Source: Streptomyces sp. NBC_00683
GTDB taxonomy: Bacteria; Actinomycetota; Actinomycetes; Streptomycetales; Streptomycetaceae
DNA length: 64,000 bases
Reading direction: 5' to 3'
Assembly (NCBI RefSeq): GCF_036226745.1
Contig: NZ_CP109013.1
Coordinates: 5,022,001 to 5,086,000 of the forward strand
Shown here: piece by piece, positions 1 through 64,000 of the stretch
Position numbering within the stretch: position 1 is the first letter of the stretch
How the letters are laid out: the number at the start of each line of letters is the position of its first letter
The notes under the pieces: generated by a model
Databases searched by the model: none
Seen by the model: only the letters and a program-made list of their open reading frames with translations
Told to the model about the DNA's origin: nothing
Made by a program: the position numbers and the translations under genes

Positions 1-2087
1 ACCGCTCGCTGATGACCAGCAGGCTCAGCGAGAAGCAGATCGAGGATCTCTACCCGGACTACCCGTACGCGAAGAACAAGCCGATCGTCCGGCAGGGCGC
101 CGTCTCCCCGGTCACCGGCAAGTTCGACCCGGAGGCCGAGCCGTCGGACAGCATCGGCTCGAACACCCCCGAGGGCGCCACCGAGGGCCTCAACACCCAG
201 CTCTCCGCGCTCTCCGAGACCCTCGACGAGATCCCGGCGCTGCTCGGACCCAACGGCAGCGGCATCGGCTCGAACTCCTGGGTCGTCTCCGGCAAATACA
301 CGACGACCGGCAAGCCGCTGCTGGCCAACGATCCGCACCTGGCGCCGCAACTTCCCTCGCTCTGGTACCAGATGGGGCTGCACTGCCGGGTGATCTCGGA
401 GACCTGCCAGTACAACACCGCCGGCTACACGTTCTCCGGGATGCCCGGTGTGATCATCGGCCACAACGCGGACATCGCCTGGGGCTTCACCAACCTCGGC
501 GCGGACGTCACCGACCTCTTCCTGGAGAAGGTCTCGGGCGAGGGCTACCAGTACGACGGCAGGACCAAGCCCTTCGACACCCGTGAGGAGACCATCAAGG
601 TCGCCGGCGGCCGCAGCCGGCACATCACCGTGCGCGAGACGAACAACGGCCCGGTGGTCTCCGACCGCAGCAGCGAGCTGGAGAAGGTCGGCAAGAAGGC
701 GCCCGTCACCAACGACGCACCCGACCGTGCCGACGGCTACGTGGTCGCCCTGAAGTGGACCGCGCTGAATCCCGGCAAGTCCATGGACGCGGTCTTCGAG
801 CTCAACCGGGCCAAGGACTTCACGTCCTTCCGGGCGGCGGCCAAGAACTTCGAGGTGCCCTCGCAGAACCTCATCTACGCGGACACCAAGGGCAACATCG
901 GCTACCAGGCCCCCGGGACGATCCCGGTGCGGATCAAGGGCGACGGCCGGCTGCCCACCCCCGGCTGGACTTCGGACTACGGCTGGAAGAAGGAGTTCGT
1001 TCCCTTCGACGAGCTGCCGTACGAGTACAACCCGGAGCGCGGTTACATCGTCACCGCCAACCAGGCCGTCATCGACGAGAAGTACCCCCACCTGCTCACC
1101 AAGGACTGGGGCTACGGCGCCCGCAGCCAGCGGATCAACGACCTCATCGAGTCGAAGACCAAGGGCGGCGGGAAGATCTCGACCGACGACATGCAGAAGA
1201 TGCAGATGGACAACCAGAGCGTGATCGCCGCGAAGCTGGTGCCCGAACTGCTGAAGATCAACATCTCCGACAAGAACGTCCGCGAGGCGCAGAAGCTGCT
1301 GGAGAACTGGGACTACTCCCAGGAACCCGACTCGGCGGCCGCCGCCTACTTCAACGGCGTCTGGCGCAACATCCTCAAGCTGGCCTTCGGCAACAAGCTC
1401 CCCAAGGAGCTCCGCGCCGAGGGTGACTGCCTCAATGTGCCGCCCGCCGCCGGCACCGGTCCGGTGGACGAGCAGGACCGGCTCGTACGGGAATGCGGTC
1501 AGCGCGCCCCGGACGCCGCCCAGCCGGACGGCGGCGACCGCTGGTACGAGGTGGTCGGGTCCATCCTCGAGGACAAGGACAACGAGTGGTGGAAGGCTCC
1601 GGTCAGGGGTCGCGAAGAGGCGATCGACGACCGTGACGAGCTCTTCGCCCGGGCCATGGAAGACGCCCGCTGGGAGCTGACGGCCGAGCTCGGCAAGGAC
1701 ATCACCACCTGGAGCTGGGGTCGGCTGCACCAGCTGACCCTGCGCAACCCGACGCTCGGCACCGAGGGCCCCGGCCTTCTGCAGCGGGCCCTCAACCGGG
1801 GTCCCTGGCACCTCGGCGGCGGCGAGGCCGCCGTCAACGCCACCGGCTGGAACGCGGCAGGGGGCTACGACGTCATCTGGGTCCCGTCGATGCGGATGGT
1901 CGTCAACGTGGGGGACTGGGACAAGTCCCGCTGGATCAACCTGACCGGCGCCTCCGGGCACGCGTTCAGCGCGCACTACACCGATCAGACCGACAAGTGG
2001 GTCGACGGAGAACTGCTCGACTGGTCCTTCAGCAGCAACGCGGTCGGGCAGTCCACGGTCGACACGCTGACGCTCAAGAAACCCTAG
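1..2087 (+). CDS. Penicillin acylase family hydrolase (5' end outside the window)
   Basis: N-terminal-nucleophile amidohydrolase of the penicillin acylase family, which also includes acyl-homoserine-lactone and lipopeptide acylases; such enzymes remove an acyl chain from an amine and usually act outside the cell. The frame is open from the window edge, so the signal peptide and most of the alpha chain lie upstream and the ATG at 12 is probably internal. About 690 residues are visible; family members usually have 780-950. The self-processing nucleophile is the first Ser of GSNSW (codon 270-272), the expected start of the beta chain, and the conserved NDPHL block follows. Later blocks (NNGPVV, ALKWTAL, TANQAV, HLGGG) also fit. 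The substrate cannot be told from sequence. It is followed by a convergent gene after a weak hairpin. Confidence 0.88.
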   Translation, partial: RSLMTSRLSEKQIEDLYPDYPYAKNKPIVRQGAVSPVTGKFDPEAEPSDSIGSNTPEGATEGLNTQLSALSETLDEIPALLGPNGSGIGSNSWVVSGKYTTTGKPLLANDPHLAPQLPSLWYQMGLHCRVISETCQYNTAGYTFSGMPGVIIGHNADIAWGFTNLGADVTDLFLEKVSGEGYQYDGRTKPFDTREETIKVAGGRSRHITVRETNNGPVVSDRSSELEKVGKKAPVTNDAPDRADGYVVALKWTALNPGKSMDAVFELNRAKDFTSFRAAAKNFEVPSQNLIYADTKGNIGYQAPGTIPVRIKGDGRLPTPGWTSDYGWKKEFVPFDELPYEYNPERGYIVTANQAVIDEKYPHLLTKDWGYGARSQRINDLIESKTKGGGKISTDDMQKMQMDNQSVIAAKLVPELLKINISDKNVREAQKLLENWDYSQEPDSAAAAYFNGVWRNILKLAFGNKLPKELRAEGDCLNVPPAAGTGPVDEQDRLVRECGQRAPDAAQPDGGDRWYEVVGSILEDKDNEWWKAPVRGREEAIDDRDELFARAMEDARWELTAELGKDITTWSWGRLHQLTLRNPTLGTEGPGLLQRALNRGPWHLGGGEAAVNATGWNAAGGYDVIWVPSMRMVVNVGDWDKSRWINLTGASGHAFSAHYTDQTDKWVDGELLDWSFSSNAVGQSTVDTLTLKKP

Positions 2088-2093
2088 GCGGCA

Positions 2094-2108
2094 CCCGGGG
2101 AGCCCGGG
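2094..2108. terminator. Weak hairpin between convergent genes
   Basis: CCCGGG-GAG-CCCGGG (2094-2108) can form a 6-bp stem with a 3-nt loop just after the acylase stop codon. There is no T-run. It may end transcription of the acylase gene and of the convergent cyclo-ligase gene, but the support is only the hairpin and its location. Confidence 0.3.
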
Positions 2109-2124
2109 CAGCGCCCAGGACGGC

Positions 2125-2706
2125 CTAGGCAGTGAAGCGCCGCGCTCCGGCCGGCGTGACCACGGCATCCACGGGGTGGTCGTGCGGTTCCTCCGGAACC
2201 TGCGCGACCACCTCGTCGTCGTACAGCAGGACGACGAGGGCGGGGTGGGCCCCGGCCGCCGACAGCCGGGCCAGTACCCGGTCGTAGCTGCCGCCGCCCC
2301 GGCCCAGCCGCATTCCGCGCCGGTCCACCGCGAGCCCGGGGAGCAGGACCGCGTCGGCGTCGAGGACCGCGGCCGGCCCCAGACGCGCGCCGTCGGGCTC
2401 CAGCAGCCCCCGGCCCGCGGGCAGGAGGTGTTCGGTGCCCTCGTACGCCGCCCAGTCCAGGTCGTTGTCGGCCATGAGTACCGGCAGCAGCACCCGTACG
2501 TTCCGCGCACGCAGCGCGTCCAGGAGCGGGCGGGTCCCGGGTTCACGCCCCACGGACACATAGGCGGCGACGGTCCGGGCTCCGTCGAGCTCCGGAAGAA
2601 CGAGTGCGGCCGAGGAGAGAACCGCCGCGGCGTTTTCGACGTCCTGAGAGGTCAGGAGCCGTCGCGCGGCGAGCAGTTCGCGCCGCAGGGGCGCCTTTCC
2701 GGACAT
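2125..2706 (-). CDS. 5-formyltetrahydrofolate cyclo-ligase
   Basis: Converts 5-formyl-THF to 5,10-methenyl-THF with ATP, returning an inactive folate to the one-carbon pool (cytosolic, about 190 aa). The family signature RLGRGGGSYDR is seen in the last third, and an N-terminal K-x-x-LRRELLAARR helix is typical of the family. I place the start at ATG 2706 (MSGKAPLRR), where family homology begins. An in-frame ATG at 2730 would add eight residues, and neither has a good ribosome binding site. It is divergent from galU across about 100 bp, so the two share a promoter region. Confidence 0.86.
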   Translation of the reverse strand: MSGKAPLRRELLAARRLLTSQDVENAAAVLSSAALVLPELDGARTVAAYVSVGREPGTRPLLDALRARNVRVLLPVLMADNDLDWAAYEGTEHLLPAGRGLLEPDGARLGPAAVLDADAVLLPGLAVDRRGMRLGRGGGSYDRVLARLSAAGAHPALVVLLYDDEVVAQVPEEPHDHPVDAVVTPAGARRFTA

Positions 2707-2810
2707 GTCGTGGTTCACGGGTGCTCGCATAATTCTCGTATGGGGTTGTATGAGTACGAAGTTAACCGGACGCTCATCTTCCGCCCATACGTACCCGTTA
2801 GAGTCTGCGT

Positions 2811-3713
2811 ATGACTCAGTCGCGCCCCAGGATCAGCAAGGCCGTCATCCCGGCTGCAGGTCTCGGCACCCGGTTCCTGCCGGCCACCAAGGCCACTCCC
2901 AAAGAGATGCTGCCTGTCGTCGACAAGCCCGCCATCCAGTATGTCGTCGAAGAGGCGGTCGGAGCAGGCCTCTCCGACGTTCTGATGATCACCGGTCGGA
3001 ACAAGCGTCCCCTGGAGGACCACTTCGACCGGAACTACGAGCTGGAGTCCGCGCTGACCCGCAAGGGAGACGCCGAACGGCTCTCCAAGGTCCAGGAGTC
3101 CAGCGACCTGGCCACCATGCACTACGTCCGCCAAGGCGACCCGCGCGGCCTCGGCCACGCGGTCCTGTGCGCCGCGCCGCACGTCGGTGACCAGCCGTTC
3201 GCGGTCCTCCTCGGCGACGACCTGATCGACCCGCGCGACCCGCTGCTCGCCCGGATGGTCGAGATCCAGGAGCGCGAGGGCGGCAGCGTCATCGCGCTGA
3301 TGGAGGTCGACCCGTCGCAGATCCACATGTACGGCTGCGCGGCCACCGAGGCCACCGCCGACGGCGACGTCGTACGGATCACCGGGCTGGTCGAGAAGCC
3401 CGACCCGGCCGACGCGCCCAGCAACCTCGCCATCATCGGCCGCTATGTCCTGGACCCCGCGATCTTCGACATACTGCGTCACACGGAGCCCGGACGCGGG
3501 GGCGAGATCCAGCTCACCGACGCACTGCAGCTGCTGGCCGAGGACGAGAAGACCGGCGGCCCGGTGCACGGCGTCGTCTTCAAGGGCCGCCGCTATGACA
3601 CCGGTGACCGCGGCGACTACCTGCGTGCCATTGTCAGACTCGCGTGCGAACGTGAAGACCTGGGTCCGGACTTCCGGACCTGGCTGCGCAGTTACGTCAA
3701 CGAGGAGTTGTAG
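2811..3713 (+). CDS. galU: UTP-glucose-1-phosphate uridylyltransferase
   Basis: Makes UDP-glucose from UTP and glucose-1-phosphate; the product feeds cell-envelope glycans and, with galT/galE/galK at 55.7-58.9 kb, the Leloir pathway. The 300-aa protein has the full nucleotidyltransferase signature at residues 11-27 (IPAAGLGTRFLPATKAT, with the KEMLPVVDKP block after it), LLGDD for the metal-binding Asp, and VEKPDP. The length is normal. It is the first gene of a tight operon: moeA starts 5 bp after the stop and moaC, mogA, a GNAT and a sepX-like gene follow. The galU-moeA-GNAT-membrane-protein order is conserved widely in Actinobacteria (family knowledge). Confidence 0.95.
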   Translation: MTQSRPRISKAVIPAAGLGTRFLPATKATPKEMLPVVDKPAIQYVVEEAVGAGLSDVLMITGRNKRPLEDHFDRNYELESALTRKGDAERLSKVQESSDLATMHYVRQGDPRGLGHAVLCAAPHVGDQPFAVLLGDDLIDPRDPLLARMVEIQEREGGSVIALMEVDPSQIHMYGCAATEATADGDVVRITGLVEKPDPADAPSNLAIIGRYVLDPAIFDILRHTEPGRGGEIQLTDALQLLAEDEKTGGPVHGVVFKGRRYDTGDRGDYLRAIVRLACEREDLGPDFRTWLRSYVNEEL

Positions 3714-3718
3714 ACAGC

Positions 3719-5029
3719 TTGAGCGCCACGATCTGGTCGGTGGACGAGCACCTGGACGACATCCTCGCCGCGGTGAGGCCGTTGGAGCCCATCGAGCTGC
3801 AGCTGGCCGACGCGCAGGGCTGTGTCCTGGTCGAGGACGTCATGGTCGAGGTCGCTCTGCCGCCCTTCGACAACAGCTCGATGGACGGATATGCCGTCCG
3901 GGTCTCCGATGTCGAGGGCGCCAGCGAGGAGTTCCCCGCAGTCCTGACGGTCATCGGCGATGTCGCGGCGGGCGACGGCGGACTCGCCGACGGCCGGTCG
4001 GTGGCTCCCGGCGAGGCGGCCCGCATCATGACCGGCGCCCCGCTGCCCGCGGGCGCCGACGCGGTCGTCCCGGTCGAGTGGACCGACGGGGGTACGGGCG
4101 GCGGCCCGGCCGAGTCCATGCGCGCCCACAGCGACGCCCCGGAAGGGGCGAGCGGTGAGGTCCGTGTCCACCGCCCCGTCGCGGCCCGCGCCCACGTCCG
4201 GGCCCGGGGCAGCGACGTCCAGCCGGGAGATCTGGCCCTGCGCGCGGGATCGGTCGTCGGACCGCCGCAGATCGGGTTGCTCGCCGCGATCGGCCGCTCG
4301 ACGGTGAAGGTGCGGCCCCGCCCGCGCGTCGTCGTGCTCTCCACCGGCAGCGAGCTGGTGCAGCCCGGCGAGGAGCTGACCGGCGGCCGGATCTACGACT
4401 CCAACAGCTTCGCGCTGACAGCGGCAGCCCGGGACGCCGGGGCCATCGCCTACCGGGTGCCCGCGGTCGCCGACGACGCGGAGACGCTGCGCGCGACGAT
4501 CGAGGACCAGCTGATCCGCGCGGACATCGTCGTCACCACCGGTGGCGTGAGCGTCGGCGCGTACGACGTGGTCAAGGAAGCCCTGTCCTCCGTGGGTGAC
4601 GAGGACGACCAGGGCAGCGGCATCGACTTCCGCAAGCTGGCCATGCAGCCGGGCAAGCCGCAGGGCTTCGGCTCGATCGGCCGCGACCACACCCCGCTGC
4701 TGGCGCTGCCCGGCAACCCCGTCTCCTCGTACGTCTCCTTCGAGTTGTTCGTACGGCCGGCGATCCGGACCCTGATGGGGCTGAAGGATGTCCGCCGCCC
4801 GACGGTCCGCGCCACGCTGAGCACGGACAAGGCGCTCGCCTCGCCGTCCGGCAAGCGGCAGTTCCTGCGGGGTACGTACGACTCCGAGGCGGGCACCGTC
4901 ACCCCCGTCGGCGGTTCCGGATCGCATCTGATCGCCGCGCTCGCCCAGGCGGACGCGCTGATCGTGCTGCCCGAGGACGTCACCTCCGCGGAGCCCGGCG
5001 CGGAGACCGAGGTGATCCTCCTCCGCTGA
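3719..5029 (+). CDS. moeA: Molybdopterin molybdenumtransferase MoeA / gephyrin-like protein
   Basis: Inserts molybdate into adenylyl-molybdopterin in the last step of molybdenum cofactor synthesis. The 436-aa protein has the MoeA core: PPFDNSSMDGYAVR near residue 42, GDVAAGD, the MPT-binding domain with TTGGVSVGAYD, and PGNPVSSYVSFELF near residue 325, followed by the C-terminal beta domain. The start is TTG at 3719; the GAGGAG at the end of galU (about 3701-3706) is its ribosome binding site, so the two genes are translationally close. An extra loop near residues 120-145 follows MTGAPLPAGADAVVPVEWTD. In Corynebacterium the gene in this position (glp) encodes a MoeA-fold protein that binds FtsZ. 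Here moaC and mogA are next door, so cofactor synthesis is clearly plausible and a dual role is inference. Confidence 0.92.
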   Translation: MSATIWSVDEHLDDILAAVRPLEPIELQLADAQGCVLVEDVMVEVALPPFDNSSMDGYAVRVSDVEGASEEFPAVLTVIGDVAAGDGGLADGRSVAPGEAARIMTGAPLPAGADAVVPVEWTDGGTGGGPAESMRAHSDAPEGASGEVRVHRPVAARAHVRARGSDVQPGDLALRAGSVVGPPQIGLLAAIGRSTVKVRPRPRVVVLSTGSELVQPGEELTGGRIYDSNSFALTAAARDAGAIAYRVPAVADDAETLRATIEDQLIRADIVVTTGGVSVGAYDVVKEALSSVGDEDDQGSGIDFRKLAMQPGKPQGFGSIGRDHTPLLALPGNPVSSYVSFELFVRPAIRTLMGLKDVRRPTVRATLSTDKALASPSGKRQFLRGTYDSEAGTVTPVGGSGSHLIAALAQADALIVLPEDVTSAEPGAETEVILLR

Positions 5030-5160
5030 CTTCCGCGCGGTGGCGGTACGGTATCTGGCGCTGTGCCTTACCGGGGGAAGCCCCCCGGACCCCCGGCCCG
5101 CCCGCACGTGTGTGTGCGGGCCGAGCGGGCAACCGGCGCCCTACCGCTAGGCGGAGTGAG

Positions 5161-5661
5161 TTGAGTACGCAGAACAGGCTGACGCACATCGACGAGGCGG
5201 GCGCGGCCCGCATGGTCGATGTGTCCGAGAAGGACGTCACGGCGCGCGTCGCCCGGGCCAGTGGCCGGGTCCTCGTGTCGCCGCGTGTGATCGAGCTGCT
5301 CCGGGGTGAGGGCGTCCCCAAGGGCGACGCGCTCGCGACCGCGCGGATCGCCGGAATCATGGGGGCCAAGCGCACCCCGGACCTGATCCCGCTCTGTCAT
5401 CCCCTCGCCGTCTCCGGTGTGAAGGTCGATCTGAGCGTCACGGACGACGCCGTGGAGATCCTCGCCACCGTGAAGACCACCGACCGCACAGGGGTCGAGA
5501 TGGAGGCGCTGACCGCCGTCTCGGTCGCCGCGCTCACGGTGATCGACATGATCAAGGCGGTCGACAAGAGCGCGGTGATCACGGACATCCGGGTGGAGGC
5601 GAAGTCGGGCGGCAAGTCCGGCGACTACCGCCGCCCCGCGCCGGAGGGGGCGGACGCATGA
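5161..5661 (+). CDS. moaC: Cyclic pyranopterin monophosphate synthase MoaC
   Basis: Converts the MoaA product (3',8-cyclo-7,8-dihydroGTP) to cPMP in molybdenum cofactor synthesis. The 166-aa protein carries the MoaC signatures KGDALATARIAGIMGAK, PLCHPL and VEMEALTAVSVAALTVIDM, with the catalytic Asp/Lys in the DMIKAVDK block. The start is TTG at 5161 (MSTQNRLTHIDEAG), preceded by GCGGAGTGAG; the open frame extends upstream to 5110 without similarity. The stop overlaps the mogA ATG by 4 bp. The 131-bp gap after moeA is the only sizeable one inside the operon and could hold a secondary promoter. Confidence 0.94.
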   Translation: MSTQNRLTHIDEAGAARMVDVSEKDVTARVARASGRVLVSPRVIELLRGEGVPKGDALATARIAGIMGAKRTPDLIPLCHPLAVSGVKVDLSVTDDAVEILATVKTTDRTGVEMEALTAVSVAALTVIDMIKAVDKSAVITDIRVEAKSGGKSGDYRRPAPEGADA

Positions 5662-6224
5662 CCGTGCCCGACAACGACCCCTCGGGCACCGTACCGCCCG
5701 CACCGGACCCGTCCGGCGCCGCGCCGGCTGCCCCGTACACCGCGCTCGTCGTGACCGCGTCCAACCGCGCATCGGCCGGCGTCTACGCCGACAAGGGCGG
5801 CCCGGTCATCGTCGAGGCGCTCACCGGTCTCGGATTCGCCGTCGACGGCCCCCAGGTCGTTCCGGACGGCGACCCCGTCGAGGCGGCCCTGCGGGCCGGC
5901 GCGGCAGCCGGCTACGACGTCATCCTCACCACCGGTGGTACGGGCATCTCGCCCACCGACCGGACCCCGGAGGCCACCCGGCGCGTCATCGAACGCGAGA
6001 TCCCGGGCATCGCCGAGGCGATCCGTGCCGAAGGCCGGGACATGGTCCCGACGGCCTCGCTCTCGCGCGGCCTCGCAGGTATCGCGGGAGGCACCCTCGT
6101 CGTGAACCTCCCCGGTTCCACGGGCGGGGTGCGCGACGGCCTCGCCGTCCTCAGCAGGCTTCTGGTGCACGCCGTCGATCAGGTGCGCGGCGGCGATCAC
6201 CCCCGACCGGGGAGCTCGAGCTGA
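5658..6224 (+). CDS. mogA: Molybdopterin adenylyltransferase (MogA/MoaB family)
   Basis: Adenylylates molybdopterin before MoeA inserts the metal. The 188-aa protein shows the family blocks TTGGTGISPTDRTPEATR (about residues 92-109), EIPGIAEAIR and NLPGSTGGVRDGL. An Ala/Pro-rich tail of about 25 residues precedes the fold at the N-terminus. It overlaps moaC by ATGA and its own stop is overlapped by the CTG proposed as start of the next gene, so moaC-mogA-GNAT look translationally coupled. Distinguishing MogA from MoaB by sequence alone is not reliable. Confidence 0.9.
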   Translation: MTVPDNDPSGTVPPAPDPSGAAPAAPYTALVVTASNRASAGVYADKGGPVIVEALTGLGFAVDGPQVVPDGDPVEAALRAGAAAGYDVILTTGGTGISPTDRTPEATRRVIEREIPGIAEAIRAEGRDMVPTASLSRGLAGIAGGTLVVNLPGSTGGVRDGLAVLSRLLVHAVDQVRGGDHPRPGSSS

Positions 6225-6862
6225 ACGTCCCGACCTGGCCGGTGATCCTGACCGACGGCGAGATCACCCTCCGCCCGATAAAGATGCGTGACCAGCGCAT
6301 GTGGCGTGAGGTCAACCGGCGCAACCGTGACTGGCTGCGCCCCTGGGAGGCGACCGTCCCGCCACCCGCGCCCGGCGCCCCGGTTGCCCAGCGCCCCACC
6401 TACCGTCAGATGATCCGCCATCTGCGCTCCGAGGCGAACGCGGGCCGGATGCTGCCCTTCGCCATCGAGTTCGAAGGGCGTCTCGTCGGGCAGTTGACGG
6501 TGGCCGGGATCACCTGGGGATCGATGTGCTCGGGCCATGTCGGCTACTGGGTGGACCGGGGTGTGGCGGGCCGTGGTGTCATGCCGACCGCGGTGGCGCT
6601 CGCCGTCGACCACTGTTTCCGCAACGTCGGTCTGCACCGGATCGAGGTCTGCATTCGGCCCGAGAACGGCCCCAGCCGGAGAGTCGTGGAAAAGCTGGGA
6701 TTCCGTGAGGAAGGGCTGCGTCCCCGCTATCTCCACATCGACGGTGCGTGGCGGGACCATCTGATCTTTGCCCTCACCGCGGAAGAAGTCCCTGACGGGA
6801 TGCTCCGGCGCTGGCGCAGAGTGCGGCCGGCGGCGCCACGCACTCCCGGGGAAATGAAATAA
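6221..6862 (+). CDS. RimJ/RimL-type GNAT N-acetyltransferase, probable CTG start
   Basis: GNAT-fold acetyltransferase of the ribosomal-protein-Ser/Ala acetyltransferase group. Seen: TLRPIKMRDQRMWREVNRRN at the N-terminus, GQLTVAGI, the acetyl-CoA loop GRGVMPTAVALAVDHCF, and CIRPENGPSRRVVEKLGF. It lies between mogA and the sepX-like gene, the place rimJ takes in many Actinobacteria. The only start with a good ribosome binding site (GGGGAG, 6209-6214) is CTG 6221, giving the N-terminus LNVPTWPVILTDG. The GTG at 6242 has none. The substrate is unknown, and its constant location suggests a link to its neighbours. Confidence 0.85.
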   Translation: MNVPTWPVILTDGEITLRPIKMRDQRMWREVNRRNRDWLRPWEATVPPPAPGAPVAQRPTYRQMIRHLRSEANAGRMLPFAIEFEGRLVGQLTVAGITWGSMCSGHVGYWVDRGVAGRGVMPTAVALAVDHCFRNVGLHRIEVCIRPENGPSRRVVEKLGFREEGLRPRYLHIDGAWRDHLIFALTAEEVPDGMLRRWRRVRPAAPRTPGEMK

Positions 6863-7019
6863 GTGTTCGAAATTGATCGCTCTCTGAGCACTAGCGAACC
6901 CACTCGCGTCGACTGCTGATCTGAACAATCGCAAAAAAAGTCCGTGATATCAGCCGGATCGAGCGACACACCGGGCCAATTGGCGGATGCCGCCGTGCAA
7001 ACCCCTCTACGGTGTGAGC

Positions 7020-8147
7020 GTGAGCAGCAGCGGCCTCATCTACGCAGTCATTGTCGGGGCCTGGGCCGCCTACTTGGTGCCGATGTGGCTCCGCAGGCAG
7101 GACGAGCTCAATGAGGCCCGTCCGACGGAACGCTTCAGCACCGCCATCCGGCTGCTGTCCGGACGGGCGGCGATGGAGCGCCGGTACGCCAAGGAGCTGC
7201 GGGAGCGCGATGCCGAGGAGGCGCCCGGCGACGTCGACCCGGATGCCGTCACGGACCGATTGGGTTCCGTGGACGTCCGGGCCTTCTCCGCGCCCCCGGC
7301 GCACACGGAAGCCCGGTTGCACGACCCGGTGCGTGAGCGTCCCGCCCCGGAGCGCCCGCGCGCGCAGGCGGCCCGGCCCGCGCCCGTACAGCGCGCGCGT
7401 ACGTCGAGTGCGGAAGCCGAGCGCGAGCGGCGGGCCCGGCGCTCGAAGGTGCTGGCGCGCCGTCGGCGTACGACCATCGTCCTGTTCCTGGCGTTCACGC
7501 TCGGCGCCGTCGTCGCGGCGGTCGGCGGACTCCGCTTCCTGTGGGCGCCCGCCGTCCCGGCCGTGCTGCTGAGCACGTACATCGTGCATCTGCGCGCCCA
7601 GGAGCGGCGCCGGTTCGCCTTCACCATGGACCGCCGCCTTGCCGAGGTGGCCGCGCAGCGGCTCCGCGAGAACCGTCCCCGCAGGCACCAGCCCGCGACA
7701 ACGGCTCCCGCCGAGCCCGACGAGGAGCCCGAAGGGCGCGACTCCCACCCGGTGCCCGCCCCCACGGTCTCCCCGCAGGAGGCGGGCCGCCGCGCCCTCG
7801 TCGAGCAGACGGACCACGCGGAGTGGGTGGACCAGCAGCGCGAACGCGGGCCTGCCCAGGGCGACAGCTGGGAGCCGGTCCCGGTCCCCCTCCCGACGTA
7901 TGTCACCGCCCCGGTGGCCCCGCGCGCCACGGGCGGTGTGGAGGTCGGCGACCCGGACACCTGGAGCGCGGCCCGCTCCAGCACGGCGGAGCCCACCCAG
8001 ACGGGCACGGCGCACCCCGCCGAGCCCGCGGCGGACCCGGCGCCGCGCCGACGCGCCAACCAGCCCCGCCGCACGCGCGACCGGGGCCGGACGCCGCTCT
8101 TCGACCAGTACGACGACGGGGACCGGCCCCGTGCGGCCAACGAGTGA
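7020..8147 (+). CDS. SepX/GlpR-like actinobacterial divisome membrane protein
   Basis: Membrane protein of 375 aa. One hydrophobic segment lies at the extreme N-terminus (about residues 5-23, GLIYAVIVGAWAAYLVPMW), followed by WLRRQDELNEARPTERFSTA, then a charged Arg/Ala-rich cytoplasmic stretch, a hairpin of two membrane segments around residues 154-192, and a long Pro/Arg-rich C-terminal tail. The N-terminal segment plus RRQDE block, and the location after galU-moeA-GNAT and before tRNA-Ala, match what I know of SepX of Streptomyces (needed for hyphal septation) and GlpR, the membrane receptor of the MoeA-like Glp in Corynebacterium. The start is GTG 7020; a GTG two codons upstream is also possible. 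The assignment rests on synteny and topology, not on an alignment. Confidence 0.7.
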   Translation: MSSSGLIYAVIVGAWAAYLVPMWLRRQDELNEARPTERFSTAIRLLSGRAAMERRYAKELRERDAEEAPGDVDPDAVTDRLGSVDVRAFSAPPAHTEARLHDPVRERPAPERPRAQAARPAPVQRARTSSAEAERERRARRSKVLARRRRTTIVLFLAFTLGAVVAAVGGLRFLWAPAVPAVLLSTYIVHLRAQERRRFAFTMDRRLAEVAAQRLRENRPRRHQPATTAPAEPDEEPEGRDSHPVPAPTVSPQEAGRRALVEQTDHAEWVDQQRERGPAQGDSWEPVPVPLPTYVTAPVAPRATGGVEVGDPDTWSAARSSTAEPTQTGTAHPAEPAADPAPRRRANQPRRTRDRGRTPLFDQYDDGDRPRAANE

Positions 8148-8234
8148 GACCGGTGGCGACGCCGACTCGGCTGACCTGCGGCATACGGATTTCCGAGCAC
8201 CCCGGTGGGGGTGCTAAAGTTTCACTCGTTGCAA

Positions 8235-8308
8235 GGGCCTGTGGCGCAGTCTGGTAGCGCACCTCGTTCGCATCGAGGGGGTCTGGGGTTCAAATCCCCA
8301 CAGGTCCA
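8235..8308 (+). tRNA. tRNA-Ala (anticodon CGC)
   Basis: A complete cloverleaf can be drawn: 7-bp acceptor stem GGGCCTG/CAGGTCC, D arm GCGC...GCGC, anticodon stem CCTCG/CGAGG with loop TTCGCAT (anticodon CGC at 8269-8271, reads GCG), and T arm TGGGG-TTCAAAT-CCCCA. The acceptor stem contains the G3-U70 wobble pair, the main identity element for alanyl-tRNA synthetase, which confirms alanine. Discriminator base A. The 3' CCA is not fully encoded (ACC only). It is followed at once by a strong terminator. Confidence 0.97.
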
Positions 8309-8317
8309 CCGCAGCTC

Positions 8318-8353
8318 AGAGCCCCTACCGGGGAAACCCGGTAGGGGCTCTTT
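8318..8353 (+). terminator. Terminator of tRNA-Ala
   Basis: Perfect 15-bp stem (AGAGCCCCTACCGGG at 8318-8332 and its complement at 8337-8351) with a GAAA tetraloop and a short T-run, ten bases after the tRNA. It is the strongest simple hairpin in this part of the window. Confidence 0.9.
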
Positions 8354-8455
8354 GGCGTCGTACAGCAGCGAAGTGCCCGTGCCGGTGCGGGGGCTGCTCG
8401 GACAGTCGCGCGAGCACGGAGCCCCGCCCGGTGTCTTCCGGGCGGGGCCCTCGCG

Positions 8456-8923
8456 TCATACGTCGAGTACGCCGACTGTCTGGCCGCCGGTGGTCTCGCC
8501 GGTCGTACGGAAGCCCAGCTTGAGATAGAAGTCCCCGGGCCCGTCCTCGTCCGGCTCCCACGACACGTACATCAGGGTGCCGCCGCGCCGCCGTATCTCC
8601 TCGCGGACGGCCTCGACGGCGAAGCGCCCGTACCCCTTGCCCTGGTGGGCGGCGGCGATGTTGAGCCGCCAGAGGCCGCTGCGGCGGTCGTCGGGGTCCT
8701 TCTTGGGGGCCCACTGGATGTCCAGGAAGGCCATCAGGAAGCCGACGAGCCGGTCGCCGTCGAAGATGAGCCGGGGCCAGGCGGGCTCACCGAAGGCGTA
8801 CGCCTCCGCCAGCGAAGTCGCGACGGGACTGACGTTCCTCTCCTGGTGGGGATGGACGCGCAGGGCGAGCGCGGCATCGACATTGTCGGGGGTGATCTTC
8901 TCCAGGCGGAGCGCGGTGGACAT
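8456..8923 (-). CDS. GNAT family N-acetyltransferase
   Basis: 155-aa GNAT protein. The acetyl-CoA binding turn is seen as NIAAAHQGKGYGRFAVEAV (about residues 92-110), with GFLMAFLDIQW before it and the C-terminal GDFYLKLGFRTTG strand-helix of the fold. It begins at ATG 8923 (MSTALRLEKITPDNVDAAL). It stands alone on the minus strand between the tRNA terminator and the terminator at 8977-9011. The substrate cannot be inferred; an aminoglycoside- or polyamine-type role is possible but nothing in the sequence selects it. Confidence 0.82.
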   Translation of the reverse strand: MSTALRLEKITPDNVDAALALRVHPHQERNVSPVATSLAEAYAFGEPAWPRLIFDGDRLVGFLMAFLDIQWAPKKDPDDRRSGLWRLNIAAAHQGKGYGRFAVEAVREEIRRRGGTLMYVSWEPDEDGPGDFYLKLGFRTTGETTGGQTVGVLDV

Positions 8924-8976
8924 GGGCGGATGCTATCGATGCCCCGGGGGCGAACGCCCGTGAATACGCACGTGAG

Positions 8977-9011
8977 AAGCCCCCCGCCCACCGGGAATCG
9001 GCGGGGGGCTT
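8977..9011. terminator. Terminator of the LAXTG protein gene
   Basis: AAGCCCCCCGCC (8977-8988) and GGCGGGGGGCTT (9000-9011) form a perfect 12-bp stem with an 11-nt loop just after the stop of the minus-strand surface protein gene. The symmetric shape could work on both strands. Confidence 0.85.
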
Positions 9012-9019
9012 ATCGACCG

Positions 9020-10255
9020 TCAGCGCCGGGCGCTGCGGCGCGTGGTGAACCAGGCCAGGGAGCCGAGGGCCACGAGAGCGGCGGCCGCCAGGGCGGCGTA
9101 CAGCGACGCCGTGGAGTCGGAGCCGGTGGTGGCGAGGGAGCCGGTGGTGGCCCGGGTAGCACCCGCCGAAGGCGTCGAGGGCGCGGACGGGGCCGGCGCG
9201 GCGGCGGAGCTGCTGGTGGAGGGCGTCACCGTCGGGGTGGTGGAAGGCGTGGTGGACGGGATCGTGGTGGGCGTGGGCGTGGCCTTCACCGGGCCGAGCG
9301 TGATCTTCGTGTCGGGGGTACCCGCGAAGGGGTAGTTGTTCCCGGCGTCCAGGAGGGTCTCGGTCCGCAGGGTGATCGGCGTGGGGCCGGTGACCGCGGT
9401 GTCGGCGGCCAGCTTGATCCGCAGCGGCACCACGCGCTCGCCCGAGTCCACGCCGAAGCCCTTCTGGATCGTCGGAAGGGTCGCGAAGAAGTCGTCACCC
9501 TTCAGGGCCTTCCAACCGCCGTCCACCTTCGCCTCCACGACGAGGCCCGCGTTCCGCACCTTGCTGTCGCCGTAGGAGGCGATCAGCTGGCTGCGCACGG
9601 CGTGGTTGAACGTGCCGTGGCCGCCCACCTTGTAGTGCAGGTCCAGGCCCTGGCACTGGCTCTCGGGGAGGCCCTCGCAGCCGCCGGTCCTGTCCATCCA
9701 GGTGCGGAACGTGCCGGGCTCGTTGTTCGGGGCCACGTCGAAGGCCAGGGTGTCGGGTCGCTCCAGCTCGGGCCGGACGCTGGCGGCCGTCAGCTCGAAG
9801 CCGCCGTTGATCGTCGGGTACGACTTGGTGAGGCCGATGGTGACCTTCCACGTCAGCTCGGAGCCGGCCGGGACCTGGAAGCCGTCGCCGGCGCTTCCGG
9901 AGGCCGGGTGGAACATGCCCTGCCATCCGCCGTCCTGGTGGCCTACGAGCACGGCGGTCGCGGGGGCGTTCACGGGCTCGACGCGGTAGGTGATGTCAGC
10001 CGTCTGGAGCGGGCTCGGGCCGGCCTCGTCGAGCAGCAGCCACGGGTGGTACTGGCGCGCCTTGGTACCGGGGTTCTCCACGGTCAGCTCGAAGGTCTCG
10101 GTGGCGCCGCCCCGGGTGAGGGGCCCGCTCGATGCGGGCGTTCCCAGCTCGACGCGCAGCAGCGGCTGGCTCTCGGCGTGTGCGATGAAGGGGACGAGGG
10201 CGGTACCGGCGATCGCAGCGGCGACGACGGCGGCTGCGCGGGCGGGAGCGAGCAT
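9020..10255 (-). CDS. Secreted LAXTG-anchored cell surface protein
   Basis: 411-aa exported protein. It has a signal peptide (MLAPARAAAVVAAAIAG..., likely cleaved after AHA), a beta-rich body of about 300 residues, a Thr/Pro/Ser-rich wall-spanning stretch (PTPTTIPSTTPSTTP), and a C-terminal sorting signal: LATTG, then a hydrophobic segment and an RRSARR tail. LAXTG is the motif used by class E sortases, which attach chaplins and other proteins to the Streptomyces wall. The body carries cysteines that could form disulfides (GGCEGLPESQCQG) and is not a family I recognise by function. The start is ATG 10255, with GGGGGGAATC as ribosome binding site; the frame is open further upstream to 10453 without merit. 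Confidence 0.8.
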   Translation of the reverse strand: MLAPARAAAVVAAAIAGTALVPFIAHAESQPLLRVELGTPASSGPLTRGGATETFELTVENPGTKARQYHPWLLLDEAGPSPLQTADITYRVEPVNAPATAVLVGHQDGGWQGMFHPASGSAGDGFQVPAGSELTWKVTIGLTKSYPTINGGFELTAASVRPELERPDTLAFDVAPNNEPGTFRTWMDRTGGCEGLPESQCQGLDLHYKVGGHGTFNHAVRSQLIASYGDSKVRNAGLVVEAKVDGGWKALKGDDFFATLPTIQKGFGVDSGERVVPLRIKLAADTAVTGPTPITLRTETLLDAGNNYPFAGTPDTKITLGPVKATPTPTTIPSTTPSTTPTVTPSTSSSAAAPAPSAPSTPSAGATRATTGSLATTGSDSTASLYAALAAAALVALGSLAWFTTRRSARR

Positions 10256-10630
10256 GAGTGGATTCCCCCCAGGAATCGTCGAGGACGCACTGACACGAGG
10301 ACAGCGGGCCCTTGATGGCATGGCGGTGCGATGTGGTGCGCAGAAGTGCAGGGAGTCGGCAGAGCGCCGATCCCGTGGAACGAAGTGCTGGACTCCCGCT
10401 TCCCGTCCGGTTCTGCATTTCCCCCCGGCGGCCCTGCGGTGTGCGCTCATCATCGGGTACGCAGGGTCGCTGAACCATCGTCACCGTGTCACCACTGGGC
10501 AACAGAGGACGGTGATTACTCTGTCGCCTAGGCTGTTCCTGCTCACCTGGCCGCCCGGTGGCCGCAGTTGACGGTTGTCCGGTGTTCGGGGGAGCGCCAG
10601 TATCCGCGATTCCGTACGGAGGAGCGTCCT
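10256..10630. other. Divergent intergenic region
   Basis: 375 bp between the LAXTG protein gene and the methyltransferase gene, both starting here. It must hold two promoters and the ribosome binding sites GGGGGGAATC (minus strand) and GGAGGA (10618-10623, plus strand). I see no convincing repeat, operator or RNA structure and would not name a -35/-10 pair. Confidence 0.5.
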
Positions 10631-11416
10631 GTGACAGCCGGTATGCCCAGCTCTCGAATCGACACCAGCAAGCCGCATCCGGCGCGCGTCTACGACTGGC
10701 TCCTGGGCGGCAAGGACAACTACCCCGTCGACCAGGCGGTCGGGGAGAAGCTGCCTGCCGAGGCGCGGGCCAACGCGGCGCGGAACCGGGCCTTCATGCA
10801 CCGTGCCTCCGGCTGGCTGGCCCAGCAGGGCATCGACCAGTTCCTGGACATCGGTACCGGGATACCCACCTCCCCGAATCTGCATCAGATCGTCCAGGCC
10901 GTCACGCCGCGGGCCCGGGTCGTCTACGCCGACAACGACCCCATCGTGCTGCGTCACGCGGAAGCGCTCATGGTCGGCCGGCCCGAGGGGGCGACCGAGT
11001 ACATCCACGCGGACGTGCGGCAGCCGGGGGCGATCCTCGAACGCGCGGGTGAGGTGCTCGACTTCGGTCGCCCCCTCGCGCTGTCCCTCATCGCGCTGAT
11101 GCACTTCCTGCCCGACGACCAGGACCCGTACGGCATCACGAGGACCCTGGTGGGCGCGCTGCCGTCGGGGAGTTACCTGGTCCTCTCGCACGGGACGGCC
11201 GATCAGCACCCGGAGCTCCGGCAGGAGACCGAGTCCGCGTACCGCAAGGGTGAGATCTCGTTGCGGATGAGGACGCGCGGCGAGGTCGAGCCCTTCTTCG
11301 AGGGGCTGGACCTCGTGGAGCCGGGGCTGGTCTCGGCGACCGAGTGGTACCGGGAGCAGCCCGCGCCGGTGTACGAGCGGAGCGGGTTCTACGTGGGTGT
11401 GGCGCGGGTTCCCTAG
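10631..11416 (+). CDS. DUF574 family SAM-dependent methyltransferase
   Basis: 261-aa protein of the Streptomyces-rich DUF574 family (Rossmann methyltransferase fold). Seen: DTSKPHPARVYDWLLGGKDN (the family hallmark) at the N-terminus, FLDIGTGIPTSPNLH as SAM-binding motif I, VVYADNDPIVLRHA as motif II, and LALSLIALMHFLPDDQDP. The start is GTG 10631 after GGAGGAGCGTCCT; ATG 10643 is an alternative. Many DUF574 genes lie beside whiJ/bldB-like regulators, but none is here. The methyl acceptor is unknown. Its last 4 bp overlap the end of the convergent GNAT gene. Confidence 0.85.
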   Translation: MTAGMPSSRIDTSKPHPARVYDWLLGGKDNYPVDQAVGEKLPAEARANAARNRAFMHRASGWLAQQGIDQFLDIGTGIPTSPNLHQIVQAVTPRARVVYADNDPIVLRHAEALMVGRPEGATEYIHADVRQPGAILERAGEVLDFGRPLALSLIALMHFLPDDQDPYGITRTLVGALPSGSYLVLSHGTADQHPELRQETESAYRKGEISLRMRTRGEVEPFFEGLDLVEPGLVSATEWYREQPAPVYERSGFYVGVARVP

Positions 11417-11910
11417 GAAGGCTGCCGCAGCGGTTTGGCCATGCAGATGCTGCTCTCGTACGTCCGGTAGTGGCCGAACTTCGTGCAGGGTGTGTAGCCG
11501 CTGGAGGTGTACAGGGCGATCGCCTCCTGCTGCTTGTCGCCGGTCTCCAGGACCATGCGGGTGCGGCCGGCGGCCCGTGCGTCGGCTTCCAGGGCGGCGA
11601 GGATCCGCCGGGCCAGGCCGTTGCCGCGGCCTTCGGTTATCACGAACATCCGCTTGATCTCGGCGTCGCCGTCGGAGTAGCCCTCGGCGTTCCGCTCCTG
11701 CGAGCGCCAGCCGCCGGTGGCGAGAGGCCTGCCCTGACCGTCATAGGCGAGCAGGTACAGTCCGCGCGGCGGATCGAACATGGTGGCGTCGAGCGGTGTG
11801 ATGTCGCCCCCATCTCCGTAGCGCTCGGCGTATTCGAGCTGCACCAGGTCGTTGAGTTTGACGGCGTCGGGGTGGTCGAAAGGCCGAGGCTGGATATTCA
11901 TGCGAGTCAT
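11413..11910 (-). CDS. GNAT family N-acetyltransferase
   Basis: 165-aa GNAT protein. The acetyl-CoA site is seen in IKRMFVITEGRGNGLARRIL, followed by ALEADARAAGRTRMVLETGD and LYTSSGYTPC, the usual beta4-alpha3-beta5 end of the fold. The start is ATG 11910 (MTRMNIQPRPFDHPD) or ATG 11901; neither has a clear ribosome binding site, so translation may be leaderless. It is divergent from xthA, whose ATG is 40 bp away, so the two promoters overlap. Confidence 0.82.
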   Translation of the reverse strand: MTRMNIQPRPFDHPDAVKLNDLVQLEYAERYGDGGDITPLDATMFDPPRGLYLLAYDGQGRPLATGGWRSQERNAEGYSDGDAEIKRMFVITEGRGNGLARRILAALEADARAAGRTRMVLETGDKQQEAIALYTSSGYTPCTKFGHYRTYESSICMAKPLRQPS

Positions 11911-11950
11911 GGTACAGGTATGCACTAGCGGGTATCGGTACTGTGCCGGG

Positions 11951-12766
11951 ATGCTCACCGTAACCAGTGTGAATGTGAATGGGCTCCGCGCTGCCGCGAA
12001 GAAGGGCTTCGTCGAGTGGCTGGCGCAGACGGAGGCCGACGTGATCTGCCTCCAGGAGGTCCGGGCCGAACCGCAGCAGCTGCCCGAAGAGGTACGTGAC
12101 CCCGAGGGCTGGCACACCGTGCACGCCCCGGCCGCGGCCAAGGGGCGCGCCGGTGTGTCCATCTACACGCGGCACGCCCCGGAGCGCGTCCAGACCGGGT
12201 TCGGCGGCTTCGGGGACCCGGGGAGCGAGGAGTTCGACGGCAGTGGCCGGTACGTCGAGGTGGACCTGCCGGGTGTGACGGTCGCGAGCCTGTATCTGCC
12301 CTCGGGTGACGTCGGTACGGAGAAGCAGGACGAGAAGGAGCGCTTCATGGCTGCCTTCCTGCCCTATCTGAAGGGCCTCAAGGTGCGGGCGGCCGCCGAG
12401 GGGCGCGAGGTGGTCGTGTGCGGCGACTGGAACATCGCCCACCGTGAGGCCGACCTCAAGAACTGGAAGTCGAACAAGAAGAACTCGGGCTTCCTCCCCG
12501 AGGAGCGGGAGTGGCTGACCCGGGTGTTCGACGAGGCCGCGTACGTGGACGTCGTCCGCGCCATGCACCCGGACGAGGAGGGGCCCTACTCCTGGTGGTC
12601 CTACCGTGGGCGGGCGTTCGACAACGACGCGGGCTGGCGCATCGACTACCAGGTCGCGACCGGCGGCCTCGCGGCCCGCGCGGTGAAGGCCTGGGTCGAG
12701 CGGGCGGCCACGCACGGCGAGCGGTGGAGCGACCATGCGCCGGTGACGGTCACGTACGAGCGGTAG
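11951..12766 (+). CDS. xthA: Exodeoxyribonuclease III
   Basis: Mg-dependent AP endonuclease / 3'-5' exonuclease of base-excision repair (EEP fold, 271 aa, normal length). Motifs seen: SVNVNGLRAA (Asn at the start of the fold), DVICLQEVRA (metal-binding Glu), SLYLPSGD, VVCGDWNIAH (catalytic Asp-Asn), YSWWSYRGRAFDNDAGWRID and WSDHAPV (catalytic His). The start is ATG 11951; the frame is open upstream to 11852 but fold homology begins at MLTVTSVNVNG. The divergent GNAT gene starts 40 bp away, and a convergent MerR gene follows 4 bp after the stop. Confidence 0.95.
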   Translation: MLTVTSVNVNGLRAAAKKGFVEWLAQTEADVICLQEVRAEPQQLPEEVRDPEGWHTVHAPAAAKGRAGVSIYTRHAPERVQTGFGGFGDPGSEEFDGSGRYVEVDLPGVTVASLYLPSGDVGTEKQDEKERFMAAFLPYLKGLKVRAAAEGREVVVCGDWNIAHREADLKNWKSNKKNSGFLPEEREWLTRVFDEAAYVDVVRAMHPDEEGPYSWWSYRGRAFDNDAGWRIDYQVATGGLAARAVKAWVERAATHGERWSDHAPVTVTYER

Positions 12767-12770
12767 CCGG

Positions 12771-13445
12771 TCACTTCTCCGTGGTGCCGGTGTCGTCCTC
12801 GCCGCGCAGCCGCCGGTCCAGGGCCATGGACAGTTCGGCGTCCACCACCGCGTGGGCGAGGCTGCGCATCCGGTCCGGTTCGGTGCCCTCGGCGTGGGTG
12901 TTCATGACCCGGACGAAGAGATCCGCGAGCGCCTCGGCGTGCTCGCGGACCAGGCGGCCGGAGGAGAGCACCGCGGAGAGCGGCACTCCCTCCCGTACGA
13001 GCTCCGACGAGGCCTCCAGCAGGCGGCGGCTGATGTGCACGATCTCGTCGCCGTCCGTGGCGAGGTAGCCGAGGTCCAGGGCCGCGGCGAGGTTCTCCGC
13101 CGTGGCCTCGTCGCTGAAGTAGTCGGCGAGTTGCTCGGGAGAGAGCCGGACCGGGGTCTCCTCGGTCGGCTCTCCCAGGCCCAGCACCTCGGCGACATCG
13201 CGGCCGCTGTCGAAGGTGGTGGCGAGGTCGGCGATGCCGTTGAGGGTGTGGCCGCGCTCCAGCAGGCCCGTGATGGTGCGCAGGCGGGCCAGGTGGTGGT
13301 CGTCGTACCAGGCGATGCGGCCCTCGCGGCGAGGCGGCTGGATCAGCCCGCGCTCACGGTAGAAGCGCAGGGTGCGCACGGTGATACCGGCCTCCTTGGC
13401 CAGCTCATCCATGCGGTATTCGCGGTGCTCGCGTCCTTCAGCCAC
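12771..13445 (-). CDS. MerR family transcriptional regulator
   Basis: 224-aa regulator with an N-terminal winged helix (YRMDELAKEAGITVRTLRFY, then RERGLIQPPRREGRIAWYDD at about residues 11-50) and a MerR coiled-coil helix (LARLRTITGLLERGHTLNGI). The C-terminal part (about 150 residues) is an all-helical effector domain without the cysteines of metal-sensing MerR proteins, so it probably senses an organic molecule. It is divergent from the monooxygenase operon; two dyads lie in the shared 136-bp promoter region. Control of that operon is inferred from this layout. Confidence 0.88.
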   Translation of the reverse strand: MAEGREHREYRMDELAKEAGITVRTLRFYRERGLIQPPRREGRIAWYDDHHLARLRTITGLLERGHTLNGIADLATTFDSGRDVAEVLGLGEPTEETPVRLSPEQLADYFSDEATAENLAAALDLGYLATDGDEIVHISRRLLEASSELVREGVPLSAVLSSGRLVREHAEALADLFVRVMNTHAEGTEPDRMRSLAHAVVDAELSMALDRRLRGEDDTGTTEK

Positions 13446-13530
13446 ACCCGCACCCTATGTTGTACCGCCGGTAACTTTCCTTGGTGCGACCCCTACCCAT
13501 CGGTACGGTCCTGCTCTACCCTCCCAACAA

Positions 13531-13548
13531 TGCCAGTGATTGCTGGCA
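13531..13548. promoter_or_regulatory. Dyad upstream of the monooxygenase operon
   Basis: TGCCAG (13531-13536) and CTGGCA (13543-13548), perfect 6-bp arms with a 6-nt spacer, lie 33 bp before the monooxygenase start. A smaller perfect dyad TACCG-C-CGGTA lies at 13463-13473, near the MerR start. Either could be the MerR operator; neither is known to be. Confidence 0.4.
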
Positions 13549-13581
13549 GAGTCGTGTGACGTACCGCGGGGAGGCGGCAGC

Positions 13582-15102
13582 ATGGCCCAGCACGAACACG
13601 TACGAGTGGCGGTGATCGGATCCGGATTCGGGGGCCTCGGGGCCGCTGTCCGGCTGCGCCGTGAAGGCATCACCGACTTCCTGGTCCTGGAGCGGGCCGG
13701 CTCCGTCGGTGGCACCTGGCGCGACAACAGCTATCCGGGCTGCGCCTGCGACGTACCGTCCCACCTCTACTCCTTCTCGTTCGCGCCCAACCCCGACTGG
13801 CCGCGCACCTTCTCCGGGCAGGAGCACATACGCGCCTACCTGGAGCACGTGGCCGACACGTTCGGGCTGCGCCCGCACCTCAGGTTCGACCACGAGGTCA
13901 CGGTCATGCGCTGGGACGGCGACGAGCTGCACTGGGTGATCGAGACGGCCAACGGCGTCACCGTCACCGCCGATGTCGTCGTCTCCGCGACCGGTCCGCT
14001 CTCCGACCCGAAGCTGCCGGACATCCCGGGTCTCGCCGAGTTCCCCGGCAAGGTCTTCCACTCGGCCCGGTGGGACCACGACTACGACCTCACCGGCAAG
14101 CGCGTCGCGGTGATCGGCACCGGTGCGTCCGCCATCCAGATCGTGCCGGAGATCCAGCCCAAGGCGAGCAGGCTCACGCTGTTCCAGCGGACCCCGCCCT
14201 GGGTCATGCCGCGCATGGACCGAGCCATCAGCGGGGCCGAGAAGTGGCTGCACCGCACGCTCCCGTTCACCGGCACCGCGCGCCGCGGACTGCTGTGGGG
14301 CATTCGGGAGCTGCAGGTCGGCGCGTTCACCAAGCACCCCGACCAGCTGGGCCTGGTGGAGCGGATAGCCAAGGCCAACATGGCGCGGGCGGTCAAGGAC
14401 CCGGAGCTGCGGGCCAAGCTGACCCCCTCGTACCGCATCGGCTGCAAGCGCATCCTGCTCTCCAACGCCTACTACCCGGCGCTCGCCCAGCCGAATGTGG
14501 ACGTCGTCGCCTCGGGGCTGGCCGAGGTGCGGGGCTCCACCGTCGTCGCCTCCGACGGCACGGAGACCGAGGCCGACGTGATCATCCTCGGCACCGGCTT
14601 CCATGTGACGGACATGCCGATCGCCGACCGGGTCGTCGGCGCCGAAGGCATCACGCTCGCCGAGTCCTGGAAGGACGGCATGCAGGCGCTGCGCGGCGCC
14701 TCCGCGGCGGGCTTCCCCAACTGGATGACGGTCATCGGCCCCAACACCGGGCTCGGGAACTCCTCCATGATCCTCATGATCGAGTCCCAGCTGAACTACA
14801 TGGCCGACTACCTGCGCCAGCTGGACGTCCTGGGCGGACGCGCCGCACTCGGCGCACGGACCTCCGCCGTGGGCGCGTGGAACCGGCGGGTCCAGGACCG
14901 GATGAAGCGGACCGTGTGGAACACCGGCGGCTGCACCAGCTGGTACCTGGACTCCACCGGGCGCAACACCACGGTCTGGCCGGGGACGACGGCTGAATTC
15001 CGGCGGGCCACGCGCTCGGTCGACCTCGGGGAGTACGAGGTCATCCGGCCGCCCGCCGTCAGCACCGCGAAGAAGTCCGTCACCGAGGAGGTCGCACGAT
15101 GA
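13582..15102 (+). CDS. Flavin-containing Baeyer-Villiger-type monooxygenase
   Basis: 506-aa FAD/NADPH enzyme that inserts one oxygen atom, typically turning ketones into esters. Seen: FAD-binding GSGFGGLG at about residue 14, ERAGSVGGTWRDNSYPGCACD, the Baeyer-Villiger fingerprint F-x-G-x3-H-x3-W (FPGKVFHSARWD), and the second Rossmann motif GTGASA for NADPH. The start is ATG 13582 behind GGGGAGG. It overlaps the following hydrolase by 4 bp. Monooxygenase-hydrolase-SDR is the order of the first genes of the mycobacterial mymA operon (mymA-lipR-SDR). The natural substrate is unknown; a long-chain or terpenoid ketone is plausible. Confidence 0.9.
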   Translation: MAQHEHVRVAVIGSGFGGLGAAVRLRREGITDFLVLERAGSVGGTWRDNSYPGCACDVPSHLYSFSFAPNPDWPRTFSGQEHIRAYLEHVADTFGLRPHLRFDHEVTVMRWDGDELHWVIETANGVTVTADVVVSATGPLSDPKLPDIPGLAEFPGKVFHSARWDHDYDLTGKRVAVIGTGASAIQIVPEIQPKASRLTLFQRTPPWVMPRMDRAISGAEKWLHRTLPFTGTARRGLLWGIRELQVGAFTKHPDQLGLVERIAKANMARAVKDPELRAKLTPSYRIGCKRILLSNAYYPALAQPNVDVVASGLAEVRGSTVVASDGTETEADVIILGTGFHVTDMPIADRVVGAEGITLAESWKDGMQALRGASAAGFPNWMTVIGPNTGLGNSSMILMIESQLNYMADYLRQLDVLGGRAALGARTSAVGAWNRRVQDRMKRTVWNTGGCTSWYLDSTGRNTTVWPGTTAEFRRATRSVDLGEYEVIRPPAVSTAKKSVTEEVAR

Positions 15103-16040
15103 GCCGACTGCTGCACCGGGCGGACGTCCCGCCCGTGCCCGTACGCGAACTGACCGCCGTGTCCGCCGACGGCGCGCGCATCCACGTCGAACTGCACGGA
15201 CCCGAAGGCGCCCCCGCCGTGGTCCTGGCGCACGGCTGGACCTGCAACACGCACTTCTGGGACGCGCAGGTGCGTGACCTGGCGGCGGACCACCGGGTCG
15301 TCGTCTACGACCAGCGGGGCCACGGCCGTACGCCGGAGGCCGGTGCGGACGGATACGGCACGCAGAAGCTGGCCGACGATCTGGAAGCGGTGCTGAGGGC
15401 CACGCTCGCGCCGGGGCAGAAGGCGGTGCTCGCCGGGCACTCCATGGGCGGGATGACGCTGATCGCCGCAGCCGGGCGGGCCGCGGTGCGCGAGCACGGG
15501 GCCGCTGTTCTGCTGTGCAGCACCGGCAGTTCGCGGCTGACAGCCGAGTCGCTGGTACTGCCGATGCGGGCCGGCGCCCTCCGTACGCGGCTGACCGGGA
15601 AGGTCCTCGGGGCGCGGGCGCCGCTCGGGCCGGTCAACGCGGTCTCGAAGGCGATCCTCAAGTACGCGACGATGGGCCGCGGTTCGTCCCCCGAGCGGGT
15701 CGACGCCTGTGCCAGGATCGTGCACGCGTGTCCCCGCAAGGCCCGTGTCGCCTGGGGGCATGTGCTCGCGGAGCTCGATCTCGAATCGGGCGTAAGGGAG
15801 TTGCGGCTGCCGACCGCGGTGATCGCGGGCACGGAGGACCGGCTGACGCCGCCGGTGCACGCGCGGGCCATCGAGGCGGCGCTGCCCCAGAGCCTCGGGC
15901 TCACGGAGCTGACGGGTATGGGTCATATGACGCCGGTCGAGGCGCCCGAGGTGGTCACCGCGAAACTCCGGGAACTGGTGGCCCGGTACGTCACCGCGGA
16001 CAGTGCGGCGCAGGCCGTGCACGAGGAGGAGGTCGCATGA
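15099..16040 (+). CDS. Alpha/beta-fold hydrolase
   Basis: 313-aa hydrolase. Visible elements: oxyanion-hole block LAHGWTCN, YDQRGHGRT, nucleophile elbow AGHSMGG (Ser115), acid AGTEDRLTPP and His in MGHMTP near the C-terminus. All three catalytic residues are therefore present. It sits between a Baeyer-Villiger-type monooxygenase and an SDR with 4-bp ATGA overlaps on both sides, so the obvious hypothesis is hydrolysis of the ester made by the monooxygenase. No signal peptide is seen, so it should be cytosolic. Confidence 0.9.
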   Translation: MSRLLHRADVPPVPVRELTAVSADGARIHVELHGPEGAPAVVLAHGWTCNTHFWDAQVRDLAADHRVVVYDQRGHGRTPEAGADGYGTQKLADDLEAVLRATLAPGQKAVLAGHSMGGMTLIAAAGRAAVREHGAAVLLCSTGSSRLTAESLVLPMRAGALRTRLTGKVLGARAPLGPVNAVSKAILKYATMGRGSSPERVDACARIVHACPRKARVAWGHVLAELDLESGVRELRLPTAVIAGTEDRLTPPVHARAIEAALPQSLGLTELTGMGHMTPVEAPEVVTAKLRELVARYVTADSAAQAVHEEEVA

Positions 16041-16921
16041 GCGGCAGGCGGAGTCTCGAAGGGCAGGTCGTGGTCGTCACCGGCGCGGCCCGCGGTGTGG
16101 GCGAGCTGCTGGCCCGCAAGCTCTCGGCGCGCGGTGCCACGCTGGCACTGGTGGGGCTGGAGCCGGACGAGCTGAAGAAGGTCTCGGAGCGGCTGCACGG
16201 GGAGAGCGACCACTGGTACGCGGATGTCACCGACCATGAGGCCATGGCCCAGGTCGCCCGCGAGGTCAAGGAACGGTTCGGCAAGGTCGACGTCGTCGTC
16301 GCCAACGCCGGGGTCGCCTCGGGCGGTCCGTTCGTGGACTCCGACCCCGTCGCCTGGCGGCGGGTCATCGAGGTGAACCTGATCGGCGGCGCGGTGACGG
16401 GGCGGGCGTTCCTGCCGGTGCTCATGGAGAGCCGCGGGTACTTCCTCCAGATCGCCTCGCTGGCCGCGATCACCCCGGCGCCGATGATGAGCGCGTACTG
16501 CGCGTCCAAGTCGGGCGTGGAGGCGTTCGCGCACAGCCTGCGTGCGGAGGTCGGCTACCGGGGGGTGAAGGTCGGGGTCGGCTATCTGTCCTGGACCGAC
16601 ACGGACATGGTGCGCGGTGCCGACGAGGACGACGTCATGCGGGAGTTGCGGGGGCGGCTGCCGTGGCCGACGAACCGTACGTATCCGCTGGGTCCGGCCG
16701 TGGACCGCATCGTTGCCGGTATCGAGCGGCGGTCCGCGCATGTGTACGCCCAGTGGTGGCTGCGCGGGATGCAGTCGGTGCGCGGGTACCTGCCCATGCT
16801 GATCGGGGCGGTCGGGCAGCGGGAGATGAAGCGGTTCGGGCCGCGGCTCGAGGGCGTCAGTAAGGGGCTCGTGGGGGCCGGCGGCGAGGCGGACAGGGCG
16901 GCGCGGGCCGAGCGTCAATGA
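16037..16921 (+). CDS. SDR family oxidoreductase
   Basis: 294-aa short-chain dehydrogenase with the Rossmann motif TGAARGVG (about residues 16-23), the VVANAG strand and the active-site YCASK (Tyr-x3-Lys). The catalytic Ser lies in QIASLAA. The C-terminal 60 residues are longer than in a minimal SDR and end in a basic Gly/Ala tail. The start is ATG 16037, overlapping the hydrolase stop; the GGAGG at 16027-16031 precedes it. As third gene of the monooxygenase operon it may oxidise the alcohol released by the hydrolase or make the ketone substrate; the direction cannot be told. Confidence 0.9.
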   Translation: MSGRRSLEGQVVVVTGAARGVGELLARKLSARGATLALVGLEPDELKKVSERLHGESDHWYADVTDHEAMAQVAREVKERFGKVDVVVANAGVASGGPFVDSDPVAWRRVIEVNLIGGAVTGRAFLPVLMESRGYFLQIASLAAITPAPMMSAYCASKSGVEAFAHSLRAEVGYRGVKVGVGYLSWTDTDMVRGADEDDVMRELRGRLPWPTNRTYPLGPAVDRIVAGIERRSAHVYAQWWLRGMQSVRGYLPMLIGAVGQREMKRFGPRLEGVSKGLVGAGGEADRAARAERQ

Positions 16922-17007
16922 TCGAAATGCGATGAATGTCCGGGTGTGTAAGTCTGAGCGAGGCCCCACCGGGGCCAACCCCACGCACCCACATAGGAGT
17001 GAACAGC

Positions 17008-17229
17008 ATGGGCATCGCAGACCAGTTCAAGGACAAGGCGCAGGAGCTTGCCGACCAGGCCAAGCAGCAGCAGAAGAAGGCCGGCGGCCGGCGGGACGAG
17101 CGGCACGACCGCCCGTCCGACGCCGACGAGCAGCGTGCGGACCGTGCCGCTCGTCCCGCCGGTCAGTCCGGCGTGCGGGAGCGGGCGCAGGGCGCTTCGG
17201 ACCAGGCGCGCGAGCGTTTCGACCGTTGA
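17008..17229 (+). CDS. Small hydrophilic helical protein, MT0933-antitoxin-like
   Basis: 73-aa, highly charged, Gln/Arg/Asp-rich protein (MGIADQFKDKAQELADQAKQ at the N-terminus, then short charged repeats). It has no hydrophobic segment and should be helical or disordered. The amphipathic DKAQELADQAK pattern resembles the N-terminus of the MT0933-type antitoxin and small stress-protein families, but no toxin gene is adjacent. The start is ATG 17008 with GGAG at 16996-16999. It stands alone between the SDR gene and its own terminator. The function is unknown. Confidence 0.6.
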   Translation: MGIADQFKDKAQELADQAKQQQKKAGGRRDERHDRPSDADEQRADRAARPAGQSGVRERAQGASDQARERFDR

Positions 17230-17282
17230 CGTGAGCTCGGCGGCGCGGGGCGTCTGACGCGTCTGCGTTGCTGCGTTGCTGA

Positions 17283-17315
17283 GGGGCGCATCCGGAGTAC
17301 CGGGTGCGCCCCTTT
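17283..17315 (+). terminator. Terminator of the small hydrophilic protein gene
   Basis: GGGGCGCATCCGG (17283-17295) pairs with CCGGGTGCGCCCC (17300-17312) over 13 bp with one wobble, an AGTA loop and a TTT tail. Confidence 0.85.
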
Positions 17316-17387
17316 CGCGTGCGCGGGGCTTGTCCCCTACCCGCCCCTTCCCGAAACCGTGGGCTCTGCCCCCGGGCCCCCGGTCCT

Positions 17388-17560
17388 CAATCGCCGGACG
17401 GGCTCAAAGACGCCCTCAAGCGCCGGGCGGGCTGGGGGTGGTCGGGCTCAAGGGTGCCCTCAAGTGCCGGGCGGGCTTGAGGTTGTTCGGGGTGGGCTCG
17501 AAGGGTGCCCTCGAGCGGGCAGCTCTAAGGGTGCCCTCAAGTGCCTGGCAGGCTGGGGTT
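17388..17560. repeat. Degenerate intergenic repeats, core CCTCAAGYGCCGGGCGGGCT
   Basis: Within the 365-bp gap between the small protein gene and the tricorn-like gene, a unit of about 20 bp recurs with changes: near 17388 (CCTCAATCGCCGGACGGGCT), 17416, 17458, a shortened copy near 17505, and near 17536. The spacing is irregular, so it is not a tandem array. Similar 'CCTCAAGCGCCGGACGGGC' words are common between Streptomyces genes (recalled). The function is unknown; the copies can pair with each other only weakly. Confidence 0.7.
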
Positions 17561-17594
17561 GTCGGGGTGGAGCGGAGGTATCCGGGTTGTCGGG

Positions 17595-20500
17595 TCAGCG
17601 TGGTGGTAGTGGGGGGCGGCGCAGGACCGGGGCTGTTGCGTAGGTGGGGGGTGTGGCCGCGGGGTGGACCGCCAGGAGGTCCAGGGCCACCCTTACCGCG
17701 TCGTCCAGGACCGCGTGGCGGCCCTCGGCCCAGTCCAGGGGGGTGCGCAGGGCTTCCAGGTCCGGGCCGACGCCGTGGTTCTCGACGGACCAGCCGTACG
17801 TGTCGAACCAGGCCGCGTTCATCGGCACCGTGATCACCGTGCCGTCGCCGAGCCGGTGGCGCCCGGTCATGCCGACCACCCCGCCCCAGGTGCGCTGACC
17901 CACCACCGGCCCCAGCTTCAGCAGCTTGAACGCGGCCGTGATCATGTCGCCGTCGGAGGAGGTCGCCTCGTCCGCCAGCGCCACCACGGGACCCCGCGGA
18001 GCGTTGGACGCGTAACTGACCGCCTGCGCGTTGCGGGTCAGGTCCCAGCCGAGGATCGTTCGGGTGAGCTTCTCGACGACCAGTTCGCTGATGTGGCCGC
18101 CCGCGTTGCCGCGTACGTCGACGATCAGGGCCGGGCGGGAGACCTCCAGGCGCAGGTCGCGGTTGAACTGCGCCCAGCCCGAGCCGCCCATGTCCGGGAT
18201 GTGCAGATACCCGCACTTGCCGCCGCTCAGCTCCCGTACGACCTCGCGGCGCTTGGCCACCCAGTCCTGGTAGCGCAGCGGCCGTTCGTCGACCAGTGGG
18301 ACGATCGCGATGCGCCGGGACCGGCCGCCGCACTCGCCCCCGGCCGGCCGGAACGTCAGCTCCACCGTGGTGCCGCCCGCCGCCGTCAGCAGCGGGTACG
18401 GTCCGGCCACCGGGTCGACGGGCCGCCCGTCGACATGGGTGAGGACCGCTCCCTCCCGGATGCCCGTACCGGCAAGCGGTGAACGGGCCTTGGAGTCCGA
18501 GGACTCACCGGGCAGGATCCGCTGGACCGTCCAGTCGCCGTCGCGGCACACGAGGTTCGCGCCCAGCAGCCCGATCGCCCGCTGGTAGTGCGGCGGGCCC
18601 TCGTTCCTGCGGGCGGGCGAGACGTACGCGTGGGAGGTGCCCAGTTCGCCCAGGACCTCCCGCAGCAGGTCCGCGAACTCGTCGGGCGAGGCGACCCGTT
18701 CGACGAGCGGCCGGTACTGGTCGAGCACGCCGTCCCAGTCGATGCCGCACATGTCCGGTTCCCAGAAGTAGGCCCGGATGATGCGCCCCGCTTCCCCGTA
18801 GGCCTGACGCCATTCCGCCGCCGGGTCGACATCGTGCAGGATCCGGCGAAGGTCGAGGAAGACCGTCGAATCGTTGTCGCCGGGCTCGTTGGACGGCACG
18901 GCGCGCAGCTCGCCGTCGTCCATCACGACCAGTCGGCTCGCGTCCCCGCTGACCGCGAACCAGTCCAGGTGGTCGACGAGTTCGGTCTTGCGCGCCTTCG
19001 CGATGTTGAAGTGCTCCAGCGTGGGCCGGCCCGACATGTCCGAGGGGTTGGCGAAGGTCTCGCCCAGGGCGCCGGAGATCGGCCAGCGCAGCCAGACCAG
19101 GCCGCCGCCGCTGACCGGCTGCAGCCCCGAGTACTTCGACGCGGAGACCGGGAACGGCGTCACCCGGCTCTCCAGCCCCTCGAACTCGACGGTGACCGTC
19201 GTCCCCTCGACCGTGCCTTCGGGGATGTCCACCGGGTCCAGTCCGCCCGCCGCCGGCCGCCCGTCCGGCAGCAGGGCGAAGGGGGACGGGGTGGCCGAGG
19301 AGAGCGGGACCAGATAGGGGCGGCAGCCCAGCGGGAAGGAGAGGTCGCCGGTATGGACGTCGTACACGGGGTCGAAACCGCGCCAGGAGAGGAACGCGAG
19401 GTAGCGGCCGTCACCCGTGAAGACGGGGTTCTCGTCCTCGAAGCGGCCGTTGGTGACATCCACTATCACCGGGGCGTCGGGACCGGAGATCCTCGCCAGC
19501 TTGATCTGCCGCAGCGACCGGCCCACGCCCGGGTGGGACCAGGCCAGCCACGCTCCGTCCGGCGAGAACGCCAGATCGCGGACCGGACCGTTGACGGAGC
19601 GGATGAGTTCGGTGACCACGTCCTCCGCGGGGATTTGGGGGACCGGCGGGGCGTCCTCGGACCCGTCCTCGCCCTCCACGGCCGTCTCCGTCTCCGCCTC
19701 CACGGCTGTGTCCAGCAGGAGCAGACGGCCGTCGTTCGCCGCGATGGCCAGGCGCTCGCCCTCCGGGTCCGAGGTGAGCTCCTGGACCCGGCCCAGCTGA
19801 CCGGAGGCCAGCCGGACCGGCTCGCGGTCGCCGCTGGCCCGCGGGAGGTAGGCGATCTCGATCGCGTCGTCGCCGTCCGCGTCCGTCACGTACGCGACCT
19901 TGCCGCTGCTGCCGAGCATCTCCGGCAGCCTGACCCGCACCCCAGGGGTGTCGGTGATCGTGCGGGCGGGCCCGTCGCGGTGCGTGAGCCAGTAGAGGCT
20001 GCCGCGTACGGAGACGGCGCTCGCCCGGCCCGTCTCGTCCACGGAGAGCGAGTCCACGTTGCTGGCGGCCGGCACCTGGTACGTGCGCCTCCCCGCCCGG
20101 GGCCCGCCGAGCCGTACCTCCAGCTTCCGCGGTACGGCGTCCGGCGACTCCAGGTCGTCGACGAGCCACACATCGCCCGCGCACTGGTAGACGACCCGCT
20201 GCCCGTCGCTGGAGGCGTGGCGGGCGTAGAACGCGTCGTGGTCCGTATGGCGGCGCAGATCGCTGCCGTCCATCAGGCAGGAGTACAGGTTGCCGACCCC
20301 TTCGTGGTCGGACAGGAACGCGATCCGGCGCCCGACGAACATCGGTGAGTCCAGATGGCCGCCGATGTCCGGCAGCAGGCGCTCGCCGTGCAGCCACAGC
20401 CGCCCGGTCGCCCCGCCCCGGTACCGCTTCCACGCGGCGGGCTCGTGCGGCGGCTTGCCGGTGAGCAGGAGGGTGCGCCGCTCGCCGTCGATGTCGGCGA

Positions 20501-20948
20501 CCGCGATGTCGGAGACCGGGCCCCAGGGGAGCTTGCCGCCGGGGCTGCCGTCGGTGGGGACGCTGTAGGCCCACGAGAAGTACGAGAACGGCTGGTTGTG
20601 CGAGGACACGGCGAGGATCTGGGACGAGTCGCCGGGATCGGGGCTCCAGCCGCAGACCCGGGCGTCGGTCGAGCCCCAGTAGGTGAGTCTGCGGGCGGGC
20701 CCGCCGTCCACGGGGGCCAGATGGATCTCTGGGTCGAGCGTGCGCCAGGTCGTGTAGGCGATGCGGCTCCCGTCGGGCGAGAAGCGCGGATGACTGACCC
20801 TGGTCCGGTCGACAGTCAGCCGCCACGCCCGGCCGGGCCGCTGCCCCGCCGGGACGAGGGGGGAGACCCAGAGGTCGTCCTCGGCCGCGAAGCAGAGCAA
20901 GTCCTTGTGGAGGTGCGGGAAACGGAGATACGCGACGTCGTCACTCAC
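17595..20948 (-). CDS. Tricorn-protease-like S41 peptidase
   Basis: 1117-aa homologue of tricorn protease, a large cytosolic peptidase thought to degrade oligopeptides made by the proteasome. N-terminal beta-propeller repeats (HPRFSPDGSRIAYTTW and similar blades) fill the first two thirds, then come a PDZ domain (GIREGAVLTHVDGRPVDPV) and the S41 catalytic domain. The catalytic set of tricorn is visible: His773 in LGTSHAYV, Ser998-Asp999 in SSDGD and Glu in VENHGVGPD. The start is GTG 20948 (MSDDVAYLRFPHLHKD); the frame runs open to 21272 but that part overlaps the divergent tetR promoter. It may share control with tetR through the operators at 21002-21063. Confidence 0.9.
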   Translation of the reverse strand: MSDDVAYLRFPHLHKDLLCFAAEDDLWVSPLVPAGQRPGRAWRLTVDRTRVSHPRFSPDGSRIAYTTWRTLDPEIHLAPVDGGPARRLTYWGSTDARVCGWSPDPGDSSQILAVSSHNQPFSYFSWAYSVPTDGSPGGKLPWGPVSDIAVADIDGERRTLLLTGKPPHEPAAWKRYRGGATGRLWLHGERLLPDIGGHLDSPMFVGRRIAFLSDHEGVGNLYSCLMDGSDLRRHTDHDAFYARHASSDGQRVVYQCAGDVWLVDDLESPDAVPRKLEVRLGGPRAGRRTYQVPAASNVDSLSVDETGRASAVSVRGSLYWLTHRDGPARTITDTPGVRVRLPEMLGSSGKVAYVTDADGDDAIEIAYLPRASGDREPVRLASGQLGRVQELTSDPEGERLAIAANDGRLLLLDTAVEAETETAVEGEDGSEDAPPVPQIPAEDVVTELIRSVNGPVRDLAFSPDGAWLAWSHPGVGRSLRQIKLARISGPDAPVIVDVTNGRFEDENPVFTGDGRYLAFLSWRGFDPVYDVHTGDLSFPLGCRPYLVPLSSATPSPFALLPDGRPAAGGLDPVDIPEGTVEGTTVTVEFEGLESRVTPFPVSASKYSGLQPVSGGGLVWLRWPISGALGETFANPSDMSGRPTLEHFNIAKARKTELVDHLDWFAVSGDASRLVVMDDGELRAVPSNEPGDNDSTVFLDLRRILHDVDPAAEWRQAYGEAGRIIRAYFWEPDMCGIDWDGVLDQYRPLVERVASPDEFADLLREVLGELGTSHAYVSPARRNEGPPHYQRAIGLLGANLVCRDGDWTVQRILPGESSDSKARSPLAGTGIREGAVLTHVDGRPVDPVAGPYPLLTAAGGTTVELTFRPAGGECGGRSRRIAIVPLVDERPLRYQDWVAKRREVVRELSGGKCGYLHIPDMGGSGWAQFNRDLRLEVSRPALIVDVRGNAGGHISELVVEKLTRTILGWDLTRNAQAVSYASNAPRGPVVALADEATSSDGDMITAAFKLLKLGPVVGQRTWGGVVGMTGRHRLGDGTVITVPMNAAWFDTYGWSVENHGVGPDLEALRTPLDWAEGRHAVLDDAVRVALDLLAVHPAATPPTYATAPVLRRPPLPPR

Positions 20949-21001
20949 CCCCCAATGCTTTCCGTGCGAAGGGGCTCCGGCAACTTGTGGTGCAGGACAC
21001 A

Positions 21002-21023
21002 AGCGAAACTGTCTCGTTTCGCT
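21002..21023. promoter_or_regulatory. Operator 1 in the tricorn/tetR promoter region
   Basis: AGCGAAAC (21002-21009) and GTTTCGCT (21016-21023): perfect 8-bp inverted repeat with a 6-nt spacer. It contains the same GAAAC/GTTTC half-sites as operator 2, 25 bp away, and lies between divergent promoters next to a TetR gene, the usual layout for TetR autoregulation. Which protein binds is inferred. Confidence 0.7.
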
Positions 21024-21048
21024 AGGTCGGGGGAGTACCTTCAGGTGT

Positions 21049-21063
21049 ACGAAACAGTTTCGT
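21049..21063. promoter_or_regulatory. Operator 2 upstream of tetR
   Basis: ACGAAAC-A-GTTTCGT (21049-21063) is a perfect 7-bp inverted repeat around a single central base, 75 bp before the tetR start. It shares GAAAC/GTTTC half-sites with operator 1. It is probably the main TetR binding site controlling tetR and the MMPL exporter gene. Confidence 0.75.
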
Positions 21064-21138
21064 TCGTTTGGTTGATCATCCCGATGACCGGCCGCCGACG
21101 TACGATCCAGCAGGCGCAACGGACAAGGAGGTCGGGAC

Positions 21139-21711
21139 ATGGCACGCAGTCGGCTCACGCCGGAACGCGAGAGCGAGCTGTACACCTCCGTGCTCGACCT
21201 GCTCGGCGAGGTCGGATACGAGGCCTTGACCATGGACGCCGTTGCCGCCCGCACCCGTTCCAGCAAGGCCACCCTCTACCGCCAGTGGGGGAGCAAGGCC
21301 GAGCTGGTCGTCAAGGCACTCCGGCACGACAAGCCGGTGCACCTTGCCGAGATCGACACCGGTTCGCTGCGCGGCGACTTCAACGCCGTACTGCTGCGCA
21401 CCGACGACTGCCAGATGGAGAAGAACTCCGCGCTGATGCGGGGCCTGACCCATGCCATTCATGAGAATCCCGATCTGTTCCAGGCGCTGCGCGAGCTGCT
21501 GATCGAGCCGGAGATGACCGGTCTCGGGGTGCTGCTCCAGCGGGCCGTGGACCGGGGTGAGGTGCGTCCGGACAATCCGGCGCTCCCGTATGTACCGCAC
21601 ATGATGATCGGCGCTTTCGCCGCCCGTGAGATGGTCGACGACCGCTCGGTCGACCGGGCGTTCCTCACCGACTATGTCGAAGCCGTGGTGTTCCCCGCCC
21701 TCGGCGTCTGA
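21139..21711 (+). CDS. TetR family transcriptional regulator
   Basis: 190-aa regulator with the N-terminal helix-turn-helix (LDLLGEVGYEALTMDAVAAR, then TRSSKATLYRQWGSKAELV at about residues 16-55) and a C-terminal ligand-binding domain of the TetR C11/SACE_7040-like type. The start is ATG 21139 behind AAGGAGG. The MMPL exporter gene starts 128 bp downstream on the same strand and two palindromes lie upstream. The simplest reading is a drug- or lipid-responsive repressor of its own gene and of the exporter. Control of the divergent tricorn-like gene is possible. Confidence 0.92.
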   Translation: MARSRLTPERESELYTSVLDLLGEVGYEALTMDAVAARTRSSKATLYRQWGSKAELVVKALRHDKPVHLAEIDTGSLRGDFNAVLLRTDDCQMEKNSALMRGLTHAIHENPDLFQALRELLIEPEMTGLGVLLQRAVDRGEVRPDNPALPYVPHMMIGAFAAREMVDDRSVDRAFLTDYVEAVVFPALGV

Positions 21712-21839
21712 CGTCCCCTTTCTTTTTCCTTCTTTGCCGAGGACCCCTCCCCGAAGCTCCACCTGACACGCCGCTCTCGTCGTCGGGCCGGTTCCTCACG
21801 CCCTTTTCCACTCAACGACCTGACCGGGAGTACCCCTCC

Positions 21840-24050
21840 GTGGCCACATTCCTTTACAAGCTCGGCCGGCTTGCCTTCCGGCGCCGCCGCTATGTCGCCC
21901 TCGTCTGGGTGGCACTGCTGGCGCTCGCCGGATTCGGTGCCGCCTCCGCGTCCACCGCCACCTCCAGTTCGTTCTCCATCCCCGGTACGGAGGCCCAGAA
22001 GGCCTTCGACCTGCTGGAACAGCGCTTCCCCGGGGGCAGCGCCGACGGCGCGACCGCCCGGGTCGTCTTCAAGGCACCCGGCGACCAGAAGGTGACCGAC
22101 GCCGCCAACAAGTCCGAGGTCAAGGAGATCGTCGCCGAGCTGAAGTCCGGCTCGGACCAGATCGCCTCCGTCGCCGACCCGTTCGCGGCGAACGCCGTCA
22201 GCAAGGACGGCTCGACCGCGTACATCTCCGTCTCCTACGACGTCAGCTCGATGGAGCTCACCGACGGGACGCGCGAGGCGCTCGAGGAAGCGGGCGAGGC
22301 CGCGCAGAGCAGCGGAATGACCGTGGAGATCGGCGGTGACGCGCTCCAGGTGATGCCGGAGACCGGGGCCACCGAGATCATCGGTGTCGCCATCGCCGCG
22401 GTGGTCCTCGTGATCACCTTCGGTTCGCTGATCGCGGCCGGGCTCCCGCTGCTCACCGCGCTCATCGGCGTCGGGATCGGCGTCTCGCTGATCACGGCCC
22501 TCGCGAACGTGTTCGACCTGGGCTCCACCACGTCCACGCTCGCGATGATGATCGGCCTCGCGGTCGGCATCGACTACGCGCTCTTCATCGTCTCCCGCTA
22601 CCGCGCCGAACTGGCCGAGGGCCGGGAGCGTGAGGAAGCCGCAGGCCGGGCCGTCGGCACCGCCGGGTCCGCGGTCGTCTTCGCGGGTCTGACCGTCGTC
22701 ATCGCCCTGGTCGGCCTCGCTGTCGTCAACATCCCGATGCTGTCGAAGATGGGCTTCGCCGCCGCGGGCACGGTCGCGATCGCCGTCCTCATCGCGCTCA
22801 CCCTCGTCCCTGCGCTGCTGGGCTTCGCGGGCAAGCGGGTCATGGGGCGCAGGGCGCGCAAGGCCGCCGAGGCGGAGAACAAGCCCGAGGCCAAGCCGAA
22901 CATGGGCACCCGCTGGGCGCGGTTCGTGCTGCGCAAGCCGGTGTGGGTCCTGCTCACCGGGGTCATCGGCCTCGGAGTCATCGCCGTACCCGCGGCCTCG
23001 CTGGAGATGGGCCTGCCGGACGACGGTTCCCAGCCGAAGAGCACCACGCAGCGCCAGGCCTACGACCTGCTGTCCGACGGGTTCGGTCCCGGGTTCAACG
23101 GTCCGCTGCTGGTCGTCGTCGACACGAAGGGCAGCTCGGACGGCAAGACCGCGGTCGACCAGGTCTCCCAGGAGATCGAGGGCATCGGCCATGTCGCGGC
23201 CGTCACCCCGGCCACCTTCAACAAGGCCGGCGACGCCGCGACCATCACCGTCATCCCGAAGGACCGTCCGAGCTCCACCGAGACGGAACAGGTCGTCCAC
23301 GCGATCCGTGACGCGGGTGCGGACATCAAGAGCGACACGGGTGCCGAGGTGCTGGTCACCGGTGCCACGGCGATGAACATCGACTTCTCGCAGAAGATGA
23401 ACGACGCGCTGCTGCCCTATCTGGCGCTCGTCGTCGGCCTGGCCTTCCTGCTCCTGATGGTGGTCTTCCGCTCGCTGCTGGTGCCGCTGAAGGCGGCCCT
23501 CGGCTTCCTGCTCTCGGTCGTAGCGGCCCTGGGCGCGGTCGTCGCGGTCTTCCAGTGGGGCTGGCTCGGCTCGCTCTTCGGGGTCGAGCAGACCGGACCG
23601 ATCATGAGCATGATGCCGATCTTCATGGTCGGTGTGGTCTTCGGCCTCGCGATGGACTACGAGGTCTTCCTGGTCACCCGGATGCGTGAGGCGTACGTCC
23701 ACGGGGAGACGCCCGGCCAGGCGATCGTCACCGGTTTCCGGCACGGTGCCCGGGTGGTCACGGCCGCCGCGGTGATCATGATGGCGGTCTTCGCGGGCTT
23801 CATCGGCTCCCACGAGTCGATGATCAAGATGATCGGCTTCTCGCTGGCCATCGCCGTCTTCTTCGACGCCTTCGTGGTCCGCATGGCCATCGTGCCGGCG
23901 GTGCTGGCCCTGCTCGGCCGGCGTGCCTGGTGGCTGCCGCGCTGGCTGGACCGCGCACTGCCGAACGTGGACGTGGAGGGCGAGGGCCTGCGCAAGGGCC
24001 TGGCCGACGGCCCGGCGGACGGCGAGGAGCGCGAACTGGCCCGCGTCTGA
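21840..24050 (+). CDS. MMPL family transporter
   Basis: 736-aa membrane exporter of the RND superfamily (MMPL group), which moves lipids or hydrophobic drugs by proton motive force. It has one N-terminal membrane segment, a periplasmic-type loop, five or six membrane segments, then the same layout repeated. The proton-relay motifs GIDYALFIVSRYR (first half) and AMDYEVFLVTRMRE (second half) are both present. The start is GTG 21840 behind GGGAGTACC. It follows a TetR gene and ends in a strong terminator. The cargo is unknown; similar TetR-MMPL pairs often export an antibiotic or a lipid. Confidence 0.93.
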   Translation: MATFLYKLGRLAFRRRRYVALVWVALLALAGFGAASASTATSSSFSIPGTEAQKAFDLLEQRFPGGSADGATARVVFKAPGDQKVTDAANKSEVKEIVAELKSGSDQIASVADPFAANAVSKDGSTAYISVSYDVSSMELTDGTREALEEAGEAAQSSGMTVEIGGDALQVMPETGATEIIGVAIAAVVLVITFGSLIAAGLPLLTALIGVGIGVSLITALANVFDLGSTTSTLAMMIGLAVGIDYALFIVSRYRAELAEGREREEAAGRAVGTAGSAVVFAGLTVVIALVGLAVVNIPMLSKMGFAAAGTVAIAVLIALTLVPALLGFAGKRVMGRRARKAAEAENKPEAKPNMGTRWARFVLRKPVWVLLTGVIGLGVIAVPAASLEMGLPDDGSQPKSTTQRQAYDLLSDGFGPGFNGPLLVVVDTKGSSDGKTAVDQVSQEIEGIGHVAAVTPATFNKAGDAATITVIPKDRPSSTETEQVVHAIRDAGADIKSDTGAEVLVTGATAMNIDFSQKMNDALLPYLALVVGLAFLLLMVVFRSLLVPLKAALGFLLSVVAALGAVVAVFQWGWLGSLFGVEQTGPIMSMMPIFMVGVVFGLAMDYEVFLVTRMREAYVHGETPGQAIVTGFRHGARVVTAAAVIMMAVFAGFIGSHESMIKMIGFSLAIAVFFDAFVVRMAIVPAVLALLGRRAWWLPRWLDRALPNVDVEGEGLRKGLADGPADGEERELARV

Positions 24051-24150
24051 TCCGCGGTCCGAGCCGCACGTACCCCGGGGTCCGCGTCTGAGCGGAGCGC
24101 GGCCCCGGTGCACCGGTTACCTGTGGGGACGGGGGACCGGGGCGACAGAG

Positions 24151-24180
24151 AGCCCCCGTGCACGCGGCACGGGGGCTTTC
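24151..24180. terminator. Terminator after the MMPL gene
   Basis: AGCCCCCGTGC (24151-24161) and GCACGGGGGCT (24167-24177) form a perfect 11-bp stem with a 5-nt loop and TTTC after it. It lies between two convergent genes and could serve both. Confidence 0.88.
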
Positions 24181-24211
24181 GTCATGCAGTGCGGTCCGGC
24201 GCCGCCCGGCG

Positions 24212-24619
24212 TCATGCGCGGGTGACGGAGGCGGCCGGGGCGGGGGCCGGGGCAGGGGCGGCGGGGGGAGGAGCGGGGGCGGGGGTCCGGCGCTCGATGG
24301 CCTCGTGCGTACGGTGCAGGAAGCGGATCAGCGGCGCGACGTCGAACTGGAACACGGCGACGCCGTCCGGGGAGTGCAGTTCCAGGACCAGCTGGGCGCG
24401 GCCGCACGGCCAGACCCGTATGTCGTCGCGTGTGACGGGGGCGCGGAGTCCGCCTTCCAGGAGGTCGCGGCCGAACGCCCAGTCGACGCCGCCGGGAAGC
24501 CGGACGTGGACGGTCTGCGGGGCGTCGGTGTCGCAGGTGAGCTCGACGGGGACCAGCCGTGGGTCGGGTCCGTCGGTGATGAGCCGGGCTCTGGCATGTT
24601 CTTGGATCACGAGGGACAT
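24212..24619 (-). CDS. SsgA-like protein (SALP), sporulation/cell division regulator
   Basis: 135-aa member of the SsgA-like family found only in morphologically complex actinomycetes, where it guides septum placement, peptidoglycan maintenance and spore separation. Family blocks seen: VPVELTCDTDAPQTVHVRLP, WAFGRDLLEGGLRAPV, GDIRVWPC-like (DDIRVWPCGRAQLVLELHSP) and VFQFDVAPLIRFL. The last 30 residues are a Pro/Ala tail that differs from the usual end. From synteny with the pmt locus of S. coelicolor it could be the SsgE orthologue, but I cannot separate the SALP subfamilies with confidence. It is divergent from the ECF transporter operon; a dyad lies between. Confidence 0.85.
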   Translation of the reverse strand: MSLVIQEHARARLITDGPDPRLVPVELTCDTDAPQTVHVRLPGGVDWAFGRDLLEGGLRAPVTRDDIRVWPCGRAQLVLELHSPDGVAVFQFDVAPLIRFLHRTHEAIERRTPAPAPPPAAPAPAPAPAASVTRA

Positions 24620-24653
24620 GGGCCGGCTCCTCCTGTGTATGCATCTCTCCCCT

Positions 24654-24688
24654 CCAATGTGCCATATGTCCCATATTGGGCACGTTGG
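24654..24688. promoter_or_regulatory. Imperfect dyad between the SALP gene and the ECF transporter operon
   Basis: CCAATGTGCC...ATATG and CATAT...TGGGCACGTTGG (24654-24688) form an imperfect inverted repeat of about 15 bp per arm, 35 bp upstream of the SALP start. It is far richer in A/T than its surroundings. It could be a regulator site or a 5'-UTR hairpin of the SALP gene. The binding protein is unknown. Confidence 0.45.
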
Positions 24689-24718
24689 GAGGCGTGAGCA
24701 GTTGTGTCGCGTACGCTC

Positions 24719-24735
24719 TTGCGAACTGTTTGCAA
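24719..24735. promoter_or_regulatory. Nur-box-like site upstream of the ECF transporter operon
   Basis: TTGCGA-ACTGT-TTGCAA (24719-24735) fits the recalled Streptomyces Nur consensus tTGCaa-N5-ttGCAA at 11 of 12 positions. Nur is the nickel-responsive Fur-family repressor of nickel uptake genes. The box lies 66 bp before the transporter start and just upstream of a possible -10 TATCAT (24744-24749). This is the main reason to call the transporter a nickel rather than a cobalt system. Confidence 0.65.
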
Positions 24736-24800
24736 CAGGGCACTATCATTGAGCGGTTCCCGACCCCGCCCGCGAAAACGCCCGAAAGCGGAGCCACTCC

Positions 24801-25892
24801 ATGCATGTACCCGACGGATTCATCAATGCACCCGTCTCCGCCGTCGCCGGCGTCGTCGCCGCAGGCGCGGTCGCCGTCAGCCTCCGGGGTGCTCGGCGAG
24901 AACTGGGCGGCGCCTCCCTCTCGGACGGAACCGGGGGCGGGGGAGAGCGCACCGCCCCGCTGGCCGGTCTGGTCGCCGCCTTCATCTTCGCCGTGCAGAT
25001 GCTGAACTTCCCGGTCGCCGCCGGCACCAGCGGCCATCTCCTGGGCGGGGCACTGGCCGCGATCCTGGTCGGGCCGTACACGGGAGTGCTCTGCATAGCG
25101 GTCGTCCTGCTGATGCAGGGAATCCTCTTCGCCGACGGCGGTCTCACCGCACTCGGCGTGAACATCACGGTGATGGGCGTCGTCACCACGGTCGTCGCCT
25201 ACGGCCTCTTCCGCGGGCTGACACGTGTGCTGCCCCGCGGGCGCCGCGGGACGACCGTCGCGTCCTTCGTGGCCGCCCTGGTCTCCGTACCGGCCGCTGC
25301 CGCCGCCTTCACCCTGATCTACGCGATCGGCGGGACCACCGACGTCCCCATCGGCAAGGTTCTGACCGCGATGGTCGGCGTCCACGTCCTGATCGGCATC
25401 GGTGAGGCCGCGATCACCGCGCTGACCGTCGGTGCCGTCATCGCCGTGCGCCCGGACCTCGTGTACGGCGCCCGCGGACTCGCGGCCCCGCTCAAGCTCC
25501 GCGTCGGCGGCGAGCTCATCGACGCCCCGGCCGCCGCTCCCACTCCCGTCGCCGTCGCGGCCCGCTCCACACGCAAGGTCTGGGCCACCGGCCTGGCCGC
25601 CGCCCTCGTCCTCGCGGGCTTCGTCTCCTTCTACGCCTCCGCGAACCCGGACGGCCTGGAGAAGGTCGCCGCCGACAAGGGCATCGACGAGAAGGTCCAG
25701 GAGCACGGCGCCGCCGGCTCCCCCCTGGCCGACTACGGCGTCAAGGACATCAGTGACGCCCGGATCTCCGGCGGTCTCGCCGGAGTGATCGGGGTCGGTT
25801 CCACCGTCGCCGTCGGCACCGGAGTCTTCTGGGCGGTGCGCCGACGCCGTACCTCCGAAGCGCCGGCCACCCCCGTCACCGGGGCCGTCTGA
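24801..25892 (+). CDS. ECF transporter substrate-binding component, CbiM/NikM type with PDGLE tail
   Basis: 363-aa membrane protein that captures Ni2+ or Co2+ in an energy-coupling-factor importer. The N-terminus MHVPDGF carries the conserved Met-His pair of this family, where His2 co-ordinates the metal. Six or seven membrane segments follow. After about residue 230 comes a second module with its own membrane segments and the PDGLEKVA block (PDGLE domain, the part that is a separate CbiN/NikN protein elsewhere), so M and N are fused. The genes for Q and O follow at 1 bp and with a 4-bp overlap. The nickel assignment comes from the Nur-like box. Confidence 0.9.
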   Translation: MHVPDGFINAPVSAVAGVVAAGAVAVSLRGARRELGGASLSDGTGGGGERTAPLAGLVAAFIFAVQMLNFPVAAGTSGHLLGGALAAILVGPYTGVLCIAVVLLMQGILFADGGLTALGVNITVMGVVTTVVAYGLFRGLTRVLPRGRRGTTVASFVAALVSVPAAAAAFTLIYAIGGTTDVPIGKVLTAMVGVHVLIGIGEAAITALTVGAVIAVRPDLVYGARGLAAPLKLRVGGELIDAPAAAPTPVAVAARSTRKVWATGLAAALVLAGFVSFYASANPDGLEKVAADKGIDEKVQEHGAAGSPLADYGVKDISDARISGGLAGVIGVGSTVAVGTGVFWAVRRRRTSEAPATPVTGAV

Positions 25893-25893
25893 C

Positions 25894-26651
25894 ATGGGCG
25901 CCGGCCACGCACACAAGCTCTACCGGCACGGGCACTCACCGGTCCACGACCTCCCCCCGCACTGCAAGCTCGCCGCCGTCCTGTGCTTCGTCGTGGTCGT
26001 CGTCTCCACCCCGCGCGAGGCCGTGTGGGCCTTCGCCCTGTACGCGGTCCTGCTCGGCGTCGTCGCGGGCCTGGCCCGGATCTCCGCCGGGTTCCTGCTG
26101 AAGCGGCTGGCCATCGAAGTGCCGTTCGTGGCGTTCGCGCTGCTGATGCCGTTCGTGGTGCCCGGCGAGCAGACCGAGCTCCTCGGCGTCTCCGTCAGCG
26201 TGCCCGGCCTCTGGGGCGCCTGGAACGTCCTCGCCAAGGGCACCCTCGGCGTGGCGGCCTCGGTCATCCTGGCCTCCACCACCGAGCTGCGCTCCCTGCT
26301 GCTCGGGCTCCAGCGGCTCCGGCTGCCGCCGATGCTCGTCCAGATCGCCTCCTTCATGATCCGGTACGGCGATGTGATCACCGACGAGCTGCGGCGGATG
26401 TCGATCGCACGCCGCTCCCGCGGATTCGAGGCGAGCGGCATACGGCACTGGGGTGTCCTGGCCAAGACGGCCGGTGCCCTGTTCATCCGGTCCTACGAGC
26501 GCGGCGAACGGGTCCACCTCGCGATGGTCAGCCGCGGCTACACCGGCACCATGCCCGTCATCGACGAGGTGACCGCCTCCCGCACCCAGTGGGCGTACGC
26601 CTCGGCACTCCCCCTGATCGCCCTCGCCGTGTGTCTGCTGGGATGGACCGT

Positions 26652-26655
<4 letters not shown>
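25894..26655 (+). CDS. ECF transporter transmembrane component (CbiQ/NikQ)
   Basis: 253-aa T-component that couples the ATPase to the metal-binding subunit. Seen: HDLPPHCKLAAVLCFVVVVV at the start of the membrane domain, and the two coupling helices with the Ala-Arg-Gly type signatures (MSIARRSRGFEASG and AMVSRGYTGTMP). About five membrane segments. It starts at ATG 25894, one base after the previous stop, and overlaps the ATPase gene by 4 bp. It is complete and normal in length. Confidence 0.92.
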
Positions 26656-27419
<764 letters not shown>

Positions 27420-27472
27420 ACATGGGGTGACCCGCCAGCCGCCCGACCTGCGGCGGGATGCACCATGGGGGG

Positions 27473-28660
27473 ATGAGCGGGAGCGCGGGAGCAGGCGTGG
27501 ATGTACGGGGCACGGTGACGCCCGGGTTCGAGGCGGTACGGGATGCTTTCGTCCGTAACTTCGAACAGCGCGGGGAACGGGGAGCGGCCGTGGCCGTCTA
27601 CCGTCACGGGCGCAAGGTCGTGGATCTGTGGGCCGGTACGAGAGATGTCGACGGGGCCGAACCGTGGGCGGTCGACACCGTCCAGGTCGTCCGCTCGGCC
27701 GGAAAGGGCGTCGCCGCGGCCGTGCCGCTGCTGCTGCACCAGAGGGGCCAGGTGGACCTGGACGCCCCGGTCGGTACGTACTGGCCCGAGTTCAAGGCGA
27801 ACGGCAAGGAACGCGTCCTCGTACGCCATCTCCTCGCGCACCGCGCCGGACTCGCCGCACTCGACGGGACGCTGACGCCCGAGGAGGCCGCCGACGGGAC
27901 CTCCGGTCCGCGGGCGGTCGCCGCCCAGCGGCCCCTGTGGGAGCCCGGCACCGACCACGGGTACCACGCCCAGACCTACAGCTGGCTCATCGGTGAACTG
28001 GTGCGCAGGACCACCGGACGCACCATCGGCCGCTGGATCGCCGAGGAGATCGCCCGCCCGCTCGGCCTGGACTTCTGGTTCGGACTCCCGGCGGACGAGG
28101 CGCACCGGATCGGACGGATCGGCCCCGTCGAGCCGCCCGCGACCGAGCACAACGGGGGCGCCCTGCGCATGCGCCCCAAGCGTTCCGTGGTCGAGGCCTA
28201 CCGGGACCCCGCCACGCTCACCCGCCGTGCCTTCGGGGCCATCGACCCCTTCCCCGACGAGAACGACCCCGCCTACCGTGCGGCCGAACTGCCCGCGTCC
28301 AACGGTGTCGCCACCGCGCGCGGACTCGCCCGCTGCTACGCGGCGATGATCGGTGAGGTGGACGGCCACCGGCTGTTCGCCCCGGCCACGCTCACCCTCG
28401 CCCGCACCGAGGAGTCCGAGGGACCGGACCGGGTCCTGGTCGTCAACACCCGTTTCGGCCTCGGGTACATGCTGCACGGCACGGCCGCCCCGCTCCTGGC
28501 CCCCGGCTCCTTCGGCCACCCCGGCCGCGGCGGCTCGCTGGGCTTCGCCGACCCGGAATCGGGCATCGCGCTCGGCTATGTGACGAACGGCCTGCAGAAG
28601 GGAGTCACCGCCGACCCCCGTGCCCAGGCCCTGGTCAGGGCAGTACGTTCGGCTCTATGA
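27473..28660 (+). CDS. Serine hydrolase of the beta-lactamase/esterase (class C) fold
   Basis: 395-aa protein of the family that includes EstB-type esterases, DD-peptidases and class C beta-lactamases. The catalytic Ser-x-x-Lys is SAGK (in VQVVRSAGKGVAA, about residue 75) and YHAQTYSWLIGEL provides the tyrosine motif. No signal peptide is seen, so it is probably a cytosolic esterase and not a beta-lactamase. The start is ATG 27473 (MSGSAGAGVDV); the Gly-rich GGGGGG just before it is the likely ribosome binding site. It overlaps the next SDR gene by ATGA. Confidence 0.88.
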   Translation: MSGSAGAGVDVRGTVTPGFEAVRDAFVRNFEQRGERGAAVAVYRHGRKVVDLWAGTRDVDGAEPWAVDTVQVVRSAGKGVAAAVPLLLHQRGQVDLDAPVGTYWPEFKANGKERVLVRHLLAHRAGLAALDGTLTPEEAADGTSGPRAVAAQRPLWEPGTDHGYHAQTYSWLIGELVRRTTGRTIGRWIAEEIARPLGLDFWFGLPADEAHRIGRIGPVEPPATEHNGGALRMRPKRSVVEAYRDPATLTRRAFGAIDPFPDENDPAYRAAELPASNGVATARGLARCYAAMIGEVDGHRLFAPATLTLARTEESEGPDRVLVVNTRFGLGYMLHGTAAPLLAPGSFGHPGRGGSLGFADPESGIALGYVTNGLQKGVTADPRAQALVRAVRSAL

Positions 28661-29490
28661 CTTCTTCTCCCGCCGGTGCTTCCCCTGCCGCTCCTTCCGC
28701 TGCACGCTTCGACGGGTACGCCGTACTCCTCACGGGCGCCGGCCGGGGCATCGGCGCGGCCACGGCCCACCGGCTGGCGGCCGAGGGTGCGGCCGTACTC
28801 GTCACCGACCTGGACGCCGGCCGGGCCGCGCACACCGCGAAGGAGATAGGGGAACGGGGCGGCACCGCCGAGTCCCTGGCCTGCGACGTGGGCGACCGGG
28901 CCGCCGTCGAGGCGGCTGTCGCCCACGTGGTCACGGCCTTCGGCCGGCTCGACGTCCTGGTCAACAACGCCTACGCCAACCATGAGGACGCCCCCCTCTT
29001 CGAGGACGAGGCGGACGAATTCTGGGACCACACCCTCGACATCACCCTGACCGGCCCCTACCGCTGCTCCCGCGCCGCGCTGCCGCACCTGGTGGCGTCC
29101 GGGCGGGGCGCGATCGTCAACATCGGCTCGGTCAACGGGGAACAGGACTTCGGCGGCCACGCCTACAGCGCCGCCAAGGCGGGCCTGGCGAGCCTGACCC
29201 GGACGCTGGCCGGCCACGCGGGCCCGCGCGGGGTGCGCGTCAACCTCATCGCCCCGGGCACGATCCGCACGGAGGCCTGGGCCGGCCGCGACGCCGAACT
29301 GGAGCGGGCCAGCGCCCTCTACCCGCTCGGCCGGCTCGGCGCCCCGGACGACATCGCGTCCGCCGTCGCGTTCCTCGCCTCCCGCGACGCGTCCTGGATC
29401 ACGGGGACGACACTGCGGGTGGACGGCGGACTGCTCGGCGTCAACACAGGCTTCCGCAACGCGTTGTCGCAGGTCGGGGAAACTCGCTAG
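28657..29490 (+). CDS. SDR family oxidoreductase
   Basis: 277-aa classical short-chain dehydrogenase. Cofactor motif TGAGRGIG (about residues 26-33, preceded by a 20-residue Ala/Ser-rich lead), VTDLDAGR (acidic residue after beta2, which favours NAD over NADP), VLVNNAY, catalytic Ser in NIGSVNG, active-site YSAAK, and a C-terminal WITGTTLRVDGG. It is translationally coupled to the serine hydrolase upstream (4-bp overlap). The substrate is unknown. Confidence 0.9.
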   Translation: MTSSPAGASPAAPSAARFDGYAVLLTGAGRGIGAATAHRLAAEGAAVLVTDLDAGRAAHTAKEIGERGGTAESLACDVGDRAAVEAAVAHVVTAFGRLDVLVNNAYANHEDAPLFEDEADEFWDHTLDITLTGPYRCSRAALPHLVASGRGAIVNIGSVNGEQDFGGHAYSAAKAGLASLTRTLAGHAGPRGVRVNLIAPGTIRTEAWAGRDAELERASALYPLGRLGAPDDIASAVAFLASRDASWITGTTLRVDGGLLGVNTGFRNALSQVGETR

Positions 29491-29522
29491 CCGGGGCGCG
29501 AGCCGTGTCCTAACCTCCCTCG

Positions 29523-30017
29523 ATGATTGATCACGGATTCTCGGACCGGACCGGCCGGCGCGTCACCCTGCGCGAGGTGGACAGCGGCAACTGGCGTGCG
29601 GTCGCCGATGTGGCCCCCCTGGACAGCCAGCGCGACCACGTCCCCGCGCTGGCTGCCCGGTACCTCCTGCTGTCGATGCGCGAGGACACCTGGCACTCGC
29701 TGGCCGTCCACGCCGGCGACCCGGCGCTCGGGCATGTGATGTGGGCCCGGGACGACGACGGCTCGTACTGGATCGGCGGCATGCTGATCGACGGCCCCGA
29801 GCAGGGCAAGGGCATCGGGCGCGCGGTCATGCGCACGCTCACCGCCTGGCTCGCGGAACAGGACGGCTGCGAGGTCGTCCGGCTGTCGTACGCCCCGGGC
29901 AACACCGCCGCGGCAACGCTCTACACCTCTCTCGGCTTCCGGCCCACGGACGCCGTCGAGGACGACGAGGTGGTCGTCGAACTGCCCGCACGGGACGCGG
30001 TTGTCGGACCCGTGTGA
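29523..30017 (+). CDS. GNAT family N-acetyltransferase
   Basis: 164-aa GNAT protein. Acetyl-CoA binding loop in IDGPEQGKGIGRAVMRTLTA (about residues 89-108), followed by VVRLSYAPGNTAAATLYTSL and GF. It lies 33 bp after the SDR gene on the same strand and may be co-transcribed. The N-terminal block VTLREVDSGNWRAVADVAPL resembles the spermidine/diamine acetyltransferase group, though this is only a weak indication of substrate. Confidence 0.84.
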   Translation: MIDHGFSDRTGRRVTLREVDSGNWRAVADVAPLDSQRDHVPALAARYLLLSMREDTWHSLAVHAGDPALGHVMWARDDDGSYWIGGMLIDGPEQGKGIGRAVMRTLTAWLAEQDGCEVVRLSYAPGNTAAATLYTSLGFRPTDAVEDDEVVVELPARDAVVGPV

Positions 30018-30068
30018 CAGAGTGACCGGCCCTGGAGGAAGCGGTGCTGAAGACACGGGGTGACGTCG

Positions 30069-30665
30069 ATGGGTGACTTCTTCGAGCGGATCGTCGATCT
30101 GGAGGCGACCGGCGAGGAGGCCGGGCCGCTCGCCGCGCGGATGGTCGACTGGATGGTCGACCAGGGGCTGATCACCCGTGAGCTGTCCGGCGACGCGATG
30201 TACAGCATGAACGTGGACCTGGGCCATGTGCCCGGCCCCGACTGGGCGCGGGCCGTGGCCGACGCCTCCGACCCGACGTGGATCCCCGCCCCGGTGGCGG
30301 TCATCGTCGGCCGGGACTACCACGTCGGCGGACAGGGCGCGGACACCGCGGACTCGGCCACCTGCCCCCGGTGCGGGACGAGGACCGTGGTCATCGACTA
30401 CCCGGAGGAGTTCGAGCCGGACGAGGAGGTCTGGCAGCCGTTCAGGGACGGCATCAGGACCTGGAAGGAGACCGGCGAGGGCACAGCGCCCTGCTCCGCC
30501 TGCGGAGTCTCCTCGCCGGTCACCGAGTGGGACTTCGGGTCCGGATTCGACCTCGGCGCGCTCGCGTTCGACTTCTGGGGGTGGCCGCCGCTCAGCGTGC
30601 GCTTCCTCGCGGAGTTCCGGAGGGAGCTGGGCCACCGCACGGAGGAGCAGTCGGGGAAGTTCTGA
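30069..30665 (+). CDS. Hypothetical zinc-ribbon protein
   Basis: 198-aa acidic soluble protein (MGDFFERIVDLEATGEEAGP...). Two Cys pairs, CPRCG near residue 98 and CSACG near residue 142, could bind one zinc ion as a split ribbon. The C-terminal GFDLGALAFDFWGW segment is hydrophobic but too short and mixed for a membrane anchor. I do not recognise a function. The start is ATG 30069 with GGGG at 30057-30060; a GTG at 30060 would overlap its own ribosome binding site. Similar proteins occur in other Streptomyces (recalled). Confidence 0.75.
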   Translation: MGDFFERIVDLEATGEEAGPLAARMVDWMVDQGLITRELSGDAMYSMNVDLGHVPGPDWARAVADASDPTWIPAPVAVIVGRDYHVGGQGADTADSATCPRCGTRTVVIDYPEEFEPDEEVWQPFRDGIRTWKETGEGTAPCSACGVSSPVTEWDFGSGFDLGALAFDFWGWPPLSVRFLAEFRRELGHRTEEQSGKF

Positions 30666-30701
30666 GGCCGCCCCCGCCCCGCCCTGCTGCGTCTCCCCGG
30701 C

Positions 30702-31553
30702 TCAACTCGTGTGCAGCATGAGCCCGATGCCCACGACCATCAGCCCGGCGGCCGCGATCCGTGGGGCGCCGAAGCGTTCCTTGAAGAACAGCGTCCCTAT
30801 CGCGGCTCCCACGATGATCGAGGACTCCCGCAGCGCGGCGATCGGGGCGAGCGGAGCCTTCGTCTGCGCCCACAGGACGAGCGCGTACGCGGCGAAGGAC
30901 AGGCTCGCGCCCACCAGTCCACGCGCCATGAACGGGGAGAGCTGGGCGGCCAGTTCACCGCGCCGGCGCCAGTACGTGTACGCCGGGATCGCCACACCCT
31001 GCACGATCATCAGCCAGGCGATGTAGCCGAGCGGTGTCCCCGAGGCGCGCACCCCGACCCCGTCGACCGTCGTGTACCCGGCGATCGCCAGACCCGTCGC
31101 GAGGGCCGCCAGGACCGCGGGCCCGTGCGGCCGTCTGCCGGAACCGCGGATCCCCCACAGGGCCAGCCCGACGAGCCCCGCCGAGGCCACCGCGACGCCC
31201 GCGGTCGCCCAGGCGTCCGGGCGCTCACCGAGGAAGAGGGCGGCCAGGACCGTCACCACGAGGGGGGCCGTGCCCCGGGCGATCGGATACATCTGGCCGA
31301 AGTCGCCCAGCGTGAACGACCGCATCAGCAGCACCATGTACGCCACGTGCAGGCCCGCGGACAGGAACAGGTACGGCCAGGCCCCGGCCGCCGGGAGCGG
31401 CACGAAGCAGGCCACGAGAACCCCGATCAGCGCCCCGCCGCCGGAGATCAGGGTGAAGGACAGGAGCTGGTCGCGTATCGCGTGCGCGATCGCGTTCCAG
31501 CTGGCGTGCGTGATCGCGGCGGCCAGGACGGCCGCCGCCACCAGCGGGGTCAC
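30702..31553 (-). CDS. EamA/DMT family transporter
   Basis: 283-aa inner-membrane protein with ten hydrophobic segments in two EamA repeats (first repeat to about residue 135, second from 'AVLAALATGLAIAGYTTVDG'). The family exports or imports small metabolites such as amino acids; the substrate is unknown. The start is GTG 31553, and the stop of the ybaK remnant (TGA 31552-31550) overlaps this GTG. That is the footprint of an older ybaK-transporter operon now separated by the inserted DNA at 31643-33552. After the insertion the transporter probably depends on a new promoter. Confidence 0.88.
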   Translation of the reverse strand: MTPLVAAAVLAAAITHASWNAIAHAIRDQLLSFTLISGGGALIGVLVACFVPLPAAGAWPYLFLSAGLHVAYMVLLMRSFTLGDFGQMYPIARGTAPLVVTVLAALFLGERPDAWATAGVAVASAGLVGLALWGIRGSGRRPHGPAVLAALATGLAIAGYTTVDGVGVRASGTPLGYIAWLMIVQGVAIPAYTYWRRRGELAAQLSPFMARGLVGASLSFAAYALVLWAQTKAPLAPIAALRESSIIVGAAIGTLFFKERFGAPRIAAAGLMVVGIGLMLHTS

Positions 31554-31657
31554 GCGGTCCGCTCGCGCACGTCCACCAGCGTGCCGCCCGCGTACTCGAT
31601 CACGCGCTTCGGGTCGAGCGGGAAGACGGTGTGCGGGATGCCTTCGGCTGTGCTCAT
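31550..31657 (-). pseudogene. Remnant of the ybaK 3' end
   Basis: This short frame encodes the last 30 or so residues of YbaK (from PHTVFPLDPKR to VDVRERT-Ala, then TGA). It is the original chromosomal end of ybaK: its stop overlaps the transporter start, while the intact gene at 33546-34064 now ends in a second copy of the same sequence with Lys-TGA. By chance the remnant begins with an ATG (31657) and could be translated as a 35-aa peptide. Confidence 0.85.
31557..31642. repeat. Direct repeat (distal copy) of the ybaK 3' end, att-like
   Basis: 86 bp matching 33553-33638 with one mismatch (A at 31638 against G at 33634); the first 81 bp are identical. The offset between copies is 1996 bp. 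It marks the far end of a DNA segment inserted at the 3' end of ybaK. Confidence 0.9.
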
Positions 31658-31945
31658 GGTTCGCACGCTAGCGCAGTCATTTGGAGACCATGGGGCCGGT
31701 ACCCGGACCGCCATCCTGTCCGGGCTGTTGACCGAACAACAGTTCCCTCATTGCGAGACAAGGTAGCCCATCAGGCGAATTGCACTAAATCCGAGAATGG
31801 CAAATGTGAGATGCGTGGAATAGGGCGGAATGGGGTCGTTACCGGTCATCCATTGGTTCGACAGGTGGCGATGAAGAGCTTGCGGCCTGATGGTGGTGAT
31901 CGTTAAGATTGATCGACCAACTCGCGCTACGTTAAGGGATGATGA

Positions 31946-32383
31946 ATGAAGTTCTCTCGTGTTCGCATCGCAGCTGCACTTTCTGCTCCGCTTACTGTTG
32001 CTACTCTTTTTGTGGCGGCGCCCCAAGCGGCGGCGGCTACGGGAACCTCTTGTGATGTCAGTTCCGGTACCGGATGCCTAAGGCTTTTCTATAACAGCAA
32101 CAGAACCGGTTCCTACGTTTACTTTTACGGGAGTAACGTTTCCGACTTCGCGCCGTACACTTTCCTGGGTGCGGGTTCCGGGAAGGGTCTGGGTGTGAAG
32201 AATAACGCCGCCTCGGGGGACAACGTTTCACCGAACCCCACCACGATATTCTACAACAGCAATTACGGTGGATCCTGCGACACGCTCACGGACTACGCCA
32301 TCGCTTCTCAGTTGCATAACACGTACAACAATAACGCGTCCTTCAAGTTCAACTACACCTCGTCCTCCTGTTATAAATTCTGA
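31946..32383 (+). CDS. Secreted small protein, peptidase inhibitor I36-like
   Basis: 145-aa exported protein. The signal peptide (MKFSRVRIAAALSAPLTVAT..., cleavage near AAA-ATG) is followed by a 110-residue domain rich in Asn, Ser, Tyr and Gly with four or five cysteines (TSCDV, TGCLRLFYNSNRTGSY, FYNSNYGGSCDTL, SSSCYKF). The C-L-x-L-[FW]-x-[NY]-x-N pattern is that of the SMPI-like I36 family, known from Streptomyces metalloproteinase inhibitors. The start is ATG 31946 with AAGGGA upstream. Codons often end in A or T, unlike neighbouring genes, which fits recent acquisition with the inserted segment. Targets are unknown. Confidence 0.75.
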   Translation: MKFSRVRIAAALSAPLTVATLFVAAPQAAAATGTSCDVSSGTGCLRLFYNSNRTGSYVYFYGSNVSDFAPYTFLGAGSGKGLGVKNNAASGDNVSPNPTTIFYNSNYGGSCDTLTDYAIASQLHNTYNNNASFKFNYTSSSCYKF

Positions 32384-32392
32384 TGATTTCGC

Positions 32393-32440
32393 GGTGTAGC
32401 CATGCCCGCACCACCATCCTGGTGCGGGCATGGCTACGCC
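32393..32440. terminator. Long perfect hairpin after the I36-like gene
   Basis: An 18-bp perfect stem (32396-32413 with 32420-32437; arm begins GTAGCCATGCCCGCACCA) and a 6-nt loop, extendable by three more pairs with one wobble. It follows the I36-like stop by 12 bp. There is no T-run, but such stems stop transcription in Streptomyces. Confidence 0.85.
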
Positions 32441-32473
32441 ATGTCATGCTTCTGCGCACGGGAACGGCACTCG

Positions 32474-33403
32474 GTGAATAAGCATCAACTCTTCTTTGGA
32501 GACCGTCGACTGCTCGCGAGTGCAGCGACGGTGGCGTTTCTCGGCCTGCTCGCCGGTTGCGGTGATTCGCAGAGCGAACATACCGCCGACGGGTCCGAGG
32601 CCCACAGGCGGTCGAACGATTCCGCGAGTCCGTCCCCAGCGGTTACAGGCGATTACACATTTCGGCTCCCCATAGCGAAGTACTCCTATACGGAGGTGGA
32701 GGATGCCGTGATCAGGAGCGCGGAGGATGTGCTGACCGAGCAGTGCATGCGAGGGCTCGGTATGCCCTACCGGGCTGTCCCAATCCCCGAAACGTCCCGG
32801 GCGTCCGATCGAAGGTACGGGCTGTCGAGTGCGGACGACGCAGCCCGCTACGGCTACCACCTGCCGCCCGAGCCTTTGTTCGATCCGCATGAGGGCCTCA
32901 GCGCCGAGACGCTGTCAGCCCTGTACGGCAGATCTTCAGGCTCCACGGGAAATCCCGCACCGAAAGGGAAGGTCCCCCCGCGCGGCTGCCGAGGCCAAGC
33001 CGTCGAGGCATTGTCGTCGAAGCACCGATATACGGTCGGCGCGGAGATCGCGAGCGATATCGCCAACCGCAGTTACCAGGAATCCAGGCAGGACCGGCGG
33101 GTGCGGGCCGCCGTAAACCGGTGGTCATCGTGCATGGCCGAGCATAGCTACTCCTATCCCGACCCGATGGCTTCGTTGGGGGACAAGCGTTTCCTGGGAA
33201 AGGAGGTCACCAATCAGGAAATAGAGACCGCTCAGGCCGATCTCGACTGCAAGTCCAGGACCTGGCTGCTGCAGATCTGGTATTCGGTAGAGGCGGACAT
33301 CCAGAAGGACAGGATTGCCCAGCATTCCGAGGAGCTCGAGAAGCTCGAGAAGGCGCATGTCTCCAAAATCGCCGAGGCTCGGCAGATCACTTCGCAGGGC
33401 TGA
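32474..33403 (+). CDS. Putative lipoprotein inside the inserted segment
   Basis: 309-aa protein with a lipoprotein signal peptide (VNKHQLFFGDRRLLASAATV..., lipobox LLAGC at about residue 28), so it should be anchored outside the membrane. The body is charged, with Cys in EQCMRGLGM, RGCRGQA, SSCMAEH and DCKSRTW that may form disulfides, and a helical C-terminus. No family is recognised with confidence; the 'QCMRGLGMPY' and 'WSSCMAEHSY' words recall uncharacterised actinobacterial lipoproteins. The start is GTG 32474; the upstream ATG at 32402 lies inside the terminator hairpin and is rejected. Both genes of this segment encode exported proteins. Confidence 0.65.
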   Translation: MNKHQLFFGDRRLLASAATVAFLGLLAGCGDSQSEHTADGSEAHRRSNDSASPSPAVTGDYTFRLPIAKYSYTEVEDAVIRSAEDVLTEQCMRGLGMPYRAVPIPETSRASDRRYGLSSADDAARYGYHLPPEPLFDPHEGLSAETLSALYGRSSGSTGNPAPKGKVPPRGCRGQAVEALSSKHRYTVGAEIASDIANRSYQESRQDRRVRAAVNRWSSCMAEHSYSYPDPMASLGDKRFLGKEVTNQEIETAQADLDCKSRTWLLQIWYSVEADIQKDRIAQHSEELEKLEKAHVSKIAEARQITSQG

Positions 33404-33545
33404 CGTGACAGGACGCTTCAGCAAACGGGCGATGGTTCCAGGGCACAAGGCAGGCTCAGGACCCGGCTCGCAGCACGGTCGCCACCGCCTGTCCTGGCGC
33501 CCTGGCGTGTGTGTCGCGGCTATCAGGACGGCGACCGACGCACCG

Positions 33546-34064
33546 TCACTTCGTCCGCTCGCGCACGTCCACCAGCGTGCCGCCCGCGTACTCGATCACG
33601 CGCTTCGGGTCGAGCGGGAAGACGGTGTGCGGGGTGCCCGCCGCGGCCCACACCACCGCGTGGTCGAGCAGGCCGCGGTCGGCCAGTACCCGGGTCCTCG
33701 TGACGTGGCCGAAGGGCGGTACGCCGCCGATCGCGTACCCCGTGGTCTCCCGGACCAGGTCGGCCCCGGCCCGCTTGACCTTTCCGGCGCCCAGCTCGCT
33801 CCGTACGCGCTCGACGTCCACCCGGGACGAACCGTCCATGAGGACGAGGACCGGGGCGCCGTCCGCCTCGAAGATCAGCGACTTGACGATCTGGCTGAGC
33901 TCGCAGCCGATCGCCGTGGCGGCCTCGACCGCGGTGCGGGTGGCGTCGGGGAAGCGGCGTACCTCGACGTCGAGACCCAGCTCACGCAGGGCCTCGGCGA
34001 ACCGGGGGTGGGCGTCGGACGGGGTCGCGGTGGGGGTCATGTCGGATGTGCTCATGCCCGGCAC
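33546..34064 (-). CDS. ybaK: YbaK/EbsC family aminoacyl-tRNA deacylase
   Basis: 172-aa protein of the YbaK/ProX fold, which hydrolyses mischarged tRNA (typically Cys-tRNA-Pro) or related aminoacyl-tRNA. Seen: the invariant Lys in CELSQIVKSLIFEADG, GDG-like VLVLMDGSSRVD, and the GGVPPFGH loop. The length is normal. Its last 29 codons are the 86-bp sequence repeated at 31557-31642, so the gene was cut by an insertion and restored by the 3' end carried on the inserted DNA (now ending Thr-Lys-stop instead of Thr-Ala-stop). Confidence 0.9.
   Translation of the reverse strand: MPGMSTSDMTPTATPSDAHPRFAEALRELGLDVEVRRFPDATRTAVEAATAIGCELSQIVKSLIFEADGAPVLVLMDGSSRVDVERVRSELGAGKVKRAGADLVRETTGYAIGGVPPFGHVTRTRVLADRGLLDHAVVWAAAGTPHTVFPLDPKRVIEYAGGTLVDVRERTK
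33553..33638. repeat. Direct repeat (proximal copy) inside intact ybaK
   Basis: Partner of 31557-31642: 86 bp, one mismatch, same orientation. It forms the 3' end of the working ybaK gene. The DNA between the two copies (31643-33552) is the inserted segment. Confidence 0.9.
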
Positions 34065-34148
34065 GCTACTGAAAGGCCCGGCTCCCGCACCAGGCAGTTC
34101 CGGTCCGTCCCCGCCGGGGCGGGGACGGACCGGACGACTGAGGCCCGG

Positions 34149-35783
34149 TCAGGAACCGGCCCGCAGGACCGCCGCCACCACCGGACCGGCCGCGTCGCCG
34201 CCGTGGCCGCCGGACTGGACGACCGCGGCGGCCGCGAGGTCGTTGTTGAAGCCGGTGAACCAGCTGTTGGACGTGCCCTGCCCGTCGACCTCGGCGGAGC
34301 CGGTCTTGGCGCCCTTGTCGCCGCGGACCGAGGACATGGCCGCCTTGCCGGTGCCCCAGGAGGCGGTGGCCCGCATCATGTCGTTCAGCTGCCGGGTGAC
34401 GTTCTGCGACAGCGAGCGGGAGGCCACGGCGAGCTGACGGTCGTCCAGTTCGCGCGGCACGAGGACGGGCTGGCGGAACGTTCCGTTGCGGGCGGTGGCG
34501 GTGATGGACGCCATGTTGAGCGCGTTCATCTGGACGGTGCCCTGGCCGATGTACTGAGCCGCCGCCACTCCACCGCTCGCCTCGGGCACACTCCCGTCGA
34601 CCGAGACGACACCCGTCTTCCAGTTGAGGCCGATCCCGAAGACGTCCCGGGCCTCCTTGGCGAGCGCGGCGTCGTCGTTCACATCGTCGATCTTCTTGAT
34701 GAAGGCCGTGTTGCAGGAGCGGGCGAAGCTCGTGGTGAACGTGTCCGTGTCCGGCAGCGAGAAGTACTTCAGGTTGTGGAAGGTGTTCCCCTGGTACATC
34801 ACGTCCTTGGGGCACTCGATCGGGCTGTTCGCCGAGGCGAGCCCCTTCTCGATGAGCATCGCGGCCGTCACGATCTTCATCGTGGAACCGGGCGCCTGCT
34901 CGCCCTGCATCGCCGCGTTGAAGCCGGTCGCCGGGTTGTTGGCCACCGCGCGGATCGACCCGGTGGACGGCTTCACAGCGACCACCGACGCCCCGCTGAA
35001 CTGCTTGACCGCCTTCTCGGCCGCCGCCTGGGCGCCGGCGTCGAGCGTCGTCTGCAGCCGGCCGGGCTTCCCCTTGGCGAGGGTCAGCAGCGTCGTGTCG
35101 GGAAGCTGCGTGTCCGCGGGCTCGATCCAGGTCTCGATGCCCGGAGAGCCGCCGGTGCTGTCGCCGTACTTCTCGCGCAGGCTGTCCAGGATCGGCCCGA
35201 GCGACGGGTACTTCTCCTTGTCGAGCACCTTGCCGTTGTGGTCGACGGCCTCGATCGCCGCCGTCGAGGACTCGCCGGTCTTCAGCGACGCGCCCTCGGT
35301 CAGCTGGGGGTGGATCACCGTGGGCTGCCAGTCGACGAGGGCCTTGCCCGTGGTCAGGCCGCGTACGACGGTCAGTTCGGAGGCGTACGACCAGGGCTTG
35401 GTCTTCCCCTCGTACGACACCGTGGCCTTCACCGTGTACGGGACCTTCGTGCCGACGGCCGGGCCCGGAGTGATCACCGCCTTGGTGACGTGGGCCGCTT
35501 CGCTGTAGCCGGTCAGCAGCGGCCCGGCGACGTCCTCGTTGTTGGTGAGCAGGGCGGCGGCCGCCGCGTCGCCGGACGCCCATGCCTTGAGGAACCCTTT
35601 CGCGGTCTCCTCGATCTCGGACTTGCTGGGCGGTCCCGTCCGCACCTCGGAGGACGCCGACGCGGACTCCGTACCGCCGGCCTCACCGCCCCCCAGCACC
35701 ACGTTGTACACGCCGTAGCCGAGTCCTCCGGCCACAAGCACGAACACCCCGCCCACAACGGCGACTTTCGCTCCACTGCGCAT
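34149..35783 (-). CDS. Penicillin-binding protein (transpeptidase)
   Basis: 544-aa class-B-type PBP that crosslinks peptidoglycan. One N-terminal membrane anchor (about residues 8-30), an NTF2-like MecA_N domain (about 50-160), a dimerisation/linker part and the transpeptidase domain. Active-site motifs: Ser300-Thr-Met-Lys303 (GSTMK), SCN at 356-358 and Lys493-Thr-Gly (GAKTGSAE). All three motifs are intact. The start is ATG 35783 behind GGGGAGGGGAC. A perfect 24-bp palindrome lies in the leader. The NTF2-like domain, as in PBP2a-type proteins, lowers beta-lactam access in some relatives, but resistance is not shown by sequence. Confidence 0.92.
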   Translation of the reverse strand: MRSGAKVAVVGGVFVLVAGGLGYGVYNVVLGGGEAGGTESASASSEVRTGPPSKSEIEETAKGFLKAWASGDAAAAALLTNNEDVAGPLLTGYSEAAHVTKAVITPGPAVGTKVPYTVKATVSYEGKTKPWSYASELTVVRGLTTGKALVDWQPTVIHPQLTEGASLKTGESSTAAIEAVDHNGKVLDKEKYPSLGPILDSLREKYGDSTGGSPGIETWIEPADTQLPDTTLLTLAKGKPGRLQTTLDAGAQAAAEKAVKQFSGASVVAVKPSTGSIRAVANNPATGFNAAMQGEQAPGSTMKIVTAAMLIEKGLASANSPIECPKDVMYQGNTFHNLKYFSLPDTDTFTTSFARSCNTAFIKKIDDVNDDAALAKEARDVFGIGLNWKTGVVSVDGSVPEASGGVAAAQYIGQGTVQMNALNMASITATARNGTFRQPVLVPRELDDRQLAVASRSLSQNVTRQLNDMMRATASWGTGKAAMSSVRGDKGAKTGSAEVDGQGTSNSWFTGFNNDLAAAAVVQSGGHGGDAAGPVVAAVLRAGS

Positions 35784-35807
35784 CTGTGCAGTCCCCTCCC
35801 CAGGAGT

Positions 35808-35831
35808 CCCCCTTGAACGCGTTCAAGGGGG
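35808..35831. promoter_or_regulatory. 24-bp perfect palindrome upstream of the PBP gene
   Basis: Arms CCCCCTTGAACG (35808-35819) and its complement CGTTCAAGGGGG (35820-35831) meet with no spacer, 25 bp before the PBP start. With no loop it is a better protein-binding site than hairpin. It has the GAAC/GTTC words of an SOS box but with 2 instead of 4 bases between them, so LexA is unlikely. Confidence 0.6.
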
Positions 35832-35924
35832 GATGTCCTCGGCACTGTACGGGACAGGTGTGACGACTGAGGAGGTTGTTATCGGACGGCGACGATCTCG
35901 GCGAGAGCGCTCTCTCCCGTCCTC

Positions 35925-36011
35925 ACACCCAGCTGTCCAGCCACATCCGGTCCCGCCAGGAGTTCTCCGGAAGCGATGTCCCCGTGTAGAGCGGCCAGAA
36001 ATAGACGAAGT
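35925..36011. repeat. Direct repeat (distal copy) of the pmt 3' end, att-like
   Basis: 87 bp identical to 37128-37214 (offset 1203 bp). On the minus strand it encodes the last 28 codons of Pmt followed by TGA (35925-35923), where the intact gene has TAG. It is therefore the original chromosomal end of pmt, left behind when DNA integrated into the gene. Confidence 0.93.
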
Positions 36012-36026
36012 CTCGCGGTCCGCGAG
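36012..36026. repeat. Small dyad abutting the att-like repeat
   Basis: CTCGCG-GTC-CGCGAG (36012-36026), perfect 6-bp arms with a 3-nt loop, begins on the base after the 87-bp repeat. It might be an integrase arm or core-flanking site, or the end of an old terminator. Confidence 0.4.
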
Positions 36027-36064
36027 CTCACGTTCCTGAGCGGGGCGTATGGCTGCTGGAAGGG

Positions 36065-36682
36065 CTACGGGCGGCGCTGGGGCCGCCTCTGGGCCGTCGT
36101 GCCTGCCTCGAGCACTCCTTGGGCGTAAAGCCGAGAGTGCGCAATGCCCGCAAACATCATCATCTGAGCCTGAAGAGCAGCTGTTGTGTGGCTATAGCGT
36201 GATGTGTCCTGCGCCTCGCGTATCCCGCTCGCTGGCGTACGCTCCAGCCACTCGTCAACATCCTCGATGAGTGCGTGATGGGCGGTGTAGACCGCATTCG
36301 CGAGACCGGTCACCGCTGCTTGCTCGTCGTCGGAGAGCATGAGCCGCAGGACCCATTCGGCAGCCTGCATCTCGCGTATCCGGTCGTGAACAGCGTCCCG
36401 TTTGGTCTGGAGTTCGCTGTCGGTGCCAAGCGTGCCCTGAACGTGTTGTCGGACGATCCGCATCTGGCGGCGGACCGTATCGACGGAAAGGACCAGATCT
36501 GAGTAGGCGGCGCGCTTGCGGGCGATCGTCTCGGCATCGTGGGCCGCACCGTGTTGTAGACGTACCACGTTCAGTTGTGAGCGGGCTTGGAGCCGCGAGC
36601 TTGCCCACGTAGTCAGGGCGCCAACAATCGCTCCGCTGGCGCCAAGCCCCGCCCCTACGACTACGGCCCACTGCCCGTCCAT
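36065..36682 (-). CDS. Hypothetical membrane-anchored coiled-coil protein in the pmt element
   Basis: 205-aa protein with one N-terminal hydrophobic segment (WAVVVGAGLGASGAIVGALT) and then a long helical, charged region (RLQARSQLNVVRLQHGAAHD, ARKRAAYSDLVLSVDTVRRQ) that should form coiled coils. Similar 'TM plus helical' proteins of unknown role are found on actinobacterial integrative elements and phages (recalled). It lies between the two 87-bp repeats, next to the decayed integrase, so it is probably cargo of the same element. The start is ATG 36682. The function is unknown. Confidence 0.6.
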   Translation of the reverse strand: MDGQWAVVVGAGLGASGAIVGALTTWASSRLQARSQLNVVRLQHGAAHDAETIARKRAAYSDLVLSVDTVRRQMRIVRQHVQGTLGTDSELQTKRDAVHDRIREMQAAEWVLRLMLSDDEQAAVTGLANAVYTAHHALIEDVDEWLERTPASGIREAQDTSRYSHTTAALQAQMMMFAGIAHSRLYAQGVLEAGTTAQRRPQRRP

Positions 36683-36702
36683 GGCGCTGACGATATGGCG
36701 CC

Positions 36703-36915
36703 TCAGGACTCCGGGACAGGCCTTTTGAAGACCTCCTCGATCGCCTTTCGTGTTCGTCCCTCGCTGCTCGGCATGAGGTGTTTGTGTACGTCCTGAGGGT
36801 GAAGCCCGGATCAGCGTGTCCGAGGTACTGGCTCAAGGCTCGGATGTTCTCGCCTGCGTCCAGCAGGACCGAGGCTTAGAGGTGCCGCAGGGCGTGCATC
36901 CCGTGCTGAAGCGCG
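36703..36915 (-). pseudogene. Decayed tyrosine recombinase (integrase), C-terminal fragment
   Basis: On the minus strand from about 36915 the sequence reads HGMHALRHL-stop-ASVLLDAG, ENIRALSQYLGHADPGFTLR and TYT, the C-terminal catalytic part of a pSAM2-like tyrosine integrase: HALRH holds the conserved His-x-x-Arg and LGHADPGFT the second His. A TAA stands where a Tyr codon is expected after RHL, and after RTYT a 2-bp insertion breaks the frame; in the other frame it continues LMPSSEGRTRKAIEEVFKRP to a stop at 36703-36705. The catalytic Tyr is in the TYT block. Nothing recognisable of the N-terminal half remains between 36916 and 37075. Confidence 0.82.
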
Positions 36916-37075
36916 GAAGAGTAGCGCTCACCTTCCTAGGCCGCGCGGGGCAAGAGGAACTGTCGGAGGTGTCAGGCGGCGTCACGGGTGGTGTCAGGAC
37001 CCTCGTGACGTCGATGGTCGGGCCGTCTGTGGGCCGTCCGAGGGTGGCCAATGGTCACCGATGGTGGCCGACAAC

Positions 37076-37114
37076 CACCAAGAGGGCGCGGCCATAGGCC
37101 GCGCCCTCTTGGTG
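37076..37114. terminator. Strong terminator at the 3' end of pmt
   Basis: CACCAAGAGGGCGCGGCC (37076-37093) pairs perfectly over 18 bp with 37097-37114, loop ATA. It lies 11 bp after the pmt stop on the element side, so the terminator came with the inserted DNA. Confidence 0.9.
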
Positions 37115-37125
37115 CTCCCGCCCAG

Positions 37126-38892
37126 CTACACCCAGCTGTCCAGCCACATCCGGTCCCGCCAGGAGTTCTCCGGAAGCGATGTCCCCGTGTAGAGCGGCCA
37201 GAAATAGACGAAGTTCCAGACGATCAACAGCACCAGCACGCCCGCCGCGATCGCTCCCAGCGTCCGTCTGCGCTCGCCGGTGGGATCACCGGTGCTCAGG
37301 CCCAGTTCGTGCTTGGTCCCGGTGCCGGCCGCCGGGCCCAGCAGGGCGCCGATCATCATCGTCACCGCCAGGCACAGGAACGGCACGAACACGACCGCGT
37401 AGAAGAGGAAGATCGTCCGCTCCTGGTAGAAGAACCAGGGCACCCAGCCCGCCGCCACACCGCACGCGATCGCGCCCGCGCGCCAGTCGCGGCGGAAGAA
37501 CCAGCGCCACAGCACGTACAGCAGCGCCACGCACCCCGCCCACCACAGCAGCGGGGTGCCGATCGCCAGCACCTCGCGGGCGCACTTGCCGGTCTCCGAC
37601 GTGAGGCAGCCCGTCTTCTCCTCGTAGAAGTACGAGACGGGGCGGCCCAGGACGATCCAGCTCCACGGATTGGACTGGTACGTGTGGCCCGAGGTCAGGC
37701 CGACATGGAACTCGTACACCTGGTTCTCGTAGTGCCACAGGCTGCGCAGCCAGTCCGGCAGCCAGGTCCAGCTGCCGCCCTTGCCCTCGGTGGCCGCCCA
37801 GTTGCGGTAGTAGCCCTTGTCCGTGACGATCCAGCCGGTCCACGAGACGAGGTACGTGCCGATCGCGACCGGCACCGTCGAGACGAACGCGGGCAGCAGG
37901 TCCCGCAGGACCACGGCCCGGTACGGCTGCGCCGCACCCGCCGTGCGCCGCGCGCCCACGTCCCACAGCACCGCCATCACACCGAACGCGGCGAGGATGT
38001 ACAGCCCGTTCCACTTGGTCGCGAAGGCCAGGCCGAGCATCACGCCGGCGGTGATCCGCCACGGGCGCCAGCCGAGGCGGAGCGTTTCGGCGACATGGGC
38101 GTCCGGGCGCAGTACGCCGTCCTCGTCGACCGGCAGCGCGGCGGCCAGCCTGCGGCGGGCCCAGTCACGGTCGATGAGGAAGCAGCCGAACGCCGCGAGC
38201 ACGAAGAACATGAGCACGAGGTCGAGCAGGGCCGTGCGGCTCATCACGAAGTGCAGCCCGTCCACGGCCAGCAGCGTGCCCGCGAGACAGCCCAGGAACG
38301 TCGAGCGGAAGAGCCGCCGGCCGATGCGGCACAGCATCAGCACGGAGACGGTGCCGAGCAGCGCCACCATGAACCGCCAGCCGAACGGTGTGAAGCCGAA
38401 GACCTGCTCGCCGAAACCGATGATCCACTTGCCGACCGGCGGATGCACGACGTAGCCGGGGTCCACCGGGATGTCCACCGAGGACGGGTCCTTGAGGATC
38501 AGCTTGTCGACGTCCTTGGGCCAGGCGCCCTCGTACCCCTGGTTGACGAGCGCCCAGGCGTCCTTGGCGTAGTACGTCTCGTCGAATATCACCGCCTTGG
38601 GGCTGCCCAGGTTCCAGAACCGCAGCACCCCGGCCACCAGTGCCACCAGCAGCGGCCCGCCCCAGGCGGACCAGCGGACCAGGTGGTTCGCCAAGGTCGG
38701 GGGCACGGCGAGCACGTCCCAGAACTGGCCTCCCGGGCGGGTGTACGGCGGAACCAGCCGCTCGCGCAGCCCCGTTCCCGGCCGCGGGGAATGGCCGAAG
38801 CGGCGCAGCCGCTGCTGCCAGGAAGGCGGCTGGTCGCCGGCGTCGTTCCCGGCGTCGTGGCCCTGCTGGGCTTCGGGCGCAGTACTCGTCAC
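37126..38892 (-). CDS. pmt: Protein O-mannosyltransferase Pmt (dolichyl-phosphate-mannose-protein mannosyltransferase)
   Basis: 588-aa polytopic GT39 enzyme that transfers mannose from polyprenyl-phosphate-mannose to Ser/Thr of exported proteins. About ten or eleven membrane segments. The catalytic acidic pair is in VIFDETYYAKDAW, and VHPPVGKWIIGFG and MSRTALLD are further conserved blocks. The start is GTG 38892 (VTSTAPEAQQGHDAG). In S. coelicolor the orthologue is required for phage phiC31 infection, so this is a phage-receptor-glycosylation gene. Its last 87 bp are duplicated at 35925-36011. It is divergent from rsmI across 62 bp. Confidence 0.93.
   Translation of the reverse strand: MTSTAPEAQQGHDAGNDAGDQPPSWQQRLRRFGHSPRPGTGLRERLVPPYTRPGGQFWDVLAVPPTLANHLVRWSAWGGPLLVALVAGVLRFWNLGSPKAVIFDETYYAKDAWALVNQGYEGAWPKDVDKLILKDPSSVDIPVDPGYVVHPPVGKWIIGFGEQVFGFTPFGWRFMVALLGTVSVLMLCRIGRRLFRSTFLGCLAGTLLAVDGLHFVMSRTALLDLVLMFFVLAAFGCFLIDRDWARRRLAAALPVDEDGVLRPDAHVAETLRLGWRPWRITAGVMLGLAFATKWNGLYILAAFGVMAVLWDVGARRTAGAAQPYRAVVLRDLLPAFVSTVPVAIGTYLVSWTGWIVTDKGYYRNWAATEGKGGSWTWLPDWLRSLWHYENQVYEFHVGLTSGHTYQSNPWSWIVLGRPVSYFYEEKTGCLTSETGKCAREVLAIGTPLLWWAGCVALLYVLWRWFFRRDWRAGAIACGVAAGWVPWFFYQERTIFLFYAVVFVPFLCLAVTMMIGALLGPAAGTGTKHELGLSTGDPTGERRRTLGAIAAGVLVLLIVWNFVYFWPLYTGTSLPENSWRDRMWLDSWV
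37128..37214. repeat. Direct repeat (proximal copy) inside intact pmt
   Basis: Partner of 35925-36011, 87 of 87 bp identical, same orientation. It supplies the working 3' end of pmt. The inserted DNA is 36012-37127. Confidence 0.93.
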
Positions 38893-38954
38893 CGCGCCAT
38901 CGTAGGGAACGCATCTGTGCGAGTGGTGCCGCCCGTGCTGGGAGGATGGCCGAT

Positions 38955-39824
38955 GTGACTGGAACGACTGGAACGCTCGTACTGGCAGGGACCCCCATCG
39001 GCGACGTGGCGGACGCCCCGCCACGCCTCGCCACCGAACTGGAGACGGCCGATGTCGTGGCCGCCGAGGACACCCGGAGGCTGCGCAGGCTCACCCAGGC
39101 GCTCGGCATCCATACGACGGGGCGTGTCGTCTCCTACTTCGAGGGCAACGAGTCGGCGCGTACGCCGGAACTCGTCGAGGCGCTGGTGAACGGCGCGCGT
39201 GTCCTGCTGGTCACCGACGCCGGAATGCCGTCCGTCTCCGACCCCGGGTACCGGCTCGTCGCCGCGGCCGTGGAGAAGGACATCAAGGTCACCGCGGTAC
39301 CGGGGCCGTCCGCGGTACTGACCGCGCTCGCGCTGTCCGGCCTGCCGGTCGACCGGTTCTGCTTCGAGGGCTTCCTGCCCCGCAAGGCCGGCGAGCGGCT
39401 GGGGAAGCTGCGCGAGGTCGCCGGGGAGCGCCGCACGATGGTCTTCTTCGAGGCGCCGCACCGGCTGGACGACACCCTGGCCGCGATGGCCGAGGTGTTC
39501 GGCGCGGCCCGCAGGGCCGCCGTGTGCCGTGAGCTGACCAAGACGTACGAGGAAGTGAAGCGCGGGCCGCTCGGCGAGCTGGCGCAGTGGGCGGCCGAAG
39601 GAGTGCGCGGCGAGATCACCGTTGTGGTCGAGGGCGCCACCGACACCGGGAACGAGGGGCTGGACGCCGCCGAGCTGGTGCGCAGGGTGCAGGTGCGCGA
39701 GGAGGCGGGGGAGCGGCGCAAGGAGGCCATCGCGGCGGTCGCCGCCGATGTGGGCCTGCCCAAGCGCGAGGTGTTCGATGCGGTCGTCGCGGCAAAGAAC
39801 GCGGCCAGGACCGGCCCCGCGTAG
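38955..39824 (+). CDS. rsmI: 16S rRNA (cytidine-1402-2'-O)-methyltransferase RsmI
   Basis: Methylates the ribose of C1402 in the decoding centre of 16S rRNA (289 aa, normal length, tetrapyrrole-methylase fold). Seen: VLAGTPIGD, AEDTRRLRRL, SYFEGNE, LVTDAGMPSVSDPGYRLV, VPGPSAVLTALALSGLP and FFEAPHRL, all typical of RsmI. The start is GTG 38955 with GGAGG at 38941-38945; the ATG at 38946 would sit on that site. It is divergent from pmt. Confidence 0.95.
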   Translation: MTGTTGTLVLAGTPIGDVADAPPRLATELETADVVAAEDTRRLRRLTQALGIHTTGRVVSYFEGNESARTPELVEALVNGARVLLVTDAGMPSVSDPGYRLVAAAVEKDIKVTAVPGPSAVLTALALSGLPVDRFCFEGFLPRKAGERLGKLREVAGERRTMVFFEAPHRLDDTLAAMAEVFGAARRAAVCRELTKTYEEVKRGPLGELAQWAAEGVRGEITVVVEGATDTGNEGLDAAELVRRVQVREEAGERRKEAIAAVAADVGLPKREVFDAVVAAKNAARTGPA

Positions 39825-39967
39825 GGCAAAGGACTAACCTGAAATGTAAAGCCCGAGCCGCGTACCCGGCCCCCAGTCCATGGATGGGCCAAGACCGTTC
39901 CAATACTCGGCAGACCTGGTGCGTTGCCGCCGGGAAAGGCGTCCACTGGAGAGTGGAACGCACCTCC

Positions 39968-40004
39968 CGGAGTGCTTGTCCGGAGTGCTTGTCCGGCGGA
40001 CAAG
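39968..40004. repeat. Tandem 13-mer and dyad before the zinc-ribbon gene
   Basis: CGGAGTGCTTGTC occurs twice back to back (39968-39980 and 39981-39993), and the second copy flows into the dyad CTTGTCC-GGC-GGACAAG (39988-40004), 11 bp before the next start codon. It is possibly a regulator site or a leader hairpin. Confidence 0.5.
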
Positions 40005-40014
40005 AGGAGCAGGC

Positions 40015-40392
40015 ATGAGTGACATCGCAGCATCCACCGTGCACGAGGCGTACGCGTTCGCCTGTATGAGGTGTGGGTACGGCTGGGAACAGGCCTACGA
40101 CATAGAGCACCACGTGGACGGCTCCGGCCACGCGTACGTGGTGTACAAGGCGGACGGGGAGCGCGTCCCCTCGCCGCTGTCCACTCCGACGTGCACGAAC
40201 TGCGGCGGCCATGTGGTCCGCATCATGCGGGCAGGCCGGGTCTCCACCGTGCAGCAGCTGCTCCGTCAGCAGCCCGCGCACCCCGAGAAGACCGTCGAGG
40301 AAGAGCCCGTACCCGCCGCCGTACTGGCACCGGGCACGGCAACGCACCACTGGCAGCTCTCCGATCTGCTGCATCCCTTCCACCGGCGGTGA
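40015..40392 (+). CDS. Hypothetical zinc-ribbon protein
   Basis: 125-aa protein with two Cys pairs, CMRCG (about residue 17) and CTNCG (about residue 62), separated by a beta-rich stretch, forming a probable zinc ribbon. The C-terminal 45 residues are Pro/Ala-rich and end in HWQLSDLLHPFHRR. The function is unknown; homologues are frequent in Streptomyces (recalled). The start is ATG 40015 behind AGAGGAGCAGGC. The 190 bp before it contain a tandem 13-mer and a dyad. The tatD gene starts 32 bp after the stop. Confidence 0.75.
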   Translation: MSDIAASTVHEAYAFACMRCGYGWEQAYDIEHHVDGSGHAYVVYKADGERVPSPLSTPTCTNCGGHVVRIMRAGRVSTVQQLLRQQPAHPEKTVEEEPVPAAVLAPGTATHHWQLSDLLHPFHRR

Positions 40393-40424
40393 GACCGGGC
40401 TCATGCCCTCGTAGAGTCGTGGGC

Positions 40425-41291
40425 ATGAGCCGTACGGAAGCCCCGCCGCTGCCCGAACCCCTCAGGGTTCCGGTCGCCGATTCGCACACCCACCTGGACA
40501 TGCAGGACGGAACCGTCGAGGAGGGCCTGGCCCGGGCCGCGGCGGTCAATGTGACCGCGGTCGTCCAGGTCGGCTGCGACGTGAAGGGCTCGCGCTGGGC
40601 CGCCGAGACCGCGGCGGCCCACGCCTCCGTGCACGCCTCCGTCGCCCTGCACCCCAACGAGGCGCCGCGCATCGTGCACGGGGACCCGGACGGCTCGGCG
40701 CGCCAGGGGGTCCGGGAGCCGGGCGGCAGGGCGGCACTGGACGAGGCGCTCGCCGAGATCGACGCACTGGCCGCCCTCGACCACGTACGCGGCGTCGGAG
40801 AGACCGGGCTCGACTACTTCCGCACCGGCCCCGAGGGCATGGCCGCCCAGGAGGAGTCCTTCCGGGCCCACATCGAGATCGCCAAGCGGCACGGCAAGGC
40901 CCTGGTCATCCACGACCGCGACGCGCACACGGACGTGCTGCGCATCCTCGCCGACGCGGGCGCACCGGAGCGGACCGTCTTCCACTGCTACTCCGGTGAC
41001 GCCGACATGGCCCGGATCTGCGCGGCGGCCGGGTACTTCATGTCCTTCGCGGGCAACGTCACCTTCAAGAACGCCCAGCCGCTGCGCGACGCCCTGGCCG
41101 CCGCTCCGACGGAGCTCGTCCTCGTCGAGACGGACGCGCCCTTCCTCACCCCCGCCCCGTACCGCGGACGGCCCAACGCGCCCTACCTCATTCCGGTGAC
41201 GCTCCGTGCGATGGCCGAGGTGCGGGGGACGGACGAGGACGCCCTGGCCGCCGCGGTCTACGACAACACGGCGCGCGCGTTCGATTTCTGA
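40425..41291 (+). CDS. tatD: TatD family metal-dependent hydrolase
   Basis: 288-aa member of the TatD DNase family (amidohydrolase TIM barrel with two metal ions; 3'-5' exonuclease in E. coli). Metal ligands seen: DSHTHLD (His-x-His), GVGETGLDYF (Glu), VIHDRDA (His), VFHCYSGD (His) and ETDAPFLTP (Asp). An insert near residues 80-105 makes it about 30 residues longer than E. coli TatD. The start is ATG 40425. tatD next to rpfB and ksgA is a common bacterial arrangement. Confidence 0.92.
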   Translation: MSRTEAPPLPEPLRVPVADSHTHLDMQDGTVEEGLARAAAVNVTAVVQVGCDVKGSRWAAETAAAHASVHASVALHPNEAPRIVHGDPDGSARQGVREPGGRAALDEALAEIDALAALDHVRGVGETGLDYFRTGPEGMAAQEESFRAHIEIAKRHGKALVIHDRDAHTDVLRILADAGAPERTVFHCYSGDADMARICAAAGYFMSFAGNVTFKNAQPLRDALAAAPTELVLVETDAPFLTPAPYRGRPNAPYLIPVTLRAMAEVRGTDEDALAAAVYDNTARAFDF

Positions 41292-41345
41292 CGGGACCCG
41301 GACGCAGCCGCTTCGCCACGCTGTGCGGTCATACAACTTTGGACA

Positions 41346-41963
41346 GTGACCGAAGCTCCGCTATCGTCCCCGCGCAACGGGTCGGCCGGCCGGAACTCCT
41401 GGAGCGTCGTGGGCCATTCGCAGGGCAGTCATCGCGCACCACGCGCCGGTCGTCGGACGAAGGAGGTCCCGGCCCCGGCGGCACCGCGCTCCCTCCACGA
41501 GGAGCGGACGATCGTCGCCGGAATCTGGCCGGGCGCCCTGCCGGTGCACGACCCGACGGTGCTCGACACACCCCTGGTGCCCCGGCAGACGACGGCCCCT
41601 GACCCGACGACGGGGCGCAGGGCCGCTCGGCGAGCGGCGGCCGCCAGGCACCGGAGCGCCCCCGAGAGCCTGCAGGGGCTCCTCACGCAGGCTCTCGTCG
41701 TGGCCGTCCTGGCCGGCGGCACCTCCGCGTTCCTCGCCCAGGACAAGGCCATCGAGCTCAGCATCGACGGCGAGCCGCGCACCGTGCACACCTTCGCGGA
41801 CGACGTCGGTGAACTCCTGGACGACCGGGGCGTCGCGGTCGGCGCCCGCGACCTCGTCGCACCGGCCCCCGGCACCGGCCTCGACAACGGCGACGAGGTC
41901 GTCGTGCACCGCGAGACCCGGCCGGCAGCGGGGGGCGGGCCCCGGCCCCCGCAGCGGCCGTAG
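41346..41963 (+). CDS. Truncated RpfB-like membrane protein with one DUF348 domain
   Basis: 205-aa protein: an Arg/Pro/Ala-rich N-terminal region (about 105 residues), one membrane segment (LLTQALVVAVLAGGTSAFLA) and one ubiquitin-like DUF348 domain (ELSIDGEPRTVHTFADDVGE ... APAPGTGLDNGDEVVVHRET). In tatD-rpfB-ksgA loci this frame normally goes on with more DUF348 units, a G5 domain and the lysozyme-like Rpf domain. Here it ends in RPAAGGGPRPPQRP nine bases before rsmA, so the catalytic part is missing. The start is GTG 41346. It may be a remnant or a reduced, still expressed anchor protein. Confidence 0.65.
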   Translation: MTEAPLSSPRNGSAGRNSWSVVGHSQGSHRAPRAGRRTKEVPAPAAPRSLHEERTIVAGIWPGALPVHDPTVLDTPLVPRQTTAPDPTTGRRAARRAAAARHRSAPESLQGLLTQALVVAVLAGGTSAFLAQDKAIELSIDGEPRTVHTFADDVGELLDDRGVAVGARDLVAPAPGTGLDNGDEVVVHRETRPAAGGGPRPPQRP

Positions 41964-41972
41964 GCTTAACGG

Positions 41973-42845
41973 GTGAGCACCACAGAGCCCGACGCCCTCC
42001 TGGGCCCCGCAGACATCCGCGAGCTGGCCGCAGCACTGGGCGTACGCCCCACGAAGCAGCGCGGCCAGAACTTCGTCATCGACGCCAACACGGTCCGCAG
42101 GATCGTCCGGACCGCCGAGGTGCGGCCCGACGACGTGGTGGTCGAGGTCGGGCCCGGCCTGGGCTCCCTGACCCTGGCCCTGCTGGAGGCGGCCGACCGG
42201 GTCGTCGCCGTCGAGATCGACGACGTGCTCGCGGGCGCGCTGCCGGCCACCGTCGCGGCCCGGCTCCCGGGGCGGGCCGACCGCTTCGCACTGGTCCACT
42301 CGGACGCGATGCTCGTGACGGAACTGCCCGGCCCCGCGCCCACCGCGCTGGTCGCGAACCTTCCGTACAACGTCGCCGTACCGGTCCTGCTCACCATGCT
42401 GGAGCGCTTCCCCACCATCGAGCGGACGCTCGTGATGGTGCAGGCCGAGGTCGCCGACCGGCTGGCCGCCGGACCGGGCAACAAGGTCTACGGAGTGCCG
42501 TCGGTCAAGGCCAACTGGTACGCCCACGTCAAGCGCGCCGGATCCATCGGGCGCACGGTCTTCTGGCCCGCGCCGAACGTCGACTCGGGGCTGGTCTCCC
42601 TGGTGCGGCGGACCGAGCCGATCAGGACCACGGCGAGCAGGGCCGAGGTGTTCGCCGTCGTCGACGCCGCCTTCGCCCAGCGCCGCAAGACACTGCGCGC
42701 GGCCCTCGCCGGGTGGGCGGGCTCCGCGCCCGCCGCCGAGGCCGCCCTGGTCGCCGCGGGAGTCTCACCGCAGGCACGCGGCGAGGCGCTGACGGTCGAG
42801 GAGTTCGCCGCCATCGCCGAGAACAGGCCGGAGCCCTCCGCATGA
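41973..42845 (+). CDS. rsmA: 16S rRNA (adenine-1518/1519-N6)-dimethyltransferase
   Basis: KsgA/RsmA adds four methyl groups to two adenines in helix 45 of 16S rRNA, a late step of 30S assembly. The 290-aa protein shows [28 protein letters not shown] (SAM motif I), VVAVEIDD, the catalytic NLPYNVA (motif IV, N-L-P-Y) and [12 protein letters not shown]. The start is GTG 41973. Its stop overlaps the ispE ATG, the usual ksgA-ispE coupling of Actinobacteria. Confidence 0.95.
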
Positions 42846-43747
42846 CCCGCAGCGTCACCGTCCGCGTCCCCGCCAAGGTCAACGCGCAGCTCGCGGTGGG
42901 CGCGGCGCGCCCCGACGGCTTCCACGACCTGGCCAATGTCTTCCTCGCCGTCGGCCTGTACGACGAGGTCACCGTCACCCGCGCCGAAGCCCTGCGCGTC
43001 ACCTGCTCGGGCCCCGACGCCGCCCAGGTACCGCTCGACGCCACCAACCTCGCGGCCCGTGCCGCGATCGCCCTGGCCGAACGGCACGGCATCGCCCCCG
43101 ATGTGCACATCCACATCGCCAAGGACATCCCCGTCGCGGGCGGCATGGCGGGCGGCAGCGCCGACGGGGCAGCCGCCCTGCTGGCCTGCGACGCCCTGTG
43201 GTCCACCGGCTCGACCCGGGAGGAGCTGCTCGCCATCTGCGCCGAACTGGGCAGCGACGTGCCGTTCAGCCTGGTCGGCGGGGCGGCCCTCGGGGTCGGG
43301 CGCGGTGAACAGCTGACCCCCGTCGACGTCGGCGGCACCTTCCACTGGGTCTTCGCGGTGGCCGACGGCGGACTCTCCACCCCCGCTGTGTACGGCGAGT
43401 TCGACCGGCTCACCGCCGGTACGCAGGTGCCCGGGCCGACGGCGTCGGCCGCGCTCCTCGACGCGCTGCGCGCCGGGGACTCCGCCGCGCTCGCCGGCGC
43501 CCTGAGCAACGACCTCCAGGCCGCCGCGCTCTCACTGCGGCCGTCGCTGGCCGACACCCTGGCGGCGGGCACCGCCGCGGGCGCCCTGGCCGCGCTGGTC
43601 TCGGGTTCCGGGCCGACCACCGCGTTCCTGGTGGCGGACGCGGGGTCCGCGGAGAAGGTGGCCGACGCGCTGCTGACGTCGGGCACCTGCCGCAGCGCCC
43701 GGGCCGCTGTGTCCCCGGCACCGGGGGCATCGGTTCAACGGCCGTAG
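42842..43747 (+). CDS. ispE: 4-diphosphocytidyl-2-C-methyl-D-erythritol kinase
   Basis: GHMP kinase of the MEP isoprenoid pathway (301 aa). Seen: [20 protein letters not shown] near the N-terminus (Lys and Asn of the substrate site), the ATP-binding [17 protein letters not shown], and [13 protein letters not shown] near the C-terminus. The start is ATG 42842, overlapping rsmA by ATGA. The last codons and stop lie in a 9-bp tandem repeat (43741-43776), so the exact C-terminus could vary between strains. Confidence 0.95.
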
Positions 43748-43776
43748 CGGCCGTAGCGGCCGTAGCGGCCGTAGCG
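43741..43776. repeat. Tandem repeat (GCCGTAGCG)x4 across the ispE stop codon
   Basis: Four perfect copies of GCCGTAGCG from 43741 to 43776, then GCAGGAGCG. The ispE stop TAG is in the first copy, and every copy repeats that stop in the same frame, so a change in copy number would not alter the protein. Confidence 0.95.
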
Positions 43777-43823
43777 GCAGGAGCGGCAGCGGCGGCACGG
43801 GCCGCCGCGTCGCCGCCCGCCCG

Positions 43824-44477
43824 TCAGCCGAGCTTCAGGGTCTTCTTCGCCAGCTCGTACGCCGGAAGCATCTGCTGGTGCTCCTCGGAGTCCAGCCCGC
43901 CCAGGTGCACAACGACCGGGCCCTCGGGTGTGGAGACCGCGAAGGCGCGCTCGGTCTTCGGCTCGTCCACTAGCTCGCTGTTCACCGTGTAACCGACCTC
44001 GGCGGCGGCCAGGGAACCGGCCTTCGCCTGCGTGTACGTCGCCTCGGCCGCGTTCGGGTCGGCCGCCACGAACGCCTCCAGCACCTTCCGCGGGTCGCCG
44101 TCGGAGGGCTTGCCCTGCCAGACCCGGAGGTAGCCGATGTTCCCCGCCGGCTTCGCGTCGATCTCGCAGACCATGGTGACGGGGCCCTGTTCACCCAGCG
44201 CCGCCAGGTCGGAGCCGGGCTCGACCTCGACGGCCGCCGGCTTCCAGTCCGCGGCGAGGTCGAAGGTGACGGGCAGCGCGCAGGGCGAGCCGGCGCCGCC
44301 GAGAGTCATGCCCTTGGCGACGGGCTTCGCCGCATCCGTGCCGCCGCTGTCCGCCGAGTCCGTCGCCCCGCTCACCGGCTCCGTCCCGGACGTGCCGCTG
44401 CCGGACGACGAACAGCCGGCCAGTGCCACCGCCGCCAGGACCGCCGGAATCAGCGTCCGTACCCCACCGCGCATCAT
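43824..44477 (-). CDS. Putative lipoprotein
   Basis: 217-aa exported protein: signal peptide with lipobox LAGC (VLAAVALAGCSSSGSGTSGT, Cys at about residue 22), a Ser/Gly/Thr linker of about 30 residues and a 150-residue domain with two further cysteines (SPCALPV and MVCEID) that probably pair. The mature part resembles uncharacterised Streptomyces lipoproteins found near this locus (recalled); the function is unknown. The start is ATG 44477 (or 44474), and the ABC-F gene is divergent with 158 bp between. Confidence 0.75.
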   Translation of the reverse strand: MMRGGVRTLIPAVLAAVALAGCSSSGSGTSGTEPVSGATDSADSGGTDAAKPVAKGMTLGGAGSPCALPVTFDLAADWKPAAVEVEPGSDLAALGEQGPVTMVCEIDAKPAGNIGYLRVWQGKPSDGDPRKVLEAFVAADPNAAEATYTQAKAGSLAAAEVGYTVNSELVDEPKTERAFAVSTPEGPVVVHLGGLDSEEHQQMLPAYELAKKTLKLG

Positions 44478-44635
44478 GAAGTCCCCACCCCAGAGATGAT
44501 CCGAACCGCTCCGACCAGGGGTTCTGTCCCATGATCGATCGCCGCACGCTATCGCACCTCCCGCGGCGACTACCCTGGGACGTCGAGCGTACGTAGAGCG
44601 GTCCCCGACGCTGGGATCCCCGAAACAGGAGTGAA

Positions 44636-46447
<1,812 letters not shown>

Positions 46448-46507
46448 CCGCTGGGGCACGGCGGGAGGTGCACCGCAGGTGGGGCGGCAGCGGCGCGTGG
46501 GGCTGAT

Positions 46508-46525
46508 GGTAGAAAGAAGGCCCGC
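46508..46525 (+). promoter_or_regulatory. Shared upstream word GGTAGAAAGAAGGCCCGC
   Basis: This 18-bp word (46508-46525) recurs as GGTACAAAGAAGCCCCGC at 48526-48543, i.e. 16 of 18 bases, before the first and second of the three paralogous propeller genes but not clearly before the third. It is a candidate common promoter or regulator site; the spacing to the start differs (54 and 127 bp). Confidence 0.45.
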
Positions 46526-46578
46526 GCGAATCGTTGTGACCTTGCGGTAGACGTACCGCTCGAAGGGGGACGTGCCGA

Positions 46579-48312
46579 ATGACCCAGCCGCCCGGCCAGC
46601 AACCGCCGCAGGGGGGCTTCGGGGCACCGTACGATCCCCCGTCGGCGTCCGCTCCGGGGTACGGCTACCCGCCCGCAGCGGGCGCACCGGGTGCGCAGCC
46701 GGGGCCTTATGCCCAGCCAGGCCCCTACGCCCAGCAGCCGGGGCCGTACGGGCAGCAGCCGGGGCCGTACGGGCAGCAGCCGGGGCCTTATGCCCAGCCA
46801 GGCCCCTACGCCCAGCAGCCCGGACCGTACCCGCAGCCCTCCGGGCCGGGCGTCGGCGGATCCGGGTCCGGGCGCGGGCCGTCCAAGGGCAGGCCCGCGC
46901 TGATCATCGGGGCCGTGCTCGCCGTCCTGCTGCTCGTCGGCGGAGGCGTCTGGTTCGCCACGAGCGGCGACGGCGGGAGCGGCAAGCAGCCCGTCTCGGG
47001 CGGCGGCACCGGGAAGCCGAGCGGTTCGCCCACGACGGGCAAGGAGGACGGGAAGAGCGACGCTCCGACCGCCGCCGGCCTCAACGCCAAGCGCAAGCCC
47101 GGCGAGGCGAAGGTGCTGTGGCTCCGGGAGAGCGGGATCGACCTTCCGCAGTACGGGGACGAGCAGTACGGCCCCTGGTTCGCGGGCGACACGGTCGTCA
47201 AAGCCATCTTCCGCTCCGTCTCCGGCTATTCGGTGGCCGACGGGTCCGAGAAGTGGACCCTGAAGCTGCCCACCGATCTCTGCGCGGCACCGACGCTGCC
47301 CACCGCCGACGGCAAGATCGTCGTCGGCATCGAGGACAACGTCTCGGAGCAGGAGGCGGAGTGCTCGGTCCTGCAGATGATCGACCTGCGCACCGGCAAG
47401 GCGGGCTGGAAGAAGACCGTCGACCGCACCGACATCCAGGACGGGCTGTCGCACGTCGCTATGTCGGTCAACGGGGACACGGTGACCTTCGGGCGGACCG
47501 GCAACACCGACGCGTTCCGGATCAGTGACGGCAAGAAGGTGTTCGGCAAGCGGGAGGGCCTCTGCCAGCCGTTCGCCTTCACGAGCGGCCCCCGGATGAT
47601 CGCCGCCGTCAGCTGCCAGGCCGGGCCCGTCGACCCCGTACGGCAGCAGGTCCAGGAGGTCGACCCGGCCACCGGAGCAGCGAAATGGACGTACGAGGCG
47701 AAGGCGGGCTGGAAGGTCGCGCACGTGTACTCGTCGAGTCCGCTCGTCATCTCGGTCAAGAAGGACGAGCAGTGGGCGGTCGTCATCCTGAACGAGGACG
47801 GTACCTACCGATCCCAACTGGTCGCCGGCACCGAGGACTACACCGCGAGGTGCACCGAGGAGTCCGTGGAGGAGGGCAGCAACCTCGACAGCTGCGTCGG
47901 GGTCGCGGCCGACAAGGAGAGGCTCTACCTGTCGACCGAGTCCCTGAGCACCGCGAAGGCGATGACCAACGAGGTCGTCGCCTTCGACCTGGCCACCGGC
48001 CGGACCGTGTGGCAGGCGCCCGCGCCTGCCAACCAGGTCATGTGGCCGCTGCGCATGGAGGGCACCGACGTACTGGTCCATGTGAGGGCCTCGTACAGCA
48101 AGGGCGGCGGGCTCGCCCTGATCCCGCCGACCGGGGGAGAACCCAGGACCCTGCTGAAGCACCCGGCGTCGGGAGCCGCGACGGAGTCCCTGATCTTCGC
48201 GCCGAAGGCCGCTTACGCGGGGGGCCGTTCCTTCGTCCTGCCGAGCCGGATCAGCTCGGACGAGGACGAGGAGGAAAAGGCGATGACGGCCCTCATGGTC
48301 TTCGGTAAGTGA
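46579..48312 (+). CDS. Membrane-anchored PQQ-type beta-propeller protein (paralogue 1)
   Basis: 577-aa protein. N-terminal cytoplasmic low-complexity region of about 95 residues built from short PGPYAQQ/PGPYGQQ repeats, then one membrane segment (PALIIGAVLAVLLLVGGGVW), a Gly/Ser/Thr linker and an extracellular PQQ-like beta-propeller of about 400 residues (VADGSEKWTLKLP, DLRTGKAGWKKTV, DPATGAAKWTYEA and similar blades). Without PQQ ligands recognisable it is probably a binding or scaffold domain. The start is ATG 46579. It is the first of three tandem copies. Similar proteins in Streptomyces have no assigned role. Confidence 0.82.
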   Translation: MTQPPGQQPPQGGFGAPYDPPSASAPGYGYPPAAGAPGAQPGPYAQPGPYAQQPGPYGQQPGPYGQQPGPYAQPGPYAQQPGPYPQPSGPGVGGSGSGRGPSKGRPALIIGAVLAVLLLVGGGVWFATSGDGGSGKQPVSGGGTGKPSGSPTTGKEDGKSDAPTAAGLNAKRKPGEAKVLWLRESGIDLPQYGDEQYGPWFAGDTVVKAIFRSVSGYSVADGSEKWTLKLPTDLCAAPTLPTADGKIVVGIEDNVSEQEAECSVLQMIDLRTGKAGWKKTVDRTDIQDGLSHVAMSVNGDTVTFGRTGNTDAFRISDGKKVFGKREGLCQPFAFTSGPRMIAAVSCQAGPVDPVRQQVQEVDPATGAAKWTYEAKAGWKVAHVYSSSPLVISVKKDEQWAVVILNEDGTYRSQLVAGTEDYTARCTEESVEEGSNLDSCVGVAADKERLYLSTESLSTAKAMTNEVVAFDLATGRTVWQAPAPANQVMWPLRMEGTDVLVHVRASYSKGGGLALIPPTGGEPRTLLKHPASGAATESLIFAPKAAYAGGRSFVLPSRISSDEDEEEKAMTALMVFGK

Positions 48313-48669
48313 GGGTTCCGTGTGCGCGCCGGGCCGGGGCGTCACGCAGCGGCACCGCGCAAAAAGTGCAGGGTCCGTGAAAGGCGCCCGCTACGGGGCA
48401 AGTTGACGCAACGTCTGTGACGCCTGCCCCGAACGGCCCGGGCAGGCGCGTAACGGCGGCATCACGGGCCGGTTCTCCCTTGGGAACAGGGGGTGGACCG
48501 ATCCCCTGTTCGATGTCTTGCGGGTGGTACAAAGAAGCCCCGCTCGACTGTCGTAACGCCGCGGAAGCCATGCCCGATTCGCTCCTTTCCGAGGGGAATT
48601 CAGCCCAGCGGAATCGCGGGGGAGAACGAACCGGACACCGGACCGCACCGCACGAAGGGGGACGTGCTG
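48313..48669. other. Leader region between propeller paralogues 1 and 2
   Basis: 357 bp without a gene. It holds a hairpin at 48421-48448 (CGCCTGCCC/GGGCAGGCG, 10-nt loop, probable terminator of paralogue 1), a perfect 9-bp inverted repeat GAACAGGGG/CCCCTGTTC at 48484-48511, and the shared word GGTACAAAGAAGCCCCGC at 48526-48543. The last two look like the promoter region of paralogue 2. Confidence 0.6.
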
Positions 48670-50565
48670 ATGACCCAGCCGCCCAGCCAGCAACCGCCGC
48701 AGGGAGGCTTCGGGGCTCCGCAGGAGCCGCCGCAGGGAACTCCTCAGCCGCCCCAGAACCAGCCGTCCCCGCCCCAGACACCGCCGCCCGCCGCCCCGCC
48801 GCAGATGCCGCCGGCCCCTCCGCAGACGCCGCCCCCGGGCGGACAGGGCTACGGCTACCCGCAGGCACCGGCCGGCGGCGCCCCCGGCTACGGCTACCCG
48901 CAGGCGCCTGGCCAGGCCCCGGGCCCGTACGCCCAGCAGCCCGGCCCGTACGACGCGCAGTCCGGGCCGTACGCCCAGCAGCCCGGCCCCTACGGCCAGC
49001 AGCCCGGCCCGTACGGTCAGCAGGCGGGCCCGTACGGCCAGCCGACGCAGCCCGGCGGCTACGGCTACCCGCAGCAGCAGTACCCCGGCGCGCCCGCCCC
49101 CGGCGGCTCCGGCGGCAACCCCTTCAAGGGCAAGCCCGCGATGATCATCGGCGCGGCCGTGGCCGCACTGCTGGTCGTCGGCGGCGGCGTCTGGTTCGCC
49201 ACGAGCGGCAGCGACGACGACAAGAAGCCCGTCGCCAAGGAGAGCACCGGGCCCGCCGGGCCGACCGACTCGCCCACCGTCGACGAGGGTGACGGCAACG
49301 GCGACGGCCGCGAGGTCGACGACGACCTGAACGCCGGGCGCAAGCCCGGCGAGGCGAAGGTCCTGTGGCTGACGACGAACGACGTCGACCTCCCGCGCAA
49401 CGGCGCTGACGTGTACGGCCCGTGGATCGTCGGCGACACGGTCGTCAAGGGCATGTACCGCACGGTCTCCGGCTACTCGGCCGCCGACGGCAAGCAGAAG
49501 TGGACCCTTCCGCTGCCCGCCGACATGTGCGCGGCGCCCGGCACGGCCACCACCGACGGCAAGATCGTCATCGGCGTGAAGAACGGCACCACGGACAAGG
49601 CGGACTGCTCGGTCCTGCAGATGATCGACCTCAACACCGGCAAGCCCGGCTGGAAGAAGACGATCACCAAGAACAGCACGTGGGACCTCATGTCCGACAT
49701 CGGCCTGGCGATCAGCGGTGACACCGTGACCGTCGGCCGCACCAGCAACTCCAACGGCTACCGGGTCAGCGACGGCAAGGAGCTGTTCGGCAAGCAGGCG
49801 GGCAACTGCCAGCCGTTCGCGTTCGCCGGCGGCCCCAAGCTGATCGCGGCGTCCAGCTGCCGCACCGAGGACCTGGACAACCCGCAGCACCAGGTCCAGG
49901 AGATCGACCCGGCCACCGGGAAGCCCAAGTGGACCTACAAGCCCCAGCGCGGCTGGGAGATCGACAAGGTCTACTCGGTGAGCCCGCTCGTCGTCTCGCT
50001 GACCCAGCGGAAGGAGAAGAAGTGGTCCATCCTCGCCATCAAGGAGAACGGCACGCTCCGTTCCCAGCTGGTCGGCGACAAGGAGGACAAGTTCTCCGTC
50101 GACTGCGGCCACGACTTCGCGATCTTCGGTGAGCAGCTCGAGGGCTGCACCGGTGTCGCCGCCGACGCCAACACCTTCTACATGGCGACCGAGGACGACA
50201 CCAGCGGCACGAGCCGCACCAACAAGGTCGTCGCGTTCAACCTGAACACCGGCAAGCCCAAGTGGAAGGCGGCTGCTCCCGCCGAGCGCGTCATGAAGCC
50301 ACTGCGCATGGAGGGCGGCAACGTGCTGCTCTACCTGGAGGCCACGTACGACAAGGGCGGGGCGATCGCGACGCTCGCACCGGCCGGCGGCGCGCCCAAG
50401 GTGGTGCTGAAGCACCCGGACTCGACGACCCGGATCGAGAGTTCCTTCTTCACGTCGAAGATCGCCTACGCGGGCGGCCGTTCCTTCATCGTCAGCGGAC
50501 GCGTCAGCGCCTCGAACGACGAGGAGGAGAAGGCCCAGAAGACGATGATGGCCTTCGGCAAGTGA
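48670..50565 (+). CDS. Membrane-anchored PQQ-type beta-propeller protein (paralogue 2)
   Basis: 631-aa paralogue with the same plan as paralogue 1: Pro/Gln/Gly-rich N-terminus with PGPYAQQ-type repeats (longer here, about 155 residues), a membrane segment (AMIIGAAVAALLVVGGGVW), a charged linker and a propeller whose blades closely match paralogue 1 (e.g. AGRKPGEAKVLWL, CSVLQMIDLNTGKPGWKKT, KHPDSTTRIESSFF). The start is ATG 48670 (MTQPPSQQPPQGGFGAP), the same N-terminus as both paralogues; the frame extends upstream to 48493 without merit. It ends 85 bp before paralogue 3. Confidence 0.82.
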   Translation: MTQPPSQQPPQGGFGAPQEPPQGTPQPPQNQPSPPQTPPPAAPPQMPPAPPQTPPPGGQGYGYPQAPAGGAPGYGYPQAPGQAPGPYAQQPGPYDAQSGPYAQQPGPYGQQPGPYGQQAGPYGQPTQPGGYGYPQQQYPGAPAPGGSGGNPFKGKPAMIIGAAVAALLVVGGGVWFATSGSDDDKKPVAKESTGPAGPTDSPTVDEGDGNGDGREVDDDLNAGRKPGEAKVLWLTTNDVDLPRNGADVYGPWIVGDTVVKGMYRTVSGYSAADGKQKWTLPLPADMCAAPGTATTDGKIVIGVKNGTTDKADCSVLQMIDLNTGKPGWKKTITKNSTWDLMSDIGLAISGDTVTVGRTSNSNGYRVSDGKELFGKQAGNCQPFAFAGGPKLIAASSCRTEDLDNPQHQVQEIDPATGKPKWTYKPQRGWEIDKVYSVSPLVVSLTQRKEKKWSILAIKENGTLRSQLVGDKEDKFSVDCGHDFAIFGEQLEGCTGVAADANTFYMATEDDTSGTSRTNKVVAFNLNTGKPKWKAAAPAERVMKPLRMEGGNVLLYLEATYDKGGAIATLAPAGGAPKVVLKHPDSTTRIESSFFTSKIAYAGGRSFIVSGRVSASNDEEEKAQKTMMAFGK

Positions 50566-50650
50566 CGGACCACGACGGCATCCGAGGGACCCGGCCCCTC
50601 CGCCGCACCCGCAGCCCCCTCTCCACAGACTCCTCAGAGGTACGTACGCC

Positions 50651-52552
50651 ATGACGCAGCCGCCCCAGCCGCCCAACGAGCCGCCCCAGGGCGGATTCGG
50701 CGCCCCGCAGGACCCGCCTCCCGGCGGATTCGGCGCGCCGACGCCGCCCCCCTCCGACGGCTTCTCCAAGCAGCCCCCGGCCGCACCGCCGGCCGCACCG
50801 CCGACCCCGCCCGCCGGTGGCTACGGAAGCCCGCCGCCCCCGCCCGCCGGTGGCTACGGTGCTCCGCAGCCGCCCCCCGGTGGCTACGGCACCCCCCAGA
50901 CGCCGCCCGGCCAGCCGCCGCAGAACCCCGCGTACGGCTATCCGCAGGCCCCGCCGCCGGGACAGCCCGGGTACGGCTTCCCGCAGGGACCGCCGCCCGG
51001 ACAGCCCGGCATGCCCCCGCAGCAGGGGTACGGCTACCCGACCGCGCCGATGCAGCCGCAGTACCTGGCACCGCAGCCGGGCGGCAACGGAGGCAAGAAG
51101 TTCAGCACCCAGATGCAGATCATCGTCGCGGCGGTCGTCGCCGTGGTGCTGATCGTCGGCGGCGGAGTCATCTACGCCTCCAGCAGCGGTGACGACGGCG
51201 GCAAGAAGGACGAGGCGTCCTCGGCCGGCACCAACGGCGGCGAGGGCAAGGGCGGCGAAGGCAGCGGACTCGGCGGCGGAAGCGAGAAGGCGCCGGCCGA
51301 CATCAAGTCCAAGGTCGGCTTCCAGCTTCCCCAGCCGAAGGTCACGGACACCACCACGGTCACGGGCTCCTGGCTCACCGACAAGGCGTTCGTGAAGACC
51401 GGTGTGTACGAGATCGCCGGCTACGACCCGGCCAAGGGCACCAAGCTCTGGTCCATCCCGCTGCCCGGCCAGCTCTGCGCCGCCTCCCGGCACATGAGCA
51501 AGGACTTCAAGACGGCCATCGTCTTCGAGGAGGGCAAGCCGACCAAGGCGGACAAGTACCCGTCGTGCAACCAGGTCGGCGCCCTCGACCTGAACACCGG
51601 CAAGCTGATGTGGAGCAAGTCGGTCACCTCCAGCTCCAGCGGTGACGAGCCCATCAGGTTCAGCGAGGTCACGCTCAGCGGGACCACGGTCGCCGCCGGC
51701 GGCACGAGCGGCGGCGCGGCGTTCAACCTCGCCACCGGCGCGGAGCTGTGGAGGCCGAAGACCGACACCAACGGCTGCTACGACAAGGGGTACGGCGGCG
51801 GCGAGGCCCTCGCCGTGGTCCGCAAGTGCGGTACCTACGACGCGCCGCAGCTCACCATCCAGGCGCTGAACCCGGCCACGGGTGCCCCGCTGTCCTCGTA
51901 CAACATGCCGGCCGGTGTGGAGTACGCGAGCATCGTCTCCACCAAGCCGCTCGTCGTCGCGGCCGACGTCGGCGACACCGCCGGTGACGGCAGCGGGATC
52001 TCGGACTTCTTCTCCATCAACGCGGCCACCGGCAAGCTGATCGTCCGGATCTCTGCCGACGCGGACAAGTACGCGGGCCGCTGCGGCTCCACCGAGGTCG
52101 AGACGTGCCAGTCCCTGGCCGTCGGCGGCAACAAGCTCTACGTGCCGACCGAGGAGCACGAGGGCGGCGGCGAGTACGGCGACACGAACGAGATCGTCGC
52201 CTTCGACCTGGCCACCGGCAAGCTCGTCGGCGGCAAGGCGGACGCGGGCGACCGCTACACGCTGACCCCGCTGCGCATGGACGGCACCAACGTCATCGCG
52301 TACAAGGAGCCCCCGTACGACAAGGGCGGCCAGATCGTCTCCATCGACGGCTCCACCTTCAAGGAGACCGTGCTGATGGAGAACCCGAGCGACGAGGCGG
52401 TGCGCGACGCGGAGACCGGGTTCAGCGGGTACTACGCCGAGTACATCTACGACAAGGGCCGGCTGTTCATCTCCGAGAAGATGATCAGTGAGCCCCGCGA
52501 GAGCACGCTGGACGACAAGCAGTACCTCGTCGTCAGCTTCACCACCGGCTGA
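50651..52552 (+). CDS. Membrane-anchored PQQ-type beta-propeller protein (paralogue 3)
   Basis: 633-aa paralogue. The Pro/Gly/Gln-rich N-terminus (about 150 residues) uses a different repeat, PPAGGYG/PPPGQPGYG, in place of PGPYGQQ. A membrane segment follows (IIVAAVVAVVLIVGGGVIYA), then an acidic/Gly linker and the propeller (KGTKLWSIPLP, DLNTGKLMWSKSV, INAATGKLIVRI). It is more diverged from paralogues 1 and 2 than they are from each other. The start is ATG 50651. A hairpin terminator at 52572-52607 ends the cluster. Confidence 0.82.
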   Translation: MTQPPQPPNEPPQGGFGAPQDPPPGGFGAPTPPPSDGFSKQPPAAPPAAPPTPPAGGYGSPPPPPAGGYGAPQPPPGGYGTPQTPPGQPPQNPAYGYPQAPPPGQPGYGFPQGPPPGQPGMPPQQGYGYPTAPMQPQYLAPQPGGNGGKKFSTQMQIIVAAVVAVVLIVGGGVIYASSSGDDGGKKDEASSAGTNGGEGKGGEGSGLGGGSEKAPADIKSKVGFQLPQPKVTDTTTVTGSWLTDKAFVKTGVYEIAGYDPAKGTKLWSIPLPGQLCAASRHMSKDFKTAIVFEEGKPTKADKYPSCNQVGALDLNTGKLMWSKSVTSSSSGDEPIRFSEVTLSGTTVAAGGTSGGAAFNLATGAELWRPKTDTNGCYDKGYGGGEALAVVRKCGTYDAPQLTIQALNPATGAPLSSYNMPAGVEYASIVSTKPLVVAADVGDTAGDGSGISDFFSINAATGKLIVRISADADKYAGRCGSTEVETCQSLAVGGNKLYVPTEEHEGGGEYGDTNEIVAFDLATGKLVGGKADAGDRYTLTPLRMDGTNVIAYKEPPYDKGGQIVSIDGSTFKETVLMENPSDEAVRDAETGFSGYYAEYIYDKGRLFISEKMISEPRESTLDDKQYLVVSFTTG

Positions 52553-52571
52553 CCCGTCCGCGGGTGAGCAG

Positions 52572-52615
52572 CGGCCCTGTCGGTTGATCATTCAGCCGGC
52601 AGGGCCGATCGTTTT
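52572..52615 (+). terminator. Terminator of the propeller cluster
   Basis: CGGCCCTGTCGG (52572-52583) pairs with CCGGCAGGGCCG (52596-52607) over 12 bp with one wobble, a 12-nt loop, then ATCGTTTT. Confidence 0.8.
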
Positions 52616-52772
52616 CCGTCCGGCAAGTAGCCCTGAATGACGCAGAATTCGGCATTCTGGGGGGCTTCTGCCCTGTAAGGGGCGCGCCACGTCGAACAAG
52701 CGTGTAGCTTGCCGGGTCAGAGGGCCGGGGGGCCTGTTCGAGGGCTATACAGCGGTACATGGGGGTTGCTCG

Positions 52773-53468
52773 ATGGGCGTGCGGCTCATGGTGATCGATG
52801 ATCACCGTCTGCTCGCCGAGGCGCTGGCCTCGGCGCTGAAACTGCGCGGGCACCGGGTGCTCGCGGCAGCAGCGCCGACGTCCGGGGCCGCGGAACTGGT
52901 GGTCAGCAGGGCACCGGAGGTCTGTCTGTTCGGTACGGCGACACCTGCCGAACCCGGCACCTTCGACCCGATCGTGCGGATCGGGCGGGAGCGCCCGCAG
53001 GTGGCCGTCGTGGTGCTCGGCCCGGTGCCGAGCCCGCGCGGGATCGCGGCGGCCTTCGCCGCTGGGGCGGCCGGCTACGTCCGCCACGACGAGCGCATAG
53101 AGGGCGTCGAACGCGCGATGATCAAGGCCCGTGCGGGGGAGGCCGCGGTCGTACCGCAGCTCCTGCGGGGCGCGTTCGCCGAGCTGCTCCACCCGGCGGT
53201 GCAGCCGGACGACGAGGGGCAGCGGCTGCTGCAGATGCTCACCCCGCGCGAGGTCGAGGTGCTGGTACGGGTCGCCGAGGGCGAGGACACCAGGCTGATC
53301 GCGGCCGGGATGGGGATCGCGCCGAGCACCGCGCGTACGCATGTGCAGCGGGTCCTGATGAAGCTGGGCGTCGGCTCCCGGCTGGAGGCCGCGGCGCTCG
53401 CGGCCCGTACCGGACTGCTGGACCGGGCGGCGGTGGGAATGACGCAGGGGCCGGACGGTCTCGCGTGA
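52773..53468 (+). CDS. Orphan LuxR-type response regulator with degenerate receiver
   Basis: 231-aa protein: receiver-like domain (VIDDHRLLAEALASALK at the N-terminus keeps the acidic pocket) and a C-terminal LuxR helix-turn-helix (LTPREVEVLVRVAEGEDTRL, then IAPSTARTHVQRVLMKLGVG). The phosphoacceptor Asp is missing: where DLxMP is expected the sequence is EVCLFGTATP, so it is probably not controlled by ordinary phosphorylation. No histidine kinase gene is near. The start is ATG 52773. A second orphan regulator with a normal-looking Asp lies at 59612. Confidence 0.88.
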   Translation: MGVRLMVIDDHRLLAEALASALKLRGHRVLAAAAPTSGAAELVVSRAPEVCLFGTATPAEPGTFDPIVRIGRERPQVAVVVLGPVPSPRGIAAAFAAGAAGYVRHDERIEGVERAMIKARAGEAAVVPQLLRGAFAELLHPAVQPDDEGQRLLQMLTPREVEVLVRVAEGEDTRLIAAGMGIAPSTARTHVQRVLMKLGVGSRLEAAALAARTGLLDRAAVGMTQGPDGLA

Positions 53469-53504
53469 ACGCGTGACGGTCCGGCCCCCGCAAGGGTGTC
53501 GCGG

Positions 53505-53792
53505 TCAGCTCTCCGGTGTACCGGGGGCCTCGTCCGGCACCTGGGCCGGCCGCAGCTTCATCCAGGCCAGGAAGAAGATCCCGAGGGCCAGCATGGCCAG
53601 GCCGGTCCAGAGGTTTATGTGGACGCCCTCGGCCTTCTTCAGGTCGGCGTCGGACGGGTTGACACCGGCGATGGTGACGATCACTCCGTAGACCACGAAG
53701 AGACCGCCGATGATCCGCCGGATGTCGAAGAGCCGGGCCGCGGTCGCGGACTTGCGCTCCAGCTCGGAGACTTCCTTGTGCAGGTCGGACAT
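53505..53792 (-). CDS. Small two-segment membrane protein linked to the symporter
   Basis: 95-aa protein: charged N-terminus (MSDLHKEVSELERKSATAAR), two membrane segments (IIGGLFVVYGVIVTIAG and LWTGLAMLALGIFFLAWM) and a short polar tail. It starts 15 bp after the symporter stop on the same strand. Such small partners are regular companions of SSS-family symporters in actinomycetes (recalled) and may stabilise them. No function is proven. Confidence 0.78.
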   Translation of the reverse strand: MSDLHKEVSELERKSATAARLFDIRRIIGGLFVVYGVIVTIAGVNPSDADLKKAEGVHINLWTGLAMLALGIFFLAWMKLRPAQVPDEAPGTPES

Positions 53793-53807
53793 GGTGAGTG
53801 CCTCCGA

Positions 53808-55478
53808 TCAGAGCGAGTAGGGCAGGTAGCACAGGGCGGCGAGGACGATGGCGCCCCAGCCCAGGAGGGCGGGGCTGCGGTACCAGGCGCTGTCGCCCTC
53901 CTCCGGGACCTCGTCCGCGTCGGGGGACTCGGTTCCGTACACCAGACCGGCCAGTTCGGCCTCCGGCCTGGGCGCGGTGAAGAGCGTGACGGCGACCATG
54001 ACGACCGCGCCGGCGACGAATCCGACGATCGCGGAGACGAAGTTGGCGCCCTGGTCGGTCGGGATGTCGATGATGCCCTGCTTGTAGACGACGAAGTAGT
54101 TGACCATCGCGGCCGTCGTGCCCGCGACGAGGCCCCAGACACCGGACTTCATCGAGGCGCGCTTCCAGAACATCCCGATGATGAAGACCACGAACATCGG
54201 GACGTTGAAGAACGAGAACAGCGTCTGCAGGTACGTCATGATGTTGGAGAAGCTGGCGGCGATGAACGCCGTGCCGATGGAGGCCAGCACACCCACCGCG
54301 GTGATCAACCGGCCGAAGCGCAGGTAGTACGCGTCGGGCTTGTCCTTGACCACGTACCGCGCCCAGATGTCCGTCGTGAACACCGTGTTGAACGAGGACA
54401 CGTTGGCGGCCATGCCGGCCATGAACGCGGCCAGCAGACCGGTCACCGCGATGCCGAGCACACCGTTGGGCAGGAGTTCCTGCATCAGCAGCGGGATGGC
54501 GTCGTTGTACGTGAGGTCCGAACCGGGCGTGCCGATCTCCGGGAAGACGGCGGCGGCGACCAGGCCCGGGATCATCACGGCGAAGACGATGAAGATCTTC
54601 GGGTACGCGGCGATGAGCGGGGTGCGCTTGGCCGCCGAGAGGTTCTTGGCCGACAGGGCGCGCTGCACCTCGGCGAAGTTGGTGGTCCAGTAGCCGAAGG
54701 AGAGCACGAAGCCGAGGCCGAGGATGATCGTCAGCCAGTTGGCGCCGAGCGGGTTGGCGTCACCGATGCCCGTGCCGCCCCAGGCGGAGAGGAAGTCCTC
54801 GCCGTGGCTCTTCTCCAGCGACCCGGTCAGCCCGTCCCAGCCGCCGACGCGCTTGAGGCCGAGCACGGTGAGCGGGATCAGTGCGGCGAGGATGACGAAG
54901 AACTGCAGCACCTCGTTGTAGATCGCCGAGGAGAGACCGCCGATGGTGATGTAGATGAGGACGAAGAGCCCCGCGACGACGATCGCGACCCACTGGGGCC
55001 AGCCGAGCAGCGCCTCCACGACGATCGACAGGGCGTAGAGGTTCACGCCCGCGATCAGGATCGCCGCGAAGGCGAAGAGTATGGAACTCAGCAGGTGCGC
55101 CGACCTGTCGAAGCGCTGGAGCAGGTACTCGGGTACGGAGCGGACCTTCGACCGGTAGTAGAAGGGCATCATCACCAGGCCGAGGAAGACCATGGCCGGG
55201 ATGGCGCCGATCCAGTACCAGTGGACGACCGCGACGCCGTACTGCGCGCCGGTCGCCGCCATGCCGAGGATCTCGGTGGCCCCGAGATTCGCCGCGACGA
55301 AGGCCAGACCGGTCACCCAGGCGGGCAGTGACCGTCCGGAGAGGAAGAAGTCGAGGCTCGTCTTCACACTGGCCCGGGCGGCGAAGCCGATGCCGAGCAC
55401 CACGACGAAGTAGATCGCCAGGATTGTGTAATCGAGCCCGTTCGTGGGGAGCCGGAGCCCTTCGGCCAGATATTGCAT
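53808..55478 (-). CDS. Sodium:solute symporter (SSS family), probable sugar transporter
   Basis: 556-aa membrane protein with about 14 segments, SGLT-type. Seen: the N-terminal LDYTILAIYFVVVLGIGFAA, FFLSGRSLPAWVTGLAFVAA and NLGATEILGM (TM1-2 region) and the Na-site helix FMAGMAANVSSFNTVFTTDI. The start is ATG 55478 (MQYLAEGLRLPTNGLD). It is divergent from galT-galE-galK, so galactose or another galactoside is the likely substrate. However, the vSGLT galactose-binding Gln of TM1 is Glu here (NLGATE), so the specificity is open. Confidence 0.88.
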   Translation of the reverse strand: MQYLAEGLRLPTNGLDYTILAIYFVVVLGIGFAARASVKTSLDFFLSGRSLPAWVTGLAFVAANLGATEILGMAATGAQYGVAVVHWYWIGAIPAMVFLGLVMMPFYYRSKVRSVPEYLLQRFDRSAHLLSSILFAFAAILIAGVNLYALSIVVEALLGWPQWVAIVVAGLFVLIYITIGGLSSAIYNEVLQFFVILAALIPLTVLGLKRVGGWDGLTGSLEKSHGEDFLSAWGGTGIGDANPLGANWLTIILGLGFVLSFGYWTTNFAEVQRALSAKNLSAAKRTPLIAAYPKIFIVFAVMIPGLVAAAVFPEIGTPGSDLTYNDAIPLLMQELLPNGVLGIAVTGLLAAFMAGMAANVSSFNTVFTTDIWARYVVKDKPDAYYLRFGRLITAVGVLASIGTAFIAASFSNIMTYLQTLFSFFNVPMFVVFIIGMFWKRASMKSGVWGLVAGTTAAMVNYFVVYKQGIIDIPTDQGANFVSAIVGFVAGAVVMVAVTLFTAPRPEAELAGLVYGTESPDADEVPEEGDSAWYRSPALLGWGAIVLAALCYLPYSL

Positions 55479-55530
55479 GGGGGGTACTCGCTTCGTTGCC
55501 GAACTGAACCCGTCGGAACCTACGCCTTTG

Positions 55531-55551
55531 TGTTCAGAAACTGAACAGTTT
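55531..55551. promoter_or_regulatory. Overlapping palindromes in the symporter/gal promoter region
   Basis: TGTTCAG-AAA-CTGAACA (55531-55547) is a perfect 7-bp inverted repeat, and AAACTG-AA-CAGTTT (55538-55551) is a second perfect one sharing its bases. They lie 53 bp before the symporter start, in the 236-bp divergent region with galT. A DeoR- or LacI-type sugar regulator is the best guess; no such gene is in the window. A possible galT promoter is TTGACT (55645-55650) with TGTTAT (55670-55675). Confidence 0.6.
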
Positions 55552-55714
55552 GAGTGGCGTTCTTTGTTTGATCGTGATCGGACGGGGTGGAATGTCCTGA
55601 TCTGACGGCGTCGGCGCATAGCCCCGTCACAAACTCTGGCGGCATTGACTCGCCTGTTGGCTTGTGATTTGTTATGTGCGATTCTGTTGGAGGGCGGTTA
55701 CCTTGAGGAGCCTG

Positions 55715-56758
55715 GTGAAGAAGACGGTTACGACCCTCGCCGACGGCCGTGAGCTGATCTACTACGACTCCGCGGACGACACCGTCCGCGACGCCGTGGA
55801 CCTGCGGCCGCTGGACGCCGTCTCGACATCCTCGGAGATCCGTCGCGACGCACTGCTCGGCGACTCGGTGGCCATCGCCTCGCACCGGCAGGGGCGCACG
55901 TACCACCCGCCGGCCGACGAGTGCCCGCTCTGCCCCTCGCGGGACGGCCGGCTGAGCGAGATCCCCGACGACCACTACGACGTCGCCGTCTTCGAGAACC
56001 GCTTCCCCTCGCTCGCCGGGGACTCCGGCCGCTGCGAGGTCGTCTGCTTCACCTCCGACCACGACGTGTCCTTCGCCGGACTCACCGAGGAGCAGGCCGC
56101 CCTGGTCCTGGAGGCATGGACCGACCGCACCGCCGAGCTGGCCGAACACCCGCAGGTCACCCAGGTGTTCTGCTTCGAGAACCGGGGCGCCGAGATCGGC
56201 GTGACGCTCGGCCACCCGCACGGGCAGATCTACGGCTACCCCTTCGTCACCCCGCGCACCGAGCTGATGATGCGCTCGACGCAGACCCACCGTGAGGAGA
56301 CCGGCCGCAACCTCTTCGACGACGTCGTCGCCCGCGAGCTGGCCGACGGAACCCGTGTCGTCCTGGAGGGTGAGCACTGGGTCGCCTTCGTGCCGTACGC
56401 GGCGCACTGGCCCTACGAGGTCCACCTGCACCCGCGCCGCCGCGTCCCCGACCTGCGGGAGCTCGACGACGCCGCCCGCACAGAGTTCCCACAGATCTAT
56501 CTGGAACTCTTGAGGCGATTCGACCGGATCTTCGGCCCCGGCGAGCCGCCGACCCCGTACATCTCCGCCTGGCACCAGGCACCGTTCGGGATCGCCGGGC
56601 GGGAGGAGTTCGGTCTGCACCTGGAGCTTTTCACCATCCGACGCACGTCCGGCAAGCTGAAGTTCCTCGCGGGCTCCGAGTCCGGCATGAGTGTGTTCAT
56701 CAACGATGTGCCGCCGGAGGCCGCGGCCCAGCGACTGCGAGAGGTAGCGAGCGAGTGA
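55715..56758 (+). CDS. galT: Galactose-1-phosphate uridylyltransferase
   Basis: Exchanges UMP between UDP-glucose and galactose-1-phosphate (Leloir pathway, 347 aa). Zinc site CPLC at about residue 70, FENRFPS, and the nucleophile block [12 protein letters not shown] (HPHGQ) are present, with a second His cluster (HLHPRRR) and the C-terminal WHQAPFG. The start is taken as GTG 55715 ([19 protein letters not shown]), with GGAG at 55704-55707. TTG 55701 behind GGAGGG is a real alternative. It overlaps galE by 4 bp. Confidence 0.93.
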
Positions 56759-57735
56759 GCAACCCCGGTAAGAAGTACCTGGTGACGGGCGGCGCGGGAT
56801 ACGTCGGCAGCGTCGTCGCCGCGCATCTGCTGGAGGCAGGTCACACCGTGACCGTCCTCGACGACCTGTCGACCGGCTTCCGCGAGGGGGTGCCCGAGGG
56901 CGCCGAGTTCATCGAAGGCCGCATCCAGGACGCCGCCAAATGGCTGGACCCCTCCTACGACGGGGTGCTGCACTTCGCCGCGTACTCCCAGGTCGGCGAG
57001 TCCGTCGTCAACCCCGAGAAGTACTGGGTGAACAACGTCGGCGGAACCACCGCCCTGCTCGCCGCGATGCGCGACGCCGGGGTGCGGACCCTGGTCTTCT
57101 CCTCCACCGCGGCGACCTACGGCGAGCCCGTCTCCAGCCCCATCACGGAGTCCGACCCGACGGCGCCCACCAGTCCGTACGGCGCCTCCAAGCTCGCGGT
57201 CGACCACATGATCACCGGTGAGGCGGCCGCACACGGCCTGGCCGCCGTCTCCCTGCGCTACTTCAACGTCGCCGGGGCCTACGGCGGCATCGGCGAGCGC
57301 CACAGCCCCGAGTCGCACCTGATCCCGCTGGTCCTCCAGGTCGCGCTCGGCCGGCGCGAGTCGATCTCCGTGTACGGGGACGACTACCCGACCCCGGACG
57401 GCACCTGCGTACGCGACTACATCCACGTCGCCGACCTCGCCGACGCCCACCTGCTCGCGCTGGACGCGGCCACCGCGGGCGAGCACCTGATCTGCAACCT
57501 CGGCAACGGAAACGGCTTCTCCGTACGGGAGGTCATCGAGACCGTCCGGCAGGTCACCGGCCACCCCGTCCCCGAGACCCCGGCCCCCCGGCGCGGCGGC
57601 GACCCTGCCGTCCTCGTCGCCTCCGCCACCACCGCCAGGGAGCGGCTCGGCTGGCAGCCGTCCCGCGCCGACCTGGCCGGAATCGTCGCCGACGCCTGGA
57701 CGTTCGCCCGCCGAGAGGAGCCCACCACCCCATGA
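56755..57735 (+). CDS. galE: UDP-glucose 4-epimerase
   Basis: Interconverts UDP-galactose and UDP-glucose with bound NAD (326 aa, extended SDR). Seen: [42 protein letters not shown], catalytic Ser/Thr in SSTAATYGE, and YGASK (Tyr-x3-Lys). The start is GTG 56755, overlapping galT; the stop overlaps the galK ATG. All three gal genes are thus translationally coupled. Confidence 0.95.
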
Positions 57736-58916
57736 ACGAGCCCCTGGACGACAGCGCTCTGGCCGCCTCCTTCACCGAGCTGTACGGAAGAGCCCCGGAG
57801 GGAATCTGGGCAGCGCCCGGACGAGTGAACCTGATCGGTGAGTACACCGACTTCAACGACGGCTTCGTCATGCCGCTCGCCCTTCCGCACGCCGCACGCG
57901 CCGCCGTGGCCCGCCGCACCGACGGCGAACTGCGCCTGCACTCCACCGACGTACCGGGCGGCGTCGTGTCGCTGCGGGTCGACGGACTGACCCCGCACTC
58001 GGGCCACGGCTGGGCGGCCTACCCGGCCGGCGTGGTCTGGGCCCTGCGCGAGGCCGGCCACGCCGTCACCGGTGCGGACATCCAGCTCACCTCCACCGTC
58101 CCCGTCGGCGCCGGACTCTCCTCGTCCGCCGCCCTCGAAGTGGTCACCGCGCTCGCGCTGAACGACCTCTTCGAACTGGGCCTCGGCGCCTCGGAGCTCG
58201 CGGTGCTCGGCCAGCGCGCCGAGAACGCCTTCGTCGGCGTGCCGTGCGGCGTCATGGACCAGATGGCCTCGGCCTGCTGCACCGAGGGACACGCGCTGTA
58301 CCTCGACACCCGCGACCTCACCCAGCGCCAGGTCCCCTTCGACCTGGCCGCGCACGGGCTGCAGCTCCTGGTCGTCGACACCCGGGTCAAGCACGCCCTG
58401 GGCGACGGGGCGTACGCGGAGCGGCGGTCCGGCTGCGAGGCGGGGGCGCGCGCCCTCGGCATCGGCACGCTGCGCGACCTCCCGTACGAGGGCCTCGGCA
58501 CCGCGCTGGCGACGCTGGAGGCGGCGGGCGAGGACGAGTCGGTCGTGCGCTACGTGCGCCACGTGGTGAGCGACAACCACCGTGTGGAGCAGGTCATCGC
58601 GCTGCTCGACGCGGGGGAGGTGCGCGCGGCGGGCCCGGTGCTCAACGAGGGGCACATCTCGCTCCGCGACGATCTGCGGGTCTCCTGCCCGGAGCTGGAC
58701 CTGGTGGTCTCGGCGGCGAACGCGGCCGGGGCGCTCGGGGCCAGGATGACCGGGGGCGGCTTCGGCGGTTCGGCGATCGTGCTGGTGGAGGAGGCCGCGG
58801 CGGACACGGTCACCAAGTCCGTGCTGGAGGCCTTCACTTCGGCCGGTTACGCCACCCCAGGCGTCTTCCCCGCCGTTCCTTCGGCGGGCGCCCGGCGGGT
58901 CGGTCCAGCCGCTTGA
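57732..58916 (+). CDS. galK: Galactokinase
   Basis: GHMP kinase phosphorylating galactose at C1 (394 aa). Galactokinase signature near the N-terminus ([20 protein letters not shown]), the ATP-binding [14 protein letters not shown] (about residues 123-136) and [11 protein letters not shown] near the C-terminus. The start is ATG 57732. The last 83 bp overlap the convergent GNAT gene (58834-59343), an unusually long coding overlap. Confidence 0.95.
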
Positions 58917-59343
58917 CCAGGATGAACTCGGTCACTCCCGGCGGGTAGTTCTCGACCTCGCCGACCACCTCGTACCCCTGCTTCCGGTAGAAGGCGGGGG
59001 CCTGGAAGTCCCAGGTCTCCAGCCGGGAGCGGGTACAGGCCCGGCCCTCGTGGGCGAGGCGTTCCGCCTCGGTGAGCAGCCGCGCCCCGAGGCCCCGGCC
59101 TCGGTGGCCGGCGTCCACCCAGAGCAGATCCACATGGAGCCAGTAGGCCCAGGTCCGTCCGGTCAGCCCGCCGGCGAGGGCTCCCTGTTCGTCCAGGAGC
59201 CATACCTCGAGAGGGAGTTCGTGCTCGGCGGAGGTGCCGGCCAGGGCCCGCAGGTGCGGTGATCCGTCCCAGTTGTCGTCGTGCAGCCGCCGGCCCAGCA
59301 GAATACGACGTTCCTTGTCTACTTCTGTCTCAAGACGGAACAT
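58834..59343 (-). CDS. GNAT family N-acetyltransferase overlapping galK
   Basis: 169-aa GNAT protein: LWVDAGHRGRGLGARLLTEA is the acetyl-CoA loop, LETWDFQAPAFYRKQGYEVV the following strand-helix. The start is ATG 59343 (MFRLETEVDKERRILLGRRL), with AGGG upstream; an ATG six codons earlier is possible. The C-terminal 27 residues ([20 protein letters not shown]...) are Arg/Pro-rich, lie opposite the end of galK and lack similarity to the GNAT fold, suggesting that the frame simply ran on into galK. The substrate is unknown. Confidence 0.82.
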   Translation of the reverse strand: MFRLETEVDKERRILLGRRLHDDNWDGSPHLRALAGTSAEHELPLEVWLLDEQGALAGGLTGRTWAYWLHVDLLWVDAGHRGRGLGARLLTEAERLAHEGRACTRSRLETWDFQAPAFYRKQGYEVVGEVENYPPGVTEFILVKRLDRPAGRPPKERRGRRLGWRNRPK

Positions 59344-59611
59344 GAAGCACACCCTAAACACCTTGGACAGTCAGTTCTGTGAATTGCCTTCCGCCGTCGA
59401 CCGCCCGCCGTACGCTGATGCACAGCACCGGTGGGGGCCGGTGCTGATTCAGGGGACGAGACAGTCGGATACGACGCCCGGGGCGGGTGGCGGTCGGACA
59501 CGGCGGCGGCCGTGGAACGACTGCTCACCTCAGTGTTCCGGGCGTCGTGTCCGCCGTGGTCGGTCCCCGTCGGGGAGGCCGCACAGGGGCACCCCAAGGA
59601 GCTGACGCAGC

Positions 59612-60397
59612 ATGGGGGTGTCCGTGGCTCGTATCCGAGTTCTCGTGGTCGACGACCACCGCATCTTTGCCGAGTCCCTCGCGGCGGCCCTCGCCGCCGA
59701 ACCGGACGTCGACGTGTCGGCGGCGGGCAGTGGCCCCGCCGCGCTGCGATGCCTGGAGCGCGCGGCCGCCGAAGGGCGCCGCTACGACGTGATGCTGATC
59801 GACGCCGAGCTGGGCATCCTGGCCACGGGTGGGGCCCGGGCCGTGCCCGTACCGGACAGCGGCCCGAACGGGACCGCTCTGGTGGACGGCATCTCGCTGG
59901 TGGCCGGGGTGCGTTCGGGCCAGCCGTCCGTCCGTACGGTGGTGCTCGCCGAGAAGGACGACCCGCGCAGGGCGGCGCTCGCGCTGCAGGCCGGCGCGTC
60001 GGGCTGGGTCGCCAAGGACTGCTCGCTGCAGCGCCTGCTGACGGTCATACGGGGCGTGCTGCGGGACGAGACCCATCTGCCCGCCGCGCTGCTGACAGGC
60101 GTCCTGCGGGAGTTGACCACGGCGCGCAAGCACCGCACCGAGAGCGAGCAGCTCGTGGAGTCGCTGACGCCGCGCGAGCGCGAGGTGCTGCGGTGCATGG
60201 TGGCGGGTCTGGGCCGTAAGGCGGTCGCGGAGCGGCTCTTCCTCTCCCCGCACACGGTGCGTACGCACATGCAGAACGTGCTGGGGAAGCTGGGCGTGCA
60301 CTCGACGCTGGCTGCCGTGGCGCTGGCCAGGCGGGCCGGGGTGGGTCCGGCCGCGCTATCCGGGGACGTTGTCGAACGGGGCGGTCAACTGGCGTAG
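59612..60397 (+). CDS. Orphan LuxR-type response regulator
   Basis: 261-aa NarL/FixJ-type regulator. Receiver domain with acidic pocket (VLVVDDHRIFAESLAAALA), phosphoacceptor Asp in DVMLIDAELGI, then an unusual insert of about 20 residues (TGGARAVPVPDSGPNGTAL) before the beta4 strand, and an output domain LTPREREVLRCMVAGLGRKA, SPHTVRTHMQNVLGKLG. The insert is not normal for receivers. No kinase gene is adjacent. The start is ATG 59612 with AAGGAG upstream. Its 3' end overlaps the tamR end by 42 bp. Confidence 0.88.
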   Translation: MGVSVARIRVLVVDDHRIFAESLAAALAAEPDVDVSAAGSGPAALRCLERAAAEGRRYDVMLIDAELGILATGGARAVPVPDSGPNGTALVDGISLVAGVRSGQPSVRTVVLAEKDDPRRAALALQAGASGWVAKDCSLQRLLTVIRGVLRDETHLPAALLTGVLRELTTARKHRTESEQLVESLTPREREVLRCMVAGLGRKAVAERLFLSPHTVRTHMQNVLGKLGVHSTLAAVALARRAGVGPAALSGDVVERGGQLA

Positions 60398-60853
60398 CAG
60401 GTTCGCCAGTTCACCCCGCTGTCCGCGGGACAGTTCGGCCAGGATGGCCCGCTCCTGGTCGAGCAGGCCGGCCAGTGACTGGTCGGCCTTGTCGCGGCCC
60501 TCCGCGGTCAGCCGTACGAGGACGCCGCGCCGGTCGCTGGGATCGGGCAGCCGCTCGACGAGGTTCTTCTTGGTCAGCCGGTCGATGCGGTTGGTCATCG
60601 TGCCGGAGGTGACCAGGGTCTGGGTGAGGAGCTGGCCGGGGGAGAGCTGGTAGGGGGCGCCCGCGCGGCGCAGCGACGTCAGGACGTCGAACTCCCAGGG
60701 CTCCAGGTGGTGCTCCGCGAAGGCGATCCTGCGTGCCCGGTCGAGGTGGCGGGCCAGGCGGGAGACGCGGCTCAGTACCTCGAGTGGTTCCACGTCGAGG
60801 TCGGGGCGCTCTCGGCGCCATGCAGCGACCAGTCGGTCGACCTCGTCCTCCAT
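60356..60853 (-). CDS. tamR: MarR family regulator TamR
   Basis: 165-aa winged-helix MarR protein: EPWEFDVLTSLRRAGAPYQL, SPGQLLTQTLVTSGTMTNRI (recognition helix) and DPSDRRGVLVRLTAEGRDKA (wing). Divergent from tam. In S. coelicolor TamR represses tam and aconitase and responds to trans-aconitate and citrate (recalled literature), so it links citric-acid-cycle stress to detoxification. The start is ATG 60853 (MEDEVDRLVAAW); the longer upstream frame is promoter DNA. Two palindromic operators lie between it and tam. Confidence 0.88.
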   Translation of the reverse strand: MEDEVDRLVAAWRRERPDLDVEPLEVLSRVSRLARHLDRARRIAFAEHHLEPWEFDVLTSLRRAGAPYQLSPGQLLTQTLVTSGTMTNRIDRLTKKNLVERLPDPSDRRGVLVRLTAEGRDKADQSLAGLLDQERAILAELSRGQRGELANLLRQLTAPFDNVPG

Positions 60854-60889
60854 GTCGATCAGTGTAGATGGTCCCTCGACATGAAGTCT

Positions 60890-60917
60890 CTTGAATTCAA
60901 GTGTCTTGACATCAAGA
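60890..60917. promoter_or_regulatory. Two TamR operator candidates between tamR and tam
   Basis: CTTGAATTCAAG (60890-60901, perfect 12-bp palindrome) and TCTTGACATCAAGA (60904-60917, 6-bp arms around CA). A third partial copy, TCGACATGAAG, lies near 60877. The CTTGA/TCAAG half-sites are spaced as for MarR dimers on one face of the DNA, and binding would block both divergent promoters. Confidence 0.8.
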
Positions 60918-60942
60918 TAATTTTGGGCTGATCCTGGACCCC

Positions 60943-61740
60943 ATGACCGCACCCACCTGGGATCCGCAGCAGTACCTGCGCCACGCGGACCACCGCACCC
61001 GCCCCTTCCACGACCTCCTGGCCCGCATCGGACCCCTGCCCCACGACGACGCCCCCCGGATCGCCGACCTGGGCTGCGGCGCCGGCAACGTCACCGCCCT
61101 GCTGGCCCGGCGCTGGCCGCCGGCCCGTATCACCGGCTACGACAGCTCCCCCGAGATGCTGGAGCGCGCCCAGGCCCACGCAGGACCCCGGCTGGACTTC
61201 GCCGAGGCCGACGCCGCGACCTGGACGCCCGGCGAGACGTACGACCTGATCGTCTCCAACGCCCTGCTCCAGTGGGTCCCCGGCCACGCCGACCGCTTCC
61301 CCCGCTGGCTGGACGCCCTCACCCCAGGCGGCACCCTCGCCTTCCAGGTCCCCGGCAACTTCGACGCACCCAGCCACGTCCTCATGCGCGAACTGGCCGC
61401 CTCCCCGCGCTGGCGCACCCGCCTCGACGGCCTGCTCCGCCACGGCGACGCAGTGCTCGAACCGGCCGCGTACCTGGAACGCCTGACCGCACCCGGACGC
61501 ACGGTGGACGTCTGGGAGACCACGTACCTGCATCTCCTGGAAGGCGAGGACCCGGTCCTCGACTGGGTGAAAGGCACCGGCCTGCGCCCCGTCCTGACCG
61601 CCCTGGCCGAGGAACCCGAGGCCCGGGACGCCTTCGTCGCCGAATACCGCGACCTGCTGCGCACCGCCTACCCAGCAGGCCCGCACGGCACGGTCTTCCC
61701 GTTCCGCCGGATCTTCGCCGTGGCCCGCACCGCCGGTTGA
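60943..61740 (+). CDS. tam: Trans-aconitate 2-methyltransferase
   Basis: 265-aa SAM-dependent enzyme that methylates trans-aconitate, an inhibitor of aconitase that forms spontaneously from cis-aconitate. SAM motif I is IADLGCGAGNVTALL, followed by TGYDSSPEMLERAQ, and the family blocks SNALLQWVPGH, GGTLAFQVPGN and VDVWETTYLHLL are all seen. The start is ATG 60943. Divergent from tamR, 89 bp apart. It likely helps keep the citric acid cycle running under oxidative stress. Confidence 0.93.
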   Translation: MTAPTWDPQQYLRHADHRTRPFHDLLARIGPLPHDDAPRIADLGCGAGNVTALLARRWPPARITGYDSSPEMLERAQAHAGPRLDFAEADAATWTPGETYDLIVSNALLQWVPGHADRFPRWLDALTPGGTLAFQVPGNFDAPSHVLMRELAASPRWRTRLDGLLRHGDAVLEPAAYLERLTAPGRTVDVWETTYLHLLEGEDPVLDWVKGTGLRPVLTALAEEPEARDAFVAEYRDLLRTAYPAGPHGTVFPFRRIFAVARTAG

Positions 61741-61756
61741 GCGCCCCGGCCGGCTG

Positions 61757-62359
61757 TCACAGCGCGGCCAGGGCCTCCGCCGAGATGTCGATGTCGACGG
61801 AGAACGGCACGCCCGTCTTCAGCCGGTCGTGATGGATTCCGGTCAGCGCGTACGCCTTCGTCACCGGGTCCAGCTCGTAGACCCGCACCACAGGGTGCTG
61901 GTCGGTGCCGGTCATCTCCACCAGCCAGAAGTGCTCGATCCCGGCGGTCGCGTACTTGTGCGGCTTGGTCTCGCGGTCGCGCGCCTCGGAGTCGGGGGAG
62001 ACCACCTCGACCGCGAGGACGACGTCGGCAGCCTGGAAACGGGTCAGTTCGGGCCCCGTGACGGCATCCGCCCGGACCACCGAGACATCCGGCTCGGGGC
62101 CGTTGCGCCGGTCGAGGACCACGGTCATCTCCCGGCGCACCTTCAGGCCCGGCGGCGCGCTGCGCCGAAGCCCGGTCACCAGAAGGTCGATCATCGTGGT
62201 GTGGAAGTCTCGCTGCGGACTCACAAAAACCAGGCTCCCGTCGAGCAATTCCGTGTGCGGCGGGAGATCGGGCAAGGTGAACAGATCGTCCACCGTGTAT
62301 CCGTCCTGGGGCGGCACCGGCCAGCGGCTGCTGTGCCCGGTGATCGGCTCGGCGGTCAT
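61757..62359 (-). CDS. Uma2 family (DUF820) endonuclease-fold protein
   Basis: 200-aa PD-(D/E)xK-fold protein of the Uma2/DUF820 family, abundant in Streptomyces and cyanobacteria; the function is unknown. The core is visible: ELLDGSLVFVSP, EPDVSVVRAD (acidic residue), LAVEVVSPDSEARDRETKPH (Glu-x-Val core with Lys) and YATAGIEHFWLVE. The start is ATG 62359 behind GGGAGGA, and the frame upstream to 62443 has no homology. It is convergent with tam (16 bp apart). Confidence 0.86.
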   Translation of the reverse strand: MTAEPITGHSSRWPVPPQDGYTVDDLFTLPDLPPHTELLDGSLVFVSPQRDFHTTMIDLLVTGLRRSAPPGLKVRREMTVVLDRRNGPEPDVSVVRADAVTGPELTRFQAADVVLAVEVVSPDSEARDRETKPHKYATAGIEHFWLVEMTGTDQHPVVRVYELDPVTKAYALTGIHHDRLKTGVPFSVDIDISAEALAAL

Positions 62360-62458
62360 GATTCCTCCCATGGACGGGATTCTGGTCCTGCACGACCACA
62401 GTAAGGGCCGTTTCGCGCTCCCGTCATCACAACGGGTGATCACTCGACGGCGGGCCGA

Positions 62459-63145
62459 TCAGCTCTTGCGGTGGCCGATCAGCCGCGGCTTCGACTCCAG
62501 GTTCTCCAGCCCGTGCCAGGCCAGATTCACCAGGTGGGCCGCGACCTCCGCCTTCTTCGGCTTGCGGACGTCCAGCCACCACTGGCCGGTCAGCGCCACC
62601 ATGCCGACCAGCGCCTGCGCGTACAGCGGGGCCAGCTTCGGGTCGAAGCCCCGGGCCTTGAACTCCAGGCCCAGGATGTCCTCGACCTGCGTGGCGATAT
62701 CACTGATCAGCGACGCGAACGTGCCCGTGGACTGCGCGACCGGGGAGTCGCGGACGAGGATCCGGAAGCCGTCCGTATACGTCTCGATGTAGTCGAGCAG
62801 CGCGAACGCCGCCTGCTCCAGCAGCTCACGCGGGTGACCCGCCGTGAGGGCGCCGGTGACCAGATCCAGCAGCTGGCGCATCTCGCGGTCCACCACGACG
62901 GCGTACAGGCCCTCCTTGCCGCCGAAGTGCTCGTAGACCACCGGCTTGGAGACCCCGGCACGCGCCGCGATCTCCTCGACGGAAGTGCCCTCGAAGCCCT
63001 TGTCGGCGAAAAGGGTGCGCCCGATGTCCAGAAGCTGTTCGCGGCGCTCCTTGCCGGTCATCCGGACCCGCCGGGTCCGGCGGGTGGGGGCAGGCCTGCT
63101 CTTCTCGCCGCTGGTGCTTCCGTCGGTCGCCACGTCGTCAATCAT
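62459..63145 (-). CDS. TetR family regulator coupled to a desaturase gene
   Basis: 228-aa TetR regulator. A Ser/Thr/Arg-rich lead of about 28 residues precedes the helix-turn-helix (FADKGFEGTSVEEIAARAGV, SKPVVYEHFGGKEGLYAVVV). The C-terminal domain is of the AcrR-like fatty-acid or drug-binding kind. Its ATG (63145) overlaps the stop of the desaturase, so both come from one transcript and the regulator is probably made in proportion to the enzyme. It likely senses an acyl-CoA and controls the desaturase, by analogy with FadR/DesT-like TetR proteins. Confidence 0.87.
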   Translation of the reverse strand: MIDDVATDGSTSGEKSRPAPTRRTRRVRMTGKERREQLLDIGRTLFADKGFEGTSVEEIAARAGVSKPVVYEHFGGKEGLYAVVVDREMRQLLDLVTGALTAGHPRELLEQAAFALLDYIETYTDGFRILVRDSPVAQSTGTFASLISDIATQVEDILGLEFKARGFDPKLAPLYAQALVGMVALTGQWWLDVRKPKKAEVAAHLVNLAWHGLENLESKPRLIGHRKS

Positions 63146-64000
63146 GCCGGGTCGGCGGCCACGGTCTTGCGCCGGGAGTCGATACGTGAAGCATCGGGCC
63201 ACCGCACGTCGTACGCCCAGCCCAGCTTCTCGAACCAGCGGATCAGCCGGGCGCTCGAATCGATCTGGCCCCTCATCACCCCGTGCCGTGCGCTCGTCGG
63301 GTCCGCATGGTGCAGGTTGTGCCACGACTCGCCGCACGACAGCACCGCCAGCCACCACACGTTCCCGGACCTGTCACGGGACTTGAAGGGCCGCTTGCCC
63401 ACCGCGTGGCAGATCGAGTTGATCGACCAGGTCACATGGTGCAGCAGCGCGACGCGGACCAGCGAACCCCAGAAGAACCCGGTGAACGCACCCCACCACG
63501 ACATCGTGACCAGACCGCCGACCACCGGCGGGATCGCCAGCGAGATGATCGTGAAGGTGAGGAAGTGACGCGAGACGGCACGGATCGCAGGGTCCCTGAC
63601 CAGGTCGGGGGCGTACTTCTGCTGCGGCGTCTGCTCCTCGTTGAACATCCAGCCGATGTGGGCCCACCACAGGCCCTTCATGAGAGCCGGAAGGGTCTCA
63701 CCGAACCGCCACGGCGAGTGCGGGTCGCCCTCGGCGTCGGAGAAGCGGTGGTGCTTGCGGTGGTCGGCGACCCAGCGCACCACCGGACCCTCCACCGCCA
63801 TCGAACCCGCGACGGCCAGGGCGATACGGAGCGGACGCTTCGCCTTGAACGATCCATGGGTGAAATAGCGGTGGAAGCCGATCGTGACGCCGTGGCAGCC
63901 GAGGTAGTACATCCCGATCAGCAGACCCAGATCGAGCCAGCTGACCCCGCGGCCCCAGGCCAGCGGCACGGCGGCGACCAGAGCCGCGAACGGCACCACG
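63142..64000 (-). CDS. Acyl-CoA (stearoyl-CoA-type) desaturase, 5' end outside the window
   Basis: 285 residues of a membrane di-iron desaturase that introduces a double bond into acyl chains. All three His boxes are present: HRYFTH, HRKHHR and ESWHNLHHADP. Four membrane segments are seen. The frame is open to the window edge, so the N-terminus is missing; family members are about 300-340 aa. The ATGA overlap with the TetR gene and its absence of homology to a ferredoxin domain suggest a classical desaturase using separate electron carriers. Confidence 0.88.
   Translation of the reverse strand, partial: VVPFAALVAAVPLAWGRGVSWLDLGLLIGMYYLGCHGVTIGFHRYFTHGSFKAKRPLRIALAVAGSMAVEGPVVRWVADHRKHHRFSDAEGDPHSPWRFGETLPALMKGLWWAHIGWMFNEEQTPQQKYAPDLVRDPAIRAVSRHFLTFTIISLAIPPVVGGLVTMSWWGAFTGFFWGSLVRVALLHHVTWSINSICHAVGKRPFKSRDRSGNVWWLAVLSCGESWHNLHHADPTSARHGVMRGQIDSSARLIRWFEKLGWAYDVRWPDASRIDSRRKTVAADPA

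Follow-up and report, generated by a model that had tools for sequence, protein, structure and literature searches.

The pmt and ybaK–EamA loci

Within the window (the whole 64,000-nucleotide stretch of Streptomyces sp. NBC_00683 that was analyzed), pmt, a penicillin-binding protein gene, ybaK and an EamA transporter gene are found on the minus strand, together with the features collected in Table 1. Two pairs of direct repeats were detected in this region, and no longer family of direct repeats is listed for positions 30000–40000. The pmt pair (35925–36011 and 37128–37214) was identical at 87 of 87 positions, with a spacing of 1203, and encloses positions 36012–37127, while the ybaK pair (31557–31642 and 33553–33638) agreed at 85 of 86 positions, with a spacing of 1996, and encloses positions 31643–33552.

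Table 1. Features of the pmt and ybaK–EamA loci and the evidence for each.
Feature	Position	Strand	Basis
EamA transporter gene, intact	30702..31553	-	Pfam EamA
Mini-ybaK, 35 codons: first five fused in frame to last 30	31550..31657	-	ORF and alignment
TAGCGT motif, conserved -10-like element before ybaK start	31665..31670	-	Motif comparison
Secreted I36-like peptidase inhibitor gene, first of pair	31946..32383	+	Pfam, below cut-off
Putative lipoprotein gene, second of recurrent pair, start codon uncertain	32402..33403	+	Recurrence in other genomes
44 bp resembling decayed EamA start, directly after intact ybaK	33502..33545	-	Alignment
ybaK (aminoacyl-tRNA editing domain), intact copy	33546..34064	-	Pfam tRNA_edit
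Penicillin-binding protein (PBP) gene, between pmt and ybaK sites	34149..35783	-	Pfam Transpeptidase, MecA_N
attR: distal pmt 3' end copy, old TGA stop, then native PBP upstream region	35925..36011	-	Repeat and stop comparison
205-aa ORF, element cargo	36065..36682	-	Similar DNA in other genomes
Tyrosine integrase remnant, residues about 336–406 of 418, one stop codon and frameshift	36708..36935	-	tblastn with NZ_CP107792.1 integrase
Element arm adjoining attL	37017..37127	-	Similar DNA after pmt end in other genomes
attL: proximal pmt 3' end copy, last 29 codons	37128..37214	-	Repeat comparison
Intact pmt (protein O-mannosyltransferase), ending in TAG, its 3' end restored by attP	37126..38892	-	Pfam PMT, PMT_4TMC, PMT_2

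An earlier, sequence-only reading had described repeats of 87 bp at pmt and of 86 bp with one mismatch at ybaK, and both are real. It had also reported integrase debris in one segment only, in agreement with the fragment located in the pmt segment and with the ybaK segment, where no integrase was found. Its further proposal, that both segments are site-specific elements with a gene end in attP, held for pmt and found no support for ybaK. The two repeat pairs look alike but in all likelihood differ in cause, stemming from two unrelated events.

A decayed element at the pmt 3' end

The integrase remnant in the pmt segment comprises about 70 C-terminal codons, and its surviving residues are 66% identical to the integrase of NZ_CP107792.1, an 18,451-bp plasmid record from Streptomyces sp. 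NBC_00562. As had been read, the inserted pmt stop differs from the old one, the proximal copy ending in TAG and the distal copy in TGA. No Prim-Pol or YfjI match and no FtsK/TraB transfer gene match was obtained in positions 30001–40000 of the window, and the segment, having no replication gene there, was therefore classed as the decayed remnant of an actinomycete integrative and conjugative element (AICE). As in an AICE, both edges carry the repeated 3' end of a gene and a relative has the empty site, while the integrase is represented in the window by a fragment only. The 205-aa cargo ORF had no Pfam or NCBIfam match, and the segment gave no match with the phage sequence collection.

The pmt 3' end sits at the origin of NZ_CP107792.1 as attP, the role in which the sequence-only reading had proposed to search for the repeat. 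This record is listed as circular; its circularity would rest on the record label and on 66 bp that recur exactly at both ends, within the att core, an overlap that was probably left untrimmed. Its integrase is full-length and contains PF00589, its Prim-Pol corresponds to PF09250, and the gene annotated as FtsK had no Pfam match and a weak NCBIfam TraB match far below the cut-off. The plasmid resembles the window in its integrase of the same group, its attP derived from the pmt 3' end and its similar arm, whereas it carries Prim-Pol, HTH, FtsK-like and NUDIX genes and the window retains only a 1.1-kb remnant.

The search for an empty site in relatives was successful in G244, where pmt ends in TGA. 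A pmt end followed by the arm seen in the window was found in at least 21 other genomes, with the likeness to the arm spanning at least about 105 bp in 17 of them and 45–60 bp in four. The pmt loci of relatives were compared in 20 regions from 19 genomes, picked because this arm comes after pmt, and the order pmt end, integrase, second pmt end was observed in seven of the 19 (L144, L145, L147, L148, L151, L153, and L157), with an integrase fragment instead of a full integrase in L145. The second pmt copy aligned as codons 560–588 in five of these seven loci, the same as in the window. Integrases were also surveyed in 80 fetched loci of a single group, with that of NZ_CP107792.1 as the reference. 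When the identity to the reference was at least 67% (67–83%), 33 of the 35 named loci had a pmt 3' end 29–3220 bp downstream of the integrase; at 64.2% identity or less, a pmt end was downstream in 0 of 45.

A tandem duplication without integrase might be imagined at pmt, the insert being small and without transfer genes, but this is extremely improbable given the integrase remnant between the repeats, the 33 of 35 counterparts and the plasmid with attP, and it is contradicted by the empty site and by the elements of the relatives. Judged from the comparison of these sequences, the pmt segment is the product of an AICE integration, and the empty site, the integrases between two pmt ends and the plasmid attP all bear out the site-specific element originally proposed there.

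Related cases have been described. AICE06 of Streptomyces sp. S1D4-23 is presented as an AICE within a phospholipid carrier-dependent glycosyltransferase gene (PMC9513070), and the same account gives, for this site in other strains, truncated integrases and cargo only between direct repeats, as well as empty sites (PMC9513070). The pmt segment is similar to AICE06 and its decayed forms, as described there (PMC9513070), in its glycosyltransferase gene site and in the decay to an integrase fragment plus cargo; the likeness is one of description, and, judging from the product name, we take the target gene of AICE06 to be probably pmt. AICEs such as pSAM2 resemble the pmt element in having a tyrosine integrase and in attaching at the 3' end of a gene (PMC3218068). 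Most AICEs covered in that account use tRNA genes, with the exception of the pSLS integrase group (PMC3218068); the pmt element uses a protein gene.

A probable doubled junction at ybaK–EamA

The intact ybaK ORF opens at GTG, the conserved start being the ATG three codons on, and the stop of mini-ybaK overlaps the EamA start (GTGA). Two features had been missed in the sequence-only reading: the start codon of ybaK and its promoter-like motif, which immediately precede the distal ybaK 3' end, and the decayed continuation of the repeat for ~44 bp beyond the proximal ybaK stop, into the counterpart of the EamA start. The Lys/Ala difference that it had pointed out is present (the proximal copy ends Thr-Lys-TGA and the distal one Thr-Ala-TGA), but it was dropped as evidence, since relatives carry either residue and the difference says little alone.

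When aligned by blastn, the ybaK repeat stretches to 142 bp at 87% (31501–31642 and 33502–33638), into the EamA start. Of 40 genomes, 36 have the motif TANCGT-N4..9-ATG where ybaK starts, the chance expectation being 0.004 per 110 bp, and the motif is also present at the distal ybaK copy. The local alignment score was 54 for the EamA remnant (maximum of 46 in 200 shuffles) and 34 for the ybaK start (maximum of 26 in 200 shuffles; 35 against 33 for a wider stretch). Less favorably, when 20 genomes were compared one at a time, the EamA remnant outscored all 60 shuffles in 8 of them and the ybaK upstream piece did so in 9. With a mini-ybaK start at the distal copy and an EamA remnant at the proximal one, parts of both neighboring genes are found in both copies, and therefore the ybaK–EamA junction is best taken to exist twice, a different part having been lost from each copy.

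EamA sequence lies directly beside ybaK in 38 of 40 genomes and is absent there in two, and an insert between the two genes was observed in 0 of 40. Integrases beside ybaK 3' ends, another expectation of the sequence-only reading, were not found in the 80 loci of the one integrase group: ybaK was in reach at 13 loci, in each of which the integrase adjoins a pmt end, and at none of the 45 loci of lower identity. With no integrase found in the segment, no insert at this site in the 40 genomes and flanks that are related beyond the core and hold parts of the same two genes, a site-specific origin of the ybaK repeat was rejected. Such flanks are expected of a doubled ybaK–EamA junction, a case close to the duplication of neighboring genes that the sequence-only reading had itself named as refuting its proposal.

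If a 1996-bp circle had crossed over once within the 86 bp, the observed order would result from one event. A highly similar core between diverged flanks is also reminiscent of the att copies in pmt elements, which within one genome were 83–87 of 90 identical in seven of nine other two-copy loci (77 in L145 and 68 in L158), between-genome pairs of pmt ends being 67–85 of 90 identical among 40 pairs listed. Both segments could then be site-specific, that at ybaK being a satellite that lacks an integrase of its own and depends on a foreign one, its attP containing mini-ybaK and the EamA remnant. This is unlikely, because no integrase was found in the segment, an insert there was seen in 0 of 40 relatives, no further ybaK end copy was found among the matches listed for 149 other genomes, and the inhibitor–lipoprotein pair is present at other places in 14 or more other genomes. 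Also unlikely is the entry of a 2-kb passenger circle via mini-ybaK, whose own promoter, start codon and gene end would have acted as crossover site and resupplied EamA with a translated leader; if this were true, insertion into the overlapping ybaK–EamA operon would be harmless.

The putative lipoprotein had no Pfam or NCBIfam match, and an initial named-genome scan with it returned no relative. In G071 the inhibitor–lipoprotein pair adjoins EamA, the order required of a single duplicated unit; when the spacers of both units were aligned with G071, the result was not clearly above shuffles. Two full ybaK–EamA copies were present in no genome seen. EamA is reduced to a start remnant in alleles of G057 and G244, and the G057 remnant stops at about the same place as that of the window (a search for EamA in G057 gave no match, an empty answer that is uninformative). 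A deletion point common with G244 was discarded, the G244 remnant being longer and different.

The two copies agree at 85 of 86 positions, yet the EamA remnant and the ybaK start next to this stretch have clearly diverged, a pattern for which one neutral duplication age is insufficient without gene conversion, constraint or import. Recombination with imported DNA of a related strain, in place of duplication in situ, is a variant of the preferred explanation to which we give somewhat less than an even chance: the two ybaK copies have flanks as different as alleles from separate species, and alleles with EamA cut to a start remnant exist (G057 and G244), but the 86-bp stretch is nearly identical.

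Proposed history and implications

Overall, we consider it quite probable that the region combines an AICE remnant at pmt with a doubled ybaK–EamA junction that underwent reciprocal loss, as unrelated events. At pmt, the tyrosine integrase of an AICE would have inserted the element in the last 29 codons, the attP copy restoring the gene with a TAG stop and the old end with TGA staying beside the PBP gene. A later deletion would have stripped the replication and transfer functions together with most of int, and the 1.1 kb left over would not be self-mobile. At the other locus, the sequence itself shows the double junction and its partial losses, and the order of events is conjectural. The junction may have doubled by tandem duplication or by recombination with related-strain DNA, the inhibitor–lipoprotein pair coming to lie between the copies. 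One copy would then have lost most of EamA and retained ybaK, and the other would have lost the ybaK interior in frame, retaining the promoter-like motif, the start codon and the stop that overlaps EamA. With these three retained, we propose that transcription and translation of EamA could continue downstream of a leader cistron of 35 codons, a presumed function of mini-ybaK.

These results indicate that gene-end repeats can stem either from the action of an integrase or from a doubling followed by reciprocal loss, and that the flanks alone discriminate between them. In Streptomyces and Actinacidiphila, an integrase group is tied to the 3' end of pmt. Pmt is needed for infection by the phage phiC31, and this hotspot at the pmt end is therefore of practical interest. 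Additionally, mini-ybaK suggests a way in which an overlapping gene may stay expressed once its upstream partner is gutted.

Two repeat pairs in one gene run

The genome carrying the window is a single contig of 8.52 Mb, and pmt, PBP, ybaK and EamA form one minus-strand run with two pairs of direct repeats inside it. Both pairs were located exactly where the sequence-only reading had placed them. Its explanation of both as the work of site-specific elements held for pmt, where a known kind of element has left a decayed representative, but was not supported for ybaK, for which a doubled gene junction is the best reading.

Features of the two repeat-flanked segments in the window
Feature	Position	Remarks
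Intact EamA gene	30702-31553(-)	
Mini-ybaK	31550-31657(-)	
Distal ybaK repeat	31557-31642	86 bp, 85 shared with proximal copy
ybaK segment	31643-33552	
TANCGT-type motif	31665-31670	before distal ybaK copy
I36-like inhibitor gene		between ybaK copies; below Pfam cut-off
Inverted repeat	32393-32440	between inhibitor and lipoprotein genes; near-perfect, 21-nt arms; likely terminator
Putative lipoprotein gene		between ybaK copies; partner of inhibitor gene
EamA start remnant	33502-33545(-)	
Proximal ybaK repeat	33553-33638	86 bp
Distal pmt repeat	35925-36011	87 bp; TGA stop
pmt segment	36012-37127	
Tyrosine integrase fragment		between pmt repeats; residues about 336-406 of a 418-residue relative; one stop, one frameshift
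205-aa ORF		between pmt repeats
Arm	37017-37127	next to proximal pmt end
Proximal pmt repeat	37128-37214	87 bp; TAG stop

A decayed element at the end of pmt

The pmt repeat consists of the last 29 codons of the gene, and the integrase fragment between its copies bears out the debris claimed for one segment. Since att sites are present and a working integrase is absent, the remnant is inert, mobile only with help in trans. The predicted empty site was found in G244, a genome of the genus in which the region upstream of PBP continues without a break into pmt, with a TGA stop, as on the window's distal side.

In an initial set of 20 relatives, picked for their similarity in ybaK, the PBP-pmt gap was measurable in 17 (PBP and pmt end in reach). 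It exceeded 1 kb in nine, eight of them with a TAG pmt stop, and was below 300 bp in eight, three of them with TAG; these figures suggest, and do no more than suggest, that the TAG stop is the footprint of an element. The window's arm was present in only two of the nine wide gaps (L033 and L039) and an integrase match in none of the nine. In some relatives (L034, L036 and L043) ybaK and PBP stand 7-8 kb apart.

Elements at pmt in other genomes

Across 392 genomes of the genus, counting that of the window, the arm was found directly after the pmt end in at least 21 others among the matches listed, over about 105 bp or more in 17 and 45-60 bp in four. For 19 of the 21 (all but G074 and G128), 20 regions were compared. 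In seven of the 19, one pmt end leads into the element, then comes a co-oriented integrase (a fragment in L145), and then another pmt end. This second copy aligned to codons 560-588, like the window's, in L147, L148, L151, L153 and L157, to 546-588 in L144 and to 564-588 in L145. The remaining 12 gave remnants, stretches ending too soon, or no second end beside an integrase. Within a genome, the att copies were identical at 83-87 of 90 positions in L144, L147, L148, L151, L153, L157 and L212, at 77/90 in L145 and at 68/90 in L158, the window's figure being 87; between genomes, identity was 67-85/90 in the 40 pairs listed. The copies are thus mostly more alike within one genome than between genomes. 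Two diverged pmt ends lie 2.3 kb apart in G254 (L158:15063-17481), perhaps marking successive elements at one site.

NZ_CP107792.1, from the plasmid collection, is 18,451 bp long and circular according to its record. It has the pmt end at the origin and encodes Prim-Pol, HTH, FtsK-like and NUDIX proteins and an integrase. Because the 66 bp exactly repeated at its two ends (1-66 and 18386-18451), inside the att core, are probably an untrimmed assembly overlap, the record supports, short of proof, a free circle. Its integrase was used to query the named genomes, and the best 80 of 581 relatives were taken. Among these 80, a pmt 3' end lay 29-3220 bp downstream in 33 of the 35 loci at 67% identity or more (all except L195 and L218), and in none of the 45 whose identity was 64.2% or lower. 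L212 alone among these 80 loci had both pmt ends within the stretch compared. In a sister integrase group, 60-64% identical (L221:11339-13678(-) and L222-L264), one downstream sequence is common to 22 of 45 loci and another to 18; at L221 the former reads as the 3' end of a putative glutamine synthetase gene.

We take the product name phospholipid carrier-dependent glycosyltransferase to fit Pmt. In PMC9513070, tRNA genes are the site of most of the conjugative elements reported (36) and protein genes of 14; a gene of that product name is shown there in an empty, a full and a decayed state, with truncated integrases between the repeats. PMC3218068 gives tRNA 3' ends as the site of the vast majority of tyrosine-integrase AICEs (actinomycete integrative and conjugative elements), its pSLS group excepted. 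The kind of element at pmt is therefore already known, and its site probably is too.

A probable doubled ybaK-EamA junction

The proposed insertion at ybaK found no counterpart in relatives. Forty genomes were compared, 20 selected by ybaK similarity, eight by junction similarity and 12 by an early-ending junction match (L176 and L184 being one genome of this sample); none carried an insert there, and all 40 had one ybaK 3' end within the stretch compared. EamA sequence lay at most 41 nt from the ybaK match in 38, aligned only in part in three of these (G055, G024 and G382), and in the other two, G057 and G244, protein comparison turned up no EamA there. At both loci (L037 and L184:8109-8164) EamA is cut down to start remnants, as it is beside the window's proximal ybaK, that of G057 stopping at about the same point as the window's.

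In the window, the 44 bp that come after the proximal ybaK align with the EamA start. This piece was joined to the repeat by blastn unprompted (87% for 31501-31642 aligned to the proximal copy). The ybaK-EamA junctions of dozens of relatives align with that copy as far as a common end point, query 146-150. Directly before the distal copy stands TAGCGTGCGAACC-ATG, and 36 of the 40 genomes have TANCGT-N4..9-ATG, in frame, where ybaK begins (expected 0.004 per 110 bp). Since this conserved arrangement precedes it, the distal copy is a ybaK with an internal in-frame deletion, keeping the first five and last 30 codons; its stop overlaps the EamA start (GTGA). The conserved motif may be a -10 box and perhaps marks a leaderless transcript. 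Within the window, the alignments of the EamA remnant and the ybaK start both exceeded 200 of 200 shuffles. Single-relative alignments exceeded all 60 shuffles in 8 of 20 cases for the EamA remnant and 9 of 20 for the ybaK upstream piece, so the case for a doubled junction rests more on the common register than on single scores.

Counting against a doubled junction, the 86-bp stretch is near-identical between the copies, yet its flanks have diverged. Three processes could each have left this pattern: gene conversion, import of a relative's DNA and a crossover within the stretch. Entry of a circle by one crossover would explain the order in a single event, although no other finding here points to such an element. 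The inhibitor-lipoprotein pair has similar same-strand neighbours in G071 and in 13 or more further genomes. In G071 it is flanked by a GNAT gene and EamA, the order that would be needed if pair-EamA-ybaK had been duplicated in tandem and parts had then been lost; no alignment that would prove this duplication was obtained between the spacers of the ybaK units and G071.

For the ybaK half the best reading is thus a gene junction that was doubled, lost parts reciprocally and kept a mini-cistron. The parts that survive are most economically explained if EamA relies on transcription from the ybaK promoter and on translational coupling; loss of the spare ybaK's interior would then have been tolerated because the promoter motif, the start and the overlap with EamA were all kept.
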